In this document: positions 1 to 50,035 of the stretch, piece after piece
How positions within the stretch are numbered: position 1 is the stretch's first letter
How the letters are laid out: each line of letters starts with the position of its first letter
From: Desulforudis sp.
GTDB taxonomy: Bacteria > Bacillota > Desulfotomaculia > Desulfotomaculales > Desulforudaceae
DNA: 50,035 nucleotides
Direction: 5' to 3'
Assembly (NCBI GenBank): GCA_003604975.1
Contig: QZIR01000013.1
Location: 1-50,035, forward strand
Translations under genes and position numbers: made by a program
The notes under the pieces: generated by a model
Database searches by the model: none
Told to the model about the DNA's origin: nothing
The model's input: the letters and a program-made list of their open reading frames with translations, nothing else

Positions 1-638
1 CCATCGTCCCCGCCGCCGTGGGCCTGATCGTCCTGCGCGTGCCGATTGTCCAGTTGCTCTTTGAACGGGGCGCCTTTGACGAGCGGGCTACGGTGATGAC
101 CGCCGTGGCCGTACTCTTCTACAGCATCGGGCTGGTCGGCTTTGCTACGAACATCATCCTGACCCGTGGTTTCTACGCTTTCCAGGATACGGCCACACCC
201 GTCAAGCTCCTCTCCGTAAACCTGTTCCTGAACCTGATCCTGAGTGTAATCCTGATGGGCCCGATGGCACATGGCGGCCTGGCCCTGGCCAGTTCTCTCT
301 CTGCCCTGGTGAACACGGTCCTACTGGTTTGGTACCTGGAACGCCGCCTGCCGGGCATCTGGAACGCCGGCTGGCTGCGCTTCATGGTCGCCGTCCTGCT
401 TGCCTCCGGGGTGATGGCCTGGGCCACCCTGATTGCTAACAACTTTCTTGCCCCGGTGATGGCTCCTTTCGGCCTATTCGGCCTGGTCGCCCAGGTATCA
501 GGGGCCATCCTCGTGGGGGTCGTGGCCTATGCCCTCTCCTGCATTGCGCTCCGGTTTGAGGAGGTCTACCTGCTGAAACGCGGCTCAAGCCAGATATTGG
601 ACGGGGTGCGCGGCTTTATTACCGGACGTTCGCGGTGA
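1..638 (+). CDS. murJ: Lipid II flippase MurJ (MviN family), C-terminal part
   Basis: The reading frame is open to the left edge (codons in phase with base 3), so the start lies outside the window. The roughly 211 visible residues are a polytopic membrane segment with alternating hydrophobic stretches and the family-typical FERGAFD sequence near the visible N-terminus, followed by a GFYAFQDTATPVK loop. The family (MOP exporters) flips the peptidoglycan precursor lipid II across the cytoplasmic membrane. The protein ends in a short basic tail (GRSR). Family assignment is firm. Whether it is the essential MurJ or a paralogue (Firmicutes can also use Amj) cannot be told from this part. Confidence 0.85.
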   Translation, partial: IVPAAVGLIVLRVPIVQLLFERGAFDERATVMTAVAVLFYSIGLVGFATNIILTRGFYAFQDTATPVKLLSVNLFLNLILSVILMGPMAHGGLALASSLSALVNTVLLVWYLERRLPGIWNAGWLRFMVAVLLASGVMAWATLIANNFLAPVMAPFGLFGLVAQVSGAILVGVVAYALSCIALRFEEVYLLKRGSSQILDGVRGFITGRSR

Positions 639-684
639 CCGATCAACCCCGGCCATCATAGCATGGGGTGGGGGTGAGGTACTG

Positions 685-927
685 ATGAAAGCAAGCGACC
701 TGGGTTCCCGCGAGATCATCAATGTCCCCAACGGGCAGCGGCTGGGAGCCGTAAAGGACATCCATTTCGACGAAAAGGGACAGATCAAGGCGATTGTCCT
801 TGAGGGACGAAAGAAGAAGCTGGGCCTGTGGGGCGGGGGGCGCGACATCGTGGTGCCCTGGGATAAGGTTCGCACCATCGGGACTGACGTAGTGCTGGTG
901 GACATGAAGCCCGAGGAACCAAACTGA
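685..927 (+). CDS. YlmC/YmxH family PRC-barrel protein
   Basis: An 80-residue protein that starts at ATG behind a GGGGGTGAGG ribosome binding site. It is a single PRC-barrel-like domain: MKASDLGSREIINV at the start, then an INV-NG-LG pattern and the basic run GRKKK before IVVPWDKV. These are hallmarks of the YlmC/YmxH family, found almost only in endospore-forming Firmicutes and often called a sporulation protein. The biochemical role of the family is unknown. It stands 46 bp after murJ and may be co-transcribed with it. The assignment to the family is strong; no function is claimed. Confidence 0.85.
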   Translation: MKASDLGSREIINVPNGQRLGAVKDIHFDEKGQIKAIVLEGRKKKLGLWGGGRDIVVPWDKVRTIGTDVVLVDMKPEEPN

Positions 928-936
928 GGAGAGGGC

Positions 937-970
937 TGATAAACTTCGCCTGGCTTTGTCATGCTCCGCC
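937..970 (+). repeat. Dispersed repeat, short copy
   Basis: TGATAAACTTCG (937-948), followed after two variable bases by TGGCTTTGTCA (951-961) and CTCCGCC (964-970). The same words in the same order occur at 3050-3120 and, reversed, at 5116-5224. This copy lies just after ylmC and before the BirA operator. Confidence 0.7.
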
Positions 971-975
971 GCTGA

Positions 976-1007
976 TTGTCAACCACTTAACGAAATGTGG
1001 TTGACAA
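976..1007 (+). promoter_or_regulatory. BirA operator (biotin repressor site) in front of bioY
   Basis: A perfect inverted repeat: TTGTCAACCAC (976-986) and GTGGTTGACAA (997-1007). With the 9-bp BirA core halves TTGTCAACC and GGTTGACAA the spacer is 14 bp, which fits the known BirA operator layout in Firmicutes. The right arm contains the -35 hexamer of the promoter at 1001-1006, so bound biotinyl-AMP-BirA would block RNA polymerase. The downstream gene is the biotin transporter bioY, which makes the assignment consistent. Confidence 0.85.
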
Positions 1008-1029
1008 ATCCAGGCTCGCGTTCTAGAAT
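1001..1029 (+). promoter_or_regulatory. Sigma-A type promoter of bioY
   Basis: TTGACA at 1001-1006 (perfect -35), a 17-bp spacer, and TAGAAT at 1024-1029 (one mismatch from TATAAT). The -35 lies inside the BirA operator arm. Confidence 0.8.
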
Positions 1030-1060
1030 ACGACTATCATAACGCGAGGAGGAACTGGAT

Positions 1061-1669
1061 TTGCAGGGAGTGTTAGGTCTACGGGGTTATGGCGCCAGGT
1101 CTTTTCAATGGTGTGAGGAACTGCCTCTTAAACAGAAACTGGCACTGGCCATCGGTTTTGCAGTGATGATTGGAATCGCTGCTCAAGTCCGGGTGCCTGT
1201 GCCCTGGTCGCCGGTGCCGATCACGGGACAAACCTTTGCGGTATTGCTGGCTGGGATCCTTCTGGGGCGTAACTGGGGTGGCTTTAGTGTGGGCATCTAC
1301 GCTGGTGCGGGAGCACTCGGACTGCCGTGGTTCCAGGGTCTGGCCGGCGGGCTGGCCTATGTGGCCGGGCCGACCGGGGGTTATATCCTGGGTTTTGTGA
1401 TTGCCGCCGCCTTTGTGGGATACGCGGTACGCAAAATGCCACTGGCCCGCACGCTCCCCGGACTTCTCGGGCTGATGCTGTTCGCCAACTTTGTGATTAT
1501 CCACGGCATCGGCCTCTTGCATCTGAGTAACCTTACCGGAATCACCTCGCCGGCAGAACTGCTCTGGCTGGGGACGATTCCCTTTATCCCTGGTGATCTG
1601 ACCAAGGTCGCTCTGGCCGCCGCCGTGGCTGTGGTATTGCTGCCCCGGGAGCTGAACCGGAAACAATAA
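1061..1669 (+). CDS. bioY: Biotin transporter BioY (ECF substrate-binding S component)
   Basis: The start is TTG at 1061, 8 bases after GAGGAGG (1046-1052). The 202-residue protein has a basic N-terminus and about six hydrophobic segments. It shows the BioY signature: VPVPWSPVPITGQTF, then LLGRNWGGFSVGIYAGAG-ALGLPWF and GPTGGYILGF. BioY captures biotin in the membrane, alone or with the ECF energizing module EcfA/EcfT, which is not encoded here. Single-gene transcription is likely: a BirA-controlled promoter lies before it and a terminator-like hairpin after it. The first 20 residues before the membrane region are longer than usual, so a later start is possible. Confidence 0.92.
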   Translation: MQGVLGLRGYGARSFQWCEELPLKQKLALAIGFAVMIGIAAQVRVPVPWSPVPITGQTFAVLLAGILLGRNWGGFSVGIYAGAGALGLPWFQGLAGGLAYVAGPTGGYILGFVIAAAFVGYAVRKMPLARTLPGLLGLMLFANFVIIHGIGLLHLSNLTGITSPAELLWLGTIPFIPGDLTKVALAAAVAVVLLPRELNRKQ

Positions 1670-1715
1670 CTTTGGTTGAACCCCAAGGCTAAATGGGGAC
1701 TACTTTAAATATACT

Positions 1716-1750
1716 AATCCCTGGATATGTTCCGGGGATTACCTTTTCTT
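1716..1750 (+). terminator. Probable terminator after bioY
   Basis: AATCCCTGG (1716-1724) pairs with CCGGGGATT (1732-1740), with one G-T pair and a 7-base loop, followed by ACC and a T-rich run at 1744-1750. Confidence 0.6.
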
Positions 1751-1783
1751 AGGGTCACTTCCGTTCGGGAAGATGGGTGTTTA

Positions 1784-1812
1784 TTGCATGATTTGTGAAG
1801 CTTTGCTAAAAT
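1784..1812 (+). promoter_or_regulatory. Promoter of metK
   Basis: TTGCAT (1784-1789), 17-bp spacer, TAAAAT (1807-1812). It lies 44 bp before the metK start. No SAM riboswitch or T-box structure was recognised in the 105-base stretch between the bioY terminator and metK. Confidence 0.6.
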
Positions 1813-1855
1813 GATAAAGTAGTTTTGGAGAATTAAGCCGATAGGAGCGGTGGAA

Positions 1856-3052
1856 TTGGCCAGACACCTCTTTACCTCAGAGTCCGTTACCGAAGGTCAT
1901 CCGGACAAGGTGGCCGATCAGATATCCGACGCGATACTCGACGAGATCATCGGCAAGGATTCTCTGGCGCGAGTGGCTTGCGAGACACTGGTCACAACGG
2001 GCCTCGTACTTATCGCGGGTGAAATTACCTGTAAGTGTTACGTAGACATCCCCTCCATCGTCCGCAAGACGGTCTGCGATATTGGGTACACCCGGGCCAA
2101 GTACGGTTTCGACTGCGATACTTGCGCCGTACTTACGGCGATCGACGAACAGTCTCCTGATATTGCCCGGGGTGTCGACCTGGCGCTCGAGGCCAAGACT
2201 GCCAAGGAACTCAACGACATTTTTAACGAGATTGGGGCCGGTGACCAGGGCATGATGATCGGTTATGCCACCAACGAGACCGAAGAGCTGATGCCGATGC
2301 CGATCATGCTGGCGCATAAAATCGCCCGCCGGTTGGCCGAAGTACGGAAGAACGGAAAGCTCGGCTACCTGCGCCCGGATGGTAAGACCCAGGTCTCAAT
2401 CGTATACGAGAATGGCCGGCCCGTTAGTCTACAGACTGTGGTCGTCTCCACGCAGCATCACCCGGAGGTCGCGGCGGAGACCTACACGCGGGACGTCATC
2501 GATAACGTGATTATCCCCGTGGTCCCCTCGCACCTGCTAAACGGTAAGACCCGCTTCCTGATCAACCCCACCGGCCGGTTTGTCCTGGGCGGTCCGCATG
2601 CGGATACCGGTCTCACTGGGCGCAAGATCATCGTGGACACTTATGGCGGACTAGCCCGTCACGGGGGCGGCGCCTTTTCCGGTAAGGATCCGACCAAGGT
2701 AGACCGTTCCGCAAGCTACGCCGCCCGCTACGTGGCTAAGAATCTGGTGGCCGCGGGCCTCGCGGACCGATGCGAGGTCCACGTCGCCTACGCGATTGGG
2801 GTTGCGCACCCGGTTTCACTCCGGGTCGATACCTTTGGTACCGGCAAGGTCGATGAGGAGCGCCTGGAAGCGATCGTACGGGAGGTCTTCGACCTGCGCC
2901 CGGCGGCGATCATCTACAACCTGGACCTCCGCCGCCCGCTTTATCGGCAGACTGCGGCCTACGGGCATTTCGGCCGGCACGATCTGGATCTGCCCTGGGA
3001 GAAGACGGATAAGGTTGAAGTCCTGCGCGCCTTGCTTAACGGAGACCGGTGA
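1856..3052 (+). CDS. metK: S-adenosylmethionine synthetase
   Basis: This enzyme makes S-adenosylmethionine from ATP and methionine. The 398 residues show all key motifs: GHPDK close to the N-terminus (ATP-binding His), [11 protein letters not shown], and [16 protein letters not shown] (phosphate binding). Length is normal for bacterial MetK. The frame can be extended to a GTG at 1850, but that codon is only 2 bases from AGGAG (1843-1847). TTG at 1856 has 8-base spacing and gives [18 protein letters not shown], the usual N-terminus, so TTG is preferred. The stop codon lies inside a copy of a dispersed repeat (3050-3120). Confidence 0.95.
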
Positions 3053-3120
3053 TAAACTTCGTATGGCTTTGTCAGACTCCGCCGTCCGGCGTCGTCTTCC
3101 GCGCCCTACTCGTTTCTGAC
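3050..3120 (+). repeat. Dispersed repeat, copy overlapping the metK stop codon
   Basis: It begins with TGATAAACTTCG (3050-3061) and continues with TGGCTTTGTCAGACTCCGCC and GTCGTCTTCCGCGC, ending in CTCGTTTCTGA (3109-3119). The first 40 and last 35 bases match the reversed copy at 5116-5224, but a roughly 40-bp middle section is missing here. The TGA that ends metK is the first codon of the repeat. Confidence 0.75.
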
Positions 3121-3189
3121 CGGTCTCCCTACTGGCAGTGTTCTGGTGGATGGCTTTAAAGAAGAAGTATCGCTAGTCCTCATAGAGGG

Positions 3190-3220
3190 TTGATACACCT
3201 CACCTGGCTTTTCGGTCGTT
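3190..3220 (+). repeat. Diverged fourth copy of the dispersed repeat
   Basis: TTGATACACCTCACCTGGCT followed by TTTCGGTCG resembles the head of the other copies (TGATAAACTTCGCCTGGCTTTGTCA) with several changes. It lies in the 342-bp stretch between metK and the GGDEF-type gene, which otherwise holds no recognisable gene or clear promoter. Confidence 0.4.
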
Positions 3221-3394
3221 GGTCCTCCCAGTACTCAACCCCGGGATGCATAGACAACCTGATTGGTAGAGGCTTATGCACTGGGGTGAAGTATAGTTTG
3301 GACAAGGTTCGTTGAGTGCTGGGTCTTTCTTTGACAAACGGTCTGCGGAGGAATCTGGCCGTCCCTGTCGAAATTACCACGTGAGGTGGCGGAC

Positions 3395-5074
3395 ATGCGG
3401 GCCAGAACCCTCCTGGGGATTCTCTATACCTGGATCGTTGTTGTCGGCGGCGCCTGGGTGCTGTTTTCCCTGCTTCCGGCCGTCGATTTCGATTATGCGG
3501 TCGTTCTGGGAGTCTTCGTGCTGATCGTCATGGTGGCTGAGTGGCTGGTTGTGTCCCTGCCCCACGGGCAGCTGACCAGCGCCTTTGCCGTCACGATCGC
3601 CGCCTTCCTGCTTTTCGGTCCAGCCGAGGCCGCCTGGGTAACGGCGCTAGGGATCCTCTTCGGTCAGGGGATCGTGAACCGTGGGAACCCCCTCCGAACG
3701 ATTCTTTTTAACTCTGCCCAGTTCGCCGTCGCTGTTTTTGTCGGCTACCACGCCTATTTGCTGGTCGGCGGCCTCCCCGCCCAACCACTGGTAATTGCCA
3801 ACTTCCTACCGATCATGGCCTTTTGCGGCGCCTACTTCATTGTCAATCATCTCCTCGTGTCCCTTTATCTGCAGCCCAAGCAACGACATTTCCCGCTGAT
3901 CGGACGCCGTTCGGGGATGGAGTGGGATGCCTCAACCTACCTGGTACTGATCCCGCTGGGTGTCCTTACTGTTCTCCTGTACAACGCCGTCGGACTAATT
4001 GGGGCGGTCCTCGTTTTACTCCCGGCTCTAGCCGTCCAGTTCATCCTGGCCCGCTTTGTGAAGCTGGAACTGAATAACCTGGAGTTGACCGCCTTATATG
4101 CGGTGGCCAAACACCTCGGCACTACGCTCGATCTGGAGCGACTGCTGGACCTGATCCTGGAGGAAACCCGCCGCTTCCTGGCTTACCATACCGCCATCGT
4201 CTACCTGTGGTCACCGGAACGGGAACAATATGTCCCGGTGGCGGTCAGCAGTAAGTATGCCGAAGAACTGAAAGACGCTGCCCTCGAGAAGGAAGAGGGG
4301 ATCGTGGCCTGGGCGATTGAGCTTAAAGAGGCGGGAATTGTCTACGATACCCGCAACGAACCCCTGCTGGCGAAGGCCCAGGGCCTGCCGCAGTTCCTGC
4401 GGTCGCTCCTGGTCATCCCGCTGGTGGCGGAAGACCAGGTAAAAGGCATCTTGCTGGTGGGCGACCGGCGGCCGTATGCCTATAACGACCGGAACCTGCA
4501 CATCCTGACCATCATTGCCGGGCAGGCCGCCGTGGCGATCAACAACCTCAGCCTTTCCCGCCGGGTCCAGCGCCTCGCCGATAACGATCCGTTGACCGGC
4601 GTCCTAAAGCGTGCTGTCTTTTGGGACACGCTGGGGCGTGAGCTGGCCCAGGCTCAGAGTTCCGGACGCCACCTGTCGGTGGCGCTGTTCGACCTCGATC
4701 GGTTTCAGGAGATCAACCAGGAATTCGGCTTCCGGTCCGGCGACGGGATTTTGGTCCAAGCGGCCCGGCTTCTACAGTCCCGCGCACGGGACAAGGCTTA
4801 CCTGGCTCGATACGACGGCCAGGTCTTTGCACTCCTGATGCCCGACACGAGCCAGCTCCGCGCCCTGGAAATCGGCGAACGGTTAGGTCGGGCCGTGGAG
4901 AATAACCCCTTCCGGATCGAAGGCTCTCGATACCGCGTGAACATCGGCATAAACGTGGGTATCGCCACATATCCTGTGGATGCGGATAATACTGATGCCT
5001 TACTCCTGTACGCCGAAAGAAATCTGCGCAAATTGAGCTCGAATAACAGCGGAGAGGTGGCCCGCCTGAGCTGA
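3395..5074 (+). CDS. Membrane sensor with GAF and degenerate GGDEF domains
   Basis: The 559-residue protein starts at ATG 3395, 5-6 bases after GAGGTGG. An in-frame GTG at 3386 lies inside that ribosome binding site. About the first 215 residues are a multi-helix membrane domain. Residues about 230-385 are a GAF domain (from LGTTLDLERLLDLILEETRR to GQAAVAINN). A GGDEF-type domain follows (DPLTGVLKRAVFW, then FDLDRFQEINQEFG). The signature site, normally R-Y-GGDEF, reads RYDGQVF. The metal- and substrate-binding Gly-Gly-Asp/Glu-Glu is therefore lost, and diguanylate cyclase activity is unlikely. It may bind nucleotide or signal through protein contacts. No partner gene stands next to it. Confidence 0.85.
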   Translation: MRARTLLGILYTWIVVVGGAWVLFSLLPAVDFDYAVVLGVFVLIVMVAEWLVVSLPHGQLTSAFAVTIAAFLLFGPAEAAWVTALGILFGQGIVNRGNPLRTILFNSAQFAVAVFVGYHAYLLVGGLPAQPLVIANFLPIMAFCGAYFIVNHLLVSLYLQPKQRHFPLIGRRSGMEWDASTYLVLIPLGVLTVLLYNAVGLIGAVLVLLPALAVQFILARFVKLELNNLELTALYAVAKHLGTTLDLERLLDLILEETRRFLAYHTAIVYLWSPEREQYVPVAVSSKYAEELKDAALEKEEGIVAWAIELKEAGIVYDTRNEPLLAKAQGLPQFLRSLLVIPLVAEDQVKGILLVGDRRPYAYNDRNLHILTIIAGQAAVAINNLSLSRRVQRLADNDPLTGVLKRAVFWDTLGRELAQAQSSGRHLSVALFDLDRFQEINQEFGFRSGDGILVQAARLLQSRARDKAYLARYDGQVFALLMPDTSQLRALEIGERLGRAVENNPFRIEGSRYRVNIGINVGIATYPVDADNTDALLLYAERNLRKLSSNNSGEVARLS

Positions 5075-5115
5075 ACCAGTGGTTTTCACTAGAACACTAT
5101 AACCATGGGGAGCGC

Positions 5116-5224
5116 TCAGAAACGAGCAGAGCGCGGAAGACGACACCGTACGGCTCCGAAGCGTACTTGGAGCGTACGTGAGGGCCGGACGGTGGAGTCT
5201 GACAAAGCTATGCGAAGTTTATCA
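5116..5224 (-). repeat. Dispersed repeat, longest copy, inverted
   Basis: Read on the minus strand this begins TGATAAACTTCG (5213-5224), then CTTTGTCAGACTCC and, after a middle section, GTGTCGTCTTCCGCGC and CTCGTTTCTGA (5116-5126). It matches the head and tail of the 3050-3120 copy. It lies just before comF, and a reading frame runs through it into comF. Confidence 0.75.
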
Positions 5225-5251
5225 GTGCTCTCCTCTCAGGAGGCGAAAACG

Positions 5252-5968
5252 GTGCGTAATCTGGTCCAGGGACTCCTCGACCTGATCTACCCGCCTCCCG
5301 CCGGTTGCCCCCTGTGCGGTGCAGGCCGGGACCAGGGATTTTGCCAGAGTTGTCTCGACAGGATGGCCCCGCTGATGGGTTTACCGTACTGTGAGACTTG
5401 CGGCCGTTTTTTGGTCAGTGCCGCAGCCCAAAACCCCTGCCAGACCTGCCGTGCCACGAGCCAGCCCTATCTACGGAACCGCTCTGTTGCGCCGCATGAG
5501 GGTGTCTTCAAAGATTTGATACACGCCCTGAAATACAACCGACGGCTTTGGCTGGCGCCTCCGCTCGGCCGAATGATGGCTTCCGTGGCGAAGGCTGATA
5601 CGGCCTACCGGGAGGTCAGGGTAATCGTGCCGATTCCGCTGGCGCCCGACCGGCTTCGGGAAAGGCGCTTCAACCAGTCACTCCTCCTGGCCCGGGAGAT
5701 CGGCTTTGAACTCGGGCTTCGAGTCGTCGATGCTCTGGTCCGTCAGGAGCAGACGCCGCATCAGACCGGGATGGATGCGGTGGCCAGGCGTGCCAACGTT
5801 AAGGGGGTCTTTGCGGTTCGGAAGGGGAGACTGGTCCGGGGCCAGACCGTAGTGCTGGTAGATGATGTTTTCACCACCGGAAGTACCGTTGCCGAGGCCT
5901 CGCGCGAGCTTCTGCAGGCCGGGGCAGCTGAAGTACTAAGTCTGACTTTCACTACAGGAAAAAACTGA
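5252..5968 (+). CDS. comF: ComF family protein (phosphoribosyltransferase-type, competence-related)
   Basis: The 238-residue protein starts at GTG 5252, behind AGGAGG (5239-5244). An N-terminal zinc ribbon (CPLCG, CQSCL, CETCG, CQTC) is followed by a phosphoribosyltransferase fold with the PRPP loop VVLVDDVFTTGST near residue 200. In Bacillus, ComFC is needed for DNA uptake during transformation; in most bacteria the role is unproven. The frame is open about 147 bases further upstream (to 5105), but that part is the inverted dispersed repeat and gives an Arg/Lys-rich unrelated sequence. The later start is therefore chosen. Confidence 0.85.
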   Translation: MRNLVQGLLDLIYPPPAGCPLCGAGRDQGFCQSCLDRMAPLMGLPYCETCGRFLVSAAAQNPCQTCRATSQPYLRNRSVAPHEGVFKDLIHALKYNRRLWLAPPLGRMMASVAKADTAYREVRVIVPIPLAPDRLRERRFNQSLLLAREIGFELGLRVVDALVRQEQTPHQTGMDAVARRANVKGVFAVRKGRLVRGQTVVLVDDVFTTGSTVAEASRELLQAGAAEVLSLTFTTGKN

Positions 5969-5998
5969 AGTCGACAAATACTTCCACCTGGTTTTTCC

Positions 5999-6059
5999 CT
6001 ATCCACAGTTGGAAGCGTTGAAATCGCTGTTATTCACAGCTTTATCCACATTATCAACA
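5999..6059 (+). promoter_or_regulatory. Cluster of four DnaA-box-like 9-mers
   Basis: All on the + strand: CTATCCACA (5999-6007, one mismatch), TTATTCACA (6030-6038), TTATCCACA (6042-6050, perfect consensus) and TTATCAACA (6051-6059, one mismatch). The last three are packed within 30 bp. The site lies between comF and hpf. No dnaA, dnaN or gidA is nearby, so a chromosomal origin is unlikely. A DnaA-titration or DnaA-regulated promoter role is the inference. Confidence 0.55.
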
Positions 6060-6126
6060 GGTTTTTGGGTAGGTTTCCCGTTTCTACAAATCCAGTTTTC
6101 GACATTCCTGTTTTTCCCTGGCACCA

Positions 6127-6155
6127 GCAGGATTTTTCTTGTCCTGCGGGAATAA
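6127..6155 (+). promoter_or_regulatory. SigH-like promoter of hpf
   Basis: GCAGGATTT (6127-6135) fits the SigH -35 consensus RNAGGAWWW fully. After 11 bp, CGGGAATAA (6147-6155) fits the -10 consensus RNNGAATWW except at the first base. In Bacillus subtilis the hpf orthologue yvyD is known to be under SigH and SigB, which supports the reading. GCAGGA and TCCTGC (6127-6132 and 6142-6147) also form a 6-bp inverted repeat. Confidence 0.55.
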
Positions 6156-6187
6156 TATAGGTAACTCGAGCGAAAGGAGTTGACAAG

Positions 6188-6706
6188 ATGAGGGTTAACG
6201 TACGAGGCAAGAACATCCAGGTAACCGATGCCCTTCACGACCATGTGGAGAAGAAAGTAGGAAAACTCGAACGGTTTTTCAACAACTTCGGAGATGCCCA
6301 GGTGACTCTCACGGTCGAAAAGGACATCCATCGGGTGGAAGTGACCATTCCACTCAACGGTATGATTCTTCGCGGCGAGGAAGCAACCCACGATATGTAT
6401 GCGTCCGTCGATCTGGTGGTAGATAAGCTCGAGAAACAGCTGGAGCGGTTCAAGGGTAAACTAATCCGTCGGGGAACCAAGTTGAATATACCGGGAGACC
6501 TCGAGGAATTGCCCCCGGAAGAACCCTTTAAAATCGTCCGTACGAAGCGCTTCATGATGAAGCCGATGCCGGCGGAAGAGGCCGTGATGCAGATGAATCT
6601 CCTTGGTCACAGCTTTTTCGTGTTTACCAATGCGGACAGTGACGAGGTTAATGTCGTCTACAAGCGTAATGACGGAAACTACGGATTGATCGAACCCGAG
6701 GCTTAA
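6188..6706 (+). CDS. hpf: Ribosome hibernation promoting factor, long form
   Basis: A 172-residue protein with ATG behind AAAGGAGT. Residues 1-105 form the HPF/RaiA domain (MRVNVRGKNIQVTDALHDHVEKKVGKLERFF), which binds the 30S decoding centre. After an acidic linker (EELPPEEPF), residues about 115-172 are the long-form dimerization domain (IVRTKRFMMKPMPAEEAVMQM ... FFVFTNADSDEVNVVYKR). Long HPF joins two 70S ribosomes into inactive 100S dimers in stationary phase. It is a single gene between a SigH-like promoter and a strong terminator. Length and both domains are complete. Confidence 0.95.
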   Translation: MRVNVRGKNIQVTDALHDHVEKKVGKLERFFNNFGDAQVTLTVEKDIHRVEVTIPLNGMILRGEEATHDMYASVDLVVDKLEKQLERFKGKLIRRGTKLNIPGDLEELPPEEPFKIVRTKRFMMKPMPAEEAVMQMNLLGHSFFVFTNADSDEVNVVYKRNDGNYGLIEPEA

Positions 6707-6743
6707 AAGCGAACCGGTCCTCTCAAATATAAAGGTTCAATAA

Positions 6744-6772
6744 CAAAGGGAGCCGCTTGCCGGCTCCCTTTG
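6744..6772 (+). terminator. Terminator after hpf
   Basis: A 12-bp perfect stem: CAAAGGGAGCCG (6744-6755) and CGGCTCCCTTTG (6761-6772) with a 5-base loop. A second small hairpin (GGTGC/GCACC around 6780-6795) follows. The T-run is poor, so efficiency is uncertain. Confidence 0.65.
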
Positions 6773-6825
6773 ACTTAAAGGTGCTGTTTTTGCACCAGTC
6801 TTCCATTATCTGACTGTGGGCATTG

Positions 6826-6854
6826 TTGCAAGTTATTAGGTGAAATGTTAAAAT
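6826..6854 (+). promoter_or_regulatory. Promoter of secA
   Basis: TTGCAA (6826-6831), 17-bp spacer, TAAAAT (6849-6854), 65 bp before the secA start. Confidence 0.6.
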
Positions 6855-6918
6855 AAGAAGATGTCAAAATCCAGGAACCGCAAGGGTTCCGTTGTTTAAT
6901 AGAGGGGGATTTGGCCCA

Positions 6919-9597
6919 ATGCTGGGATTCCTGAAAAACATTCTGGACGATAATGCACGTGAAATCAAGAAGCTTCAGCGGGTAGTTAATGAAACCAACG
7001 GCCGGGAGGCTCAGCTACAGGGTCTTTCTGATGCGGAGCTGCAGGGTAAGACCGCCTACTTCAAGGATCTCCTGGCAAGCGGCACTACCCTGGACGACAT
7101 TCTTCCGGAGGCTTTCGCCGTAGTGCGCGAGGCCTCACGGCGCGTGCTCGGAATGCGCCACTTCGACGTCCAATTGTTAGGTGGCGCGGTCCTGCACCAG
7201 GGGAAGATCGCGGAGATGAAGACCGGTGAAGGCAAGACCCTGGTCGCCACCCTGCCGGCCTACCTCAACGCGCTGACCGGTCGCGGGGTGCACATCGTCA
7301 CCGTCAACGACTACCTGGCCCGGCGCGACAGCGAGTGGATGGGCCAGATCTATCGCTTCCTGGGGCTGTCGGTCGGCTTGATCGTGCACGGTCTAAATCA
7401 CGACCAGCGCAAGGAAGCCTACGGTTCTGACATCACCTACGGCACAAACAATGAGTTTGGGTTCGACTACCTGCGCGGTAATATGGCGGTGAACCCCGAG
7501 GAGGTCGTGCAGCGCGACCTGCACTACTGCATCGTCGACGAGGTTGACAGTATCCTCATTGACGAGGCAAGAACGCCGCTGATTATCTCGGGCCAGGCCA
7601 ACAAGCCGACGGACCTGTACTACACCATGGCGCGGCTAATTCCGCGACTGAAAAATGAGGACCACTACACCGTCGATGAAAAGGCGCGCACCGTAGCCCT
7701 GACGGAAGAGGGTGAGGACAAGGTCGAGGAGATGCTGAAGATCGACAACCTCTCCGACGACAAGAACATCGAGCTGCGGCACTACGTTAACCAGGCCCTG
7801 CGCGCGCATGCCCTGATGAAGCGTGACCGTGATTATGTGGTCAAGGACGGCAAGGTCATCATCGTCGACGAATTCACCGGTCGCCTGATGTTTGGCCGGC
7901 GGTACTCGGACGGCCTGCACCAGTCCATCGAGGCCAAGGAGGGCGTGGAGATCGAGCGTGAATCTCAGACGCTGGCTACGATCACCTTCCAGAACTACTT
8001 TCGAATGTACGAGAAACTGGCCGGAATGACCGGTACAGCAGACACCGAGGCCGAGGAGTTTAAGAAGATCTACAAGCTGGATGTGGTGGTTGTACCCACC
8101 CACCGGCCGATGGTTCGGCAGGATATGGCCGACGTCATTTTTAAGAACGAGCCGGCCAAGTTCACGGCCGTAGTCGAGGAGATCACCGCCCGGCACGCCA
8201 CCGGTCAGCCCGTGTTGGTGGGTACGATCTCGATTGAGAAATCCGAGGTCCTGAGCAAGATGCTCAAGCGACGGGGCGTTCCGCATCAGGTTCTGAACGC
8301 CAAGTTCCACGAGCAGGAGGCCCAGATCGTGGCCCAGGCCGGACGCCTGGGTGCCGTGACCATCGCCACCAACATGGCCGGACGTGGCACCGACATCATC
8401 CTGGGTGGCAACCCTTCGTACATGGCCAAGGAGAAGATGCGGGAGCAGGGCTACCCGGATGAAATTCTCGCTGAAGTTGAGGAGTGGGGCGCTTGCGGCG
8501 AAGAGGTGGCCGCCGCCCGGCGGGTCTACCGTGAACTGCTTGAGGAGTGCAAGCGGATTACGGACGCTGATCACGATCGGGTGGTGGCGCTGGGCGGACT
8601 GTACATCGTCGGCACCGAGCGTCACGAAAGCCGCCGCATTGATAACCAGCTCCGGGGCCGCTGCGGCCGCCAGGGCGACCCGGGGGCGGCGCAGTTCTTC
8701 GTGGCTCTGGACGATGACCTGCTGCGGCTGTTCGGCGGGGAGAACATCGCCGGTATAATGAACAAGCTGAAGATAGAAGACGATGTGCCTCTGGAGCATC
8801 CGCTGATCTCCCGGTCACTGGAAAGCGCTCAGAGGCGAGTTGAGAACCGCAACTTCAGTATCCGTAAGCACGTGCTTGAATACGACGATGTCATTAACCA
8901 GCAGCGCGAGCTGATTTACAGTCAGCGTCGCCAGGTGCTGCTCGGTGAGGATCTGCGCCCGGTAATCCGGGAGATGATGGACCAGGTCGTAGAAAACGGT
9001 GTCAACTCCTTTGCATCCGACGGGGTCTACCCAGAAGACTGGAACCTGGCGGGGCTGATCGACTATTTTGGCCAGGTCTTCCTGCCGGCCGGTGCCGTAA
9101 CCCCCGAAGTCATCGAGGGGTTGTCTCGCAAGGAGCTTCAGGATTTCTTCGCCGAAAAGATGGATGAGGCCTACGCCGCGCGTGAAGCGGAACTCGGAAC
9201 CGAGAACCTGCGCCAAATCGAACGTATCGTGATGCTGAAGATTGTTGACGATAAGTGGATGGACCACCTGGACGCGATGGACCAGCTCCGCGAGGGCATC
9301 GGCCTGCGCGCCTACGGTCAGAAGGATCCGCTCATTGAGTATAAGTTTGAGAGCTACGAGATGTTCCAGAACATGATCGCTTCGATCCAGGAGGACGTGG
9401 TCCGGTACCTGTTCCGGGTGCGGATGGCCGTAGAGCCGGAGCGCCGCAAGACCACGGAGAACCTGGTGCAGGAGGGGCCGCGCCGGCCGGTACGGCGGGA
9501 GGTCAAGGTCGGCCGGAACGATCCCTGTCCCTGCGGAAGCGGCAAGAAGTATAAGAAGTGCTGCGGCCGGGAGAAGGCCAAAGTGGGCACTGCGTAA
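6919..9597 (+). CDS. secA: Protein translocase ATPase SecA
   Basis: This is the motor of the Sec export pathway; it pushes unfolded preproteins through SecYEG. The start is ATG 6919 behind GAGGGGGA. A TTG 27 bases upstream is in frame but precedes the ribosome binding site. The 892 residues include Walker A ([15 protein letters not shown]), the DEAD-type box ([20 protein letters not shown]), the preprotein cross-linking domain, motif [18 protein letters not shown], the arm of the second ATPase domain ([13 protein letters not shown]), and the C-terminal zinc site [14 protein letters not shown], which binds SecB or lipids. It is 63 bp upstream of prfB, the usual neighbour in Firmicutes. All motifs are intact. 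Confidence 0.97.
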
Positions 9598-9668
9598 ATA
9601 CCAAAACCCAGACCCGCCTATAGGCACTAGTCTCAATGATTCACCACCGAAAGGGGAATATTGCAGTC

Positions 9669-10776
9669 ATGTACGTTGAACTCCGAAAACTGGAAGAAGA
9701 CCTGTCCCGGCGGCTGGCCGATCTCGAACACTCTCTTTGACCTCGTTAGCAAGGAGCAAGAAATCAGCGTCCTAGAGAAGCAGATGGAGGCGCCAACTTT
9801 CTGGGACGATCAGGAAAATGCCCAAAAGGTAACCCAGCGGTTAGCGATGTTACGCGACCGTGTTGAGTCTTTTCAAAGGTTGCTCCGGTGTTTTGAAGAC
9901 GCCACCGTGTTGCTGGACCTGGGTGAGGATGAGGATGACCAGGACACGGCCCTGGAGGTGCAAAACGAGCTTCAGGTGGTGGCCGACCGGGTTTCCGATC
10001 TGGAACTGGAACTCCTCCTGTCCGGACCCTATGACGACCGGGATGCCATCGTGGCGATGCATGCCGGGGCGGGCGGCCTGGAAGCGCAGGACTGGGTGGA
10101 GATGCTTTTCCGGATGTTCACCCGCTGGGCCGAGAGGCGGGGCTTTAAGGTCGAGGTACTCGATCTGTTGGCCGGAGACGAGGCCGGTATCAAGAGTGTT
10201 ACCTTCCAGGTTTCAGGTTCTATGGCCTACGGCTACCTGCGCTCTGAAAAGGGCGTCCACCGCCTGGTTCGGATTTCCCCCTTCGACACGGGCGGGCGCA
10301 GGCACACGTCCTTCGCTTCGGTTGACTTGATGCCCGTAGTGGACGAGGATGCTGAAGTGGAGATCAACCCCGACGACCTCCGGATCGATACCTTCCGTTC
10401 GGGCGGCGCCGGCGGGCAGCACGTGAACAAGACCGACTCCGCGGTTCGGATCACGCACCTGCCAAGCGGGATCGTGGTTTCCTGCCAGAACGAGCGCTCC
10501 CAACTGGCCAACCGCAATGCCGCCATGAAGATGCTGAAAGCGAGGCTGCTCGCTGCCGAAATCAAACGCCGGGAAGAAGAACTCGCGGAGCTGCGTGGTG
10601 CACAGATGGATATTGCCTGGGGGAGCCAGATCCGTTCGTATGTTTTTCAACCCTACACTATGGTCAAGGATCACCGCACCAAGTTTGAAAAAGGTAACGT
10701 GAACGCGGTCATGGACGGTGAAATCGACGGGTTTATCCAGGCCTACCTGCTCTGGCAGGCCCGGGGTCAAAAGTAG
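9669..10776 (+). CDS. prfB: Peptide chain release factor 2 with programmed +1 frameshift
   Basis: RF2 ends translation at UGA and UAA. Translation starts at ATG 9669 (MYVELRKLEEDLSRRLADLEHSL) and meets an in-frame TGA at 9738-9740 in the context CTT TGA C. A +1 shift there continues as DLVSKEQEISVLEKQMEAPTFWDD, the usual RF2 N-terminal region. Later motifs are intact: the GGQ loop in FRSGGAGGQHVNKTDSAVR and SQ-N-RSQLANRNAAMK. The ribosome binding site is AGGGG at 9652-9656, 12 bases from the ATG. The frame downstream of the shift is also open back to a TTG at 9661, but that reading gives an unrelated N-terminus. Total length after the shift is about 368 residues, normal for RF2. Confidence 0.95.
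9735..9741 (+). other. prfB frameshift site CTTTGAC
   Basis: The sequence CTT TGA C is the conserved RF2 autoregulation site: when RF2 is scarce, slow reading of UGA lets the ribosome slip from CUU to UUU. The helper Shine-Dalgarno-like run (AGGGGG) usually 3 bases upstream is not visible here; the preceding codons read GAA CAC TCT. Confidence 0.92.
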
Positions 10777-10816
10777 CGTTAAGCGGCAATGCCGCCAAAT
10801 AAACAACTGGATGATC

Positions 10817-10843
10817 AGAGGTGGGAACGCCCCCCTCTTTTTT
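10817..10843 (+). terminator. Terminator after prfB
   Basis: AGAGGTGGG (10817-10825) pairs with CCCCCCTCT (10830-10838) around a short loop, followed by six T residues. Confidence 0.75.
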
Positions 10844-10955
10844 GTTGCCGGTGGTGGGATTGGCTTGCCATTTTCCTTGTCGGTTTGCAGGATTTGCCGT
10901 CGAATAACAAGAATACTTGAGTTTGGCTAGCTGAATGCGCCTGCTGCTCATGCTG

Positions 10956-10979
10956 ACCGGCTCCTGGTATGGAGCCGGT
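10956..10979 (+). repeat. Perfect inverted repeat before the transketolase genes
   Basis: ACCGGCTCC (10956-10964) and GGAGCCGGT (10971-10979) with a 6-base loop lie 89 bp before the transketolase start. No T-run follows, so an operator or leader hairpin is as likely as a terminator. Confidence 0.5.
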
Positions 10980-11067
10980 GTAATGGGTATTCTAAACGAA
11001 GATCAACCGGGCTCCAGGCGTCTGTTTTTCCGCAGTCAGCGATAAATTCATACCGGGGGGCAAACAC

Positions 11068-11901
11068 ATGATCAATATTGACCCGTCCGAGGCCAGGGTA
11101 CGGGCAAACCAGATCCGCTGTCACATCATTAACATGACCTGTGCGGCCGGCTCAGGACATCCCGGGGGTTCACTCTCGGCGGCCGATATCGTGGGCGCTC
11201 TGTATTTCGGGGGGATGCGCATTGATCCCGCGCGGCCGGATTGGCCGGACCGCGACCGGTTCGTTTTGTCCAAAGGGCACGCCGCCCCCGTTCTCTACGC
11301 GGCCCTTGCCGAGCGGGGCTACTTCCCGGTGGAAGACCTGGACAGTCTGCGCAAGCTGGGCAGCCCTCTGCAGGGACACCCGGATATGAAAAAGCTCCCG
11401 GGCGTTGAGATGTCCACGGGCTCACTCGGTCAGGGACTTTCGGTGGCGAACGGGATGGCTCTGGCCGGAAAGATAGACGGTCGGGACTACCGGGTTTTCG
11501 TCCTTCTAGGTGACGGCGAACTCCAGGAAGGTCAGGTCTGGGAGGCGGCGATGGCGGCAGCACATTACGGCCTGGACAACCTGACCGCTTTTGTGGACTT
11601 TAACGGTCTGCAGATCGACGGTCCGGTGACCGAGGTGATGTCCCCCCTGCCGATCGCCGACAAGTGGCTGGCCTTCGGCTGGCACGTGATTGAAATCGAT
11701 GGGCACGACATGGAACAGGTTTTCCGGGCCATCGACGAATCGAAGACGGTCAAGGGCAGACCCACGGCGGTGATTGCATACACAGTCAAGGGTAAGGGCG
11801 TTTCCTTTATGGAATCGGTCGTCGACTGGCACGGCGTGGCCCCCAAGGAAGACCAGAGGGACAAGGCTCTTGCCGAACTTACGGAACGGAGGCCGGACTG
11901 A
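11068..11901 (+). CDS. Transketolase, N-terminal (thiamine diphosphate binding) subunit
   Basis: A 277-residue protein that starts at ATG 11068. It is the pyrophosphate-binding half of a split transketolase: GHPGGSLSAADIVGALYF, the TPP motif region LLGDGELQEGQVWEAAM-AA (GDGE) and DFNGLQIDG. Together with the next gene it transfers two-carbon units in the non-oxidative pentose phosphate pathway, which supplies pentoses to anaerobes that lack the oxidative branch. Its stop overlaps the start of the next gene (TGATG), which points to translational coupling and a 1:1 complex. Split transketolases of this kind are common in Clostridia and archaea. Confidence 0.93.
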   Translation: MINIDPSEARVRANQIRCHIINMTCAAGSGHPGGSLSAADIVGALYFGGMRIDPARPDWPDRDRFVLSKGHAAPVLYAALAERGYFPVEDLDSLRKLGSPLQGHPDMKKLPGVEMSTGSLGQGLSVANGMALAGKIDGRDYRVFVLLGDGELQEGQVWEAAMAAAHYGLDNLTAFVDFNGLQIDGPVTEVMSPLPIADKWLAFGWHVIEIDGHDMEQVFRAIDESKTVKGRPTAVIAYTVKGKGVSFMESVVDWHGVAPKEDQRDKALAELTERRPD

Positions 11902-12836
11902 TGAAGAAGATTGCTACCAGGGAAGCCTACGGACAGGCGCTTGTGGCTCTGGGACGCGAGAACGCAGATGTTGTAGTGCTGGATGCAGACCTGTCCAAGT
12001 CTACCAAGACCATCGAGTTTAAGAAGGCCTTCCCCGAGCGCTTTTTTGATATGGGTATTGCCGAAGCGAATATGGTTGGGACGGCGGCCGGGCTGGCCGC
12101 CGCAGGGAAAACGCCGTTCTGCAGCACCTTCGCTGTTTTTGCGACCGGGCGGACCTACGACCAGATCCGCCAGAGTGTGGCCTATCCGCACCTGAATGTA
12201 AAGATCGCGGCTACTCACGCCGGCCTCACGGTGGGAGAGGACGGGGCGTCCCACCAGTCGGTGGAAGATATCGCCCTGATGCGGGTGTTGCCGGGGATGA
12301 CCGTGTTTGTTCCCGCCGATGCGGTGGAGGTCCACGGTGCGGTGGCCGCTGCCGTACGGATCGACGGGCCGGTTTACATCCGCTTGGGCCGGATGGCGGT
12401 TCCGATCCTGCACAGTGATGACTTTAAGTTCGTGCCCGGCCGGGCCGTGGAACTGCGCCCGGGAACCGACGTAACCATCATCGCCTGCGGGATCATGGTG
12501 GCCGAGGCCCTGAAAGCGGCCGAAGACCTGGCTGCGGAGGGGGTTAACGCAGCCGTGCTCAATATCCACACCATAAAGCCGCTGGATGTGGCAGCGGTAA
12601 CCGAGGCCGCCAGAAAAACCGGGGCGGTGGTTACGGCTGAGGAGCACAGCATCATTGGCGGTCTGGGCAGCGCCGTGGCGGAGGCCCTGGTTGAGAATTG
12701 CCCGGTGCCGTTGGTCCGGGTCGGCGTCAGGGACACCTTCGGTGAGTCTGGCAAGCCGGACGAGCTGTTGCTAAAATACGGACTCACCGCCGGGGATATC
12801 GTGACCGCCGTGCGGCAGGTCCTGGGTCGTAAATAG
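11901..12836 (+). CDS. Transketolase, C-terminal (pyrimidine binding) subunit
   Basis: A 311-residue protein whose ATG overlaps the stop of the N-terminal subunit by one base. It contains the central pyrimidine-binding domain (DADLSKSTKTIEFKKAFPERFFDMGIAEANMVGTAAGLA, with the catalytic-type Glu in GIAEANM) and the C-terminal domain (DVTIIACGIMVAEALKAAEDL, AEEHSIIGGLGSAVAE). The same architecture occurs in the DXS/transketolase family, but the split and the lack of DXS-specific sequence favour transketolase. It completes the enzyme with the upstream gene. Confidence 0.93.
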   Translation: MKKIATREAYGQALVALGRENADVVVLDADLSKSTKTIEFKKAFPERFFDMGIAEANMVGTAAGLAAAGKTPFCSTFAVFATGRTYDQIRQSVAYPHLNVKIAATHAGLTVGEDGASHQSVEDIALMRVLPGMTVFVPADAVEVHGAVAAAVRIDGPVYIRLGRMAVPILHSDDFKFVPGRAVELRPGTDVTIIACGIMVAEALKAAEDLAAEGVNAAVLNIHTIKPLDVAAVTEAARKTGAVVTAEEHSIIGGLGSAVAEALVENCPVPLVRVGVRDTFGESGKPDELLLKYGLTAGDIVTAVRQVLGRK

Positions 12837-12936
12837 ACTATTTAAGAGGCAAAGCATACCCGCATAAAACTTTAAGCAGAGCAATTAACTGGTCAGTTCC
12901 CATCTATCCTCTTTTCCATCATTTTTTCCCTTTTTT

Positions 12937-12965
12937 AGAGGATTCTTATGGACTGTGTCGAAGTA
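12937..12965 (+). promoter_or_regulatory. Possible SigH-like promoter before ftsEX
   Basis: AGAGGATTC (12937-12945), 11-bp spacer and GTCGAAGTA (12957-12965) match RNAGGAWWW-N11-RNNGAATWW at all but two positions. It lies 40 bp before the ftsE start. The reading is weaker than that at hpf. Confidence 0.35.
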
Positions 12966-13004
12966 GCTCAGGAATAAAGACTGCCCGCTTGAGGAGTGCA
13001 ATCA

Positions 13005-13694
13005 GTGATTCAGTTCTACAACGTAACCAAGTTGTACCCGAACGGGGTCAAGGCCATAAATGACATTTCCCTGCGCATCAAGCAGGGGGATTTTGCCTTC
13101 CTGGTCGGGCCGAGCGGCGCCGGGAAATCGACAATTGCGAAGCTGGTCTTCCGCGAGGAAAAGCCCACCGCGGGCCAGATCTTCTTCAACGGTCGAAACG
13201 CGCTCCGCTTCAGGGGGCGCGAGGTGGTGGCGATGCGGCGCCGGATCGGGATGATCTTTCAGGATTTCCGACTGCTCCCCCGCAAGACCGCTTTCGAGAA
13301 CGTGGCCTTTGCGCTGGAGGTCACGGGGGTGTCCGGTTGGGAGATCCGGAAGCGGGTTCCCGAGGTGCTGAAGCAGGTCGGGCTGGAAAAGAAGGTAGAC
13401 TGCTTCCCCGAACAGCTCTCGGGCGGTGAGCAGCAGAGGGTCTGCGTGGCCCGGGCGATCGTGAAGAACCCGGTATTGATCCTCGCCGATGAGCCGACCG
13501 GAAACCTTGATCCGGAAACGTCCCGGGAACTGATGGAGCTGTTTGTCCAGATTAACCAGTCCGGGACAACGATCGTCATTGCGACCCACGCCTGGGATAT
13601 CGTGAACGAGATGAAAAAGCGGGTCATCGCGCTGGAGAACGGGCGTATCGTGCGCGATGAGGAACAGGGGAGCTATGGTTATGGGGTTTCTTAA
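13005..13694 (+). CDS. ftsE: Cell division ATP-binding protein FtsE
   Basis: A 229-residue ABC ATPase. GTG 13005 is 8 bases from GAGGAG (12991-12996). Another GTG at 12996 overlaps that site and is rejected. Walker A is GPSGAGKST, the signature is LSGGEQQRVCVARAI, and Walker B is VLILADEPTGNLD. The Q-loop region reads MIFQDFRLLPRKTAFENVAFALE, typical of FtsE. With FtsX it turns ATP hydrolysis in the cytoplasm into activation of a peptidoglycan hydrolase outside. It overlaps ftsX by 14 bp. Confidence 0.95.
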   Translation: MIQFYNVTKLYPNGVKAINDISLRIKQGDFAFLVGPSGAGKSTIAKLVFREEKPTAGQIFFNGRNALRFRGREVVAMRRRIGMIFQDFRLLPRKTAFENVAFALEVTGVSGWEIRKRVPEVLKQVGLEKKVDCFPEQLSGGEQQRVCVARAIVKNPVLILADEPTGNLDPETSRELMELFVQINQSGTTIVIATHAWDIVNEMKKRVIALENGRIVRDEEQGSYGYGVS

Positions 13695-14565
13695 CGCTCT
13701 CCGATATTGCCTGCGTCAAACGCTGCTTTCCATCGCCCGCAATTTCTGGCTGGCCACGGCTTCCGCGGCGATGATCACCGTCTCCCTGCTGATCCTGGGC
13801 AGTTTTGCCCTGGTGGCCCTGAATGCCGGGCAGTTTCTAAACCAGGTGGAATCGGAGATTGAGATCAATGTCTTCTTGCGGGACACGGCCCAAATCAACG
13901 ACCTGGGCCGGGAGATCCGGGCCTTGCCGGGGGTTGAACGGGTCAGCTATATCGCCAAGGAGCAGGCCCTGGATGAAATGCGTGAGTCTTTGGGCGAACG
14001 GCGGGACATCTTGGTCGGCCTGGAGGAGGACAACCCGTTACCGAACAGCTACCGCGTACGTACCGCAAATGCGGAAGTGGTGCCGGCCGTAGCCGGGGCG
14101 ATCGAAGAGATGCGCGGTGTGGAAAAGGTCCGCTACGGTCAGGGTTATGTCGAAAAATTGATCATGATCACGCGCTGGGTCAACGCGGCCGCCCTCTTTG
14201 CGGCGGGGTTGCTGGCGCTGGCCGCGGTTTTCCTGATTATGACCACGATCAGGTTCTCGGTGATGGCCCGGCGCGACGAAGTCGAGATAATGAAGTACAT
14301 GGGGGCCAGCAATTGGTTTGTGCGCTTCCCCTTCCTGCTGGAGGGGATGGTGGTCGGCTTCTTTGGATCCAGCGTGGCCGTGCTGATGCTCGGTTTTGTC
14401 TACTACTACCTGCTGTTGCAGGTTGACCAGGTTTCTCTTTTCTTTATCCAACTGGTGACCGATCAGCGCATTCTGGGGACGCTCTTCGGGGGCCTGTTTG
14501 GGCTTGGCGTGTTCATCGGCGGCCTGGCCAGCAGTATTTCGATCCGGAAGTTCCTCCGGGTCTAG
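13681..14565 (+). CDS. ftsX: Cell division permease-like protein FtsX
   Basis: The ATG 13681 lies 8 bases after AGGGGAG. ATG codons at 13675 and 13657 are in frame, but too near that ribosome binding site or upstream of it. The 294 residues have one membrane segment near the N-terminus, an extracellular domain ([33 protein letters not shown]), and three more membrane segments with the FtsX motif [26 protein letters not shown]. FtsX does not transport; it passes the FtsE ATPase signal to an external hydrolase or activator. The next gene is the expected partner. Confidence 0.93.
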
Positions 14566-14623
14566 TGTCCGGTCTGAGGTCTTTCGTGATCCAGCTTTCT
14601 GCTTTGGGAGGAATCTACTGATC

Positions 14624-15754
14624 ATGCGACGGTCTTTCCTCACGACAACCCTGGTGCTAATGGTGATTTTCGCCCTGATGGGCGGGGTTATCTCCGTGGC
14701 ATGGGGAACCCCGCTGGATGACCAACTGAAGAAGACCCGCCAGCAGTTGGACAGCGCGAAGAAGGCCGTTGATTCCACCAAGGGCCAGGTGCGCAACTTT
14801 TCCCAGGAAGTGTCCAAGCTCGACCGGGAGATTACGGTTAAGGAGAAGACCATTGATCAGCTCAATCAGGCGCTCCGGGAGGCCCAGCAGCGGCTGCAGT
14901 ACACCGAGGCCGAGTTGGCTGATGCTGAGCAGCGGTTGGCCGAGAACGACGAGCTGTTTAAACAGCGGATCCGCAACATCTATGAGAACGGTCAGGTAGG
15001 CTATCTCGAGGTGCTTCTGGGTTCCGGGAACTTTAACGATTTCGTCAACCGGATCGAGTTTCTAAAGAATATCCTGGATCGGGACGTCCAGATCATCGAC
15101 CGGATCACCGCCGAGCGGGACCGCATTGTGGAAGTCAAGCGGTCGATCGAAGAACGGCGTGAACAGATCGCGTCGATGCGCAGTGAACAGGAGTACAACT
15201 ACCGCTCGCTTTCCGTGCAACAGCGGGAAAAGGAGCTGTTGCTGAGCCGGGCCCGGGAAGACCTGACCGGGCTGCAGAAGGAACTGGACCAACTAGAGGC
15301 CAAGGAACAGGAGATCCTGCGCCAGATCGCCATGCAGCGGGCGGGGGACGGGCAGGTATACAGTGGTAAGTTTGCCTGGCCGGTACCGAAGTACAGCCGG
15401 GTGTCCTCGGACTACGGGATGCGGATACACCCCATCCTTCGGGTAAACCGGGTCCACGACGGTATCGACATTCCAGCACCGAACGGCACACCCGTGGTAG
15501 CCGCCCAGTCAGGCCGGGTGATTTATGTCGGGACCCTGCAGGGCTACGGCAACGTCGTGATGCTTGACCACGGGGGCGGGGTGACCACCCTTTACGCGCA
15601 CCTCTCTTCTTCACTGGTTAAAGAGGGGCAAAACGTGGTTCAGGGCCAGAATATCGCACGCATGGGCAGTACCGGCTGGTCCACCGGACCACACCTGCAT
15701 TTTACTGTTCGGGTGAACGGTAATCACGTCAACCCATGGGGGTATTTACGGTAG
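14624..15754 (+). CDS. Murein hydrolase activator/peptidase, PcsB/EnvC type (coiled coil + M23)
   Basis: ATG 14624 follows GGGAGGA. The 376 residues comprise a signal peptide ([20 protein letters not shown], cleavage near AWG-TP), a long coiled coil (about residues 30-240, heptads rich in Gln/Glu/Arg) and a C-terminal M23/LytM domain. The Zn ligands of an active M23 enzyme are visible: H in VHDGID with its D, and HLHF; TLYAHLS is also present. The coiled coil would dock on FtsX, as PcsB does in streptococci and EnvC in Escherichia coli. The domain order and the place directly after ftsEX support a role in septal peptidoglycan splitting. Because the metal ligands are kept, it may be an active endopeptidase rather than only an activator. 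Confidence 0.9.
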
Positions 15755-15849
15755 TCTGATGGGCAAAAACGGGTCTAACGGGTGAATCGGTACGTGCCGG
15801 AACCGTAAGGGGCGGAGTTAAGAACAAATTGGCATCGGGTTTTTAGGGG

Positions 15850-15868
15850 AGCCGCCTGCAAGGCGGCT
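15850..15868 (+). terminator. Terminator after the M23 gene
   Basis: AGCCGCCT (15850-15857) and AGGCGGCT (15861-15868), 8 bp with a 3-base loop, followed by TTATTGTGT. Confidence 0.65.
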
Positions 15869-15930
15869 TTATTGTGTAACGTTACCCGCCCCGCAGGGTG
15901 AATTGGGGCCAAGTTGTAATTTAAAAACGC

Positions 15931-15947
15931 CTATTATAGTATAATAG
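15931..15947 (+). promoter_or_regulatory. Palindromic promoter region of the ctp gene
   Basis: CTATTATAGTATAATAG is a perfect 17-bp palindrome about 63 bp before the protease start. It contains a perfect -10 hexamer TATAAT (15940-15945). The best -35 candidate, TTGTAA (15914-15919), is 20 bp away, longer than ideal. A repressor or activator bound to the palindrome would cover the -10 box. Confidence 0.5.
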
Positions 15948-16009
15948 CGTATGCCCAGCGGGGGGCGTGTCTACTTACCAGAGAGTTTTAGGGAAAGCGG
16001 TGCTTTTGC

Positions 16010-17146
16010 TTGCGGAGAGACAATAGGACAAATTTCGTTTTGAAGAGCCTCGGTGTTTTGCTGATTACCATAATGTTTTCTTTTGTCGCCATGGCTATTA
16101 CCAACTATAACAACGTCGGCAACCTGGTCACGGTGGCACGGCTGATTCAGGGCGAGTACCTGGAGCGGGTCGATGCCGGGGTCCTGATTGAAGGGGCGAT
16201 CAAGGGGATGGTGGAGGCCCTGGACGATCCATACTCGTCCTACCTTGAGCCCGAAACCCTGAAGCGTTTTCACGACCAGATTGAGATGTCTTTCGGCGGC
16301 CTGGGCATCGTGGTCGGCTACCAGGGTGATAACCTGATGGTCAGGAAGGTCTTCGAGGACAGCCCCGCCGAGCAGGAGGGTATCCAGTCGGGAGACATCA
16401 TCTTGGAGGTCGACGGTACCCCGACAGAGGGGATGGATCTGGAGACTGCGGTCGGCCTGATGCGGGGTGAGGTAGGGACCAAGGTGGAACTCGTCCTCAA
16501 ACGCGAGGGAGAACCGGCGCCGCTTAGGATTATCGTTACCCGTGACACTATCTACACGCCCACGGTCGATGCTGAGATGCTGGAAGACGGTTTGGGGTAC
16601 ATCACGATTTACATGTTTGCCTACAATACCGGCAGTGAAACCACCTACGCCGTCAATTCACTGGAGGAACAAGGGATGACCTCCCTGATCCTGGATCTCC
16701 GGGGTAATCCGGGCGGGGAGCTGAACTCAGCCATAATCGTGGCCGATCTGTTCGTCGAGAACGGCCCGATTGTCCATATCGACCACCGGGCGGGTACCGA
16801 TCAGACCCACTACGCAAACGGGAATGCGGTCGACGTACCCCTCGTCGTCCTAGTTGACGAGAACAGTGCCAGCGCGGCCGAGATTGTGGCCGGGGCGATC
16901 AAGGATACCGGCGTGGGTAAGCTGGTTGGTATGAAGACTTACGGCAAGGGGGTGGTGCAGGCCGTGTTCCCTCTCGCTGACGAATCGGGACTGAAATTGA
17001 CCACGGCGCGTTACCTGACCCCTGCCCGGCACGACCTGAACCGGAGGGGTGTGGCCCCGGATGTGGTTGTCGAGCAGGGCCCTGATGCTGAAACCGATGT
17101 CCAGTTGGAGACCGCGATCTCGCTCCTGAAAGCGGGTAATGCGTAA
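16010..17146 (+). CDS. Carboxy-terminal processing protease (S41 family, CtpA/CtpB type)
   Basis: A 378-residue membrane-anchored serine protease. A hydrophobic segment (residues about 11-33) is followed by an S41 N-terminal part, a PDZ domain (FGGLGIVVGYQGDNLMVRKVFEDSPAEQEGIQSGDIILEV), and the protease core with Ser in DENSASAAEIVAGAIKD and Lys in MKTYGKGVVQ (Ser-Lys dyad). In Bacillus, CtpB signals during sporulation and also stands near ftsEX and minJ. TTG 16010 is given as the start. An in-frame TTG at 16040 with AGGACA in front is an alternative that keeps the membrane segment. The stop overlaps the next start by one base. Confidence 0.92.
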   Translation: MRRDNRTNFVLKSLGVLLITIMFSFVAMAITNYNNVGNLVTVARLIQGEYLERVDAGVLIEGAIKGMVEALDDPYSSYLEPETLKRFHDQIEMSFGGLGIVVGYQGDNLMVRKVFEDSPAEQEGIQSGDIILEVDGTPTEGMDLETAVGLMRGEVGTKVELVLKREGEPAPLRIIVTRDTIYTPTVDAEMLEDGLGYITIYMFAYNTGSETTYAVNSLEEQGMTSLILDLRGNPGGELNSAIIVADLFVENGPIVHIDHRAGTDQTHYANGNAVDVPLVVLVDENSASAAEIVAGAIKDTGVGKLVGMKTYGKGVVQAVFPLADESGLKLTTARYLTPARHDLNRRGVAPDVVVEQGPDAETDVQLETAISLLKAGNA

Positions 17147-18390
17147 TGGAATCCATCTTCCCTTTCGGATGGGCGTTAACGGCCGTACTGGGTAGGATTT
17201 TCGAGGTCTTCATTAATCCGATATTCTGGTTGGTCGTAGTGCTGGTCGGCTTCCAGTACCGGCGCATTGCGGCCATGCGTAATGCCTTCCTGGGCTCCGG
17301 CAGCTCGTCCGTGATTGTGGAAACCTTGCAGGCCGTGGGCTTTGGCCTGTTGGGTGGGTTTATCGGCAGCTACCTGATCGTGTTTACCGGGCTGACCTTT
17401 CCCGGAACCGCAAATGCGATCATCTACCTCTTGGTTACCGCGGTCATCCTGATGCTGATTAATCCCCGGTTCCTGTGTTTTGCCTACGCCGGGGGTCTCC
17501 TGGCCACCCTGCACCTGCTTACCGGGTTCCCCGAGATCAGCGTCCCCCAGCTTATGGCGCTGGTGGCCATCCTACATTTTGTGGAGAGTGTCCTGATCGT
17601 GGCCAGCGGGCACCTTAACGCCGTCCCGGCCTATATCCGCCTGCCCCGCGGGCAGATTGTGGGCGGTTTCGCCCTGCAGAAGTTTTGGCCCCTCCCGTTG
17701 GTGATCCTGGTTGTGGAATCCGGCTTTGTGCCGGGCGCGATGGAGATGCCGGAGTGGTGGCCCCTGATTAAGCCCGAACTGGGCATTGAACTCGCCCTGA
17801 TGCTATTTGTCCTGTATCCCGTGGTGGCCGGTCTTGGGTATGGCGATATGGCCACCACCCGTACGCCCCGGGAAAAGACGTGGGCGAGCGCGGTAAACCT
17901 GGCCGGGTACAGCCTGGTCCTCTACCTACTGGCCTATCTCGCCGCCTTCCAGCCGGTATTTGCCTGGGCGGCGGCCCTGTTTTCGCCGCTCGGTCACGAG
18001 TTGATCGTCTTCCTCAGCCGTAATGCGGAACTGAATGGGAAACCGATCTTTATACCCCGCTCCGACGGACTCCTGGTTCTCGATGTGCGCGAGCATTCGC
18101 CGGCCTGGACGGCCGGTTTGCGCAGTGGTGACCTGATTCGCGAGGTCAACGGGCTGCCTGTTCGTCTCAAGGGGGACCTCTATGCGCTAGTCGCCCGGGA
18201 GGGGGTACAGGAAGTCGGCTTCGTCAAGGACGGCCGTCATTACAGCCGCGAGTTGGTAAGTGTGCCGCCGGGGGGCACCCTCGGGGTGATCCCGGTTCCG
18301 GAGGGCGGCGAGGTCCACTACCTGGAGATGAAGCCAGCCTGGATCGCCCGCTGGCTCCGCGGGGTGGTTGACAAGAAAACCGTATCGTAA
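17146..18390 (+). CDS. Polytopic membrane protein with C-terminal PDZ domain (MinJ-like)
   Basis: A 414-residue protein whose ATG overlaps the ctp stop (TAATG). It has about eight hydrophobic segments from residue 5 to 295, then a PDZ domain (residues about 305-370: LLVLDVREHSPAWTAGLRSGDLIREVNGLPV). Its place after ftsEX and ctp and before uvrBA matches Bacillus subtilis minJ (yvjD), a topological factor that links DivIVA to MinCD at poles and septa. Sequence similarity was not computed, so the MinJ role is inferred from architecture and gene order. Confidence 0.75.
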   Translation: MESIFPFGWALTAVLGRIFEVFINPIFWLVVVLVGFQYRRIAAMRNAFLGSGSSSVIVETLQAVGFGLLGGFIGSYLIVFTGLTFPGTANAIIYLLVTAVILMLINPRFLCFAYAGGLLATLHLLTGFPEISVPQLMALVAILHFVESVLIVASGHLNAVPAYIRLPRGQIVGGFALQKFWPLPLVILVVESGFVPGAMEMPEWWPLIKPELGIELALMLFVLYPVVAGLGYGDMATTRTPREKTWASAVNLAGYSLVLYLLAYLAAFQPVFAWAAALFSPLGHELIVFLSRNAELNGKPIFIPRSDGLLVLDVREHSPAWTAGLRSGDLIREVNGLPVRLKGDLYALVAREGVQEVGFVKDGRHYSRELVSVPPGGTLGVIPVPEGGEVHYLEMKPAWIARWLRGVVDKKTVS

Positions 18391-18479
18391 CTATAATTAA
18401 GCGAAACAGGGTAGGCCTGTGGACGAAGTGGACAGGTGTGTTCAGCAGAAACGTTGGGTACAAAAGGGGGCTTTGTGAC

Positions 18480-18668
18480 ATGTGTGAAGCTAACGCTTAC
18501 CTCCGGGACGGTGATCATGAAGAAATGATTCTGGAATCGGTTGACCGGATCCTCCCCCACGAGGACGGCCTCCTTCTGGAGGATATTTTCGGCCGGCGTA
18601 AGATCATCAAGGCCCGGATTAAGGAACTGGCCCTGGTGGAGCATAGAGTCATTCTCGAAAAGATTTAG
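18480..18668 (+). CDS. CooT family small nickel-binding-type protein
   Basis: A 62-residue protein that starts at ATG 18480, 9 bases after AAAAGGGGG. An upstream in-frame ATG at 18438 lies before that site and is rejected. The N-terminus MCEANAYL fits the CooT family pattern, in which Cys2 binds nickel. The rest alternates charged strands (DRILPHEDGLLLEDIFGRRKIIKARIKELALVEHRVIL), as in the family. CooT was described with the nickel CO dehydrogenase accessory genes of Rhodospirillum, and many anaerobes carry stand-alone copies. Nickel handling here is an inference. Confidence 0.75.
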   Translation: MCEANAYLRDGDHEEMILESVDRILPHEDGLLLEDIFGRRKIIKARIKELALVEHRVILEKI

Positions 18669-18692
18669 TTACCTTTTCCCTGGTTCAATGTC

Positions 18693-18713
18693 AGCGGGAG
18701 CTCAGATCCCGCT
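18693..18713 (+). terminator. Hairpin between the CooT-like gene and lgt
   Basis: AGCGGGA (18693-18699) and TCCCGCT (18707-18713) with a 7-base loop, followed by GTTCTTCCCC. A weak T-run makes termination uncertain. Confidence 0.5.
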
Positions 18714-18775
18714 GTTCTTCCCCCGACGATCTCCGGTTGCTGCCGGGATTTATTTTTTTGGAAAGGGATGTCGTA

Positions 18776-19555
18776 ATGCTGGTAGACTGGAACCCGATCG
18801 CCTTTATGATCGGACCTCTGGCCGTACGGTGGTATGGGGTGGCCCTGGCCCTGGCCATTCTCCTTGGCATTCTCTACTTCCGGCGCGAGGGCGCCAGATT
18901 CGGCTGGGACGACGACTCTATGTTCAGCCTGGGACTCACGGCGGTTATCGGCGGGATCATCGGCGCCCGGCTGGTCTTCGTGGTGGCCAACTTCCCCCAC
19001 TGGTTCTGGACCGACCCGTTACAGGTATTTAAGATCTACGAGGGTGGCCTGTCCTGGCACGGGGCCCTGCTAGGCGGGGTCCTGGTCGCACTGGTCTACC
19101 TGCGCCGTCAGCGGTTGATCGACTTCCACCGGGCCGCCGACCTGGCCGTACCAGGCCTGGCCATCGGATACCTGATGATCCGGTTTGCTAACATCGCGAA
19201 CCAGGAGGTGCTCGGCCGCGTCACCGAACTCAGTTTTGACCGCTGGCCGGCCCAGCTCGTGGGAGCGGGCATCGCCCTGGTGCTCCTGGCCCGTCATTTT
19301 TACCTGGCACGTGATCCGAAGCCTGCGGGCTACCTGTTCTGGTCTTTCATCCTTTACCACCAGCTTCTGCGTGGTATAGTGGAAGAGACGGTGCGGGACA
19401 ACGCGGTGATCATCCCGTTGTATGTGAACGAGGCCTGGGGTCTGGCTTCGCTGACCCTGACCCAGCTCTTTACTCCAGCCATCGTGCTCTTCGCCCTCTG
19501 GATGCTCCGCGGCCGCTGGCCGAAAAAAAAGTCGGAGGCCGGATGTCTGAGGTGA
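18776..19555 (+). CDS. lgt: Prolipoprotein diacylglyceryl transferase
   Basis: The start is ATG 18776 behind AAAGGGATG. The frame runs 39 bases further back to a TTG with no ribosome binding site. The 259 residues have about seven membrane segments and the Lgt motifs LAVRWYGVALALAI, GARLVFVV, GGLSWHGALLGG (essential His-Gly) and the RFANIANQEVLGRVTE signature region. Lgt attaches diacylglycerol to the lipobox Cys of prolipoproteins, the first step of lipoprotein maturation. One likely substrate in the window is the binding-protein-like lipoprotein at 20654. The C-terminus is slightly basic (GRWPKKKSEAG). Confidence 0.93.
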   Translation: MLVDWNPIAFMIGPLAVRWYGVALALAILLGILYFRREGARFGWDDDSMFSLGLTAVIGGIIGARLVFVVANFPHWFWTDPLQVFKIYEGGLSWHGALLGGVLVALVYLRRQRLIDFHRAADLAVPGLAIGYLMIRFANIANQEVLGRVTELSFDRWPAQLVGAGIALVLLARHFYLARDPKPAGYLFWSFILYHQLLRGIVEETVRDNAVIIPLYVNEAWGLASLTLTQLFTPAIVLFALWMLRGRWPKKKSEAGCLR

Positions 19556-19572
19556 GATAGAGGTGATTTGTC

Positions 19573-20184
19573 ATGTTTGAGGAGAGGCCAGCTCAGACGA
19601 GCCTCCAGGATATGGCCCAGCCCACGACCCTGGACGCCCTTCGGGAGAATATGGCCGGGTGTCGACGCTGTACCCTGGCCGAAGGCCGGAACAACATCGT
19701 ATTCGGGGATGGGCACCTACGGGCCCGTTTGATGTTCATCGGTGAGGGTCCGGGAAGGGACGAAGATTTGCAGGGGCGGCCCTTTGTCGGTGCGGCCGGG
19801 CAGCTGCTGGACAAGATCATTGCCGCCGGTGGCTGGACCCGGGAAGAGGTCTACATCGCCAACATCGTAAAGTGCCGCCCGCCGGGGAACCGCGTCCCCA
19901 ACCGGGACGAAGCCGAGGCCTGCCTGCCCTGGCTAAGGCGGCAGATCCAGCTGATTGCGCCTCAGTTGATCGTGCTTCTGGGCGCTACCGCCCTCCAGTT
20001 CACCATTGACCCGAAGGCCCGGATTACCGCCTATCGGGGACGCTGGATCGAGCGCGGCAGGATTAAGATCATGCCGACCTTCCACCCCGCCGCACTGCTT
20101 CGCGATCCGTCCAAGAAACGCCCGGTCTGGGAAGACATCCAGCTTGTCCGTGATGAATACCGGCGGCTCGAGGAAGGCCGGTGA
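19573..20184 (+). CDS. Uracil-DNA glycosylase, family 4 (Fe-S type)
   Basis: A 203-residue protein with ATG 19573 behind GAGGTGA. It removes uracil from DNA after cytosine deamination. Family 4 features are visible: the first Cys pair CRRC, two further Cys in VKCRPPGNR and EACLPWL (four ligands of a 4Fe-4S cluster), the active-site motif GEGPGRDEDLQGRPFVG and the C-terminal motif HPAALLRDPSKKRPVWEDIQ. This type is common in thermophiles and anaerobes. It lies 17 bp after lgt and is probably co-transcribed with it. Confidence 0.93.
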   Translation: MFEERPAQTSLQDMAQPTTLDALRENMAGCRRCTLAEGRNNIVFGDGHLRARLMFIGEGPGRDEDLQGRPFVGAAGQLLDKIIAAGGWTREEVYIANIVKCRPPGNRVPNRDEAEACLPWLRRQIQLIAPQLIVLLGATALQFTIDPKARITAYRGRWIERGRIKIMPTFHPAALLRDPSKKRPVWEDIQLVRDEYRRLEEGR

Positions 20185-20210
20185 ACAGCCCCCCCGGCCA
20201 CCAGGGATGA

Positions 20211-20513
20211 TTACTCCCTTTGATCGGCTGTGCGCTTGGTGGTATCCGGTATCGCCCCGGCTTTGGAATTGTTTGAGTTCTCGTTAGTGGTGAGCGGCCT
20301 CAACGGCACATCCCATGCTGTAAGGCCGCATTTTTGCGCCTGCTTCAACAGGGCGATGTACTGGGCCAGGGCGCTATTGATGCGGTGAACGGCATACTCG
20401 ACGAAGCCCTCTTCGGCAAAATCCAGTTGACGGACCGAGTGGTGCCATTCCCGGCGTGCTTTTTCAATCTCTTCAAGCAGTATTGGATCTTTGGCCTTGT
20501 CTATGGGAATCAT
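20211..20513 (-). CDS. DUF2508 (YaaL-like) protein
   Basis: A 100-residue protein on the minus strand, convergent with the glycosylase gene (26 bp apart). ATG 20513 lies 7 bases after AGGAGG (20521-20526 on the + coordinates); other ATG codons upstream are too close to it or before it. The conserved part is KDPILLEEIEKARREWHHSVRQLDFAEEGFVEYAVHRINSALAQYIALLKQA, typical of DUF2508, a small helical family of Firmicutes with no known function. It is the only minus-strand gene between 1 and 29900. The C-terminal 40 residues are low-complexity and charged. Confidence 0.75.
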   Translation of the reverse strand: MIPIDKAKDPILLEEIEKARREWHHSVRQLDFAEEGFVEYAVHRINSALAQYIALLKQAQKCGLTAWDVPLRPLTTNENSNNSKAGAIPDTTKRTADQRE

Positions 20514-20653
20514 TGCCATTCCTCCTTGCTCATTTAATTTATTCCAGCGACCGTCAAATAGAATCAACATTTTCACTGAGAGGCACGATATAAACAGGTC
20601 TACCTGATCGACCCGTTTGCGTGCTGTTTTAGCGGAGTTTAACGAGGAGGCAG

Positions 20654-21937
20654 ATGGGAGTGCGCCTTTGCTTACGTCTTTTAGCGGCCGTGTTGGCCGT
20701 CCTGATAATTTCGACCGGTTGCGCCAACCGGGAGAAACAACGGCGTCCCGAGGAACAGCCCAAGATCGGGTTCAGCGTGGCGGACGAACGGCGCGATGGC
20801 AACCAGACTATCAAGAAGGTAGTAGAGGAACGGAGTAAGCGGGATGGAGTCCGGCTCACCTGGATGGATGCGCAGGGCGACCCGCTGAGACAGGAACGGG
20901 ACGTTGACAGGATGATCGAACAGAAGATGGACGCCGTGGTCCTGCAGTTTGCCGATCCCCAGATGGGCCCCGGGCTGGCCCGGCGCTTAGCCATGAACCG
21001 GATCAAGGTGGTCGCCCTGGAAACGCTCCCGTCCGACGCGCCTGTAGACGGGTTTATTGCCTCCAACCACACGATGGCCGGGGAGCTTTCGGGCCGCTAC
21101 ATCCTTGAGAATGCACCTCCGGGCAGCCAGGGGCGGGTGCTGGTCCTCAGCGGTGATCCGAACGACCCCATGGCCCAAGCCATTATCGATTCCCTCCGGG
21201 AGACGCTCAAAGGTACAGGCTGGTCACTAGAAGTCGCCAACCACCCACGCAACGACCCAGCCCTGGCGGCCACCACCGTCGAAAAGGCATTGGCGGAAGG
21301 TGCTCCCGACGCGGTGCTGGCCACCGACAGCCGGATGATCGTGGCGGCCGTCGAGGGACTGCGTCCCCGGGGTCTGCTGCAGCGGGTCCTGACGGTGGGA
21401 GTGGGCGCCGACCGGACGGCAGCCGAAGCCCTGGTAATGGGTGAACACGACGCCGAGATCGACGTGATGCCTGAGATGCTCGGGCAGTTTGCCTACGAGG
21501 CGGCGGTCGGTCTGGCCCGGGAAGGGCGCTGGCAGTACGACTCCCAGACCAGGAACGGTACTTCCACGATACCGACCCGGATCACCCCGGTACGGCTGAT
21601 CCAGGCGAATAATGCTTTTCTGCTCGAAGAGCGCTACGGTGACCTAACCCGGATGGCCCAGCAGAGGGGCCAGAAAGGTGGCGGAGGCGGGCAGGGGGGA
21701 GAGCAGCAGGACGGTGGCCAGGGTGGCGGCGGCGGCCAAGGTGGCGGTGGCGGTCAACAGGGTGGCGGCGGTCAGCAGCAGCAACAACCGATGACCAGAC
21801 TGACCGTTACCACCCAGGACGGAAAAACGGTGGAGGTTGACATCCCGGGCGAAGTTCAGAGCATCGAGACGAAGCAGATGGGCGGCCAGCAGCAGGGCGG
21901 TGGCCAGGGTGGCGGCGGCAGCCAAGGCGGCCAGTAG
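20654..21937 (+). CDS. Sugar-binding-type lipoprotein with Gly/Gln-rich tail
   Basis: A 427-residue protein with ATG 20654 behind GAGGAGG. It has a lipoprotein signal: hydrophobic LLAAVLAVLIISTGC, with Cys at about residue 23. Residues about 35-310 are a periplasmic binding-protein fold of the ribose/xylose type (KIGFSVADERRDGNQTIKKV, IASNHTMAGELSGRYIL, RVLVLSGDPNDPMAQAIIDSLRETL). Residues about 335-375 are almost pure Gly and Gln, then a short strand-rich segment (MTRLTVTTQDGKTVEVDIPGE) and a second Gly/Gln tail. No ABC permease or ATPase is adjacent, so transport is doubtful. A sensory or surface role is equally possible. Confidence 0.8.
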   Translation: MGVRLCLRLLAAVLAVLIISTGCANREKQRRPEEQPKIGFSVADERRDGNQTIKKVVEERSKRDGVRLTWMDAQGDPLRQERDVDRMIEQKMDAVVLQFADPQMGPGLARRLAMNRIKVVALETLPSDAPVDGFIASNHTMAGELSGRYILENAPPGSQGRVLVLSGDPNDPMAQAIIDSLRETLKGTGWSLEVANHPRNDPALAATTVEKALAEGAPDAVLATDSRMIVAAVEGLRPRGLLQRVLTVGVGADRTAAEALVMGEHDAEIDVMPEMLGQFAYEAAVGLAREGRWQYDSQTRNGTSTIPTRITPVRLIQANNAFLLEERYGDLTRMAQQRGQKGGGGGQGGEQQDGGQGGGGGQGGGGGQQGGGGQQQQQPMTRLTVTTQDGKTVEVDIPGEVQSIETKQMGGQQQGGGQGGGGSQGGQ

Positions 21938-22082
21938 CCACTGGCAGGGGCGCTTTCGTACCCGGTCATTTAAAAACTATCAATGAATCAGTTAGCTGGC
22001 CTCACCGTCGCTAAGAACGGTTGGCGAAGCTCCGCAAGTCGCCGGGTCTTAAAACCATCGAACAGAGAGCCAAATCCCAATA

Positions 22083-22091
22083 TGGTATAAT
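22083..22091 (+). promoter_or_regulatory. Extended -10 promoter of uvrB
   Basis: TGG-TATAAT (22083-22091) is a perfect -10 with the TG extension, 22 bp before the uvrB start. No good -35 is seen, which is normal for extended -10 promoters. No LexA box (CGAAC-N4-GTTCG) was found in the 175 bp before the gene. Confidence 0.6.
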
Positions 22092-22112
22092 TGTTTCTGG
22101 AGGTGAGGAGCC

Positions 22113-24137
<2,025 letters not shown>

Positions 24138-24207
24138 CGGCGGTATCCCGGAAGGCCGAAAGACGAACAATAGGAATAACTGTAAACGGAGGCATATAAC
24201 CCAACTG

Positions 24208-27045
24208 ATGAAGGACAGAATCATCATCCGGGGCGCCCGGGTGCACAACCTCAAGAATATCGACGTCGAGATCCCGCGCGACAAGCTGGTTGTCCTGACC
24301 GGCCTGTCCGGCTCGGGGAAGTCGTCCCTGGCTTTTGACACCATTTACGCCGAGGGTCAGCGCCGCTATGTGGAGTCGCTCTCGGCTTATGCCCGCCAGT
24401 TCCTGGGGCAGATGAACAAGCCCGACGTGGACTACATCGAGGGCCTGTCGCCGGCGATCTCCATCGACCAGAAAACCCGGTCGCACAACCCACGCTCCAC
24501 CGTAGGCACGGTGACCGAAATCTACGACTACCTGCGCCTGCTCTTCGCGCGTATCGGCCGGCCGCACTGTCCCGATTGCGGCCATCCGATCAGCGGCCAG
24601 ACCGTCGAGCAGATGGTGGACCAGGTCCTGGAGATGCCCGAGGGGACGAAGCTCCAGGTCCTCGCCCCCGTGGTACGCGGGAAAAAGGGCGAGCACGTGA
24701 AGATCATCGAGGAAGCCCGCCGGGACGGATTCGTGCGCGTGCGCGTGGACGGGGAAATCCGTGAGACCGGCGAGGAGATCAGCCTTGATAAGAACAAGAA
24801 GCACAACATCGAGATTGTTATCGATCGGCTGGTGGTCCGCGACGGCATCCGCTCGCGTCTGGCTGATTCCCTGGAAACAGCGGTCAAACAGACTGGCGGG
24901 CTGGTTGTGGTCAACATCCTGGACGATCGGGACCTGGTTTTTAGCCAGAACTTCGCCTGTGTGGACTGCGGTTTCAGCTTCAGCGAGTTGACCCCCCGGC
25001 TGTTCTCCTTCAACAGCCCGTTCGGGGCCTGCCCCATATGTACGGGGCTCGGTTACAAGATGGACGTGGACGTGGACCTGGTCATCCCGGACCGTTCCAA
25101 GACCCTGTACGAGGGGGCGGTCGCGGGCTGGTCCTGGTGGACTGGCGGATACCACGTCCTGGAGGGCCTGGCCGCCCACTACGGTTTCGACGTCAAGACC
25201 TCGGTGTACAGGCTCGATCCGGAGCACCTGGACATCATCCTCTACGGCACCGGCGATACCAAGGTTTCTTTTAAATACCGGGACACCTACGGTAACACCC
25301 GGCGGTACACGGCGCCCTTTGAGGGTGTGATCAACAAGCTGGCCCGGCACTACCGGGAGAGCACCTCTGAACACGTCCGCGACGAAATCGAGCAGATGAT
25401 GCGGGAGCGGCCCTGCGCGGCCTGCGAGGGCGCCCGCCTGAAGCCCGAGGCCTTAGCGGTAAAGGTGGGGGGGCTGTCCATCGCCGATGTCTCTCGGATG
25501 ACCATCCTGGAGGCCACCCGCTACTTTGAAGGCCTGGAACTCACCGCCCGGGAGGAACTGATCGGGCGGCGTATCCTAAAGGAGATCCGGGAACGGATCG
25601 GGTTTCTGATTAACGTGGGCCTGGACTACCTGACCCTGGACCGTAAGGCTGGGACCCTTTCCGGCGGTGAGGCGCAGCGCATCCGTCTGGCTACCCAGAT
25701 CGGTTCCGGCCTGATGGGCGTACTCTACATCCTGGACGAGCCCAGCATCGGACTGCATCCCCGTGACAACACGCGCTTGCTGGAGACGCTAAAGCGGTTG
25801 CGCGACCTGGGCAACACCCTGATTATCGTCGAACACGACGAGGAGACGATGCGCGAGGCCGATCACATCATCGATATCGGCCCGGGCGCCGGGGTTAACG
25901 GCGGGGAAGTGGTGGCCACTGGTACTCTGCAGGACATCATCCGAACCCCAGCCTCCCTGACCGGCCAGTACCTGGGGGGGCGCCGGTCGATCGAGGTTCC
26001 GCCGGTGCGCCGTAAACCTGACGGGCGTTGGGTCGAGGTAGTGGGCGCCCGTGAGCACAACCTGTGTGACCTACGGGTCGGTTTCCCGCTGGGGGTGTTC
26101 ACCAGCGTGACCGGGGTCTCCGGTTCCGGCAAGAGCACCCTAGTGAACGAAATCCTGTACAAGGGCCTCGCCCAGCGCCTGACCCTTACCCGCCTGGTCC
26201 CGGGCCATCACGATACTATTAACGGTGTCGAACACCTGGACAAGGTGATCAATATCGACCAGTCGCCCATCGGGCGGACCCCCCGTTCCAACCCGGCCAC
26301 TTATACCGGGTTGTTCACGAGCATCCGTGAGCTGTTCGCCCTGACCCCGGAGGCCCGGGGCCGCGGTTACAAGCCGGGTCGCTTCAGCTTCAACGTGCGG
26401 GGCGGACGCTGCGAGGCCTGCCAGGGAGACGGGATCATTAAGATTGAGATGCACTTTTTGCCCGACGTATATATCCCCTGCGAGGTGTGCAAGGGCCGGC
26501 GCTATAACCGGGAGACCCTGGACGTGCATTACAAGGGAAAGACGATCGCCGACGTGCTGGAGATGACCGTGGACGAGGCGGTAGAGTTCTTCGCTCCGAT
26601 CCCAAAAATTCACCGCCGCCTCCGCACCCTGCAGGACGTGGGCCTGGGGTACATCCGGCTGGGCCAGCCGGCCACCACGCTGTCCGGCGGTGAGGCGCAG
26701 CGGGTCAAGCTGTCGACCGAGCTCTCCAAGCGGGCGACCGGCAAGACCCTGTACATCCTGGACGAGCCGACCACCGGTCTGCACTTCGCGGACATCGCCA
26801 AGCTTCTGAACGTCCTGCACCGCCTGGTGGACGCCGGCAACACCGTGGTCGTCATCGAGCACAACGTGGACGTGATCAAGACGGCCGACTACCTGATCGA
26901 CCTGGGACCGGAGGGCGGCGACCGCGGCGGGACGGTCGTGGCCACCGGCACCCCTGAGGAAGTGGCGGCGGACAGGCAGTCTTACACCGGCCGTTTTCTG
27001 GTCAAGATCCTTGGTAGACCGGCGGTGCGGGCTACGGCGAGGTAA
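24208..27045 (+). CDS. uvrA: Excinuclease ABC subunit A
   Basis: UvrA recognises damage in DNA as a dimer. The 945 residues contain two ABC ATPase units: Walker [15 protein letters not shown] near the start and [15 protein letters not shown] in the second half, with [19 protein letters not shown] and [18 protein letters not shown] as signatures. The zinc sites read [12 protein letters not shown]...CPICTG and CEACQGDG...[13 protein letters not shown] 24208 gives the usual [23 protein letters not shown], but the nearest good ribosome binding site (GGAGG, 24188-24192) is 15 bases away. The frame extends upstream into the end of uvrB, which is not typical sequence. Confidence 0.96.
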
Positions 27046-27064
27046 ACGCTTTGGAGGGTGACGG

Positions 27065-28897
27065 ATGAACCTGGCGGAGAAGGCGGCAATGTTTCCGGAC
27101 AAACCGGGTGTGTATCTCTTCCGCGGTGAGCGCGGGGAGGTGCTCTATGTTGGCAAGGCTGTGTCCCTGCGTAGCCGGGTGCGGTCTTACTTTACCGGTG
27201 CCCAGACCAACAAGGTCCAGGCGCTGGTTCGCCGTGCCGCCGACATCGAGTTCATCGTGACCGGTTCGGAAGTTGAGGCCCTGATCCTGGAGTCCAACCT
27301 GATCAAGGAACACCGTCCGCGCTATAACGTCCTGCTCAAGGACGATAAGAGCTACCCCTACATCAAGGTGACCGTGCAGGAGATCTATCCACGCGTCTTT
27401 ATGACTCGTACCCAACCGCGGGACGGTTCGCGCTACTTCGGGCCATATCCCGGTGCCGGTGCGGTGCACGAGACTCTGCGCCTGCTTAAGAAGCTCTTTC
27501 CCCTGCGCACCTGCCGCCAGACCCGCTTCCGAAACCACCGCCCCTGTCTGAACCAGCACATCGGCCGCTGCCTCGGCCCCTGTAGCGGGGATGTGGATCC
27601 AGAGCAATACGCGGCCATGGTCCGGGAGGTACTGCTCTTCCTGGAAGGACGCCACGCCGAACTGGTGCGCAGCCTGACCCGTAAGATGGAGCAGGCCGCA
27701 GCCGAACTGAACTTTGAACGGGCTGCCGAACTAAGAGACCAACTGCAGGCGATCGAACAGGTAGTGGCTAAACAGAACATCGTGTCCCAGCGACTTGAAA
27801 ACCAGGATGTGATCGCGCTCGCCCGGGACGGGAACCGCGGCCGGGCCGTGGTTTTGGAGATTCGCGGCGGGAAACTGCTTGGACACCAGAGCCTGAATCT
27901 GAAGGGCATCGAGGAGCGTTCCGACGCCGAGGTGCTTGCCGCCTTCATCAAACAGTACTACCGCGAAAGCGGGTTTATCCCGCCGGAGTTGCTGCTGGCC
28001 GTGTCGCTAGGCGAAGAGCAGGCCCTGATCGGGGAGTGGCTGAGCATTCGCCGCCAATCCCGAGTCCGGGTACAAGTCCCGCAACGGGGCCGTAAGCGGG
28101 ATTTGGTGCGCATGGCCGAGAAAAACGCCTCCCTGGCCCGCGAGCAGATGCAGTTTGAACATAATGCCGATGAGGCTCTGGCCGACCTGACTGAACGGCT
28201 TGGCCTGGCCGAAACCCCGGTACGGCTGGAGGCCTTTGATATCTCCAACATCCAGGGCACCCAGACCGTTGGCGCTATGGTTGTCTTCATGGACGGCAAG
28301 CCTGCTCCGGCTGAGTACCGCCGCTTCAAGGTGCAAGCAGAGCGGGGACCAGATGACTATGCATCGATGAAAGAGGTCGTGACCCGCCGGTTTACGCGGG
28401 CACGGGAAGAGCAGGCCCTGATCAATTCTGGTCAGCTGTCCTCAAAAGAAGCGAAGTTTAACGTTCTGCCGGATTTGGTGCTGATCGACGGAGGCAAGGG
28501 CCAGCTTGGAGTGGCCCACCGGGCAATGAGTGATCTAGGTTTTATTGAAATCCCGGTTTACGGTTTAGCCAAGGAAGAGGAACTGGTCTTCGCCCCCGGC
28601 CGGAAGGAGCCCTTGCCGGTGCCGACGGATTCTGAGGCCGGATACTTGCTGCAGCGCCTGAGGGACGAGGCCCACCGCTTCGCCGTGACCTACCACCGCC
28701 TGCGCCGCACCAAAGAGGGCCTCCGCTCCCTGCTGGACGAGATCGAGGGGATCGGCCCGCGCCGCCGCCGGGCGCTCTTGATGGCCTATCCATCGCTGGA
28801 CGCATTGCGTGCGGCATCGGTTGAGGAACTGAGTCACAAACCGTCAATGAATACCAAAGCCGCACAAGCCGTGTACGAGTTTTTCCATCAGAAATAG
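27065..28897 (+). CDS. uvrC: Excinuclease ABC subunit C
   Basis: UvrC makes both incisions around damage. The 610 residues start at ATG 27065 behind GGAGGGTGA. They include the GIY-YIG nuclease domain (PGVYLF...VLYVGKAVSLRSRVRSYF), a Cys-rich part (C-x6-C...C-x3-C), a UVR motif (LNFERAAELRDQLQAIEQ), the RNase H-like second nuclease (RLEAFDISNIQGTQTVGAMVVF and LVLIDGGKGQL) and a C-terminal helix-hairpin-helix pair. The stop codon TAG (28895-28897) is part of the terminal inverted repeat of the element that follows, so the natural C-terminus may have been altered by its insertion. Confidence 0.96.
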   Translation: MNLAEKAAMFPDKPGVYLFRGERGEVLYVGKAVSLRSRVRSYFTGAQTNKVQALVRRAADIEFIVTGSEVEALILESNLIKEHRPRYNVLLKDDKSYPYIKVTVQEIYPRVFMTRTQPRDGSRYFGPYPGAGAVHETLRLLKKLFPLRTCRQTRFRNHRPCLNQHIGRCLGPCSGDVDPEQYAAMVREVLLFLEGRHAELVRSLTRKMEQAAAELNFERAAELRDQLQAIEQVVAKQNIVSQRLENQDVIALARDGNRGRAVVLEIRGGKLLGHQSLNLKGIEERSDAEVLAAFIKQYYRESGFIPPELLLAVSLGEEQALIGEWLSIRRQSRVRVQVPQRGRKRDLVRMAEKNASLAREQMQFEHNADEALADLTERLGLAETPVRLEAFDISNIQGTQTVGAMVVFMDGKPAPAEYRRFKVQAERGPDDYASMKEVVTRRFTRAREEQALINSGQLSSKEAKFNVLPDLVLIDGGKGQLGVAHRAMSDLGFIEIPVYGLAKEEELVFAPGRKEPLPVPTDSEAGYLLQRLRDEAHRFAVTYHRLRRTKEGLRSLLDEIEGIGPRRRRALLMAYPSLDALRAASVEELSHKPSMNTKAAQAVYEFFHQK

Positions 28898-29362
28898 GGG
28901 TCAGGTCCTCGGATTTTCGGATTCCGGCGACCCTGGAGCTGACGTGCGCAGCCCTGGTGTTCAGTAGCCGTTGCTCATTCCATCGTGGTTATGATTTACC
29001 ATATGTTAAAGACACAGCGACCGTATGAAGACCTAGGTGCCGACTACTTTGATAAGCGCAGCCAAGATGCAGTTGTTAAGCAGGCTGTAAAGAGGCTGGA
29101 GAAGCTCGGCTACACCGTGACACTTGATTGTACTTAAGTCGGATGTTAAACGTTAACGATCACTAAGCTTACCATTAGTCTGTTTGGTCAGTTCACAATG
29201 AGCAGGCCAGCACGGGCCGCGCTGTTATTGGGGGCCTCGGGTGGCGTTAGGTTGGTGTTTTTGTGTCACTAAAGCTGCAGTTGCGGTTATTTTCAGACCT
29301 TTTACTCCGAAATGGGCGGACGTTTTGGGCCGAAATACGTAATCCGAGGGCCTGACCCCTAT
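28894..29362. mobile_element. 469-bp element with 22-bp terminal inverted repeats (MITE-like)
   Basis: The left end is ATAGGGGTCAGGTCCTCGGA plus TT (28894-28915). The right end is its reverse complement with one mismatch (29341-29362). GAA flanks both outer ends, a possible 3-bp target duplication. The inside carries no intact gene, only the tail of an IS110-type transposase. It fills most of the 536-bp gap between uvrC and the next gene. The end sequence GGGGTCAGG is of a kind often seen at REP-like or non-autonomous elements. Confidence 0.55.
28943..29137 (+). pseudogene. IS110-family transposase, C-terminal relic
   Basis: Read from 28943 the frame gives about 64 residues ending in VAHSIVVMIYHMLKTQRPYE, DLGADYFDKR and LEKLGYTVTL, then a stop at 29135-29137. 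This is the usual C-terminal tail of IS116/IS110/IS902 transposases: AHS-ILV-IYH-L, Y-DLG-DYF, LE-LGY-VTL. The catalytic domains are absent and a stop (TGA, 28940-28942) closes the frame upstream, so it is a relic. Family recognition is from memory of the pattern. Confidence 0.6.
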
Positions 29363-29433
29363 GAATAGAATTGATGCAGAGCTGTCAGGATATAATTATC
29401 ATTACAAAAACAATGCGGCGGGGAGGTTGTACT

Positions 29434-29667
29434 ATGAGTTGTCCCAGTCTGAAGCACCGTTTTGAGGAAGAGCACCGTAAGGGCATTAGTTTCGAAAGGG
29501 CGGTAGAGATTCACCAGGATGTTGAAGGTTCGGTGGCCGCGCACCGCGCCGAGCTACAAGAACTTAAGAATCAGGGGGGTGAAAAGGAGCGTATTGACCA
29601 CTTGCAGGAACACATCCGGGAAGGTGAAGAGCTGCTCCAGGAAATCAGAAGCATGAAACTGCATTAG
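29434..29667 (+). CDS. Small coiled-coil protein of unknown function
   Basis: A 77-residue protein that starts at ATG 29434, 7 bases after GGGAGG. The sequence is highly charged and helical (FEEEHRKGISFERAVEIHQD, AHRAELQELKNQGGEKERID, LQEHIREGEELLQEIR) with a single Cys at position 3 (MSCPSL). A coiled coil over residues 30-75 is likely. The good ribosome binding site and codon use support a real gene. I do not recognise the family. It is isolated between the MITE-like element and the RNA-like region at 29700-29840. Confidence 0.6.
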   Translation: MSCPSLKHRFEEEHRKGISFERAVEIHQDVEGSVAAHRAELQELKNQGGEKERIDHLQEHIREGEELLQEIRSMKLH

Positions 29668-29699
29668 TTTGTGACAACTTGAAACCGTTACTAACTTCA

Positions 29700-29731
29700 G
29701 GGTTATAACCCGGGCGGATAGAGTTTATAAT
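29700..29731 (+). promoter_or_regulatory. Palindrome and -10 box before a possible small RNA
   Basis: GGGTTATAACCC (29700-29711) is a perfect 12-bp palindrome, followed by TATAAT at 29726-29731. No strong -35 hexamer is present, so if this promoter is used an activator at the palindrome is possible. The 366-bp gap to nrdD on the other strand holds this site, the RNA candidate and the nrdG-like relic. Confidence 0.4.
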
Positions 29732-29737
29732 TGCCAC

Positions 29738-29838
29738 AAACATGGTGGCCGAAGCCGCCGAAACCCTGTTGACTCTGGTTTGAAAACGTGCCACGGAGGT
29801 ACAAGCCTGGCCAAAAGGCGGGCCCTTCGTGGTTTTTG
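29738..29838 (+). ncRNA. Candidate terminated small RNA or orphan leader
   Basis: After a TATAAT box comes a hairpin GGTGGC-CGAA-GCCGCC (29744-29759), then a terminator whose outer stem is CCACG (29791-29795) with CGTGG (29828-29832), followed by TTTTTGTTTT. No + strand gene follows, so it would be a free RNA of about 100 bases. The hairpin and the terminator stem are shared with the leader at 46451-46553. The match to any known RNA family was not recognised. Confidence 0.4.
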
Positions 29839-29932
29839 TTTTGATGCATAGTCGTTTTAGCGTGTGGTGTTGCCGCTCGTGAATTATGGTGTCAGAACTC
29901 TCACCGCCACTGACGTGACTGGTTCATTTTAG

Positions 29933-30013
29933 TTAGGAATATTTTACATACCCCCGGTAGGGATGGGCGGGCGATATTTTATGAAAACCGCTGCATTCGA
30001 TCATAGCTTTCAT
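29933..30013 (-). pseudogene. Possible truncated nrdG (class III RNR activase) relic
   Basis: Directly after nrdD (20 bp) a 26-codon frame reads MKAMIECSGFHKIS, then PAHPYRGYVKYS and stops. NrdG/PflA-type activases commonly begin with a GFxK-S...DYPG segment, and nrdG normally follows nrdD, so this may be the start of nrdG cut off by a deletion. The CxxxCxxC radical-SAM motif is not present anywhere in the next 100 bases. The evidence is short and the call is tentative. Confidence 0.3.
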
Positions 30014-30033
30014 CTCTGGATGCCTCGATAGGG

Positions 30034-32130
30034 TTAATCCACGTGAAACACTTTCCGCTGGTCGTATTCGGCCTTTTTCCCTTCGTTCCACTGGCTGACC
30101 GGGCGGTAATAACCTACGATGCGCGAATAGATCTCGGTCGTGCTGCCGCAACTGGGGCATTGCTGGTGTTCGCCGCTGATGTACCCGTGGCTGCCGCACA
30201 CCGAGTAAGTCGGCGTCACCGAAATATAGGGCAGGCGGTAGCTGTTAGTTACTTTCTTGACGAGCGCGGCGCAACCTTCCGGATCGGGCAAGGCCTCGCC
30301 CAGGAAGATATGGGCGACCGTTCCGCCTGTGTACAGCGTCTGCAGCGGTTCCTGGTGTTCGAGCATGGCAAAAACATCGTCAGTTTCGTAAACCGGCAAC
30401 TGGGTAGAGTTTGTGTAGTACGGCGCCGCGCCTTTCCTCCATTCGTCTTCGTTCGCGACAAGGATGCCCGGAAATTCCTTCTTGTCAATACGGGCCAGAC
30501 GGTGGGAACAACCCTCGGCAGGTGTCGCTTCCAGGTTATAAAGAATGCCCGTGCGTTCCTGGACACCCACTAGAAATTCCCGCATGAAAGTAAGGATACG
30601 CCTTGCGAAATCTCTGCCTTCCGGCTCATAAATGCTTTTGTGATGGAGGTTTTGTGCTGCTTCGGCGGCTCCCACCAACCCGATGGTGGCAAAATGGTTG
30701 GTCCAGTAACTCCCCGTTCTCTCTTTAACTCCCCGCAGGTAGTGGCGCGAGTAGGGATAGAGCCCGTTGCCGGTCAGCCTTTCCAGGACGCGGCGTTTGA
30801 TTTCCAGGGAGGTGACGGCGATAGAAGCCAGATGCGCCAAACGGGTGAAAAAGTCCTGTTCGTCCTGTGCCAGGTAAGCTAAACGCGGAAGGTTCAGTGT
30901 TACCACCCCGATGGAACCGGTCAAGGGGCTGGCGCCGAACAGTCCTCCACCCCGCTTTAAAAGCTCTTTGTTGTCGATGCGCAGGCGGCAGCACATGGAC
31001 CGCACGTCTTCCGGTTGGAGATCGGAATTGATGAAGTTGGCGAAGTAAGGCGTCCCGTATTTCGCCGTAACGGCAAAGAGCTTTTGTGCTACAGGACCTC
31101 CCCAGGCGAATTCCGGCGAAACATTGTAAGTTGGGATAGGAAAGGCAAACCCTCGCCCGCAGGCGTCGCCCTCCACCAGGACGTCGGCGAACGCCTCATT
31201 GATCGTATTCACTTCTTCCTGATAGTCACCGTAACAGGTATTCAGTTCCCGGCCGCCCACCACGGCGGGTTCGCCTTGCATAAAACCGGGGATGTCCAGA
31301 TCCATGGTAATGTTGGTGAACGGTGTCTGGTAGCCCGTCCGGGTGGGCACGTTCAGATTGAAAACAAACTCCTGGATGGCCTGCTTCACTTCCTTGTAGC
31401 TTAGGTTATCGGCGCGGACGAAGGGGGCGAGAAGCGTATCGACGTTGGAAAAAGCCTGGGCGCCCGCTGCTTCGCCCTGCAGGGTATAAAGGAAGTTGAC
31501 CATTTGGCCCAGGGCCGAGCGGAAGTGTTTGGGCGGTCCGGACGATACCTGGTTGGGCACCCCGCCGAAACCTTCTTCCAGGAGCTGTTTAAGATCCCAC
31601 CCTACGCAATACACACTCAGGTAACCAAGATCATGGATATGAAAAACGCCTTCAAGGTGCGCCCGCCGCACCTCGGGAGGGTAGATGCGTTCCAGCCAGA
31701 AGTGGGCGGCCGCGGTGTTCGAAAGGTAGCTGTTTAATCCCTGTAGGGAAAACGAGGAGTTGGCGTTTTCGGCTACGCGCCAATCCGCCTGGTTGAGATA
31801 GGATTCCACCAGGTCACAGCTTACCAGGGACTTCATTTCACGCAGCTGGCGATGCTGTTCGCGATACAATATATAGGCCTTGGCGGTCTGATGATAGCCA
31901 AGTTCCATGAGGCTTCTCTCCACGAGGTCCTGTACTTCTTCAACGGTGGGAATAGCAATACCCCGGTTTTCCAGAGCTTCAATAACGCGCTGCGTTACCG
32001 CCGGGGCGGCGTCAGTGTCCGCCCACCGGGCTTCTCCCGTAGCCTTGAAAGCCTGTGCGATGGCGTTGGTAATGCGCATACTTTTGAAAGCTATGGTGCG
32101 CCCATCGCGTTTTGTGATCGATGTAATCAT
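30034..32130 (-). CDS. nrdD: Anaerobic ribonucleoside-triphosphate reductase (class III)
   Basis: A 698-residue glycyl-radical enzyme that makes deoxyribonucleotides without oxygen. The N-terminal ATP-cone (MITSITKRDGRTIAFKSMRI) senses dATP/ATP. The core has FHIHDLGY and NLNVPTRTGYQTPFTN. The C-terminus has the zinc site (VCGSHGYISGEHQQCPSCGS) and the radical motif RIVGYYRP with Gly near residue 673. The start is ATG behind AAGGAGG. Upstream on the same strand are an intrinsic terminator and a cobalamin riboswitch, so it is likely shut off when adenosylcobalamin is plentiful and a B12-dependent class II enzyme can work. The activase NrdG is not intact nearby. Confidence 0.95.
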   Translation of the reverse strand: MITSITKRDGRTIAFKSMRITNAIAQAFKATGEARWADTDAAPAVTQRVIEALENRGIAIPTVEEVQDLVERSLMELGYHQTAKAYILYREQHRQLREMKSLVSCDLVESYLNQADWRVAENANSSFSLQGLNSYLSNTAAAHFWLERIYPPEVRRAHLEGVFHIHDLGYLSVYCVGWDLKQLLEEGFGGVPNQVSSGPPKHFRSALGQMVNFLYTLQGEAAGAQAFSNVDTLLAPFVRADNLSYKEVKQAIQEFVFNLNVPTRTGYQTPFTNITMDLDIPGFMQGEPAVVGGRELNTCYGDYQEEVNTINEAFADVLVEGDACGRGFAFPIPTYNVSPEFAWGGPVAQKLFAVTAKYGTPYFANFINSDLQPEDVRSMCCRLRIDNKELLKRGGGLFGASPLTGSIGVVTLNLPRLAYLAQDEQDFFTRLAHLASIAVTSLEIKRRVLERLTGNGLYPYSRHYLRGVKERTGSYWTNHFATIGLVGAAEAAQNLHHKSIYEPEGRDFARRILTFMREFLVGVQERTGILYNLEATPAEGCSHRLARIDKKEFPGILVANEDEWRKGAAPYYTNSTQLPVYETDDVFAMLEHQEPLQTLYTGGTVAHIFLGEALPDPEGCAALVKKVTNSYRLPYISVTPTYSVCGSHGYISGEHQQCPSCGSTTEIYSRIVGYYRPVSQWNEGKKAEYDQRKVFHVD

Positions 32131-32232
32131 GGCTGCCTCCTTAATATAGGCATAAATCCAGGCATGTCCTGTTCAAATGTCTTAAGGGTAACTACTCCAC
32201 CAGCATCCATAACCATCTCCTGTTGCAAAATG

Positions 32233-32267
32233 AAAAAGACCCTACCCCGGTTAACTTGGGGAGGGTC
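32233..32267 (-). terminator. Intrinsic terminator in the nrdD leader
   Basis: On the minus strand GACCCTCCCC (32258-32267) pairs with CCGGGGTAGGGTC (32238-32250), followed by TTTTTC (T-run at 32233-32237). It lies 102 bp before the nrdD start and downstream of the cobalamin riboswitch, so it is the natural expression platform. Confidence 0.75.
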
Positions 32268-32399
32268 CCAGCATGCAAAATCCCAGCATCTCCTGCCGTC
32301 TGCGCACGCACATTAAAGGCAGGCGCACCGGTAGAGCCCTTGATTTCGAACACGCTGCTCCCCGCCTCTCGACCGGAGGCAGATAAGGAGCGCTAACAA

Positions 32400-32562
32400 G
32401 CAGGCAGGTCTCCTGGCTCGCGGTCATTGTCGCCGTACCCGCCTTCCCGGGTTACCGGTGGCGTCCTGGGGGGCGACTCATCGCTTACAGTAGCGGGACT
32501 GCTCAGGAATTGCACCTGATTCCCTATTATCCCCTGGTTAGGGGCACCTGCTTATCCTTTAT
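32400..32562 (-). promoter_or_regulatory. Cobalamin (B12) riboswitch controlling nrdD
   Basis: Read on the minus strand, the conserved elements appear in order: AGGTGCCC, GGGAATCAGGTGCAATTCC, CAGTCCCGCTACTGTAA, ACGCCACCGGTAACC, GGGAAGGC, and the B12 box AGCCAGGAGACCTGCC (32405-32420). This is the full core of the AdoCbl riboswitch class. It starts within about 16 bases of the hydE stop, so it lies between hydE and nrdD. The terminator at 32233-32267 follows after about 130 bases. Ends are approximate. Confidence 0.93.
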
Positions 32563-32577
32563 GTGCTAAGAGCCATT

Positions 32578-33663
32578 CTAGCATGGGCGCCGATGGCCGT
32601 CAACAACTCCATGGAAACCGTCGTCCCGGAGAATATGTCCGTAACCGATAGCTACCTTTCGACCGATAGCGGCCATTTCCCGCTCCCACCAGGCGAACGA
32701 TGCCGCGCCTTCCCCCGCAGGCCGGCCCCGACCGGGGTAAATGTCGTAATGCTGCCGGTACGGGGCTGGGGTGAGGTCCGGCATGACGACGTTCGCGCCC
32801 GCCTGGAGGGCCCGCCGTCGCCCGGCCGGGTCGAGGGTGGCCACCGCGGTGGTGGCCGGCAAGTGGGTGTGAGGCAGCAGGAGGCGGGTAATCGCCAGGA
32901 CCTTCAATGTCATTTCCAGGGAACCGGCCGGGGAGGTTGCCAGAGGGGTGTCCGGATGGGGGATAAAGGGACCGATCCCGGCCATTTCAACGCAGAGGTC
33001 TTTAAGCAAAAGGATATCAGAAACCAGTGTTTCCACGGTCTGGCCGGGGAGGCCGATCATATTCCCGGCTCCCACTTGATAACCCAGTTCTTCGAGCCAA
33101 CGCAGTTCCTGGAGACGTCTTTCAAGGGTGGTGCCGGGGCGCAGGCGCGCAAACAGCGCCGGATCGGCCGTCTCGTGCTTTAGAAGGTAGCGGTTCGCTC
33201 CCGCGTCACGCAGTCGTCGATAGTCGTCCCTGGAGCGGTCACCGAGGGAGAGGGTTACGGCCACGTCCAACTTTTCTTTTATCCGCTGGATCAACCCGGC
33301 GAGGTCATCTACGGTGTAAGCCGGGTCCTCGCCGGACTGCAGTACGATGCTCCAGTATCCCTCGTCACGTGCCTGCCGGGCGGCGGCCAGGATTTCCTCC
33401 GGGGCCATCCGGTAACGGGTAAGAAGACGGTTATCCCGTCGCAGACCGCAGTAGAGGCAATTCCTAACGCAGTAGTTTGAGAACTCGATAATCGCGCGTA
33501 GGTGCACCTCTTCTCCCAGGTGCTCGGCTCGCACTTGGTCGGCCGCCCGGTACAGGGCTTTGGCTTGTTCTCCTTCGGTCTGGAGGAGTGCGTCTATTTC
33601 TTCCCTGGTCAAGGTATGGGTATTGACAGCTCTGATCAGGGTAACGGCAAGTTCAACGGGCAT
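32578..33663 (-). CDS. hydE: [FeFe]-hydrogenase H-cluster maturation radical SAM enzyme HydE
   Basis: A 361-residue radical SAM protein with the cluster motif CVRNCLYC (C-x3-C-x2-C) near residue 65, then YWSIVLQSGEDP and GNMIGLPGQT. HydE acts after HydG in building the azadithiolate-bridged diiron subcluster. Its ATG is 7 bp after the hydF stop, and its ribosome binding site GGGAG overlaps the last hydF codons, which implies coupling. It is the last gene of the operon TM1266-like, aspA, hydG, hydF, hydE. The second FeS-binding Cys set seen in some HydE proteins was not found. Confidence 0.95.
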   Translation of the reverse strand: MPVELAVTLIRAVNTHTLTREEIDALLQTEGEQAKALYRAADQVRAEHLGEEVHLRAIIEFSNYCVRNCLYCGLRRDNRLLTRYRMAPEEILAAARQARDEGYWSIVLQSGEDPAYTVDDLAGLIQRIKEKLDVAVTLSLGDRSRDDYRRLRDAGANRYLLKHETADPALFARLRPGTTLERRLQELRWLEELGYQVGAGNMIGLPGQTVETLVSDILLLKDLCVEMAGIGPFIPHPDTPLATSPAGSLEMTLKVLAITRLLLPHTHLPATTAVATLDPAGRRRALQAGANVVMPDLTPAPYRQHYDIYPGRGRPAGEGAASFAWWEREMAAIGRKVAIGYGHILRDDGFHGVVDGHRRPC

Positions 33664-33670
33664 ACCGGCA

Positions 33671-34960
33671 TCACTCCCGCATGCGGGTCATGGAACGTAA
33701 CAGGAGGACATCCTCGTCGCCCGCCTCCGTTCCCTCATCCAGAACGGCCAGGGCCGCCGGGAACGGTGATAAAGCCCGGCGAAGGACCCCGTGCATGTGG
33801 GCCAGTAGGACCCCGTAGTTGACGATGGGCACCCCCGCCTCCTGCGCCTGCATCAGGCGACAGAGCATTTCCCGGCGGTTCAGCATACAGGCCCCACAGT
33901 GCACGATAAGTTTATAATCCTTCAGGTTGTCCGGCAGCCCGCCGCCTCCGCTGGCGATATCGAAATGCAGGTCGCCGCCCACTGTCTGCCTGAGCCAGCG
34001 GGGGATTTTCACCCGTCCGATATCGTCTTCGACGGCGTGATGTGTACAGGCTTCGGCGACAAGTACCCTGTCCCCCCGCTGCAGCCCATTGACGGACCTT
34101 GCTCCGGCGACCAAGGTATTGAGGTCCCCCTTGTAGCGCGCGAAAAGGATGGAAAAAGAGGTGAACAATACATCGGGCGGCGTGTCCGCGATGGCCTTTA
34201 GATAGGCGGAGGCATCGGTGATGACCAGCTTCGGGCGGGTTACCATGCTGTTAAAGGCGTGGCGGAGCTCTCGTTCCTTGACCATTACGGCGACCGCATC
34301 GTGTTCAAGAATGTCACGGATAACCTGCTGCTGCGGCAGGATGAGCCGCCCCTTCGGCGCGGCCTTGTCGATGGGAATTACCAGGACCACGCTATCCCCC
34401 GGCGCGATGAGGTCGCCGGCGATGGTGGAAACCGTCCAGTCCTTGGGCGCATGTCGAACGATCAACTGCTTGAGCTGATCAATGCCGTGGCGGGTAAGGG
34501 CGCTTACGGTCGTCCACGGGGCTGGTAGGGTGGCCGGCCAGACTGAATTGGTGGCCTCCGCGTAAAGGTCAATTTTATTGAGCACCCCAATAACGGGGAT
34601 GTTTCTTTCTTGAGCTCTGGCAACTACGTCTTGCTCACACTTGCCGAAACCCTGGGCCGGGTCGACGACCAGGAGGATCAGGTCGGTTTTCCGTAGCACC
34701 TCCAGGCTCTTCTTAATCCTTAGAGCGCCCAGTTCGCCCGTGTCGTCAAGGCCCGCCGTGTCAATGAGCATTACCGCGCCGAGAGGCAGGATCTCCATGG
34801 CTTTCGCCACCGGGTCGGTCGTGGTGCCGGGAACATCGGCCACGATGGCGACCTCCTGGTTGGCCAGTGCGTTGATCAGGCTCGACTTGCCAACGTTGCG
34901 CCGCCCGAAAAGGGCGATCTGTAGGCGCTGGCCACGTGGTGTGGTGTTCAAGCTGCTCAT
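33671..34960 (-). CDS. hydF: [FeFe]-hydrogenase maturation GTPase/scaffold HydF
   Basis: A 429-residue protein. The N-terminal GTPase has the P-loop GRRNVGKSS, switch region PGTTTDP, DTAGLDD and NKID. The C-terminal cluster-binding domain carries the ligand set THH near residue 310 and HCGACM near residue 357 (H...HC-x2-C), which holds a 4Fe-4S cluster that carries the diiron precursor to HydA. ATG is behind AAGGGGG, 12 bp after the hydG stop. Every recognised ligand is present, so the scaffold should work. Confidence 0.95.
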   Translation of the reverse strand: MSSLNTTPRGQRLQIALFGRRNVGKSSLINALANQEVAIVADVPGTTTDPVAKAMEILPLGAVMLIDTAGLDDTGELGALRIKKSLEVLRKTDLILLVVDPAQGFGKCEQDVVARAQERNIPVIGVLNKIDLYAEATNSVWPATLPAPWTTVSALTRHGIDQLKQLIVRHAPKDWTVSTIAGDLIAPGDSVVLVIPIDKAAPKGRLILPQQQVIRDILEHDAVAVMVKERELRHAFNSMVTRPKLVITDASAYLKAIADTPPDVLFTSFSILFARYKGDLNTLVAGARSVNGLQRGDRVLVAEACTHHAVEDDIGRVKIPRWLRQTVGGDLHFDIASGGGGLPDNLKDYKLIVHCGACMLNRREMLCRLMQAQEAGVPIVNYGVLLAHMHGVLRRALSPFPAALAVLDEGTEAGDEDVLLLRSMTRMRE

Positions 34961-34972
34961 TTTTGATCCCCC

Positions 34973-36448
34973 TTACATTTTGAGGTCGCGTTCCCCGGCC
35001 GCCACCCGCTGCAGCAGCGCCTGTAACCGCCCGGCCTGTTGGGGCATTTGCCGCCCGAACTCTTCGGTGTACTGCCGGATGATGTCTTCCCCGGCGGACC
35101 GTCTTTCGGGCGCGGCGTAGTCCAGCAGGTACTCTTTGAAAGTGAGCACCGCGTTCGGGATGCAGAAATATTTCACCAGGCCCTTCTTGGCCAAGGCCAT
35201 GAAATTACACCCGGTGCGGGCGGCACGGTAACAGGAGGTACAAAAAGAAGGGAGGTAGCCGTCCTGGCAGAGTTCGTAAATGAATTCATCCAGGGAGCGG
35301 GTATCCCCCAACTGGAATTGCTCGCGGTCCGGGATGTGTTCTTGTTCCATCTCCGCGTAGCCGCCCACGGCGATCCGTGACCCGGCGTCGACCTGCGAGA
35401 CGCCCAGCGGGATGGCCTCGCGCCGGAAATGGGGCCGTTCGCGACAGGTGAGGATCATGCCGGTGTAAGGCACCGCGCAGCGCAGTACGGCGACCGCTTT
35501 TTTGAAGTCTTCATCGCTAACCAGGTAAGGAGAGTTGGTGGTAAGCGGGGTATTCAAAGCCGGCTCCAACCGGGGGAAGGAGATGGTGTGTGGGCCCACG
35601 CCGAACTCCCGCTCCAGGTCCAGGGCATGGCAGAGAAGCCCCAACACCTCAAACCGCCAGTCGTAGAGCCCGAAGAGAGCGCCGATGGCCACGTCGTCGA
35701 TCCCCGCTTCCTGCGCCCGGTGCAGGGCGAATAGCCGCCAGAGGTATGAGCCCTTGAGGGTGTTCAACGGGTGCATTCTCCGATAGGTATCGTAGTGGTA
35801 CGTCTCCTGAAACACCTGATAGGTACCAATGCCGACGTCTTTCAACCGCCGGTATTCTTCCACGGTTAAGGGCGCGGCGTTGACGTTGACCCTTCTGATC
35901 TCACCCCTGCCGTTTTTGCTGGCGTAAATCTTCTCGATCGTTCGGCACATAAAGTCAACGTCGCTCGCCGGGTGTTCACTATAAACCACGATCAGGCGCT
36001 TGTGCCCCTTCGATGTCAGAACCCTCACTTCTTCCTCCAGTTCGGCCATCGAAAGAGTTTTCTTGGCAACTTGGTCATTGGTCTGGCGGAAGCCGCAGTA
36101 AGTGCAGTTGTTTACGCATGGACTGGAAATGTACAGGGGGGCGAACAGGACGATGCGATTCCCATAAATCTCCTGCTTGATCCAGTTCGCTGCTTGAAAG
36201 ATCTCCGCCCAGAGTTCCGTGTCCCGGTTGTTCAGCAATACGGCTGCGTCTTCCGGGCTAAGCCCATGAAACTCTCTGGCCTTGCTTAGAACCTCTTCCA
36301 CTTCCAGCCTCTCGGGATTAGCCTTGCGTTTCAGGACAGCCTGGAGTTCCTCCTCGCTAATAAAGTTGCTTCTCTTTTCAGAGGCCTCATAGGCCACAAT
36401 CTGTGCCAGGCGCCGCTCCCGCCAGGCCTGTTCCGCTACGGTCGACAT
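34973..36448 (-). CDS. hydG: [FeFe]-hydrogenase maturation tyrosine lyase HydG
   Basis: A 491-residue radical SAM enzyme that splits tyrosine to yield the CO and cyanide ligands of the H-cluster. The SAM cluster motif is CVNNCTYCGF near residue 110. The C-terminal auxiliary cluster is bound by the CTSCYRAARTGCNFM region, which keeps the first two Cys of the C-x2-C...C set. Length is normal (about 470-490). ATG is behind AAGGGGG; 74 bp separate it from aspA. Together with HydE and HydF it forms a full maturation set, serving the four HydA proteins in this window. Confidence 0.95.
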   Translation of the reverse strand: MSTVAEQAWRERRLAQIVAYEASEKRSNFISEEELQAVLKRKANPERLEVEEVLSKAREFHGLSPEDAAVLLNNRDTELWAEIFQAANWIKQEIYGNRIVLFAPLYISSPCVNNCTYCGFRQTNDQVAKKTLSMAELEEEVRVLTSKGHKRLIVVYSEHPASDVDFMCRTIEKIYASKNGRGEIRRVNVNAAPLTVEEYRRLKDVGIGTYQVFQETYHYDTYRRMHPLNTLKGSYLWRLFALHRAQEAGIDDVAIGALFGLYDWRFEVLGLLCHALDLEREFGVGPHTISFPRLEPALNTPLTTNSPYLVSDEDFKKAVAVLRCAVPYTGMILTCRERPHFRREAIPLGVSQVDAGSRIAVGGYAEMEQEHIPDREQFQLGDTRSLDEFIYELCQDGYLPSFCTSCYRAARTGCNFMALAKKGLVKYFCIPNAVLTFKEYLLDYAAPERRSAGEDIIRQYTEEFGRQMPQQAGRLQALLQRVAAGERDLKM

Positions 36449-36522
36449 GAGAAAACCCCCTTAAAATAACAGCATTAACAGCCGGTCTTTAATGGTTTAT
36501 GAACACCGCTTTCAGTATCTAC

Positions 36523-37974
36523 TTATCGCCCTCCCCCTCTCGGCTTGAAGTAGCGCGCCCCGGCTACGCCGGGGGTGGTGAGTTCCTCGGGGCGCAAGAT
36601 GGCGTCCACTTCTTCACGGGTGAAAAATCCCTCCTCGACCAAGACCTCGGCCACCGGTCTCTGCATGTTCACCGCTCGCAGGACCATCTCGGCGGCTCTT
36701 TCATAGCCGAGATAGGGCACAAAGGCTGTAATCACGCCCTGGCTGGCGTCCAGAAGCCGGCGGCAGCGCCCGGCGTCGGCCTGAACGCCCCGAACGCACT
36801 TGACGGCCAGGATCTGGACAGCGCCGGTGAGGATGGTGAAGGACTGCAGGAGATTATGAGCGATGAGGGGTAGAAAGGCGTTGAGTTCGAGTTGGCCGGA
36901 CGCGGCGGCAAGGCTGACAGCCAGGTCGTTGGCCATCGTCTGGTAGGCCGCCTGCGTGACCATTTCCGGGATGACCGGATTGAACTTGCCCGGCATTATG
37001 GACGAACCGGCCTGTACGGGCGGGAGCTTAATCTCGCCCAGCCCCGCCCGGGGACCCGACGCGAGCAGGCGCAGGTCTCCGGCGATCTTCGCCAGATTAA
37101 CCGATGCGGCCTTCAAAAACCCCGACACTTCCACAAATACGTCGGCGTTTTGCGTGGCCTCGAAGGTATTCTCGGCACGTGCCAGGCCAAACCCGGTCAA
37201 CTCGCGGAGGATCTCAATGACACGGTATGTATAGCGCCGGCCGGCGTTCAGCCCCGTGCCCACGGCCGTGCCGCCCAGATTGACCTGCCGCAGCCGCTCT
37301 TCCGCTTTATAAAGCCGCCACCAGTCGCGGGCTATGGCCTCCGCCCAGGCGCCGAACTCCTGCCCCAGGGTAACCGGCACGGCCTCCTGCAGCTCGGTGC
37401 GCCCGATTTTGAGGATCGCGGCAAATTCTTTCTCTTTGGCCTGCAGCGCTCCCTGCAGCTCCGCCATGGCCTGCGCCAGTCCCCGCCCCTGTTGGATGGC
37501 GGCGACCCGCAGGGCGGTAGGATAGACATCGTTCGTGGACTGCCCCAGGTTGACGTGGTCGAGGGGATGAATGACCCTGTAATCTCCCTTTTCCCCGCCA
37601 AGAAGCTCAATGGCCCGGTTGGCAAGAACCTCGTTTACGTTCATGTTGGTTGAAGTACCGGCACCGCCCTGGAGGGCGTCGACGATGATCTGGTCGCGCC
37701 ACCGGCCTTCGGCCAATTCTTCTGCTGCCCGCATGATGGCCGCCCCCCGGCGGTCATCCAATAGCCCGGCCTCGACATTGGCCATCGCCGCCGCTTTCTT
37801 CACCAGGGCCAGCGCCCGGATAAGTCCTGGGTGGACCGCCGTCCCGGAGACGGCAAAGTTTTCCCGTGCCCTGAAGGTGTGAACACCATAGTAGGCATCC
37901 CGGGGTACAGCTACTTCACCCAGTGCGTCTTTCTCGATCCGAGTGTCAGGGGAATCCGTTATGCTGTTTTCCAA
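36523..37974 (-). CDS. aspA: Aspartate ammonia-lyase (aspartase/fumarase superfamily)
   Basis: A 483-residue protein of the aspartase/fumarase II group. The signature GSSIMPGKFNPV and the regions QGGAGTSTNMNVNEVLANRA and HPLDHVNLGQSTNDVYPTA (STND with the substrate-binding Thr/Asn) are visible. The start is TTG 37974, 11 bases after GGAGG and only 2 bp after the preceding stop. Aspartase releases ammonia from aspartate, and genes of this type recur inside [FeFe]-hydrogenase maturation operons. A link to the dithiomethylamine bridge nitrogen has been proposed but is not shown by the sequence. Fumarase cannot be excluded. Confidence 0.85.
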   Translation of the reverse strand: MENSITDSPDTRIEKDALGEVAVPRDAYYGVHTFRARENFAVSGTAVHPGLIRALALVKKAAAMANVEAGLLDDRRGAAIMRAAEELAEGRWRDQIIVDALQGGAGTSTNMNVNEVLANRAIELLGGEKGDYRVIHPLDHVNLGQSTNDVYPTALRVAAIQQGRGLAQAMAELQGALQAKEKEFAAILKIGRTELQEAVPVTLGQEFGAWAEAIARDWWRLYKAEERLRQVNLGGTAVGTGLNAGRRYTYRVIEILRELTGFGLARAENTFEATQNADVFVEVSGFLKAASVNLAKIAGDLRLLASGPRAGLGEIKLPPVQAGSSIMPGKFNPVIPEMVTQAAYQTMANDLAVSLAAASGQLELNAFLPLIAHNLLQSFTILTGAVQILAVKCVRGVQADAGRCRRLLDASQGVITAFVPYLGYERAAEMVLRAVNMQRPVAEVLVEEGFFTREEVDAILRPEELTTPGVAGARYFKPRGGGR

Positions 37975-37976
37975 GG

Positions 37977-38231
37977 TCAGGTGCGCCTCCCGGTGAAAGC
38001 GCTTTTTACCTTCACGCCCGGTAAGGCCCCGAGCTTACCCGTCAACGCGCCGACAGCGTCGGTACTCCCGTCAACGATCAGGGCGATCACCGAAAAGCCT
38101 TTCTCACGGTAGGGGATACCCATGCGACCGACGATAATGTCGGCATGTACACACAGGATTTCGTTGACCCTGGACGCCATTTCCTGCCGGTTTTCCACTA
38201 CAATGCCCAGAACACCGATCCGAGTCTCCAT
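37977..38231 (-). CDS. TM1266-type putative iron-only hydrogenase system regulator
   Basis: An 84-residue ACT-like protein (METRIGVLGIVVENRQEMAS, RVNEILCVHADIIVGRMGIP, SVIALIVDGSTDAVGALTGKLGALPGV). It matches the TM1266 family named after Thermotoga, which sits in hydrogenase maturation operons and resembles NikR C-terminal regulatory domains. It has no DNA-binding part, so it may sense a ligand for another protein. ATG 38231 is preferred over ATG 38237, which touches the ribosome binding site AGGGAGGG. It is the first gene of the maturation operon. Confidence 0.85.
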   Translation of the reverse strand: METRIGVLGIVVENRQEMASRVNEILCVHADIIVGRMGIPYREKGFSVIALIVDGSTDAVGALTGKLGALPGVKVKSAFTGRRT

Positions 38232-38244
38232 CAACATCCCTCCC

Positions 38245-38281
38245 TAAAAAAGTCAAGGCCCACCGGTAGCAAGGGTGGGCC
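38245..38281 (-). terminator. Intrinsic terminator or attenuator before the maturation operon
   Basis: On the minus strand GGCCCACC (38274-38281) pairs with GGTGGGCC (38257-38264) around a 9-base loop, then TTGACTTTTTT. The T-run ends 13 bases before the start codon and abuts the ribosome binding site of the regulator gene. It thus lies in the leader and may attenuate the operon. The 478-bp gap between this gene and hydA1 also holds the hairpin at 38518 and no other clear gene. Confidence 0.65.
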
Positions 38282-38517
38282 CGCTATCCCTTGCCTTCAG
38301 GTTTAACCCTCCACGCAGGACATCAGTATGCGTATGCAAAAAAGGCCACAACGAGTATCTGGACCTCATCACCCGGTACCTCAAGGATACCGACACTATG
38401 CGGGAGTACCTCCGAAAACGAGGAGTGCAACTGCCTACTAAAATTGCATATAGCGGTTGACAGGGTTCTATCAACCCATCGGCGCGGCAGACATGCCGGG
38501 CGTACATCGAGTAGAGT

Positions 38518-38605
38518 AACGCCGCAGTAATTGCTTGCGGCGTTATCCCTTCCACAGAACCGTACGTACGGGCCTCGTATACCCGGCGTTCGACAGTTCA
38601 TAGGT
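38518..38605 (-). other. Hairpin and possible group II intron 3'-end relic
   Basis: AACGCCGCA (38518-38526) and TGCGGCGTT (38536-38544) form a 9-bp perfect stem. Just beside it, read on the minus strand, is a segment starting GTCGAACGCCGGGTATACGA and ending CGTACGTACGGTTCTGTGG. That resembles domain V/VI of bacterial group II introns, which end in a CGTACGGTTC-type strand. The two halves of the putative domain V pair imperfectly, and no reverse transcriptase is present. Low confidence. Confidence 0.3.
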
Positions 38606-38709
38606 ATTTAGGAGCACATTTTACCCCTTTTTAGAAACAAGAATCCAGCAAATATCAAGGCTTTCCGGGTTTGAGGCGCCGCGGCTACTCCAAGGACTCC
38701 CGGTCGGAC

Positions 38710-40305
38710 CTACCCCGGGTGATTATTGGTCTTGCGGTGACCCGGAACAACATCATACCGAACTACGGGACCGCGGTTCACATAAGTGGTGTGAAGCAAC
38801 TGTTTCGCAAGTGCGCTATACGGCTCTCCCAAGAAATTCTGGTAGAGCGCCAGAACCTCGGAATTCTCATACGATGCGCGCTGAATCTCGGCTGCGTCTT
38901 TAACATAGAGAGCATCGATCCGCGCTTGGCGGATAGGATCGGTTGGCGGAACGGCCGTTCTAGGCTGGCCGCCGCCGCCGATACAGCCGCCGGAACAGGA
39001 CATGAACTCGATGAAATGCCAGCCGTTCGGGTTGCCCGCCAGCACCATGTCGCAAACGGTGCGGGCATTCTTGAGTTCATGGGCAACGGCCACGTTAACC
39101 GTCACGCCGTTAATCTGTACAGAGGCTTCCTTAATCCCGACCAAGCCGCGAACCGGCGTGAAATTCAGCAAGTCCTGCGGAGGCTGCACCCCGGTAACGA
39201 AAAAGTAAGCTGTTCTAAGCGCTGCTTCCATTACGCCGCCCGTAGCACCAAAGATAATAGCTGCACCGGTATCTTCGCCCATCAACGAATCATAGCCCTC
39301 GACCGGCAGGTTGGCAAAGTCGATGTTCCGGGCCTTGATCATGCGTGCCAACTCGCGCGTGGTCAAAACCACATCGACATCGCGGCTCACCAGAGAATTA
39401 TTCCAGTACCGGCTGGCGGCATTCATCTCAGGCCGTTGGGCTTCGAATTTCTTGGCCGTACAAGGCATGATGGATACCGAAAGGATCTTTTCGGGATTCA
39501 GTCCTCGGGCCTTAGCGTAGTAAGTTTTGGCCAAAGCTCCGAACATCTGTTGCGGCGACATGCAAGTCGAGACATTCGGAATAAGGGCAGGATAGAAATA
39601 CTCCATAAACTTAACCCAACCGGGGCTGCAGGAGGTGAACATCGGTAACGGGTACGTGCCCTTAACAACCCGCTTGAGAAATTCTGTGGCCTCCTCCATA
39701 ATTGTGAGGTCAGCGGTAAAGTTGGTATCAAGGACGGCATCAAAGCCGAGACGGCGCAGCGCCGCCACCTGCTGACCCGCTACCCATGTTCCGGGAGCAA
39801 GCCCGAACTCTTCCCCAAGAGCCACCCGGGTGGCTGGTGCAGTCTGAACAACTACATGGTAATCGGGGCTGGCCAAGGCATCGAAAACCACCGCGGTCTC
39901 GTCCCGCTCCCGGATGGCGGGGAGGCCATGTTTACCGGGACATACAAGGGCACACTGCCCGCAATTAACACAAACAATCTCTTGCGCCACCTTCTTATCC
40001 CAAAATCCTAAAACCGTCTGAACCTCGTTGCAAACACGGACGCACGCATCACAACTACCACGCAAACAAAACTCCTGGTAGTAAACAATAGACGGATTGT
40101 CAGGAGCAATCGGTACGACGTCGGCCGATGCCAGAGTTGAGGCATAGCCCACAGCAGGTGCAACAAGACCACCAGCAGGTGCAACAAGACCACCCAAAGT
40201 AACACCCGCAAGACTGGCTAACCCCAAACCGCCCATGAGCTTTAAAAAAGACCGCCGGGTCAATTCCTTTCGGGTTTCCTCCTTGGTAAACAGATCTTCA
40301 GACAT
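38710..40305 (-). CDS. Exported [FeFe]-hydrogenase (HydA1), Tat signal
   Basis: A 531-residue protein with a Tat signal (LTRRSFLKLMGG, residues 15-26). A duplicated GGLVAPA motif follows at residues 38-51. Two 4Fe-4S sites come next. The first has unusual spacing (C80-x4-C85-x2-C88-x3-C92). The second is CVNCGQCALVC. The H-cluster motifs read TSCSPGW, MPCTAKKFE and MSCSGGCIGGGGQP. The C-terminus is a fused small-subunit-like tail (YENSEVLALYQNFLGEPYSALAKQLLHTTY). It should oxidise or produce H2 outside the cytoplasm. It is most like the hydA4 product, and no electron-transfer subunit stands beside it. Part of its 5' end is tandemly duplicated upstream. Confidence 0.92.
   Translation of the reverse strand: MSEDLFTKEETRKELTRRSFLKLMGGLGLASLAGVTLGGLVAPAGGLVAPAVGYASTLASADVVPIAPDNPSIVYYQEFCLRGSCDACVRVCNEVQTVLGFWDKKVAQEIVCVNCGQCALVCPGKHGLPAIRERDETAVVFDALASPDYHVVVQTAPATRVALGEEFGLAPGTWVAGQQVAALRRLGFDAVLDTNFTADLTIMEEATEFLKRVVKGTYPLPMFTSCSPGWVKFMEYFYPALIPNVSTCMSPQQMFGALAKTYYAKARGLNPEKILSVSIMPCTAKKFEAQRPEMNAASRYWNNSLVSRDVDVVLTTRELARMIKARNIDFANLPVEGYDSLMGEDTGAAIIFGATGGVMEAALRTAYFFVTGVQPPQDLLNFTPVRGLVGIKEASVQINGVTVNVAVAHELKNARTVCDMVLAGNPNGWHFIEFMSCSGGCIGGGGQPRTAVPPTDPIRQARIDALYVKDAAEIQRASYENSEVLALYQNFLGEPYSALAKQLLHTTYVNRGPVVRYDVVPGHRKTNNHPG
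40150..40195 (-). repeat. 21-bp tandem repeat inside the hydA1 signal region
   Basis: The unit GCAGGTGCAACAAGACCACC (one base short of the full 21) occurs twice in a row on the + strand. In the protein it doubles GGLVAPA in the stretch just after the hydrophobic core of the Tat signal, lengthening it by seven residues. Confidence 0.75.
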
Positions 40306-40408
40306 TTAATCAACCCCTCTCCTTAAATAAGACCGCCGGTCAATTCCTTTCGGGTTTCCTCCTTGGCAAACAGATCTTCAGACATTTAATCAACCCCTCT
40401 CCTTAAAT
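40248..40408 (-). repeat. Tandem duplication of the hydA1 start region
   Basis: An 81-bp unit (40248-40328) is repeated as an 80-bp unit (40329-40408) with very few differences. Each copy holds the ribosome binding site and the first 17 codons of hydA1. The upstream copy lacks one base in the Arg-Arg region (CCGCCGGT against CCGCCGGGT). Confidence 0.9.
40323..40385 (-). CDS. Upstream 20-codon ORF made by the duplication
   Basis: The upstream copy of the hydA1 start reads MSEDLFAKEETRKELTGGLI and stops at TAA (40323-40325). A one-base deletion changes the Tat motif RRSFLK to GGLI and brings the stop. It carries the same GGAGAGGGGTTG ribosome binding site as hydA1, and its stop lies 17 bases before the hydA1 ATG. 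It could be translated and affect hydA1 initiation, or be a neutral by-product. Confidence 0.5.
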   Translation of the reverse strand: MSEDLFAKEETRKELTGGLI

Positions 40409-40416
40409 CTTAAATA

Positions 40417-41029
40417 AAGATACCCTGAATCCGTGATCCTGTTTGCTTGAAATACCTAGAAATCGGGCCTTATCTCGCGTATAAACATCGCCGTGGGTGA
40501 TAAGGGGGGTATTCACCCCGGGGACTTTGGTTTTGTCCAGACGTCGGGCCGGCTCCGTCCGGGCCTTGAGTTCCGGCGTGTTGTTTATCCCTGCGCGACA
40601 GCCGGCACGCCTGCGGGTTTCGCTACGCTCTGGGCGTCGAACCCTCCAGCACCCGGAAGTTCTCCACGAAGAACAGGATGACCAGGAGCGCGCCGATGAG
40701 CAAACCGAGGAAGCCCACCCACTCCATGAGAAACTTTGCTTCGGCAAAGCTTGACTTTCGTGGCTTGTATTTTCGCTGGTTAAATAATCAAATAATAACA
40801 GATGCGCTGTTGTTTTGTAAAGCCCCTGTTGTAATTTTCGTACTCACTAAAGCTAACCCTGCGACGGGAGTTAATTCTTCTTTGGACTGCTCAATGATGA
40901 ATTTCACGCGTACACCCCGCTGGTGAAATATTTGGTAGCGAATATGTGCCTATTATCTCTATTATACGCGAGATAAGGCCCGATTTCTAGGTATTTCAAG
41001 CAAACAGGATCACGGATTCAGGGTATCTT
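40417..41029. mobile_element. 613-bp segment bounded by 68-bp perfect inverted repeats
   Basis: The left arm 40417-40484 (AAGATACCCTGAATCCGTGA...CGCGTATAA) and the right arm 40962-41029 are exact reverse complements over 68 bases. The 477-bp inside has no transposase; it is GC-rich on the left and AT-rich on the right. No target duplication is evident. It lies between hydA1 (minus) and the hydA2/hydA3 operon (plus). Either a non-autonomous transposon or an invertible segment fits. It makes up over half of the 1156-bp gap. Confidence 0.75.
40623..40727 (-). CDS. Possible small membrane protein inside the inverted-repeat segment
   Basis: A 34-codon frame reads MEWVGFLGLLIGALLVILFF then VENFRVLEGSTPRA: one clean transmembrane helix with a short charged tail. 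No clear ribosome binding site precedes it; a hairpin GCTTTGC-CGAA-GCAAAGT lies just before the ATG. It may be a fragment of a larger gene or a real micro-protein. Function unknown. Confidence 0.3.
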   Translation of the reverse strand: MEWVGFLGLLIGALLVILFFVENFRVLEGSTPRA

Positions 41030-41104
41030 ATTCCAACTTGGCGCGGGGCAATGAAAATGTCGCGGCCGATAATAAACTGATCCAGGAATGATTGGCACGA
41101 ATCC

Positions 41105-41153
41105 GGCAGCTGAAGCCGCCGAAACCTGGCGACCCCGATTTGTGGGGAGGTCG
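41105..41153 (+). other. Hairpin pair in the hydA2/hydA3 operon leader
   Basis: GGCAGC-TGAA-GCCGCC (41105-41120, one mismatch) resembles the first hairpin of the RNA candidates at 29744 and 46457. A second hairpin follows: CGACCCC (41130-41136) with GGGG-A-GGTCG (41144-41153). The region up to the terminator at 41332 is AT-rich and holds no gene. Confidence 0.4.
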
Positions 41154-41331
41154 TCCGGCAGAATAAATAATAAATTAAGTAAAAATGTTTTTGAAACAGC
41201 AGGATATTATCCGTGAACAGCGAACCGATTTATAGATAAAACTAGACGGATAAAACGGATAACCGGAACAGCAGTAGTACGAAGCTATTGTTTTCCGTGA
41301 TCACGTAAACCCGAAAAATTAAAAGCGAACA

Positions 41332-41387
41332 AAAGACCACGAAGGTCGGCCGAAAGGTACCGAAGGCTTTCGTGGTCTTTCTTTTTT
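41332..41387 (+). terminator. Strong terminator in the leader of the MvhD-type/hydA2/hydA3 operon
   Basis: A 12-bp perfect stem, AAAGACCACGAA (41332-41343) and TTCGTGGTCTTT (41369-41380), followed by CTTTTTT. It lies 75 bp before the first gene and after at least 300 bp of non-coding sequence. No other gene is upstream on this strand, so the terminator most likely attenuates this operon. Confidence 0.75.
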
Positions 41388-41461
41388 GGGGGTGAGGTTG
41401 GGAAGACCGAAAGGTTGTTCGCGGGCCGAGGGACAGGTATGGCAGGAAGGAGTGGACAGCG

Positions 41462-42286
41462 ATGGCGGACGGTTTTGAGCCAAAGATTATCGGATTTCTA
41501 TGTAACTGGTGCAGCTACGGCGGGGCGGACTTGGCCGGGGTAAGCCGGTTTCAGTATCCGCCCAATATCCGGGTGGTCAGGGTAATGTGCTCCGGGAGGA
41601 TTCACCCGAGCTTTGTCTTTAAGGCATTATTGCACGGGGCTGACGGCGTCCTCGTCGGCGGTTGTCATCCCGGCGACTGTCACTATGTTAAGGGAAATTA
41701 TTATACGGAGCGGCGGATCAGGATAATGAGGCGGCTGTTGGAGTGGCTGGGTATTGAGCGCGAACGGCTTTGGGTGCGCTGGATATCCGCGGGGGAGGGC
41801 AGCCGGTTTGCGAGCACCGTGACCGAGTATACGGCCTTCTTGCGGGAACTCGGTCCGAACACCCGGCGTGTTGCAGATGCGGACTACGAGGACCTGGCAC
41901 GGGTGGCGTCGGCCATGGGGTCAGTTGGCCGGCTGGTGCTGGAAGAAGATGTGTGCATGGTGGAATTGGCGAAGTATTTTCTGGAATATACACAGCGAGA
42001 GTCCTGCGCCGAATGCATCCCTTGCCGTATTGGCACCAAGCGTCTCCTGGAGGTTTTGGAGAGGGTGGTGCAAGGAGAGGCGGCTGAAAACGAGTTTGCT
42101 CTATTAGAAGAAGTAGGCGCGGCGATAGGGCGGTCGGCGAAGTGCGATCTGGGCCGGATCGCGGGCCGAGCGGTGGCGGACGTGGCGAAATACGGCCGTG
42201 ATGAGCTTAAAGCGCATCTCCAGGGTACGTGTTTGGCTACCGTGGAAGCCAACCGGGATTGGCAGGCCCTCGTCGGTTCCTTATAA
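41462..42286 (+). CDS. Fusion of MvhD-type hydrogenase iron-sulfur subunit and NuoF C-terminal 4Fe-4S domain
   Basis: A 274-residue cytoplasmic protein; ATG behind AAGGAGTGG. Residues 8-133 are an MvhD/FrhD domain with Cys 14, 17, 43, 68 and 73 ([40 protein letters not shown]), the [2Fe-2S] unit that links Mvh hydrogenase to heterodisulfide reductase HdrA. Residues about 154-240 are the C-terminal domain of NuoF/HydB ([20 protein letters not shown] then [10 protein letters not shown]) with Cys 182, 185, 188 and 228, the spacing of the N3 4Fe-4S cluster. The FMN/NADH-binding part of NuoF is absent. It is followed by hydA2 and hydA3, so a role as electron bridge from [FeFe]-hydrogenase to an Hdr-like partner is inferred. 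Confidence 0.88.
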
Positions 42287-42432
42287 GCGACCCGGGGAGG
42301 ATAGCCGGTAATTTGGCAGCGGAATCCGCGGGCTGCTGTTGTAATGATACGAAGCCTATGCGCGGGGTGGATACTCAAAAACTAATAAATCGAATGCGAT
42401 ATACGGACTGCCGTTGTTAAGGAGGCGGAGAT

Positions 42433-44181
42433 ATGGGAAGGGTCAGGTTGGTTATAGACCGGCAAGCGATTGAAGTGGAATCCGGAACGACCATCCTGGA
42501 AGCTGCGGCCCGGGTGGGGAGTAAGATTCCCACCCTCTGTTACCTTGAAGGTATCAACGAGGTGGGGGCCTGTCGTATCTGTGTGGTCGATGTTAAAGGG
42601 AAGAAGGAGTTTGCTACGGCCTGCAACACGCCGGTCGAGGACGGGATGGAGGTGCGCACCAACACGCCGGCCTTGCGTGCCGCCCGCCGCGCGACAGTGG
42701 AGATGATCCTATCAGATCATCCTATGGAGTGCCTGACCTGTATTCGTAACGGCAACTGCGAGTTGCAGACATTGGCCTCTCAGTTGAATGTACGCACGGT
42801 TCGGATGAGCGGGGCCACACATGCCGATCTGCCGTGCGATGACTCCACCTCCGGTATCGTACGTGACCCGCGGAAGTGCATCTTTTGTCAGCGCTGTGTC
42901 AGTGTTTGTTCAGATGTTCAGGGCGTCGGTGCGATTGAATTGCAGGGCCACGGTTTTGAGGCGTTTATCGGTCCGCCGCCTAACCTTAAGCTGGATGAAA
43001 CGCGGTGCGTGCAATGTGGTCAGTGCGCGCTGGTCTGTCCCACGGGGGCGATTACCGAAAAGGATGAAACCGACAAGGTTTGGGCGGCGCTCTTTGACCC
43101 GCGGAAATACGTCGTGGTGCAGACGGCACCAGCGACACACGTCACCATCGGGGAAATGTTCGGCCTGCCGGTCGGAACCGATATCACCGGGAAGATGGTG
43201 GCCGCTTTGCGGCGGCTGGGCTTCGACGCGGTGTTTGACACCAACTTCACCGCCGACCTGACCATCATGGAGGAAGGTTCCGAGCTGATCAAGCGCTTAA
43301 CCGAAGGGGGCGCACTCCCCCAATTGACCTCCTGCAGCCCGGGCTGGATCAAGTACGTAGAGCATTTTTACCCTAAACTCTTACCGCACGTTTCTTCCTG
43401 TAAGTCGCCCCAACAGATGTTCGGGGCGATCGCCAAAACGTATTTCGCCGAAAAGACCAGCCGGGATCCCGCCAGCATCTTCGTGGTGTCGGTGATGCCC
43501 TGTACCGCCAAGAAGTTCGAGGCGGCGCGACCGGAGATGGACACGGCGAAGCGCTACTGGAACAATTCCCACATCAGTCAAGACGTTGACGTTGTACTGA
43601 CGTCGCGGGAACTTGGGCGGATGATCAGGCGTACGGGGATCGATTTTGCCGTTTTGCCGGACGACGAGTACGATGAGCCGTTGGGCATCTCCACCGGAGC
43701 GGCAGCGATCTTCGGCGCTACCGGCGGGGTAATGGAAGCGGCTCTGCGCACGGGTTACGAACTGGTTACCGGTAAGACCCTTGAGCAAATCGATTTTCAG
43801 GAGGTGCGTGGCCTTGAGGGGATTAAGGAGGCGGTAGTGCCGTTGAACGGGGTTAACTTAAAGGTGATGGTGGCGCATGGATTGCATAACGCCCGTCACG
43901 TCATGGAAAGGCTGAAGGCCGGAGAACTCAAGGATTACCACTTTATTGAAATCATGTGCTGTCCGGGCGGGTGTATCGGGGGCGGCGGCCAGCCGATCCC
44001 GACGGATACGGAAGCAAGGCAGAACCGGATCGAGGGACTCTACCAGGTGGACGCGGTGATGAAGTACCGGAAGTCGCACGAAAATCCGGCGGTGAAGACG
44101 CTCTACGAGGAATTCCTTGGGAAACCCTTGGGCCATCGGTCGCACGAACTGCTTCATACCCGATATGTACCCAGACCGTAA
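42433..44181 (+). CDS. Cytoplasmic [FeFe]-hydrogenase HydA2 (CpI-like architecture)
   Basis: A 582-residue protein with ATG behind AAGGAGGCGG and no signal peptide. N-terminal [2Fe-2S] domain: Cys 36, 47, 50, 64. His-ligated 4Fe-4S: His 96, Cys 100, 103, 109. Two 4Fe-4S sites: Cys 149, 152, 155, 159 and 192, 195, 198, 202. H-cluster motifs: TSCSPGW (Cys 301, Ser 302), MPCTAKKFE (Cys 357), EIMCCPGGCIGGGGQP (Cys 510, 514). The C-terminal tail reads SHENPAVKTLYEEFLGKPLGHRSHELLHTRY. This is the modular layout of Clostridium CpI and of the HydA subunit of bifurcating hydrogenases. The neighbours with MvhD-type and NuoF-type domains suggest a multi-subunit enzyme. Confidence 0.95.
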   Translation: MGRVRLVIDRQAIEVESGTTILEAAARVGSKIPTLCYLEGINEVGACRICVVDVKGKKEFATACNTPVEDGMEVRTNTPALRAARRATVEMILSDHPMECLTCIRNGNCELQTLASQLNVRTVRMSGATHADLPCDDSTSGIVRDPRKCIFCQRCVSVCSDVQGVGAIELQGHGFEAFIGPPPNLKLDETRCVQCGQCALVCPTGAITEKDETDKVWAALFDPRKYVVVQTAPATHVTIGEMFGLPVGTDITGKMVAALRRLGFDAVFDTNFTADLTIMEEGSELIKRLTEGGALPQLTSCSPGWIKYVEHFYPKLLPHVSSCKSPQQMFGAIAKTYFAEKTSRDPASIFVVSVMPCTAKKFEAARPEMDTAKRYWNNSHISQDVDVVLTSRELGRMIRRTGIDFAVLPDDEYDEPLGISTGAAAIFGATGGVMEAALRTGYELVTGKTLEQIDFQEVRGLEGIKEAVVPLNGVNLKVMVAHGLHNARHVMERLKAGELKDYHFIEIMCCPGGCIGGGGQPIPTDTEARQNRIEGLYQVDAVMKYRKSHENPAVKTLYEEFLGKPLGHRSHELLHTRYVPRP

Positions 44182-44218
44182 CGGGGTGAAGCCATTTTTC
44201 CTGGAGGAGGTTGAAAAT

Positions 44219-44518
44219 ATGCATAGCGGTGACGCCGATCCAAAAGTGGTCTCGGAGCTGGCCCGGTCTTTGCTGGCTTTGGTCCGTGGTGAGTCTTGCG
44301 GCGAGTGCCTTCCCTGCTGGCACGGGATCAGGCAGATTTCGGCGGTTCTCGATAAGGTTGACAACGGAAGCCCGGTTAGTGCAGAGGAATTAGCCGCGGT
44401 CGGCGAGTTGGCACGTACCGTTGGTCAGGGCGCCAAATGCGGAGTGGGGCGCATCGGGGGCAGGCTTGTCCTGGAACTCCTGTCACGCTATTCCTCCGTA
44501 TTTCAGGCCCGTGTATAA
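44219..44518 (+). CDS. Stand-alone NuoF-type C-terminal 4Fe-4S protein
   Basis: A 99-residue protein; ATG 44219 behind GGAGGAGG. The frame runs further back into the end of hydA2 but that part is out of frame with hydA2 and not conserved. Cys 27, 30, 33 and 74 (GESCGECLPCWHGIRQ...GAKCGVGRIGG) have exactly the spacing of the N3 cluster ligands in NuoF and HydB. It lacks the FMN, NADH and SLBB parts. It sits between hydA2 and hydA3 and would form a small electron-transfer unit, much like the second half of the fusion protein at 41462. Its partner is probably HydA3. Confidence 0.88.
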   Translation: MHSGDADPKVVSELARSLLALVRGESCGECLPCWHGIRQISAVLDKVDNGSPVSAEELAAVGELARTVGQGAKCGVGRIGGRLVLELLSRYSSVFQARV

Positions 44519-44546
44519 CATCTTCTAAATGAAGGAGGGTTGAACG

Positions 44547-46289
44547 ATGAGTACTTTTGCGCTGACCATCGATGGACAAAGAATAGAAGTGGAACCGGGG
44601 ACGACGATTCTGGATGCCGCAGCTCAAGTGGGGATCAAGATACCTACCTTGTGCTACCTGAAGGATATCGGTCATGACGTCGGCGCCTGCCGTATCTGTG
44701 TGGTCGAGGTCGAAGGAGAGAAGGAATTCAAGACTGCCTGTAACACCCCGGCGGCGGCGGGGATGGTGGTTCATACGAATACCCCGGCGGTACGCGAGGC
44801 GCGCCGGGTAACCGTAGAACTGATCCTGGCCGATCATCCCGTGGAATGTCCCACGTGCGTAAGGAACGGTTTGTGTGAATTACAGGATCTGGCGGCCACA
44901 TTCGGCCTCCGGGAAGTCCGCTTTCCGCGGACACGGCCTGCTTACCCCATCGACGACTCTTCGGTGGCGATTATCCGCGATCCGAACAAGTGTATTCTCT
45001 GCCGCCGCTGCGTTACGGTGTGCCAGCAGGTGCAGGGTGTGAGCGCCATCGAATTCAAGAAGGTAGACGGCGAGGCCGTCGTTACTCCTGTCCTCAAAGT
45101 GCCGCTTGCGGAGACCAACTGTGTAAACTGCGGGCAGTGTGTCCTGGTCTGCCCGGTGGGCGCGATCTACGAGCGTGACGAGACCGCCAGGGTCTGGGCG
45201 GCCCTGGCCGACCCGCAAAAACACGTGGTGGTACAGACCGCGCCGGCGACACACGTCTCCATCGGGGATGCGTTCGGCCTGCCGACGGGTACGGACATCA
45301 CCGGCAAGATGGTGGCGGCTTTGCGGCGGTTCGGCTTCGACGCCGTGTTTGACACCAACTTCACGGCCGACCTGACCATCATGGAGGAGGGTTCCGAGCT
45401 TCTCGAGCGGATCAACAACGGCGGCGTCCTGCCGCAGATTACCTCGTGCAGCCCTGGCTGGATCAAGTACATCGAACACTTCCACCCCGATCTCTTGCCG
45501 CACGTTTCTTCCTGTAAGTCGCCCCAGCAGATGTTGGGGGCGCTGGCGAAGACATTTTATGCGCAGCGGAAGGGGGTCGACCCCGCCGACGTATTTGTTG
45601 TCTCGATCATGCCCTGTACGGCCAAAAAGTACGAGGCGGCGCGCCCGGAGATGAACGACAGCGGCTACCGGGACGTGGATGTGGTGCTGACCTCGCGCGA
45701 ATTGGGCCGGATGATCAAAGAAGCCGGTCTGGACTTTGCCAACCTGCCCGACGAGGACTATGACGAACCGATGGGCATCGGCAGCGGCGCCGCCCAGATT
45801 TTCGGCGCCACGGGCGGCGTAATGGAAGCCGCTCTCCGTACGGCGTACGAATTAGTCACGGGCAAGACGTTGGATCAGATTGACTTTGAAGACGTCCGGG
45901 GCCTGAAGGGGATCAAGGAGGCGACGGTACCGGTTGACGGCCTTGACGTCAAGGTGCTGGTATCCCATGGACTGGGCAACGCGGGAATTCTAATGGATAA
46001 GCTTCGCGCCGGGGAACTAAAGGATTATCACTTTATCGAAGTCATGTGCTGTCCCGGCGGGTGTATCGGGGGCGGCGGTCAGCCGATTCCGACCGGTACC
46101 CTGGCCCGTGAGCGGCGCATCGGCGGGACCTACGCGCGCGATAAGGCGTTGCAGTACCGCAAGTCGCATGAGAATCCCCAGGTCAAGAAGCTTTACGAGG
46201 AATACCTGGAAAAGCCTTTAGGTCATAGATCGCACGAACTGCTTCACACCACCTACGTTGCTCGTGGATGGCAGCCGCGGGTGGAATAG
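44547..46289 (+). CDS. Cytoplasmic [FeFe]-hydrogenase HydA3 (CpI-like architecture)
   Basis: A 580-residue paralogue of HydA2 with the same domain order: [2Fe-2S] (PTLCYLKDIGHDVGACRICV), His-ligated cluster (DHPVECPTCVRNGLCEL), two 4Fe-4S sites (KCILCRRCVTVC, NCVNCGQCVLVC), H-cluster motifs TSCSPGW, MPCTAKKYE and EVMCCPGGCIGGGGQP, and the SHENPQV...HELLHTTY tail. ATG is behind AAGGAGGG. Stretches of DNA nearly identical to hydA2 (for example 45495-45542 against 43381-43428, three differences) indicate recent duplication or gene conversion. Two terminators follow the gene, so it ends the operon. Confidence 0.95.
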   Translation: MSTFALTIDGQRIEVEPGTTILDAAAQVGIKIPTLCYLKDIGHDVGACRICVVEVEGEKEFKTACNTPAAAGMVVHTNTPAVREARRVTVELILADHPVECPTCVRNGLCELQDLAATFGLREVRFPRTRPAYPIDDSSVAIIRDPNKCILCRRCVTVCQQVQGVSAIEFKKVDGEAVVTPVLKVPLAETNCVNCGQCVLVCPVGAIYERDETARVWAALADPQKHVVVQTAPATHVSIGDAFGLPTGTDITGKMVAALRRFGFDAVFDTNFTADLTIMEEGSELLERINNGGVLPQITSCSPGWIKYIEHFHPDLLPHVSSCKSPQQMLGALAKTFYAQRKGVDPADVFVVSIMPCTAKKYEAARPEMNDSGYRDVDVVLTSRELGRMIKEAGLDFANLPDEDYDEPMGIGSGAAQIFGATGGVMEAALRTAYELVTGKTLDQIDFEDVRGLKGIKEATVPVDGLDVKVLVSHGLGNAGILMDKLRAGELKDYHFIEVMCCPGGCIGGGGQPIPTGTLARERRIGGTYARDKALQYRKSHENPQVKKLYEEYLEKPLGHRSHELLHTTYVARGWQPRVE

Positions 46290-46314
46290 TTCCCTGAATA
46301 CTAGGCCATTCCCG

Positions 46315-46373
46315 CCCCTGACATATATCAGGGGTTCTTGCCGGCAGGAACATTACTATCCTGCCGGCTTTTT
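46315..46373 (+). terminator. Tandem terminators after hydA3
   Basis: First hairpin CCCCTGA (46315-46321) with TCAGGGG (46328-46334). Second hairpin CCGGCAGGA (46341-46349) with TCCTGCCGG (46359-46367), followed by CTTTTTATT. The second is a strong intrinsic terminator. Confidence 0.85.
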
Positions 46374-46389
46374 ATTCATTCGTTAACAA
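46372..46389 (+). promoter_or_regulatory. Possible Rex (redox repressor) site
   Basis: TTATTCATTCGTTAACAA fits the Rex consensus TTGTTAA-N4-TTAACAA at 12 of 14 fixed positions; the right half is perfect. It lies 26 bp before the -35 of the promoter at 46415. It overlaps the T-run of the hydA3 terminator, so chance similarity is possible. Confidence 0.35.
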
Positions 46390-46414
46390 GTTAAGAAAAT
46401 TTGGGGGTACGGTC

Positions 46415-46444
46415 TTTACAGAATCACTACGGGTCGTCTATACT
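46415..46444 (+). promoter_or_regulatory. Promoter of the DUF3842/hydA4 operon leader
   Basis: TTTACA (46415-46420), 18-bp spacer, TATACT (46439-46444). A transcript would start near 46451, just before the leader hairpin. Confidence 0.6.
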
Positions 46445-46450
46445 ATTAGG

Positions 46451-46553
46451 ATAAATGGGTGGCCCGAAGCTACCCCGGCAGTTGCCGTTAGATGGAGATA
46501 CTAACCACGGAAGTTAGACTTTGCCGAAGCAAAGTTGCCCCCCGTGGTTTTTT
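46451..46553 (+). ncRNA. Structured leader with switchable stems and terminator (candidate riboswitch/attenuator)
   Basis: The leader has hairpin GGGTGGC-CCGAA-GCTACCC (46457-46475) and terminator stem AACCACGG (46503-46510) with CCGTGGTT (46542-46549) and TTTTTT. Inside the terminator is a second hairpin ACTTTGC-CGAA-GCAAAGT (46518-46535). CTAAC (46501-46505), part of the terminator base, can also pair with GTTAG at 46487-46491 or at 46513-46517. These pairings exclude each other, as in a switch. The DUF3842 gene starts 87 bp further on. I do not recognise the RNA class. Confidence 0.5.
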
Positions 46554-46640
46554 GTTGGTGGTTTCCCAATTGTATTAATGAAAGAGAGGCGGGTAACTGG
46601 GCTTATTGGCCCATGGCTAATGCAGGAGACCAGAAACGTA

Positions 46641-47096
46641 ATGCGTATCGCAGTAATTGACGGCCAAGGGGGCGGTATCGGGAGACTCCTGGTGGAGAAG
46701 CTTTCCCGTGCCCTGCGCAATAGAAAGGTGGAAATCCTCGTTTTGGGAACGAACGTCTTGGCCACATCCGCGATGCTAAAGGCTGGCGCCAACGAGGGGG
46801 CTACCGGTGAGAATGCGGTTGTGCAGAATGTTGCCAAGGTCGACATCATCGCCGGCACCATCTCCCTGATTATGGCGCACAGCATGTTGGGCGAGTTTAC
46901 TCCGGCGATGGCCGAGGCGGTGGCAGGAAGCCCCGCGATAAAGGTCCTCCTACACCTCAACCGGTCGGGAGTCGAAGTGGTCGGTACGACCGCTGAGCCG
47001 TTACCCCACCTGGTAGATATGCTTGTGGAAAGGGTGAATACCCTGGTTAAAAGTCACGAGGAGTCTCCTAACGGGAAAATCGGTCCAATTCCTTAG
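46641..47096 (+). CDS. DUF3842 family protein
   Basis: A 151-residue protein with ATG 46641; GCAGGAG lies 12 bases before. The frame is open further upstream into the leader RNA, which is not coding. The sequence MRIAVIDGQGGGIGRLLVEK, LGTNVLATSAMLKAGANEGATGENAVV and MLGEFTPAMAEAVAGSPA matches DUF3842, a Rossmann-like small family of Clostridia with a GQGGGIG nucleotide-binding loop. Function unknown. It heads the cluster DUF3842, M52-like, hydA4, ferredoxin, although a terminator follows it. Confidence 0.8.
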   Translation: MRIAVIDGQGGGIGRLLVEKLSRALRNRKVEILVLGTNVLATSAMLKAGANEGATGENAVVQNVAKVDIIAGTISLIMAHSMLGEFTPAMAEAVAGSPAIKVLLHLNRSGVEVVGTTAEPLPHLVDMLVERVNTLVKSHEESPNGKIGPIP

Positions 47097-47129
47097 GACG
47101 TTTCAGTATTTTAACGCCTGAGGCAAATG

Positions 47130-47171
47130 TCGCGAATTCCGGGCACGAAGGCCGGGGGTTCGCGATTTTTT
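47130..47171 (+). terminator. Terminator between the DUF3842 and M52-like genes
   Basis: TCGCGAA (47130-47136) pairs with TTCGCGA (47159-47165), with CCGG/CCGG inside, followed by TTTTTT (47166-47171). CCTGAG (47117-47122) and CTCAGG just outside the hairpin may pair as well. It lies 34 bp before the next start, so it may be a partial terminator or an attenuator. Confidence 0.65.
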
Positions 47172-47204
47172 GTCTCAGGGAGAACATGCGAAAGGATGGT
47201 ACGG

Positions 47205-47726
47205 TTGAAAAACGCTGTGATCGTGAGCCTGGGAAATGTGACTTCGGGCGATATGGGGGCAGGGTCATATGTGATCGAGGCGCTTTCCCAGGAGAACTTG
47301 GGTATGAATGTCGATTTGGCGGATATCGGTTCCGAGGTGTTTAACCTGGAAGTGCACCTCTACCAGCAGGACTATGCGATTTTGGTGTACGCCCTGGCAA
47401 GAGGATACCCTGGCGGACACATATCCCAGTTGGCATATCAGGAATTATGCCATGTACGGCAGGGGTGCTCCTGTGGCATGAGGCCGGTGTACGAGAGGCT
47501 TCGTCTGGCGGAACGCTTTGGCATCATGCCATCCGAGGTAACGCTTGTCGTCATCGAGCCACGGGTGGTGTGTCATCGTCTGGGATTGTCCAAGGAAGTC
47601 CGGCCCGCAATCCGGAAGGCGGTCCGCTTAATCAAAAAGAACCTGGAACAGCGCGGGTTTTTGTCTTCATCGCGGGTAACGCCTTTGGTACGGTATCGCT
47701 TGGAGCTGCTTCAAATGACTATCTAG
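47205..47726 (+). CDS. Degenerate hydrogenase maturation protease-like protein (M52 fold)
   Basis: A 173-residue protein. TTG 47205 is about 8 bases after AAAGGAT; ATG 47196 overlaps that site. The start MKNAVIVSLGNVTSGDMGAG matches the GNxxxxDDGxG loop of M52 proteases (HybD/HycI), with Asp16 in the place of the metal-binding Glu/Asp. The second ligand position, normally D in an IVDA-type strand, is Tyr (AILVYALARGYPGG). The His of the third position is not found, and CSCGMRP stands there. The protein probably lacks protease activity. The classic M52 targets are NiFe-hydrogenases, which are absent here, so the role is unknown. Confidence 0.65.
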   Translation: MKNAVIVSLGNVTSGDMGAGSYVIEALSQENLGMNVDLADIGSEVFNLEVHLYQQDYAILVYALARGYPGGHISQLAYQELCHVRQGCSCGMRPVYERLRLAERFGIMPSEVTLVVIEPRVVCHRLGLSKEVRPAIRKAVRLIKKNLEQRGFLSSSRVTPLVRYRLELLQMTI

Positions 47727-47871
47727 GAGACTATTGCAAAACGTACACGATTCGGGTTGCGACCGCTCACTCCCCATTCGTTAGTTGACTGTGGAAAGGA
47801 TGTGGTAGGTGGAAGGAAGTCCAATACAGGATTTCAATGCTTAGATATCAAACCGCGAAGGAGGAATCGAT

Positions 47872-49449
47872 GTGAAGAGTGACCACGAGCGGGAAAAAGC
47901 AGTAACCAGGCGTTCCTTCCTCAAACTAGTGGGCGGGCTTGGTCTGACGGGGTTGTCCGTGAGTTGCGGCGGCTGCTTGCGTTCTCCCGTCCAAGATGCC
48001 GGCGGAGAAGGCTGGCTTCCCTATCAGTACGAGGCGGCCGGCACTTGGCCGGTTCAGGTGCGTGGGCGGGTGCCCATTGATCCGGATAGCCCCTCGCTGA
48101 TCCGTGACGATGAAAAATGTATTCTGTGCGGACAGTGCTTGGATGTATGCCAGCGTACGCAGACGGTCTTCGGGTACTATGGCCTCCCCCTGGTAGATGA
48201 CATCATCTGTATCAACTGTGGACAATGCGCCATGGCTTGCCCGACGGGAGCGATCAGCGAACGGGACGATACGGCGAAGGTTTGGCAAGCGCTTGATGAT
48301 CCGGACCGGTTTGTCGTGGTGCAGACGGCGCCGGCGACGAGGGTAGCGTTGGGCGAGGAGTTCGGACTGGCTCCCGGCACCTGGGTCATGGGCCAGCAGG
48401 TGGCCGCTCTCAGGCAGCTCGGGTTCGACGCGGTCCTGGACACCAATTTCACGGCCGACCTCACCATTATGGAGGAGGCAACGGAACTTATTAAACGCGT
48501 CAAAGGAGACAAGCCGGGTTACCCCTTACCGCAATTCACCTCTTGCAGTCCGGGATGGATTAAGTTCTGCGAGTATTTCTATCCCGACCTGTTGCCGCAC
48601 GTCTCTAGCTGCAAGTCACCGCAGCAGATGTTTGGGGCACTGGCAAAGACCTACTATGCGAGAAAGAGAAACATTGCGCCTGAGAAAATTGTCTCTGTCT
48701 CTGTTATGCCGTGCACGGCGAAGAAGTTTGAAGCGCAGCGTCCCGAGATGGACGACAGCGGCTACCGGGACGTGGACATCGTCCTGACCACCCGCGAGTT
48801 GGCTAAGATGCTGAAGCGGAAGGGCATTGATCTGACCACGCTGCCGGAGGAAGACTATGATCCTTTCATGGGCAAGTGTACCGGCGGCGCGATTATTTTC
48901 GGGGCTACAGGCGGGGTCATGGAAGCGGCTGTCCGTACCGCTTACTTCTTTATCACCGGTCAGGAGCCGCCAGCCGGCTTAATGGAGCTAAAACCGGTGC
49001 GCGGTCTTGCAGGCGTAAAGGAAGCGGCGGTGGACGTGCCGGGAGTCGGGGCCGTGCGTGTGGCGGTTTGTCACGGGATGGGCAACGGTCGCCAGGTGCT
49101 CGAAGCGGTCCGCCGTGGTCAGGCGCCATGGCATTTCGTAGAATTCATGACCTGTCCCGGGGGGTGCGTGGCAGGCGGCGGGCAACCGAGGACGGCGGTG
49201 CCTCCCACGGATGAGGTACGGGCTAAGCGCATCGCCAGCCTATATAGCGCTGACGCGCGTTGGGGGTTACGGGAAAGCCACGAGAACCCGGAGGTCTTGG
49301 CCCTTTATCAGGAGTTCCTGGAACACCCCCTGAGCGAACGAGCCGAAAAGCTGCTCCATACCGAGTATGTTTCACGGGAGCACCGGCTCCATGCGCTGAA
49401 GCCGCTCAATGCGACAAGCCGGAGAAACGGAACGAAGGGGGCTGAATAG
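47872..49449 (+). CDS. Exported [FeFe]-hydrogenase (HydA4), Tat signal
   Basis: A 525-residue protein starting at GTG 47872 behind AGGAGG. A Tat signal (VTRRSFLKLVGG, residues 11-22) is followed by a hydrophobic stretch and SCGGC, so a lipoprotein form is possible but the lipobox is poor. Two canonical 4Fe-4S sites follow: Cys 83, 86, 89, 93 and 113, 116, 119, 123. H-cluster motifs: TSCSPGW, MPCTAKKFE, EFMTCPGGCVAGGGQP. The C-terminal tail is RESHENPEVLALYQEFL...LLHTEY. It shares the VALGEEFGLAPGTWV segment with HydA1, so these two form one subfamily. The next gene, a HybA/FdnB-type ferredoxin, starts one base after its stop, so the two are one transcription unit. Confidence 0.93.
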   Translation: MKSDHEREKAVTRRSFLKLVGGLGLTGLSVSCGGCLRSPVQDAGGEGWLPYQYEAAGTWPVQVRGRVPIDPDSPSLIRDDEKCILCGQCLDVCQRTQTVFGYYGLPLVDDIICINCGQCAMACPTGAISERDDTAKVWQALDDPDRFVVVQTAPATRVALGEEFGLAPGTWVMGQQVAALRQLGFDAVLDTNFTADLTIMEEATELIKRVKGDKPGYPLPQFTSCSPGWIKFCEYFYPDLLPHVSSCKSPQQMFGALAKTYYARKRNIAPEKIVSVSVMPCTAKKFEAQRPEMDDSGYRDVDIVLTTRELAKMLKRKGIDLTTLPEEDYDPFMGKCTGGAIIFGATGGVMEAAVRTAYFFITGQEPPAGLMELKPVRGLAGVKEAAVDVPGVGAVRVAVCHGMGNGRQVLEAVRRGQAPWHFVEFMTCPGGCVAGGGQPRTAVPPTDEVRAKRIASLYSADARWGLRESHENPEVLALYQEFLEHPLSERAEKLLHTEYVSREHRLHALKPLNATSRRNGTKGAE

Positions 49450-49450
49450 T

Positions 49451-50035
49451 ATGAGCAAGGGCGTACTTGTAGATGTAACCAGATGCGTCGGTTGTGGGAG
49501 TTGCGCGGTTGCCTGCAAGCTCTATAACGGCCTGGAGTGGAAGGCCGGGACGCCAATCATCAGTGGAAAAGCGGCGCTTGCTGCCGAAACCTGGACCGAT
49601 GTCGAGAGGCATGTTGTCGAACACGAAGCTGGTACGGCCTGGCGGTTTGTCAAGACGCAGTGTTTTCATTGTCTTGATCCAGCCTGTGCTTCCGCCTGCT
49701 TTGTAAGTGCGTTCAAGAGAACCCCTGAGGGACCGGTCGTCTATAACGAAGACATCTGTGTCGGATGTCGGTATTGTATGCTGGCCTGCCCGTTCAGCAT
49801 TCCCAAATACGAATGGGATCGGCAATTTCCGCGCGTCCGCAAATGTCAGATGTGTTTTTCGCGGATCGAGGAAGGACAGGTTCCGGCGTGTGTAGCAGCC
49901 TGTCCGACTGAGGCGATCAAGTTTGGCAAGCGCTCCGAACTGCTGGAGGAAGCACACCGCCGGATCAAGGCCGACCCGAGCAAGTACATCGACCATGTTT
50001 ACGGGGAAACAGAAGTGGGCGGCACTTCTTGGCTC
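49451..50035 (+). CDS. HybA/FdnB-type ferredoxin subunit, C-terminus cut by the window end
   Basis: The frame is open from ATG 49451, behind AAGGGGG, to the last base. The visible 195 residues hold four 4Fe-4S sets: CVGCGSCAVAC near the start, CFHCLDPACASAC, CVGCRYCMLAC and CQMCF...CVAAC. The layout is that of the electron-transfer subunit of membrane-bound oxidoreductases (HybA, FdnB, PhsB). No signal peptide is seen, so it may be exported on the Tat signal of HydA4 or act inside. A membrane quinone-reactive subunit (HybB/NrfD type) is expected downstream, outside the window. Confidence 0.9.
   Translation, partial: MSKGVLVDVTRCVGCGSCAVACKLYNGLEWKAGTPIISGKAALAAETWTDVERHVVEHEAGTAWRFVKTQCFHCLDPACASACFVSAFKRTPEGPVVYNEDICVGCRYCMLACPFSIPKYEWDRQFPRVRKCQMCFSRIEEGQVPACVAACPTEAIKFGKRSELLEEAHRRIKADPSKYIDHVYGETEVGGTSWL

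Follow-up and report, generated by a model that had tools for sequence, protein, structure and literature searches.

In the window, the whole 50,035-nucleotide stretch of Desulforudis sp. DNA analysed here, a Tat-signal [FeFe]-hydrogenase gene, hydA1 (38710-40305, minus strand; PF02906 and PF02256), is divergent from an operon encoding a FlpD/NADH_4Fe-4S protein, hydA2 and hydA3 (41462-46289, plus strand), which is syntenic in G002, a genome of one contig (2,349,476 bp), at 86-88%. Between them lies a segment bounded by two 68-nt arms (40417-40484 and 40962-41029) that are 100% complementary and 477 nt apart. The initial annotation had described a 68-bp mismatch-free inverted repeat between divergent hydA1 and the hydA2/hydA3 operon, and both the repeat and, from ORFs and domain matches, its position were borne out. 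The 5' end of hydA1, with its ribosome-binding region, is also repeated in tandem (second copy at 40338-40408, minus strand; 99% identical to 40258-40328 at a spacing of 80 bp), and this duplication (40258-40408) gives a short truncated start.

Scanning the whole window (50 kb) identified this pair of arms as its only perfect long inverted repeat, and the chance of a 68-nt perfect repeat (~N^2/2 x 4^-68, or ~1e-32) was negligible. An arm 23-mer with up to 3 mismatches gave 2 matches in the window against 0.00 expected. Searching the 3.14-Mb genome of the organism itself (G000) for further arm copies, a check that the initial annotation had proposed, returned 0 extra, which does not support a simple MITE. 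An Rfam search of the segment gave no credible match.

Comparison with a congener

In a search of 113 genomes of the order, the segment was found outside G000 only at the orthologous site of G001, a genome assembled from a metagenome (Desulforudis sp. isolate J_13; contig JAHRFU010000108.1). In the comparison among 41 genomes, the G001 segment was recovered as two collinear pieces with arms at 100%, unchanged orientation and an interior 273 bp longer. Because this congener contig comes from a separate metagenome assembly and shows identical arms and junctions, an assembly artefact in G000 was ruled out; the G001 segment contig itself ends in a 47-bp chimeric-looking stretch.

The segment differed between G000 and G001 by ~6 substitutions in ~600 bp (~99% identity). 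At ~1% divergence, ~1.3 arm differences would be expected over 136 positions and 0 were observed, so that identity of the arms is unremarkable and the active maintenance by recombination suggested in the initial annotation is unneeded. Gene conversion between the arms was likewise considered and found unnecessary at this divergence.

Identity of the arms

Within the order-wide search, an IS1380 element of G100 gave a match to the arm that begins exactly at the terminal CC (70% identity), and its transposase belongs to the IS1380 family (NF033539; PF13701). Both arms bear the IS end CCTGAATCCGTGA, which also marks intact IS1380 elements of 1695-1697 bp in G071 and G074; the complete copies there have the ends CCTGAATCCGT and ACGGATTCAGG and, in several cases, 5-bp direct target duplications, in agreement with IS1247 of the same family (1672 bp, IR 16/13, DR 5; PMC3281130). 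Using the CCTGAATCCGT... termini of these intact relatives to set the boundary, the left arm (40417-40484, plus strand) consists of a 7-bp flank, AAGATAC (40417-40423), and 61 bp of IS1380 5' end (40424-40484) in the orientation opposite to that of the right arm, and the right arm (40962-41029, minus strand) of the 61-bp 5' end (40962-41022) and its 7-bp flank (41023-41029). The 11-13-bp IS terminus is thereby present in both arms, 7 bp in from the outer edges of the 68-bp repeat. Considering that the native terminal repeats of the intact 1.7-kb relatives measure only 11-13 bp and that these elements come with 5-bp target duplications, the 68-bp arms probably represent a secondary inverted duplication.

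The additional 273 bp in G001 contained a C-terminal transposase fragment (codons for LYHDHGTSEQFHSELKTDLDLE), called IS1380 by NCBIfam (NF033539, E 1.3e-8), followed by the IS 3' end CACGGATTCAGG, which closes the extra DNA and is complementary to the IS end CCTGAATCCGTG found in the arms. Neither the G000 nor the G001 segment contained an intact transposase gene, only fragments, and elsewhere in G000 IS1380-type matches were weak or partial. No direct 5-bp or 7-bp target duplication was found around the remnant, the flanks AAGATAC and GTATCTT being inverted; because the duplication is missing and the flank inverted, we class the segment only as a rearranged IS1380 remnant and not as an intact member. 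It resembles IS1380 elements (NF033539/PF13701; IS1247, ISPme1 and ISEcp1) in its terminus, transposase fragments and 5'-end promoter-like site, and differs from them in lacking an intact transposase and target duplication, in being mostly deleted, and in carrying an inverted duplicate of its 5' end, together with 7 bp of flank. Judged from sequence, the segment is a decayed single-copy IS1380 remnant with host-gene debris, of a family that is already known.

These features also bear on the transposon suggested in the initial annotation, which was right as to origin, given that the arms come from the end of an insertion sequence, and wrong as to kind, since the segment is not a repeated non-autonomous element whose long ends are its own. 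A MITE, or a non-autonomous transposon of another type, mobile as a 613-bp unit with 68-bp terminal repeats, would account for IS-derived ends, loss of the transposase by internal deletion and long perfect terminal repeats. However, the segment is single-copy, with only the orthologous G001 site elsewhere in the order, the native IS repeats are far shorter, the flanks (GATAC/GTATC) are inverted where a direct target duplication would stand, and the interior holds debris of a host operon from the same site, making this explanation very improbable.

Interior of the segment and the operon of G002

Read on the minus strand, the interior runs from the IS 5' end with transposase codons 1-21 through a leader, an nrfD tail, a possible second transposase scrap and transposase codons 34-54 to the inverted IS end. 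The right IS1380 remnant (40838-41022, minus strand) comprises the 5' end, a promoter-like site at 40989-40961, a GTG start at 40907 and codons 1-21 (VKFIIEQSKEELTPVAGLALV); it is 100% identical in G001, where it continues into the C-terminal transposase fragment and 3' inverted repeat. Adjoining the left arm, codons 34-54 of an IS1380-family transposase (LDKTKVPGVNTPLITHGDVYT; 40478-40540, minus strand) were recovered by a tblastn search whose query was the G100 transposase (76% identity across 21 aa; E 2.7e-8 when linked to the N-terminal match). Next to these, 40545-40574 (minus strand) is tentatively a second IS1380-like transposase scrap, weakly matching L018 of G004 (90% over 30 bp, E 8e-7), an ORF that matches PF13701.

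The remaining pieces came from a host operon. An nrfD 3' end (MEWVGFLGLLIGALLVILFFVENFRVLEG...; 40586-40727, minus strand) showed 87% DNA identity to G002 184369-184514, the end of a 407-aa NrfD protein (PF03916), and was the sole nrfD match in the G000 assembly. A small membrane ORF that had been considered as a cargo peptide gene was rejected, the ORF being this nrfD tail. Beside it, the promoter and leader remnant of a hycI-hydA-FeS-nrfD operon (40730-40837, minus strand) was 86% identical to G002 178229-178334, upstream of hycI; it retains a promoter-like TTTACA-18-TATTAT (40821-40792), identified by consensus match only, and a truncated terminator-like hairpin.

In G002, the leader, hycI, hydA, FeS and nrfD form one operon (178229-184514), directly followed by ACT and fumarase genes and divergent from the hydA2/hydA3 operon, and no IS1380 sequence was found at this corresponding site. 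The leader and nrfD tail are thus opposite ends of one G002 operon, 6 kb apart; because both remnants map to these ends, the operon appears to have been cut down to its promoter and tail in G000 and G001. There hydA1 now occupies the operon's former end, a site without hydA1 in G002. That the G002 operon simply moved to the right side of the window (46.5-50 kb) was not shown: hycI is 84% alike there, but hydA is only 72% alike and nrfD of the matching G001 operon has 53% protein identity.

The make-up of the interior also weighs on the other proposal of the initial annotation, an invertible segment in which the 68-bp arms recombine and the leader promoter flips between hydA1 (exported) and hydA2/hydA3 (cytoplasmic). 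As in fim- or Bacteroides-type invertible promoter segments, perfect inverted repeats surround a promoter-like site between divergent operons, here TTTACA-18-TATTAT directed at hydA1, and homologous recombination between 68-bp inverted repeats could occasionally flip the segment. Unlike in those phase switches, however, the repeats here stem from IS1380 ends to which the start of the transposase remains joined, what lies between them is debris of genes, both assembled genomes (G000 and G001) show one orientation, and no dedicated invertase was seen near the segment among the ORFs at 36000-46000; moreover, in G002 two divergent operons stand at this site and the segment is missing from between them. 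The switch is therefore unsupported, and we give it very little credence. We regard as fainter still the prospect that the IS-born arms now act as low-frequency inversion sites redirecting the leader promoter between hydA1 and hydA2/hydA3, a switch made from transposon debris. A conspicuous, perfect inverted repeat of 68 bp that lies between divergent operons can be a dead IS end instead of a switch. The statement that no recombinase is encoded nearby held for intact genes, none being noticed among the ORFs at 36000-46000, but not for fragments, given the IS1380-family pieces inside the segment and an IS1634-family piece past hydA1.

Proposed origin of the scar and the setting of hydA1

We consider it highly probable that the segment is a decayed, immobile IS scar whose long arms are an inverted duplication and not functional recombination sites. 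An IS1380-family element would have inserted into the intergenic region that separated the FlpD-hydA2-hydA3 operon from a divergent, older leader-hycI-hydA-FeS-nrfD operon. A later ~6-kb deletion in that operon would have fused its promoter and leader to the last nrfD codons, most of the IS would also have been deleted, and the first 61 bp of the IS, together with 7 bp of adjoining DNA, would have been left as an inverted copy at the other side, beside the incoming hydA1. We infer both this order of events and the origin of the inverted duplication, which may have arisen by template switching or by rearrangement between IS copies. Against this scenario stand the missing target duplication, the restriction of the segment to two genomes, one of them metagenome-assembled, and the 7 bp beyond the IS end that are inverted in the arm, which neither a simple insertion nor two independent insertions explain; since the 7-bp flank is common to both arms, it argues for a template-switch-like or other rearrangement and against two independent insertions. 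Replicative intramolecular inversion was rejected, as it does not predict an identical flank outside both 5' ends.

Members of the IS1380 family are known to move neighbouring DNA and have promoters that point outward (PMC9330008, PMC3281130), and a transposable module resembling those of ISPme1 or ISEcp1 could have carried hydA1 in and could supply its promoter. The absence of hydA1 from the G002 site would fit, as would G001 contig C133, in which the DNA upstream of hydA1 differs starting 3 bp from the arm boundary; likewise, as in ISEcp1-type capture, the gene adjoining the IS1380 end is a newcomer to the site and has a promoter directed at it. However, hydA1 lies on the 5' side, beyond the 5' termini of the IS copies, whereas the DNA captured by known modules is located past the 3' end, and the best promoter candidate is the host operon leader. 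Inspection by eye of the far end of hydA1 (near 38760) showed neither an alternative inverted repeat nor a 5-bp duplication; an IS1634 fragment lies there instead, and we regard such a module as unlikely. The IS scar that we favour would make the locus a case of IS-driven [FeFe]-hydrogenase operon remodelling in the Desulforudis lineage, with one operon lost, another hydA gained and a promoter possibly captured; as an ordinary genome scar, it is mainly of value for correcting the annotation and as a small example of how operons evolve.

The IS1634-family transposase fragment is located at the hydA1 3' boundary (window 38671-38750; L042:3480-3620 in G001, where NF033559 gave E 3.9e-10), and ~95 gap columns separate G000 and G001 at this boundary.

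Terminator-like hairpin leaders (CCACGAA...CCGAAG...CGTGG, with a T-run where intact) were observed at 46440-46556 and 41328-41392 (both plus strand), at 40730-40837 (minus strand) and at L043:8230-8352. They stand upstream of the hydA2 operon, of the DUF3842 gene and, in G002, of hycI-hydA. The three intact leaders folded far better than shuffled sequences (z -3.4 to -5.0), none had a credible Rfam match, and they could be attenuators common to hydrogenase operons. The G002 leader has the terminator-like hairpin and T-run (z -4.97); in the G000 segment the 3' half of the stem and the T-run are deleted (z -0.44), so that transcription could hypothetically continue to hydA1, which the leader promoter candidate faces. 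It may be that hydA1 inherited the leader promoter of the old operon, freed of the attenuator-like hairpin.

Further differences between G000 and G001 were observed around the locus. Identity was ~99% over ~37400-41528, on the hydA1 side, and mostly 83-91% from 41529 onward, in the hydA2 operon; the sharp step at ~41.53 kb, inside the FlpD gene, suggests a recombination boundary. The 5' end of hydA1 occurred in G001 in two versions, one following the segment and terminating in an inverted hydA1 scrap (L041:14375-14549), the other with unrelated upstream DNA coding for a protease-like protein (L042:1-1880), which would reflect either a strain mixture or a real duplication. Another rearrangement was seen at L041:5523-8269 of G001, where ~2.5 kb of DNA corresponding to window 30044-32618 separates hydA3 from the DUF3842 gene. 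A cobalamin riboswitch was detected at window 32386-32566 (minus strand, 125 bits).

Follow-up and report, generated by a model that had tools for sequence, protein, structure and literature searches.

What does the leader RNA at 46451-46553 respond to, and by what means would it govern the hydrogenase genes behind it? An initial annotation of the window, that is, the whole stretch of 50,035 nucleotides of Desulforudis DNA analyzed here, had placed a promoter, a hairpin, three short segments that cannot all pair at once and a terminator at this site, and most of these parts are found as described, all on the plus strand. The sigma-70-like promoter, TTTACA-18-TATACT (46415-46444), matches the consensus at 10 of 12 positions, with 0.8 chance sites of such quality expected across the scanned region. 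The hairpin, hereafter P1 (46457-46475), is predicted by folding as a free 5' hairpin with the stem GGGTGGC/GCTACCC and a CCGAA loop of the NNGRA type, and its stem shows a compensatory T-A/C-G exchange among relatives. A small folded hairpin, CGGC-AGTT-GCCG (46476-46487), is well conserved in Desulforudis only. Next comes an alternative hairpin supported by covariation, H2, which reads CTAAC-(CACGGAA)-GTTAG (46501-46517) and has the family form RACC-ACGRA-GGUY. The intrinsic terminator, AACCACGG...CCGTGGTT plus T6, spans 46503-46553: folding and stem covariation place its 5' arm, AACCACGG, at 46503-46510; folding and sequence place its 3' arm, CCGTGGTT, with the T6 run at 46542-46553; and folding, covariation and a loop tally place a third hairpin with an NGRA-type loop, H3 (ACTTTGC-CGAA-GCAAAGT, 46518-46535), between the arms. 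The leader folds at -39.2 kcal/mol versus -26.1 +/- 3.2 for shuffled sequences (z = -4.1; none of 200 shuffles equals it). A simple terminator scan makes no call here because it permits loops of at most 8 nt. From the end of the T6 run at 46553 to the DUF3842 start codon at 46641 there are 88 nt.

The three segments are also present, GTTAG at 46487-46491, CTAAC at 46501-46505 and GTTAG again at 46513-46517, and one of their two proposed pairings stands. Pairing of CTAAC with the second GTTAG is H2, and it covaries; H2 overlaps the 5' arm of the terminator, so that the two structures are mutually exclusive. Pairing of the first GTTAG with CTAAC was rejected, as it is lost in the closest relatives, which read GCTAG/CAAGC, GTTAG/CAAGC and GCAAT/TAAAC at these positions. 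The window H2 amounts to -2.6 kcal/mol, with a C.A mismatch adjoining the loop, and the two Desulforudis leaders closest to it have a weak H2 or none, despite the family-wide covariation of this hairpin.

Does the leader belong to a known RNA class? The initial annotation recognized none and proposed a search of Rfam and a covariation test among homologous leaders; the former matches no known class to the leader, and the latter finds hairpins that covary, as described below. Rfam 15 at gathering thresholds, run on the whole window, returns only a cobalamin riboswitch away from the leader (125 bits, 32386-32566, minus strand), which lies upstream of a ribonucleotide reductase-like gene (30034-32130, minus strand). 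At E-values up to 10 the leader itself is without any match; the only weak match, to anti-hemB, falls outside it, on a double terminator further upstream (46310-46376), and was discarded. A gathering-level search of 20 loci with relatives likewise returns no match. The NiCo riboswitch model (RF02683) matches neither the window, nor the 20 relatives' loci, nor the leader's own genome (the last search run without a positive control), and the cobalamin riboswitch model (RF00174) has no gathering-level match over the leader. A search of published papers turned up neither a riboswitch for nickel uptake nor an antiterminator leader for nickel, and three large RNA-motif surveys are silent on such a motif in their main texts.

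A DNA search finds the leader in G002, which we take to be Candidatus Desulforudis audaxviator, in a second Desulforudis, and in G012, where it precedes a ZnuA-type metal ABC transporter; TTTACA...TATA recurs upstream of the element in D. audaxviator, in G012 and at further copies within the genome that the window comes from. These three relatives and the window leader were built into a four-sequence covariance model (R1), and 49 sequences into a core model (R2). With E-values that are rough for both models, R1 matches 54 (E 0.1) and R2 82 (E 0.01) of the 113 class genomes, and R2 matches 116 of 398 sampled genomes of the phylum Bacillota (E 0.001). Elements and copies were counted among the matches listed, where some genomes hold 10-22 copies. 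The plan common to the R1 matches opens with a 5' hairpin whose loop is NGRA, followed by RACC-ACGRA-GGUY, a stem with an NGAA-type loop, and CUUCGUGGU-UUUU. Carriers include Desulfovirgula thermocuniculi, Desulfofundulus australicus, Desulfofundulus thermobenzoicus, Desulfotomaculum copahuensis, Syntrophaceticus schinkii and Candidatus Formimonas warabiya. The leader is a member of a widespread, apparently undescribed RNA family of Clostridia-type Bacillota. We note that two elements can stand in tandem ahead of one operon (1435-1498 and 1501-1560 of locus L160; 1501-1582 and 1605-1688 of L120; 2010-2071 and 2285-2346 of L186); tandem copies could possibly give steeper or combined control.

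How do H2 and the terminator relate across the family? CC-ACGRA-GG forms H2, and its ACCACGRA doubles as the 5' arm of the terminator. Most of the terminator stem can do without the 3' arm of H2, and covariation of H2 beyond the GG is therefore independent evidence for this hairpin. The covariation statistics ignore kinship (they carry no correction for phylogeny), and on these terms position 4 of H2 is paired in 40 of 53 distinct elements versus 23.2 in shuffles. H2 scores 0.308 for covariation in one alignment (A4), versus 0.151; none of 500 shuffles attains the H2 score, and the signal vanishes when the partner is slid. Likewise, among 41 elements that come from beyond the class and were absent from the training of R2, position 4 pairs in 41 of 41 (28.5 expected) and position 5 in 34 of 41 (23.4 expected). 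The terminator stem and H3 also covary. All 129 elements compared have a terminator that exceeds H2 in stability, at means of -24.8 versus -4.7 kcal/mol, and therefore the unaided leader should terminate, leaving the genes off by default. With an intrinsic terminator in the 5' UTR and a conserved hairpin that excludes it, the leader is, by its predicted build, a transcription attenuator. The initial annotation had spoken of a riboswitch or attenuator outside the recognized classes, and this holds up; the energetics and a layout like that of ANTAR targets lean towards protein-mediated antitermination rather than direct ligand binding.

The hairpin loops recur in kind. A strict search finds a P1-type hairpin with a GRA loop in 60 of 126 elements, with diverse stem sequences; among P1-type loops upstream of the core, 48 end in GAA and 20 in GGA, the median of all 64 trinucleotides being 0. 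Similarly, 76 of 131 H3 loops end in GRA. P1 and the CC of H2 lie 8 to 97 nt apart (median 48). The repetition of one loop type, NGRA, in P1, H2 and H3 suggests a common recognition partner.

Which genes does the element precede? As the downstream protein of an element we took whichever open frame behind it was longest, regardless of gene. The 130 resulting proteins belong mainly to nickel/cobalt genes, and the Pfam tally is CbiM 20, SBP_bac_5/NikA 16, DUF3842 12, ZnuA 9, FmdE 7, methyltransferases 7, TrmO 4, Peripla_BP_2 4, oligopeptide/nickel permeases 4, ATPases 4, CobN 2, DUF4198 (NikK-like) 2 and ECF 2. The SBP_bac_5 proteins match TIGR02294 (nickel_nikA), down to 7e-214; NikA/B/D and CbiM/NikM genes are among the downstream set, as are CooC-like ATPases, read from sequence only, and gene types are alike behind the elements from outside the class. 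For the methyltransferases, TrmO and copper-amine-oxidase-like domains the link to nickel is not clear. SAM-dependent methyltransferases recur behind the element (L186, L190, L148 and L126), one of them resembling the corrinoid-associated CpaM, and a tie to metal chelation or corrinoids is conceivable. Judging from these genes, the element appears to be attached to a nickel, and possibly cobalt, regulon. A clear NikR occurs in one of the 113 class genomes (G078, E 1.6e-23), which is without the motif, and the other NikR_C matches in the class are weak, at about 20-27 bits.

In the window, the genes under the leader are those that had been named, and profiles give them as DUF3842 (46641-47096; PF12953, E 2.3e-52), a HycI-like hydrogenase maturation peptidase for the M52-like gene (47187-47726; PF01750, and TIGR00072 at 60.7 bits versus a cut-off of 47.45) and an [FeFe] hydrogenase with an RR-type N-terminus for hydA4 (47872-49449; PF02906, TIGR02512), all on the plus strand. 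This position is true of the window; it is not specific to the element, which heads nickel/cobalt operons across Bacillota. The order leader, DUF3842, HycI and HydA recurs in G012, and HycI/HydA in G002 and G005. HycI/HupD peptidases are known for the maturation of [NiFe] hydrogenases, and we note that such a peptidase, in the window at 47187-47726, lies within [FeFe] hydrogenase clusters of four related genomes.

The window holds further copies. A second terminator/H2 core (41330-41385, plus strand; R2 37.3 bits), with H2 reading GACC-ACGAA-GGTC, precedes the hydrogenase operon that starts at 41462, and a decayed copy (40723-40775, minus strand; R1 27.5 bits), whose 3' arm and T run are gone, precedes the hydrogenase gene at 40305 on the minus strand. 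A complete-looking copy with promoter, P1, H2 and terminator (29737-29842, plus strand; R1 25.3 bits, R2 44.1 bits) has no evident gene behind it and might be a decoy, a small RNA or a remnant. Across the window's own genome, copies stand before the two hydrogenase operons and, in addition, before a NikB-type permease and an ABC operon of the ZnuA type. As separate observations, a perfect 68-bp inverted repeat (40417-40484 and 40962-41029) stands on either side of a 477-bp piece that lies upstream of the hydrogenase gene at 40305 and includes the decayed leader copy along with a short frame resembling a membrane protein. A 71-bp duplication (99% identical, 80-bp spacing, 40258-40408) takes in the first codons of the same gene together with its ribosome-binding site.

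We propose, with confidence that stands about even, that the element defines a family of nickel/cobalt-regulon attenuators in which termination is the default and is relieved at metal scarcity through stabilized P1 and H2. At sufficient metal the terminator would form and the genes would be off; upon scarcity of nickel or cobalt, a factor recognizing the NGRA loops would hold P1 and H2 and permit readthrough. If termination is the default, then expression would depend on a factor that keeps H2 in place, a part that an RNA-binding protein active at low metal could play. By analogy with ANTAR proteins acting on dual hexaloops, the factor would most likely be a trans-acting RNA-binding protein. 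The direction of the response is likewise read from the downstream genes and would be that of a scarcity response. Counting against the proposal are the detection of P1 in only about half of the elements, the weak H2 of the nearest Desulforudis leaders and those downstream genes whose link to nickel is not clear. [FeFe] hydrogenases do not need nickel. That a nickel-regulon leader precedes them, along with DUF3842 and the HycI-like peptidase, suggests a response that spares nickel, in which these genes would be switched on as nickel runs short. Comparably, methanogens short of nickel are reported to switch to Hmd, a nickel-free hydrogenase (PMC12350162).

Could DUF3842 be that factor? The protein is found in 61 of 61 class genomes with the motif (E 1e-6) and, in the phylum sample, in 108 of 116 motif genomes versus 73 of 282 others; shared ancestry may be a partial cause of this co-occurrence. 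Its AlphaFold model is confident (pLDDT 93) and of Rossmann type, Foldseek gives weak Rossmann-type matches only, and a sequence search of the PDB gave nothing useful. Assignment as an RNA-binding protein by fold was rejected on these results, which show no known RNA-binding relative. The gene occurs in many motif-less genomes too, and DUF3842 as the RNA-binding factor of the leader is only a guess. The search of published papers found none that names DUF3842. We also observe that in Desulfovirgula a cobalamin riboswitch (3584-3754 of L017) precedes one DUF3842 gene and the leader precedes another on the same contig (L016).

Among other explanations, an unlikely but serious one is a direct metal riboswitch, in which Ni2+ or Co2+ (or a Ni/Co cofactor) would bind the NGRA loops of P1, H2 or H3, favor the terminator and shut off uptake with no trans factor. 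A regulon made up of metal importers and conserved purine loops in three hairpins are consistent with it, and the NiCo riboswitch is precedent for RNA that senses Ni2+/Co2+ (PMC7266159). However, the terminator is dominant already without ligand, so that a terminator-favoring metal adds little unless folding is kinetically controlled; moreover, no elaborate conserved junction or pseudoknot is seen, and a P1-H2 spacing of 8 to 97 nt is odd for a two-hairpin aptamer. We consider it improbable that P1 and H2 are a dual-hairpin site for ANTAR-domain antiterminators, even though the second hairpin lies inside the terminator as that layout demands and ANTAR proteins occur in 99 of 113 class genomes, two of them in the window's genome. 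The loops have 4-5 nt, NGRA or ACGRA, where hexaloops with A1 and G4 are expected, and the distance between hairpins varies, whereas 20 additional nt abolish the action of EutV (PMC8934654). ANTAR proteins are also common in motif-less genomes, and they are missing from some motif genomes, such as G020 (96% complete, motif at 1e-6) and G094. With loop and spacing rules both failing, the logic is ANTAR-like and membership was rejected. That the element is a plain conserved terminator repeat, ending upstream transcripts without regulation, is very improbable: the promoter immediately upstream, the place within the 5' UTR of metal genes, the conserved P1 loops and H2 covariation independent of the terminator speak against it, and the numerous copies per genome and the one window copy without an evident gene speak for it. 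A hydrogenase- or redox-responsive leader, as the initial annotation implied, is scarcely credible, since two window hydrogenase operons and hydrogenase loci of related genera carry the element but the majority of its members precede metal transporters instead, and the regulon tally rules out a hydrogenase-only leader. A CsrA/RsmA target was also considered and rejected, GAA loops being about as many as GGA loops or more and CsrA not being found in the host genus (genomes G000, G001 and G002).

NikR is present in fewer than half of the organisms with NikABCDE, and this has been read as a sign of regulation without NikR, by means not known (PMC2667541). A leader family in 116 of 398 sampled Bacillota genomes, standing before NikM, NikA and related genes, offers a concrete and testable answer, and it may be the nickel-supply control of bacteria without NikR. 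We lean slightly towards the broader view that this is a new NikR-free class of nickel/cobalt-responsive leader that places [FeFe] hydrogenases under nickel control as a nickel-sparing switch, be it as an OFF riboswitch that senses metal ahead of importer genes or as a new NGRA-loop RNA-protein antitermination system, possibly via DUF3842. The regulon also provides hints to the function of DUF3842, FmdE-like and ZnuA-like proteins, and it suggests that in this deep-subsurface lineage nickel supply helps decide which hydrogenases get made.

Finally, how does the element compare with known systems? The PyrR-binding anti-antiterminator resembles H2, as a lead only, in being a hairpin topped by CC-5 nt-GG within a leader of the terminator/antiterminator kind; its loop is NGNGA, whereas that of the present element is ACGRA, and pyr genes are not among the downstream families listed. 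Cobalamin riboswitches (RF00174) often govern CbiM-type transporters as OFF switches for uptake, but the leader has no match to them, and where these loci do contain true cobalamin riboswitches, the latter are detected apart from the element. The NiCo riboswitch (RF02683, czcD type) is also a leader RNA of nickel/cobalt homeostasis; however, it activates exporters at high metal (PMC7266159), whereas the present element heads importers and maturation genes and fails the Rfam models. The ANTAR system (EutV on eut; PMC8934654) differs in its A1/G4 hexaloops, where the element has 4-5 nt NGRA/ACGRA loops, a wide range of spacings, a third similar loop (H3) inside the terminator and nickel/cobalt genes downstream. 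Yet both share a free 5' hairpin, another that is set into an intrinsic terminator, one loop motif on both hairpins, and termination as the default.
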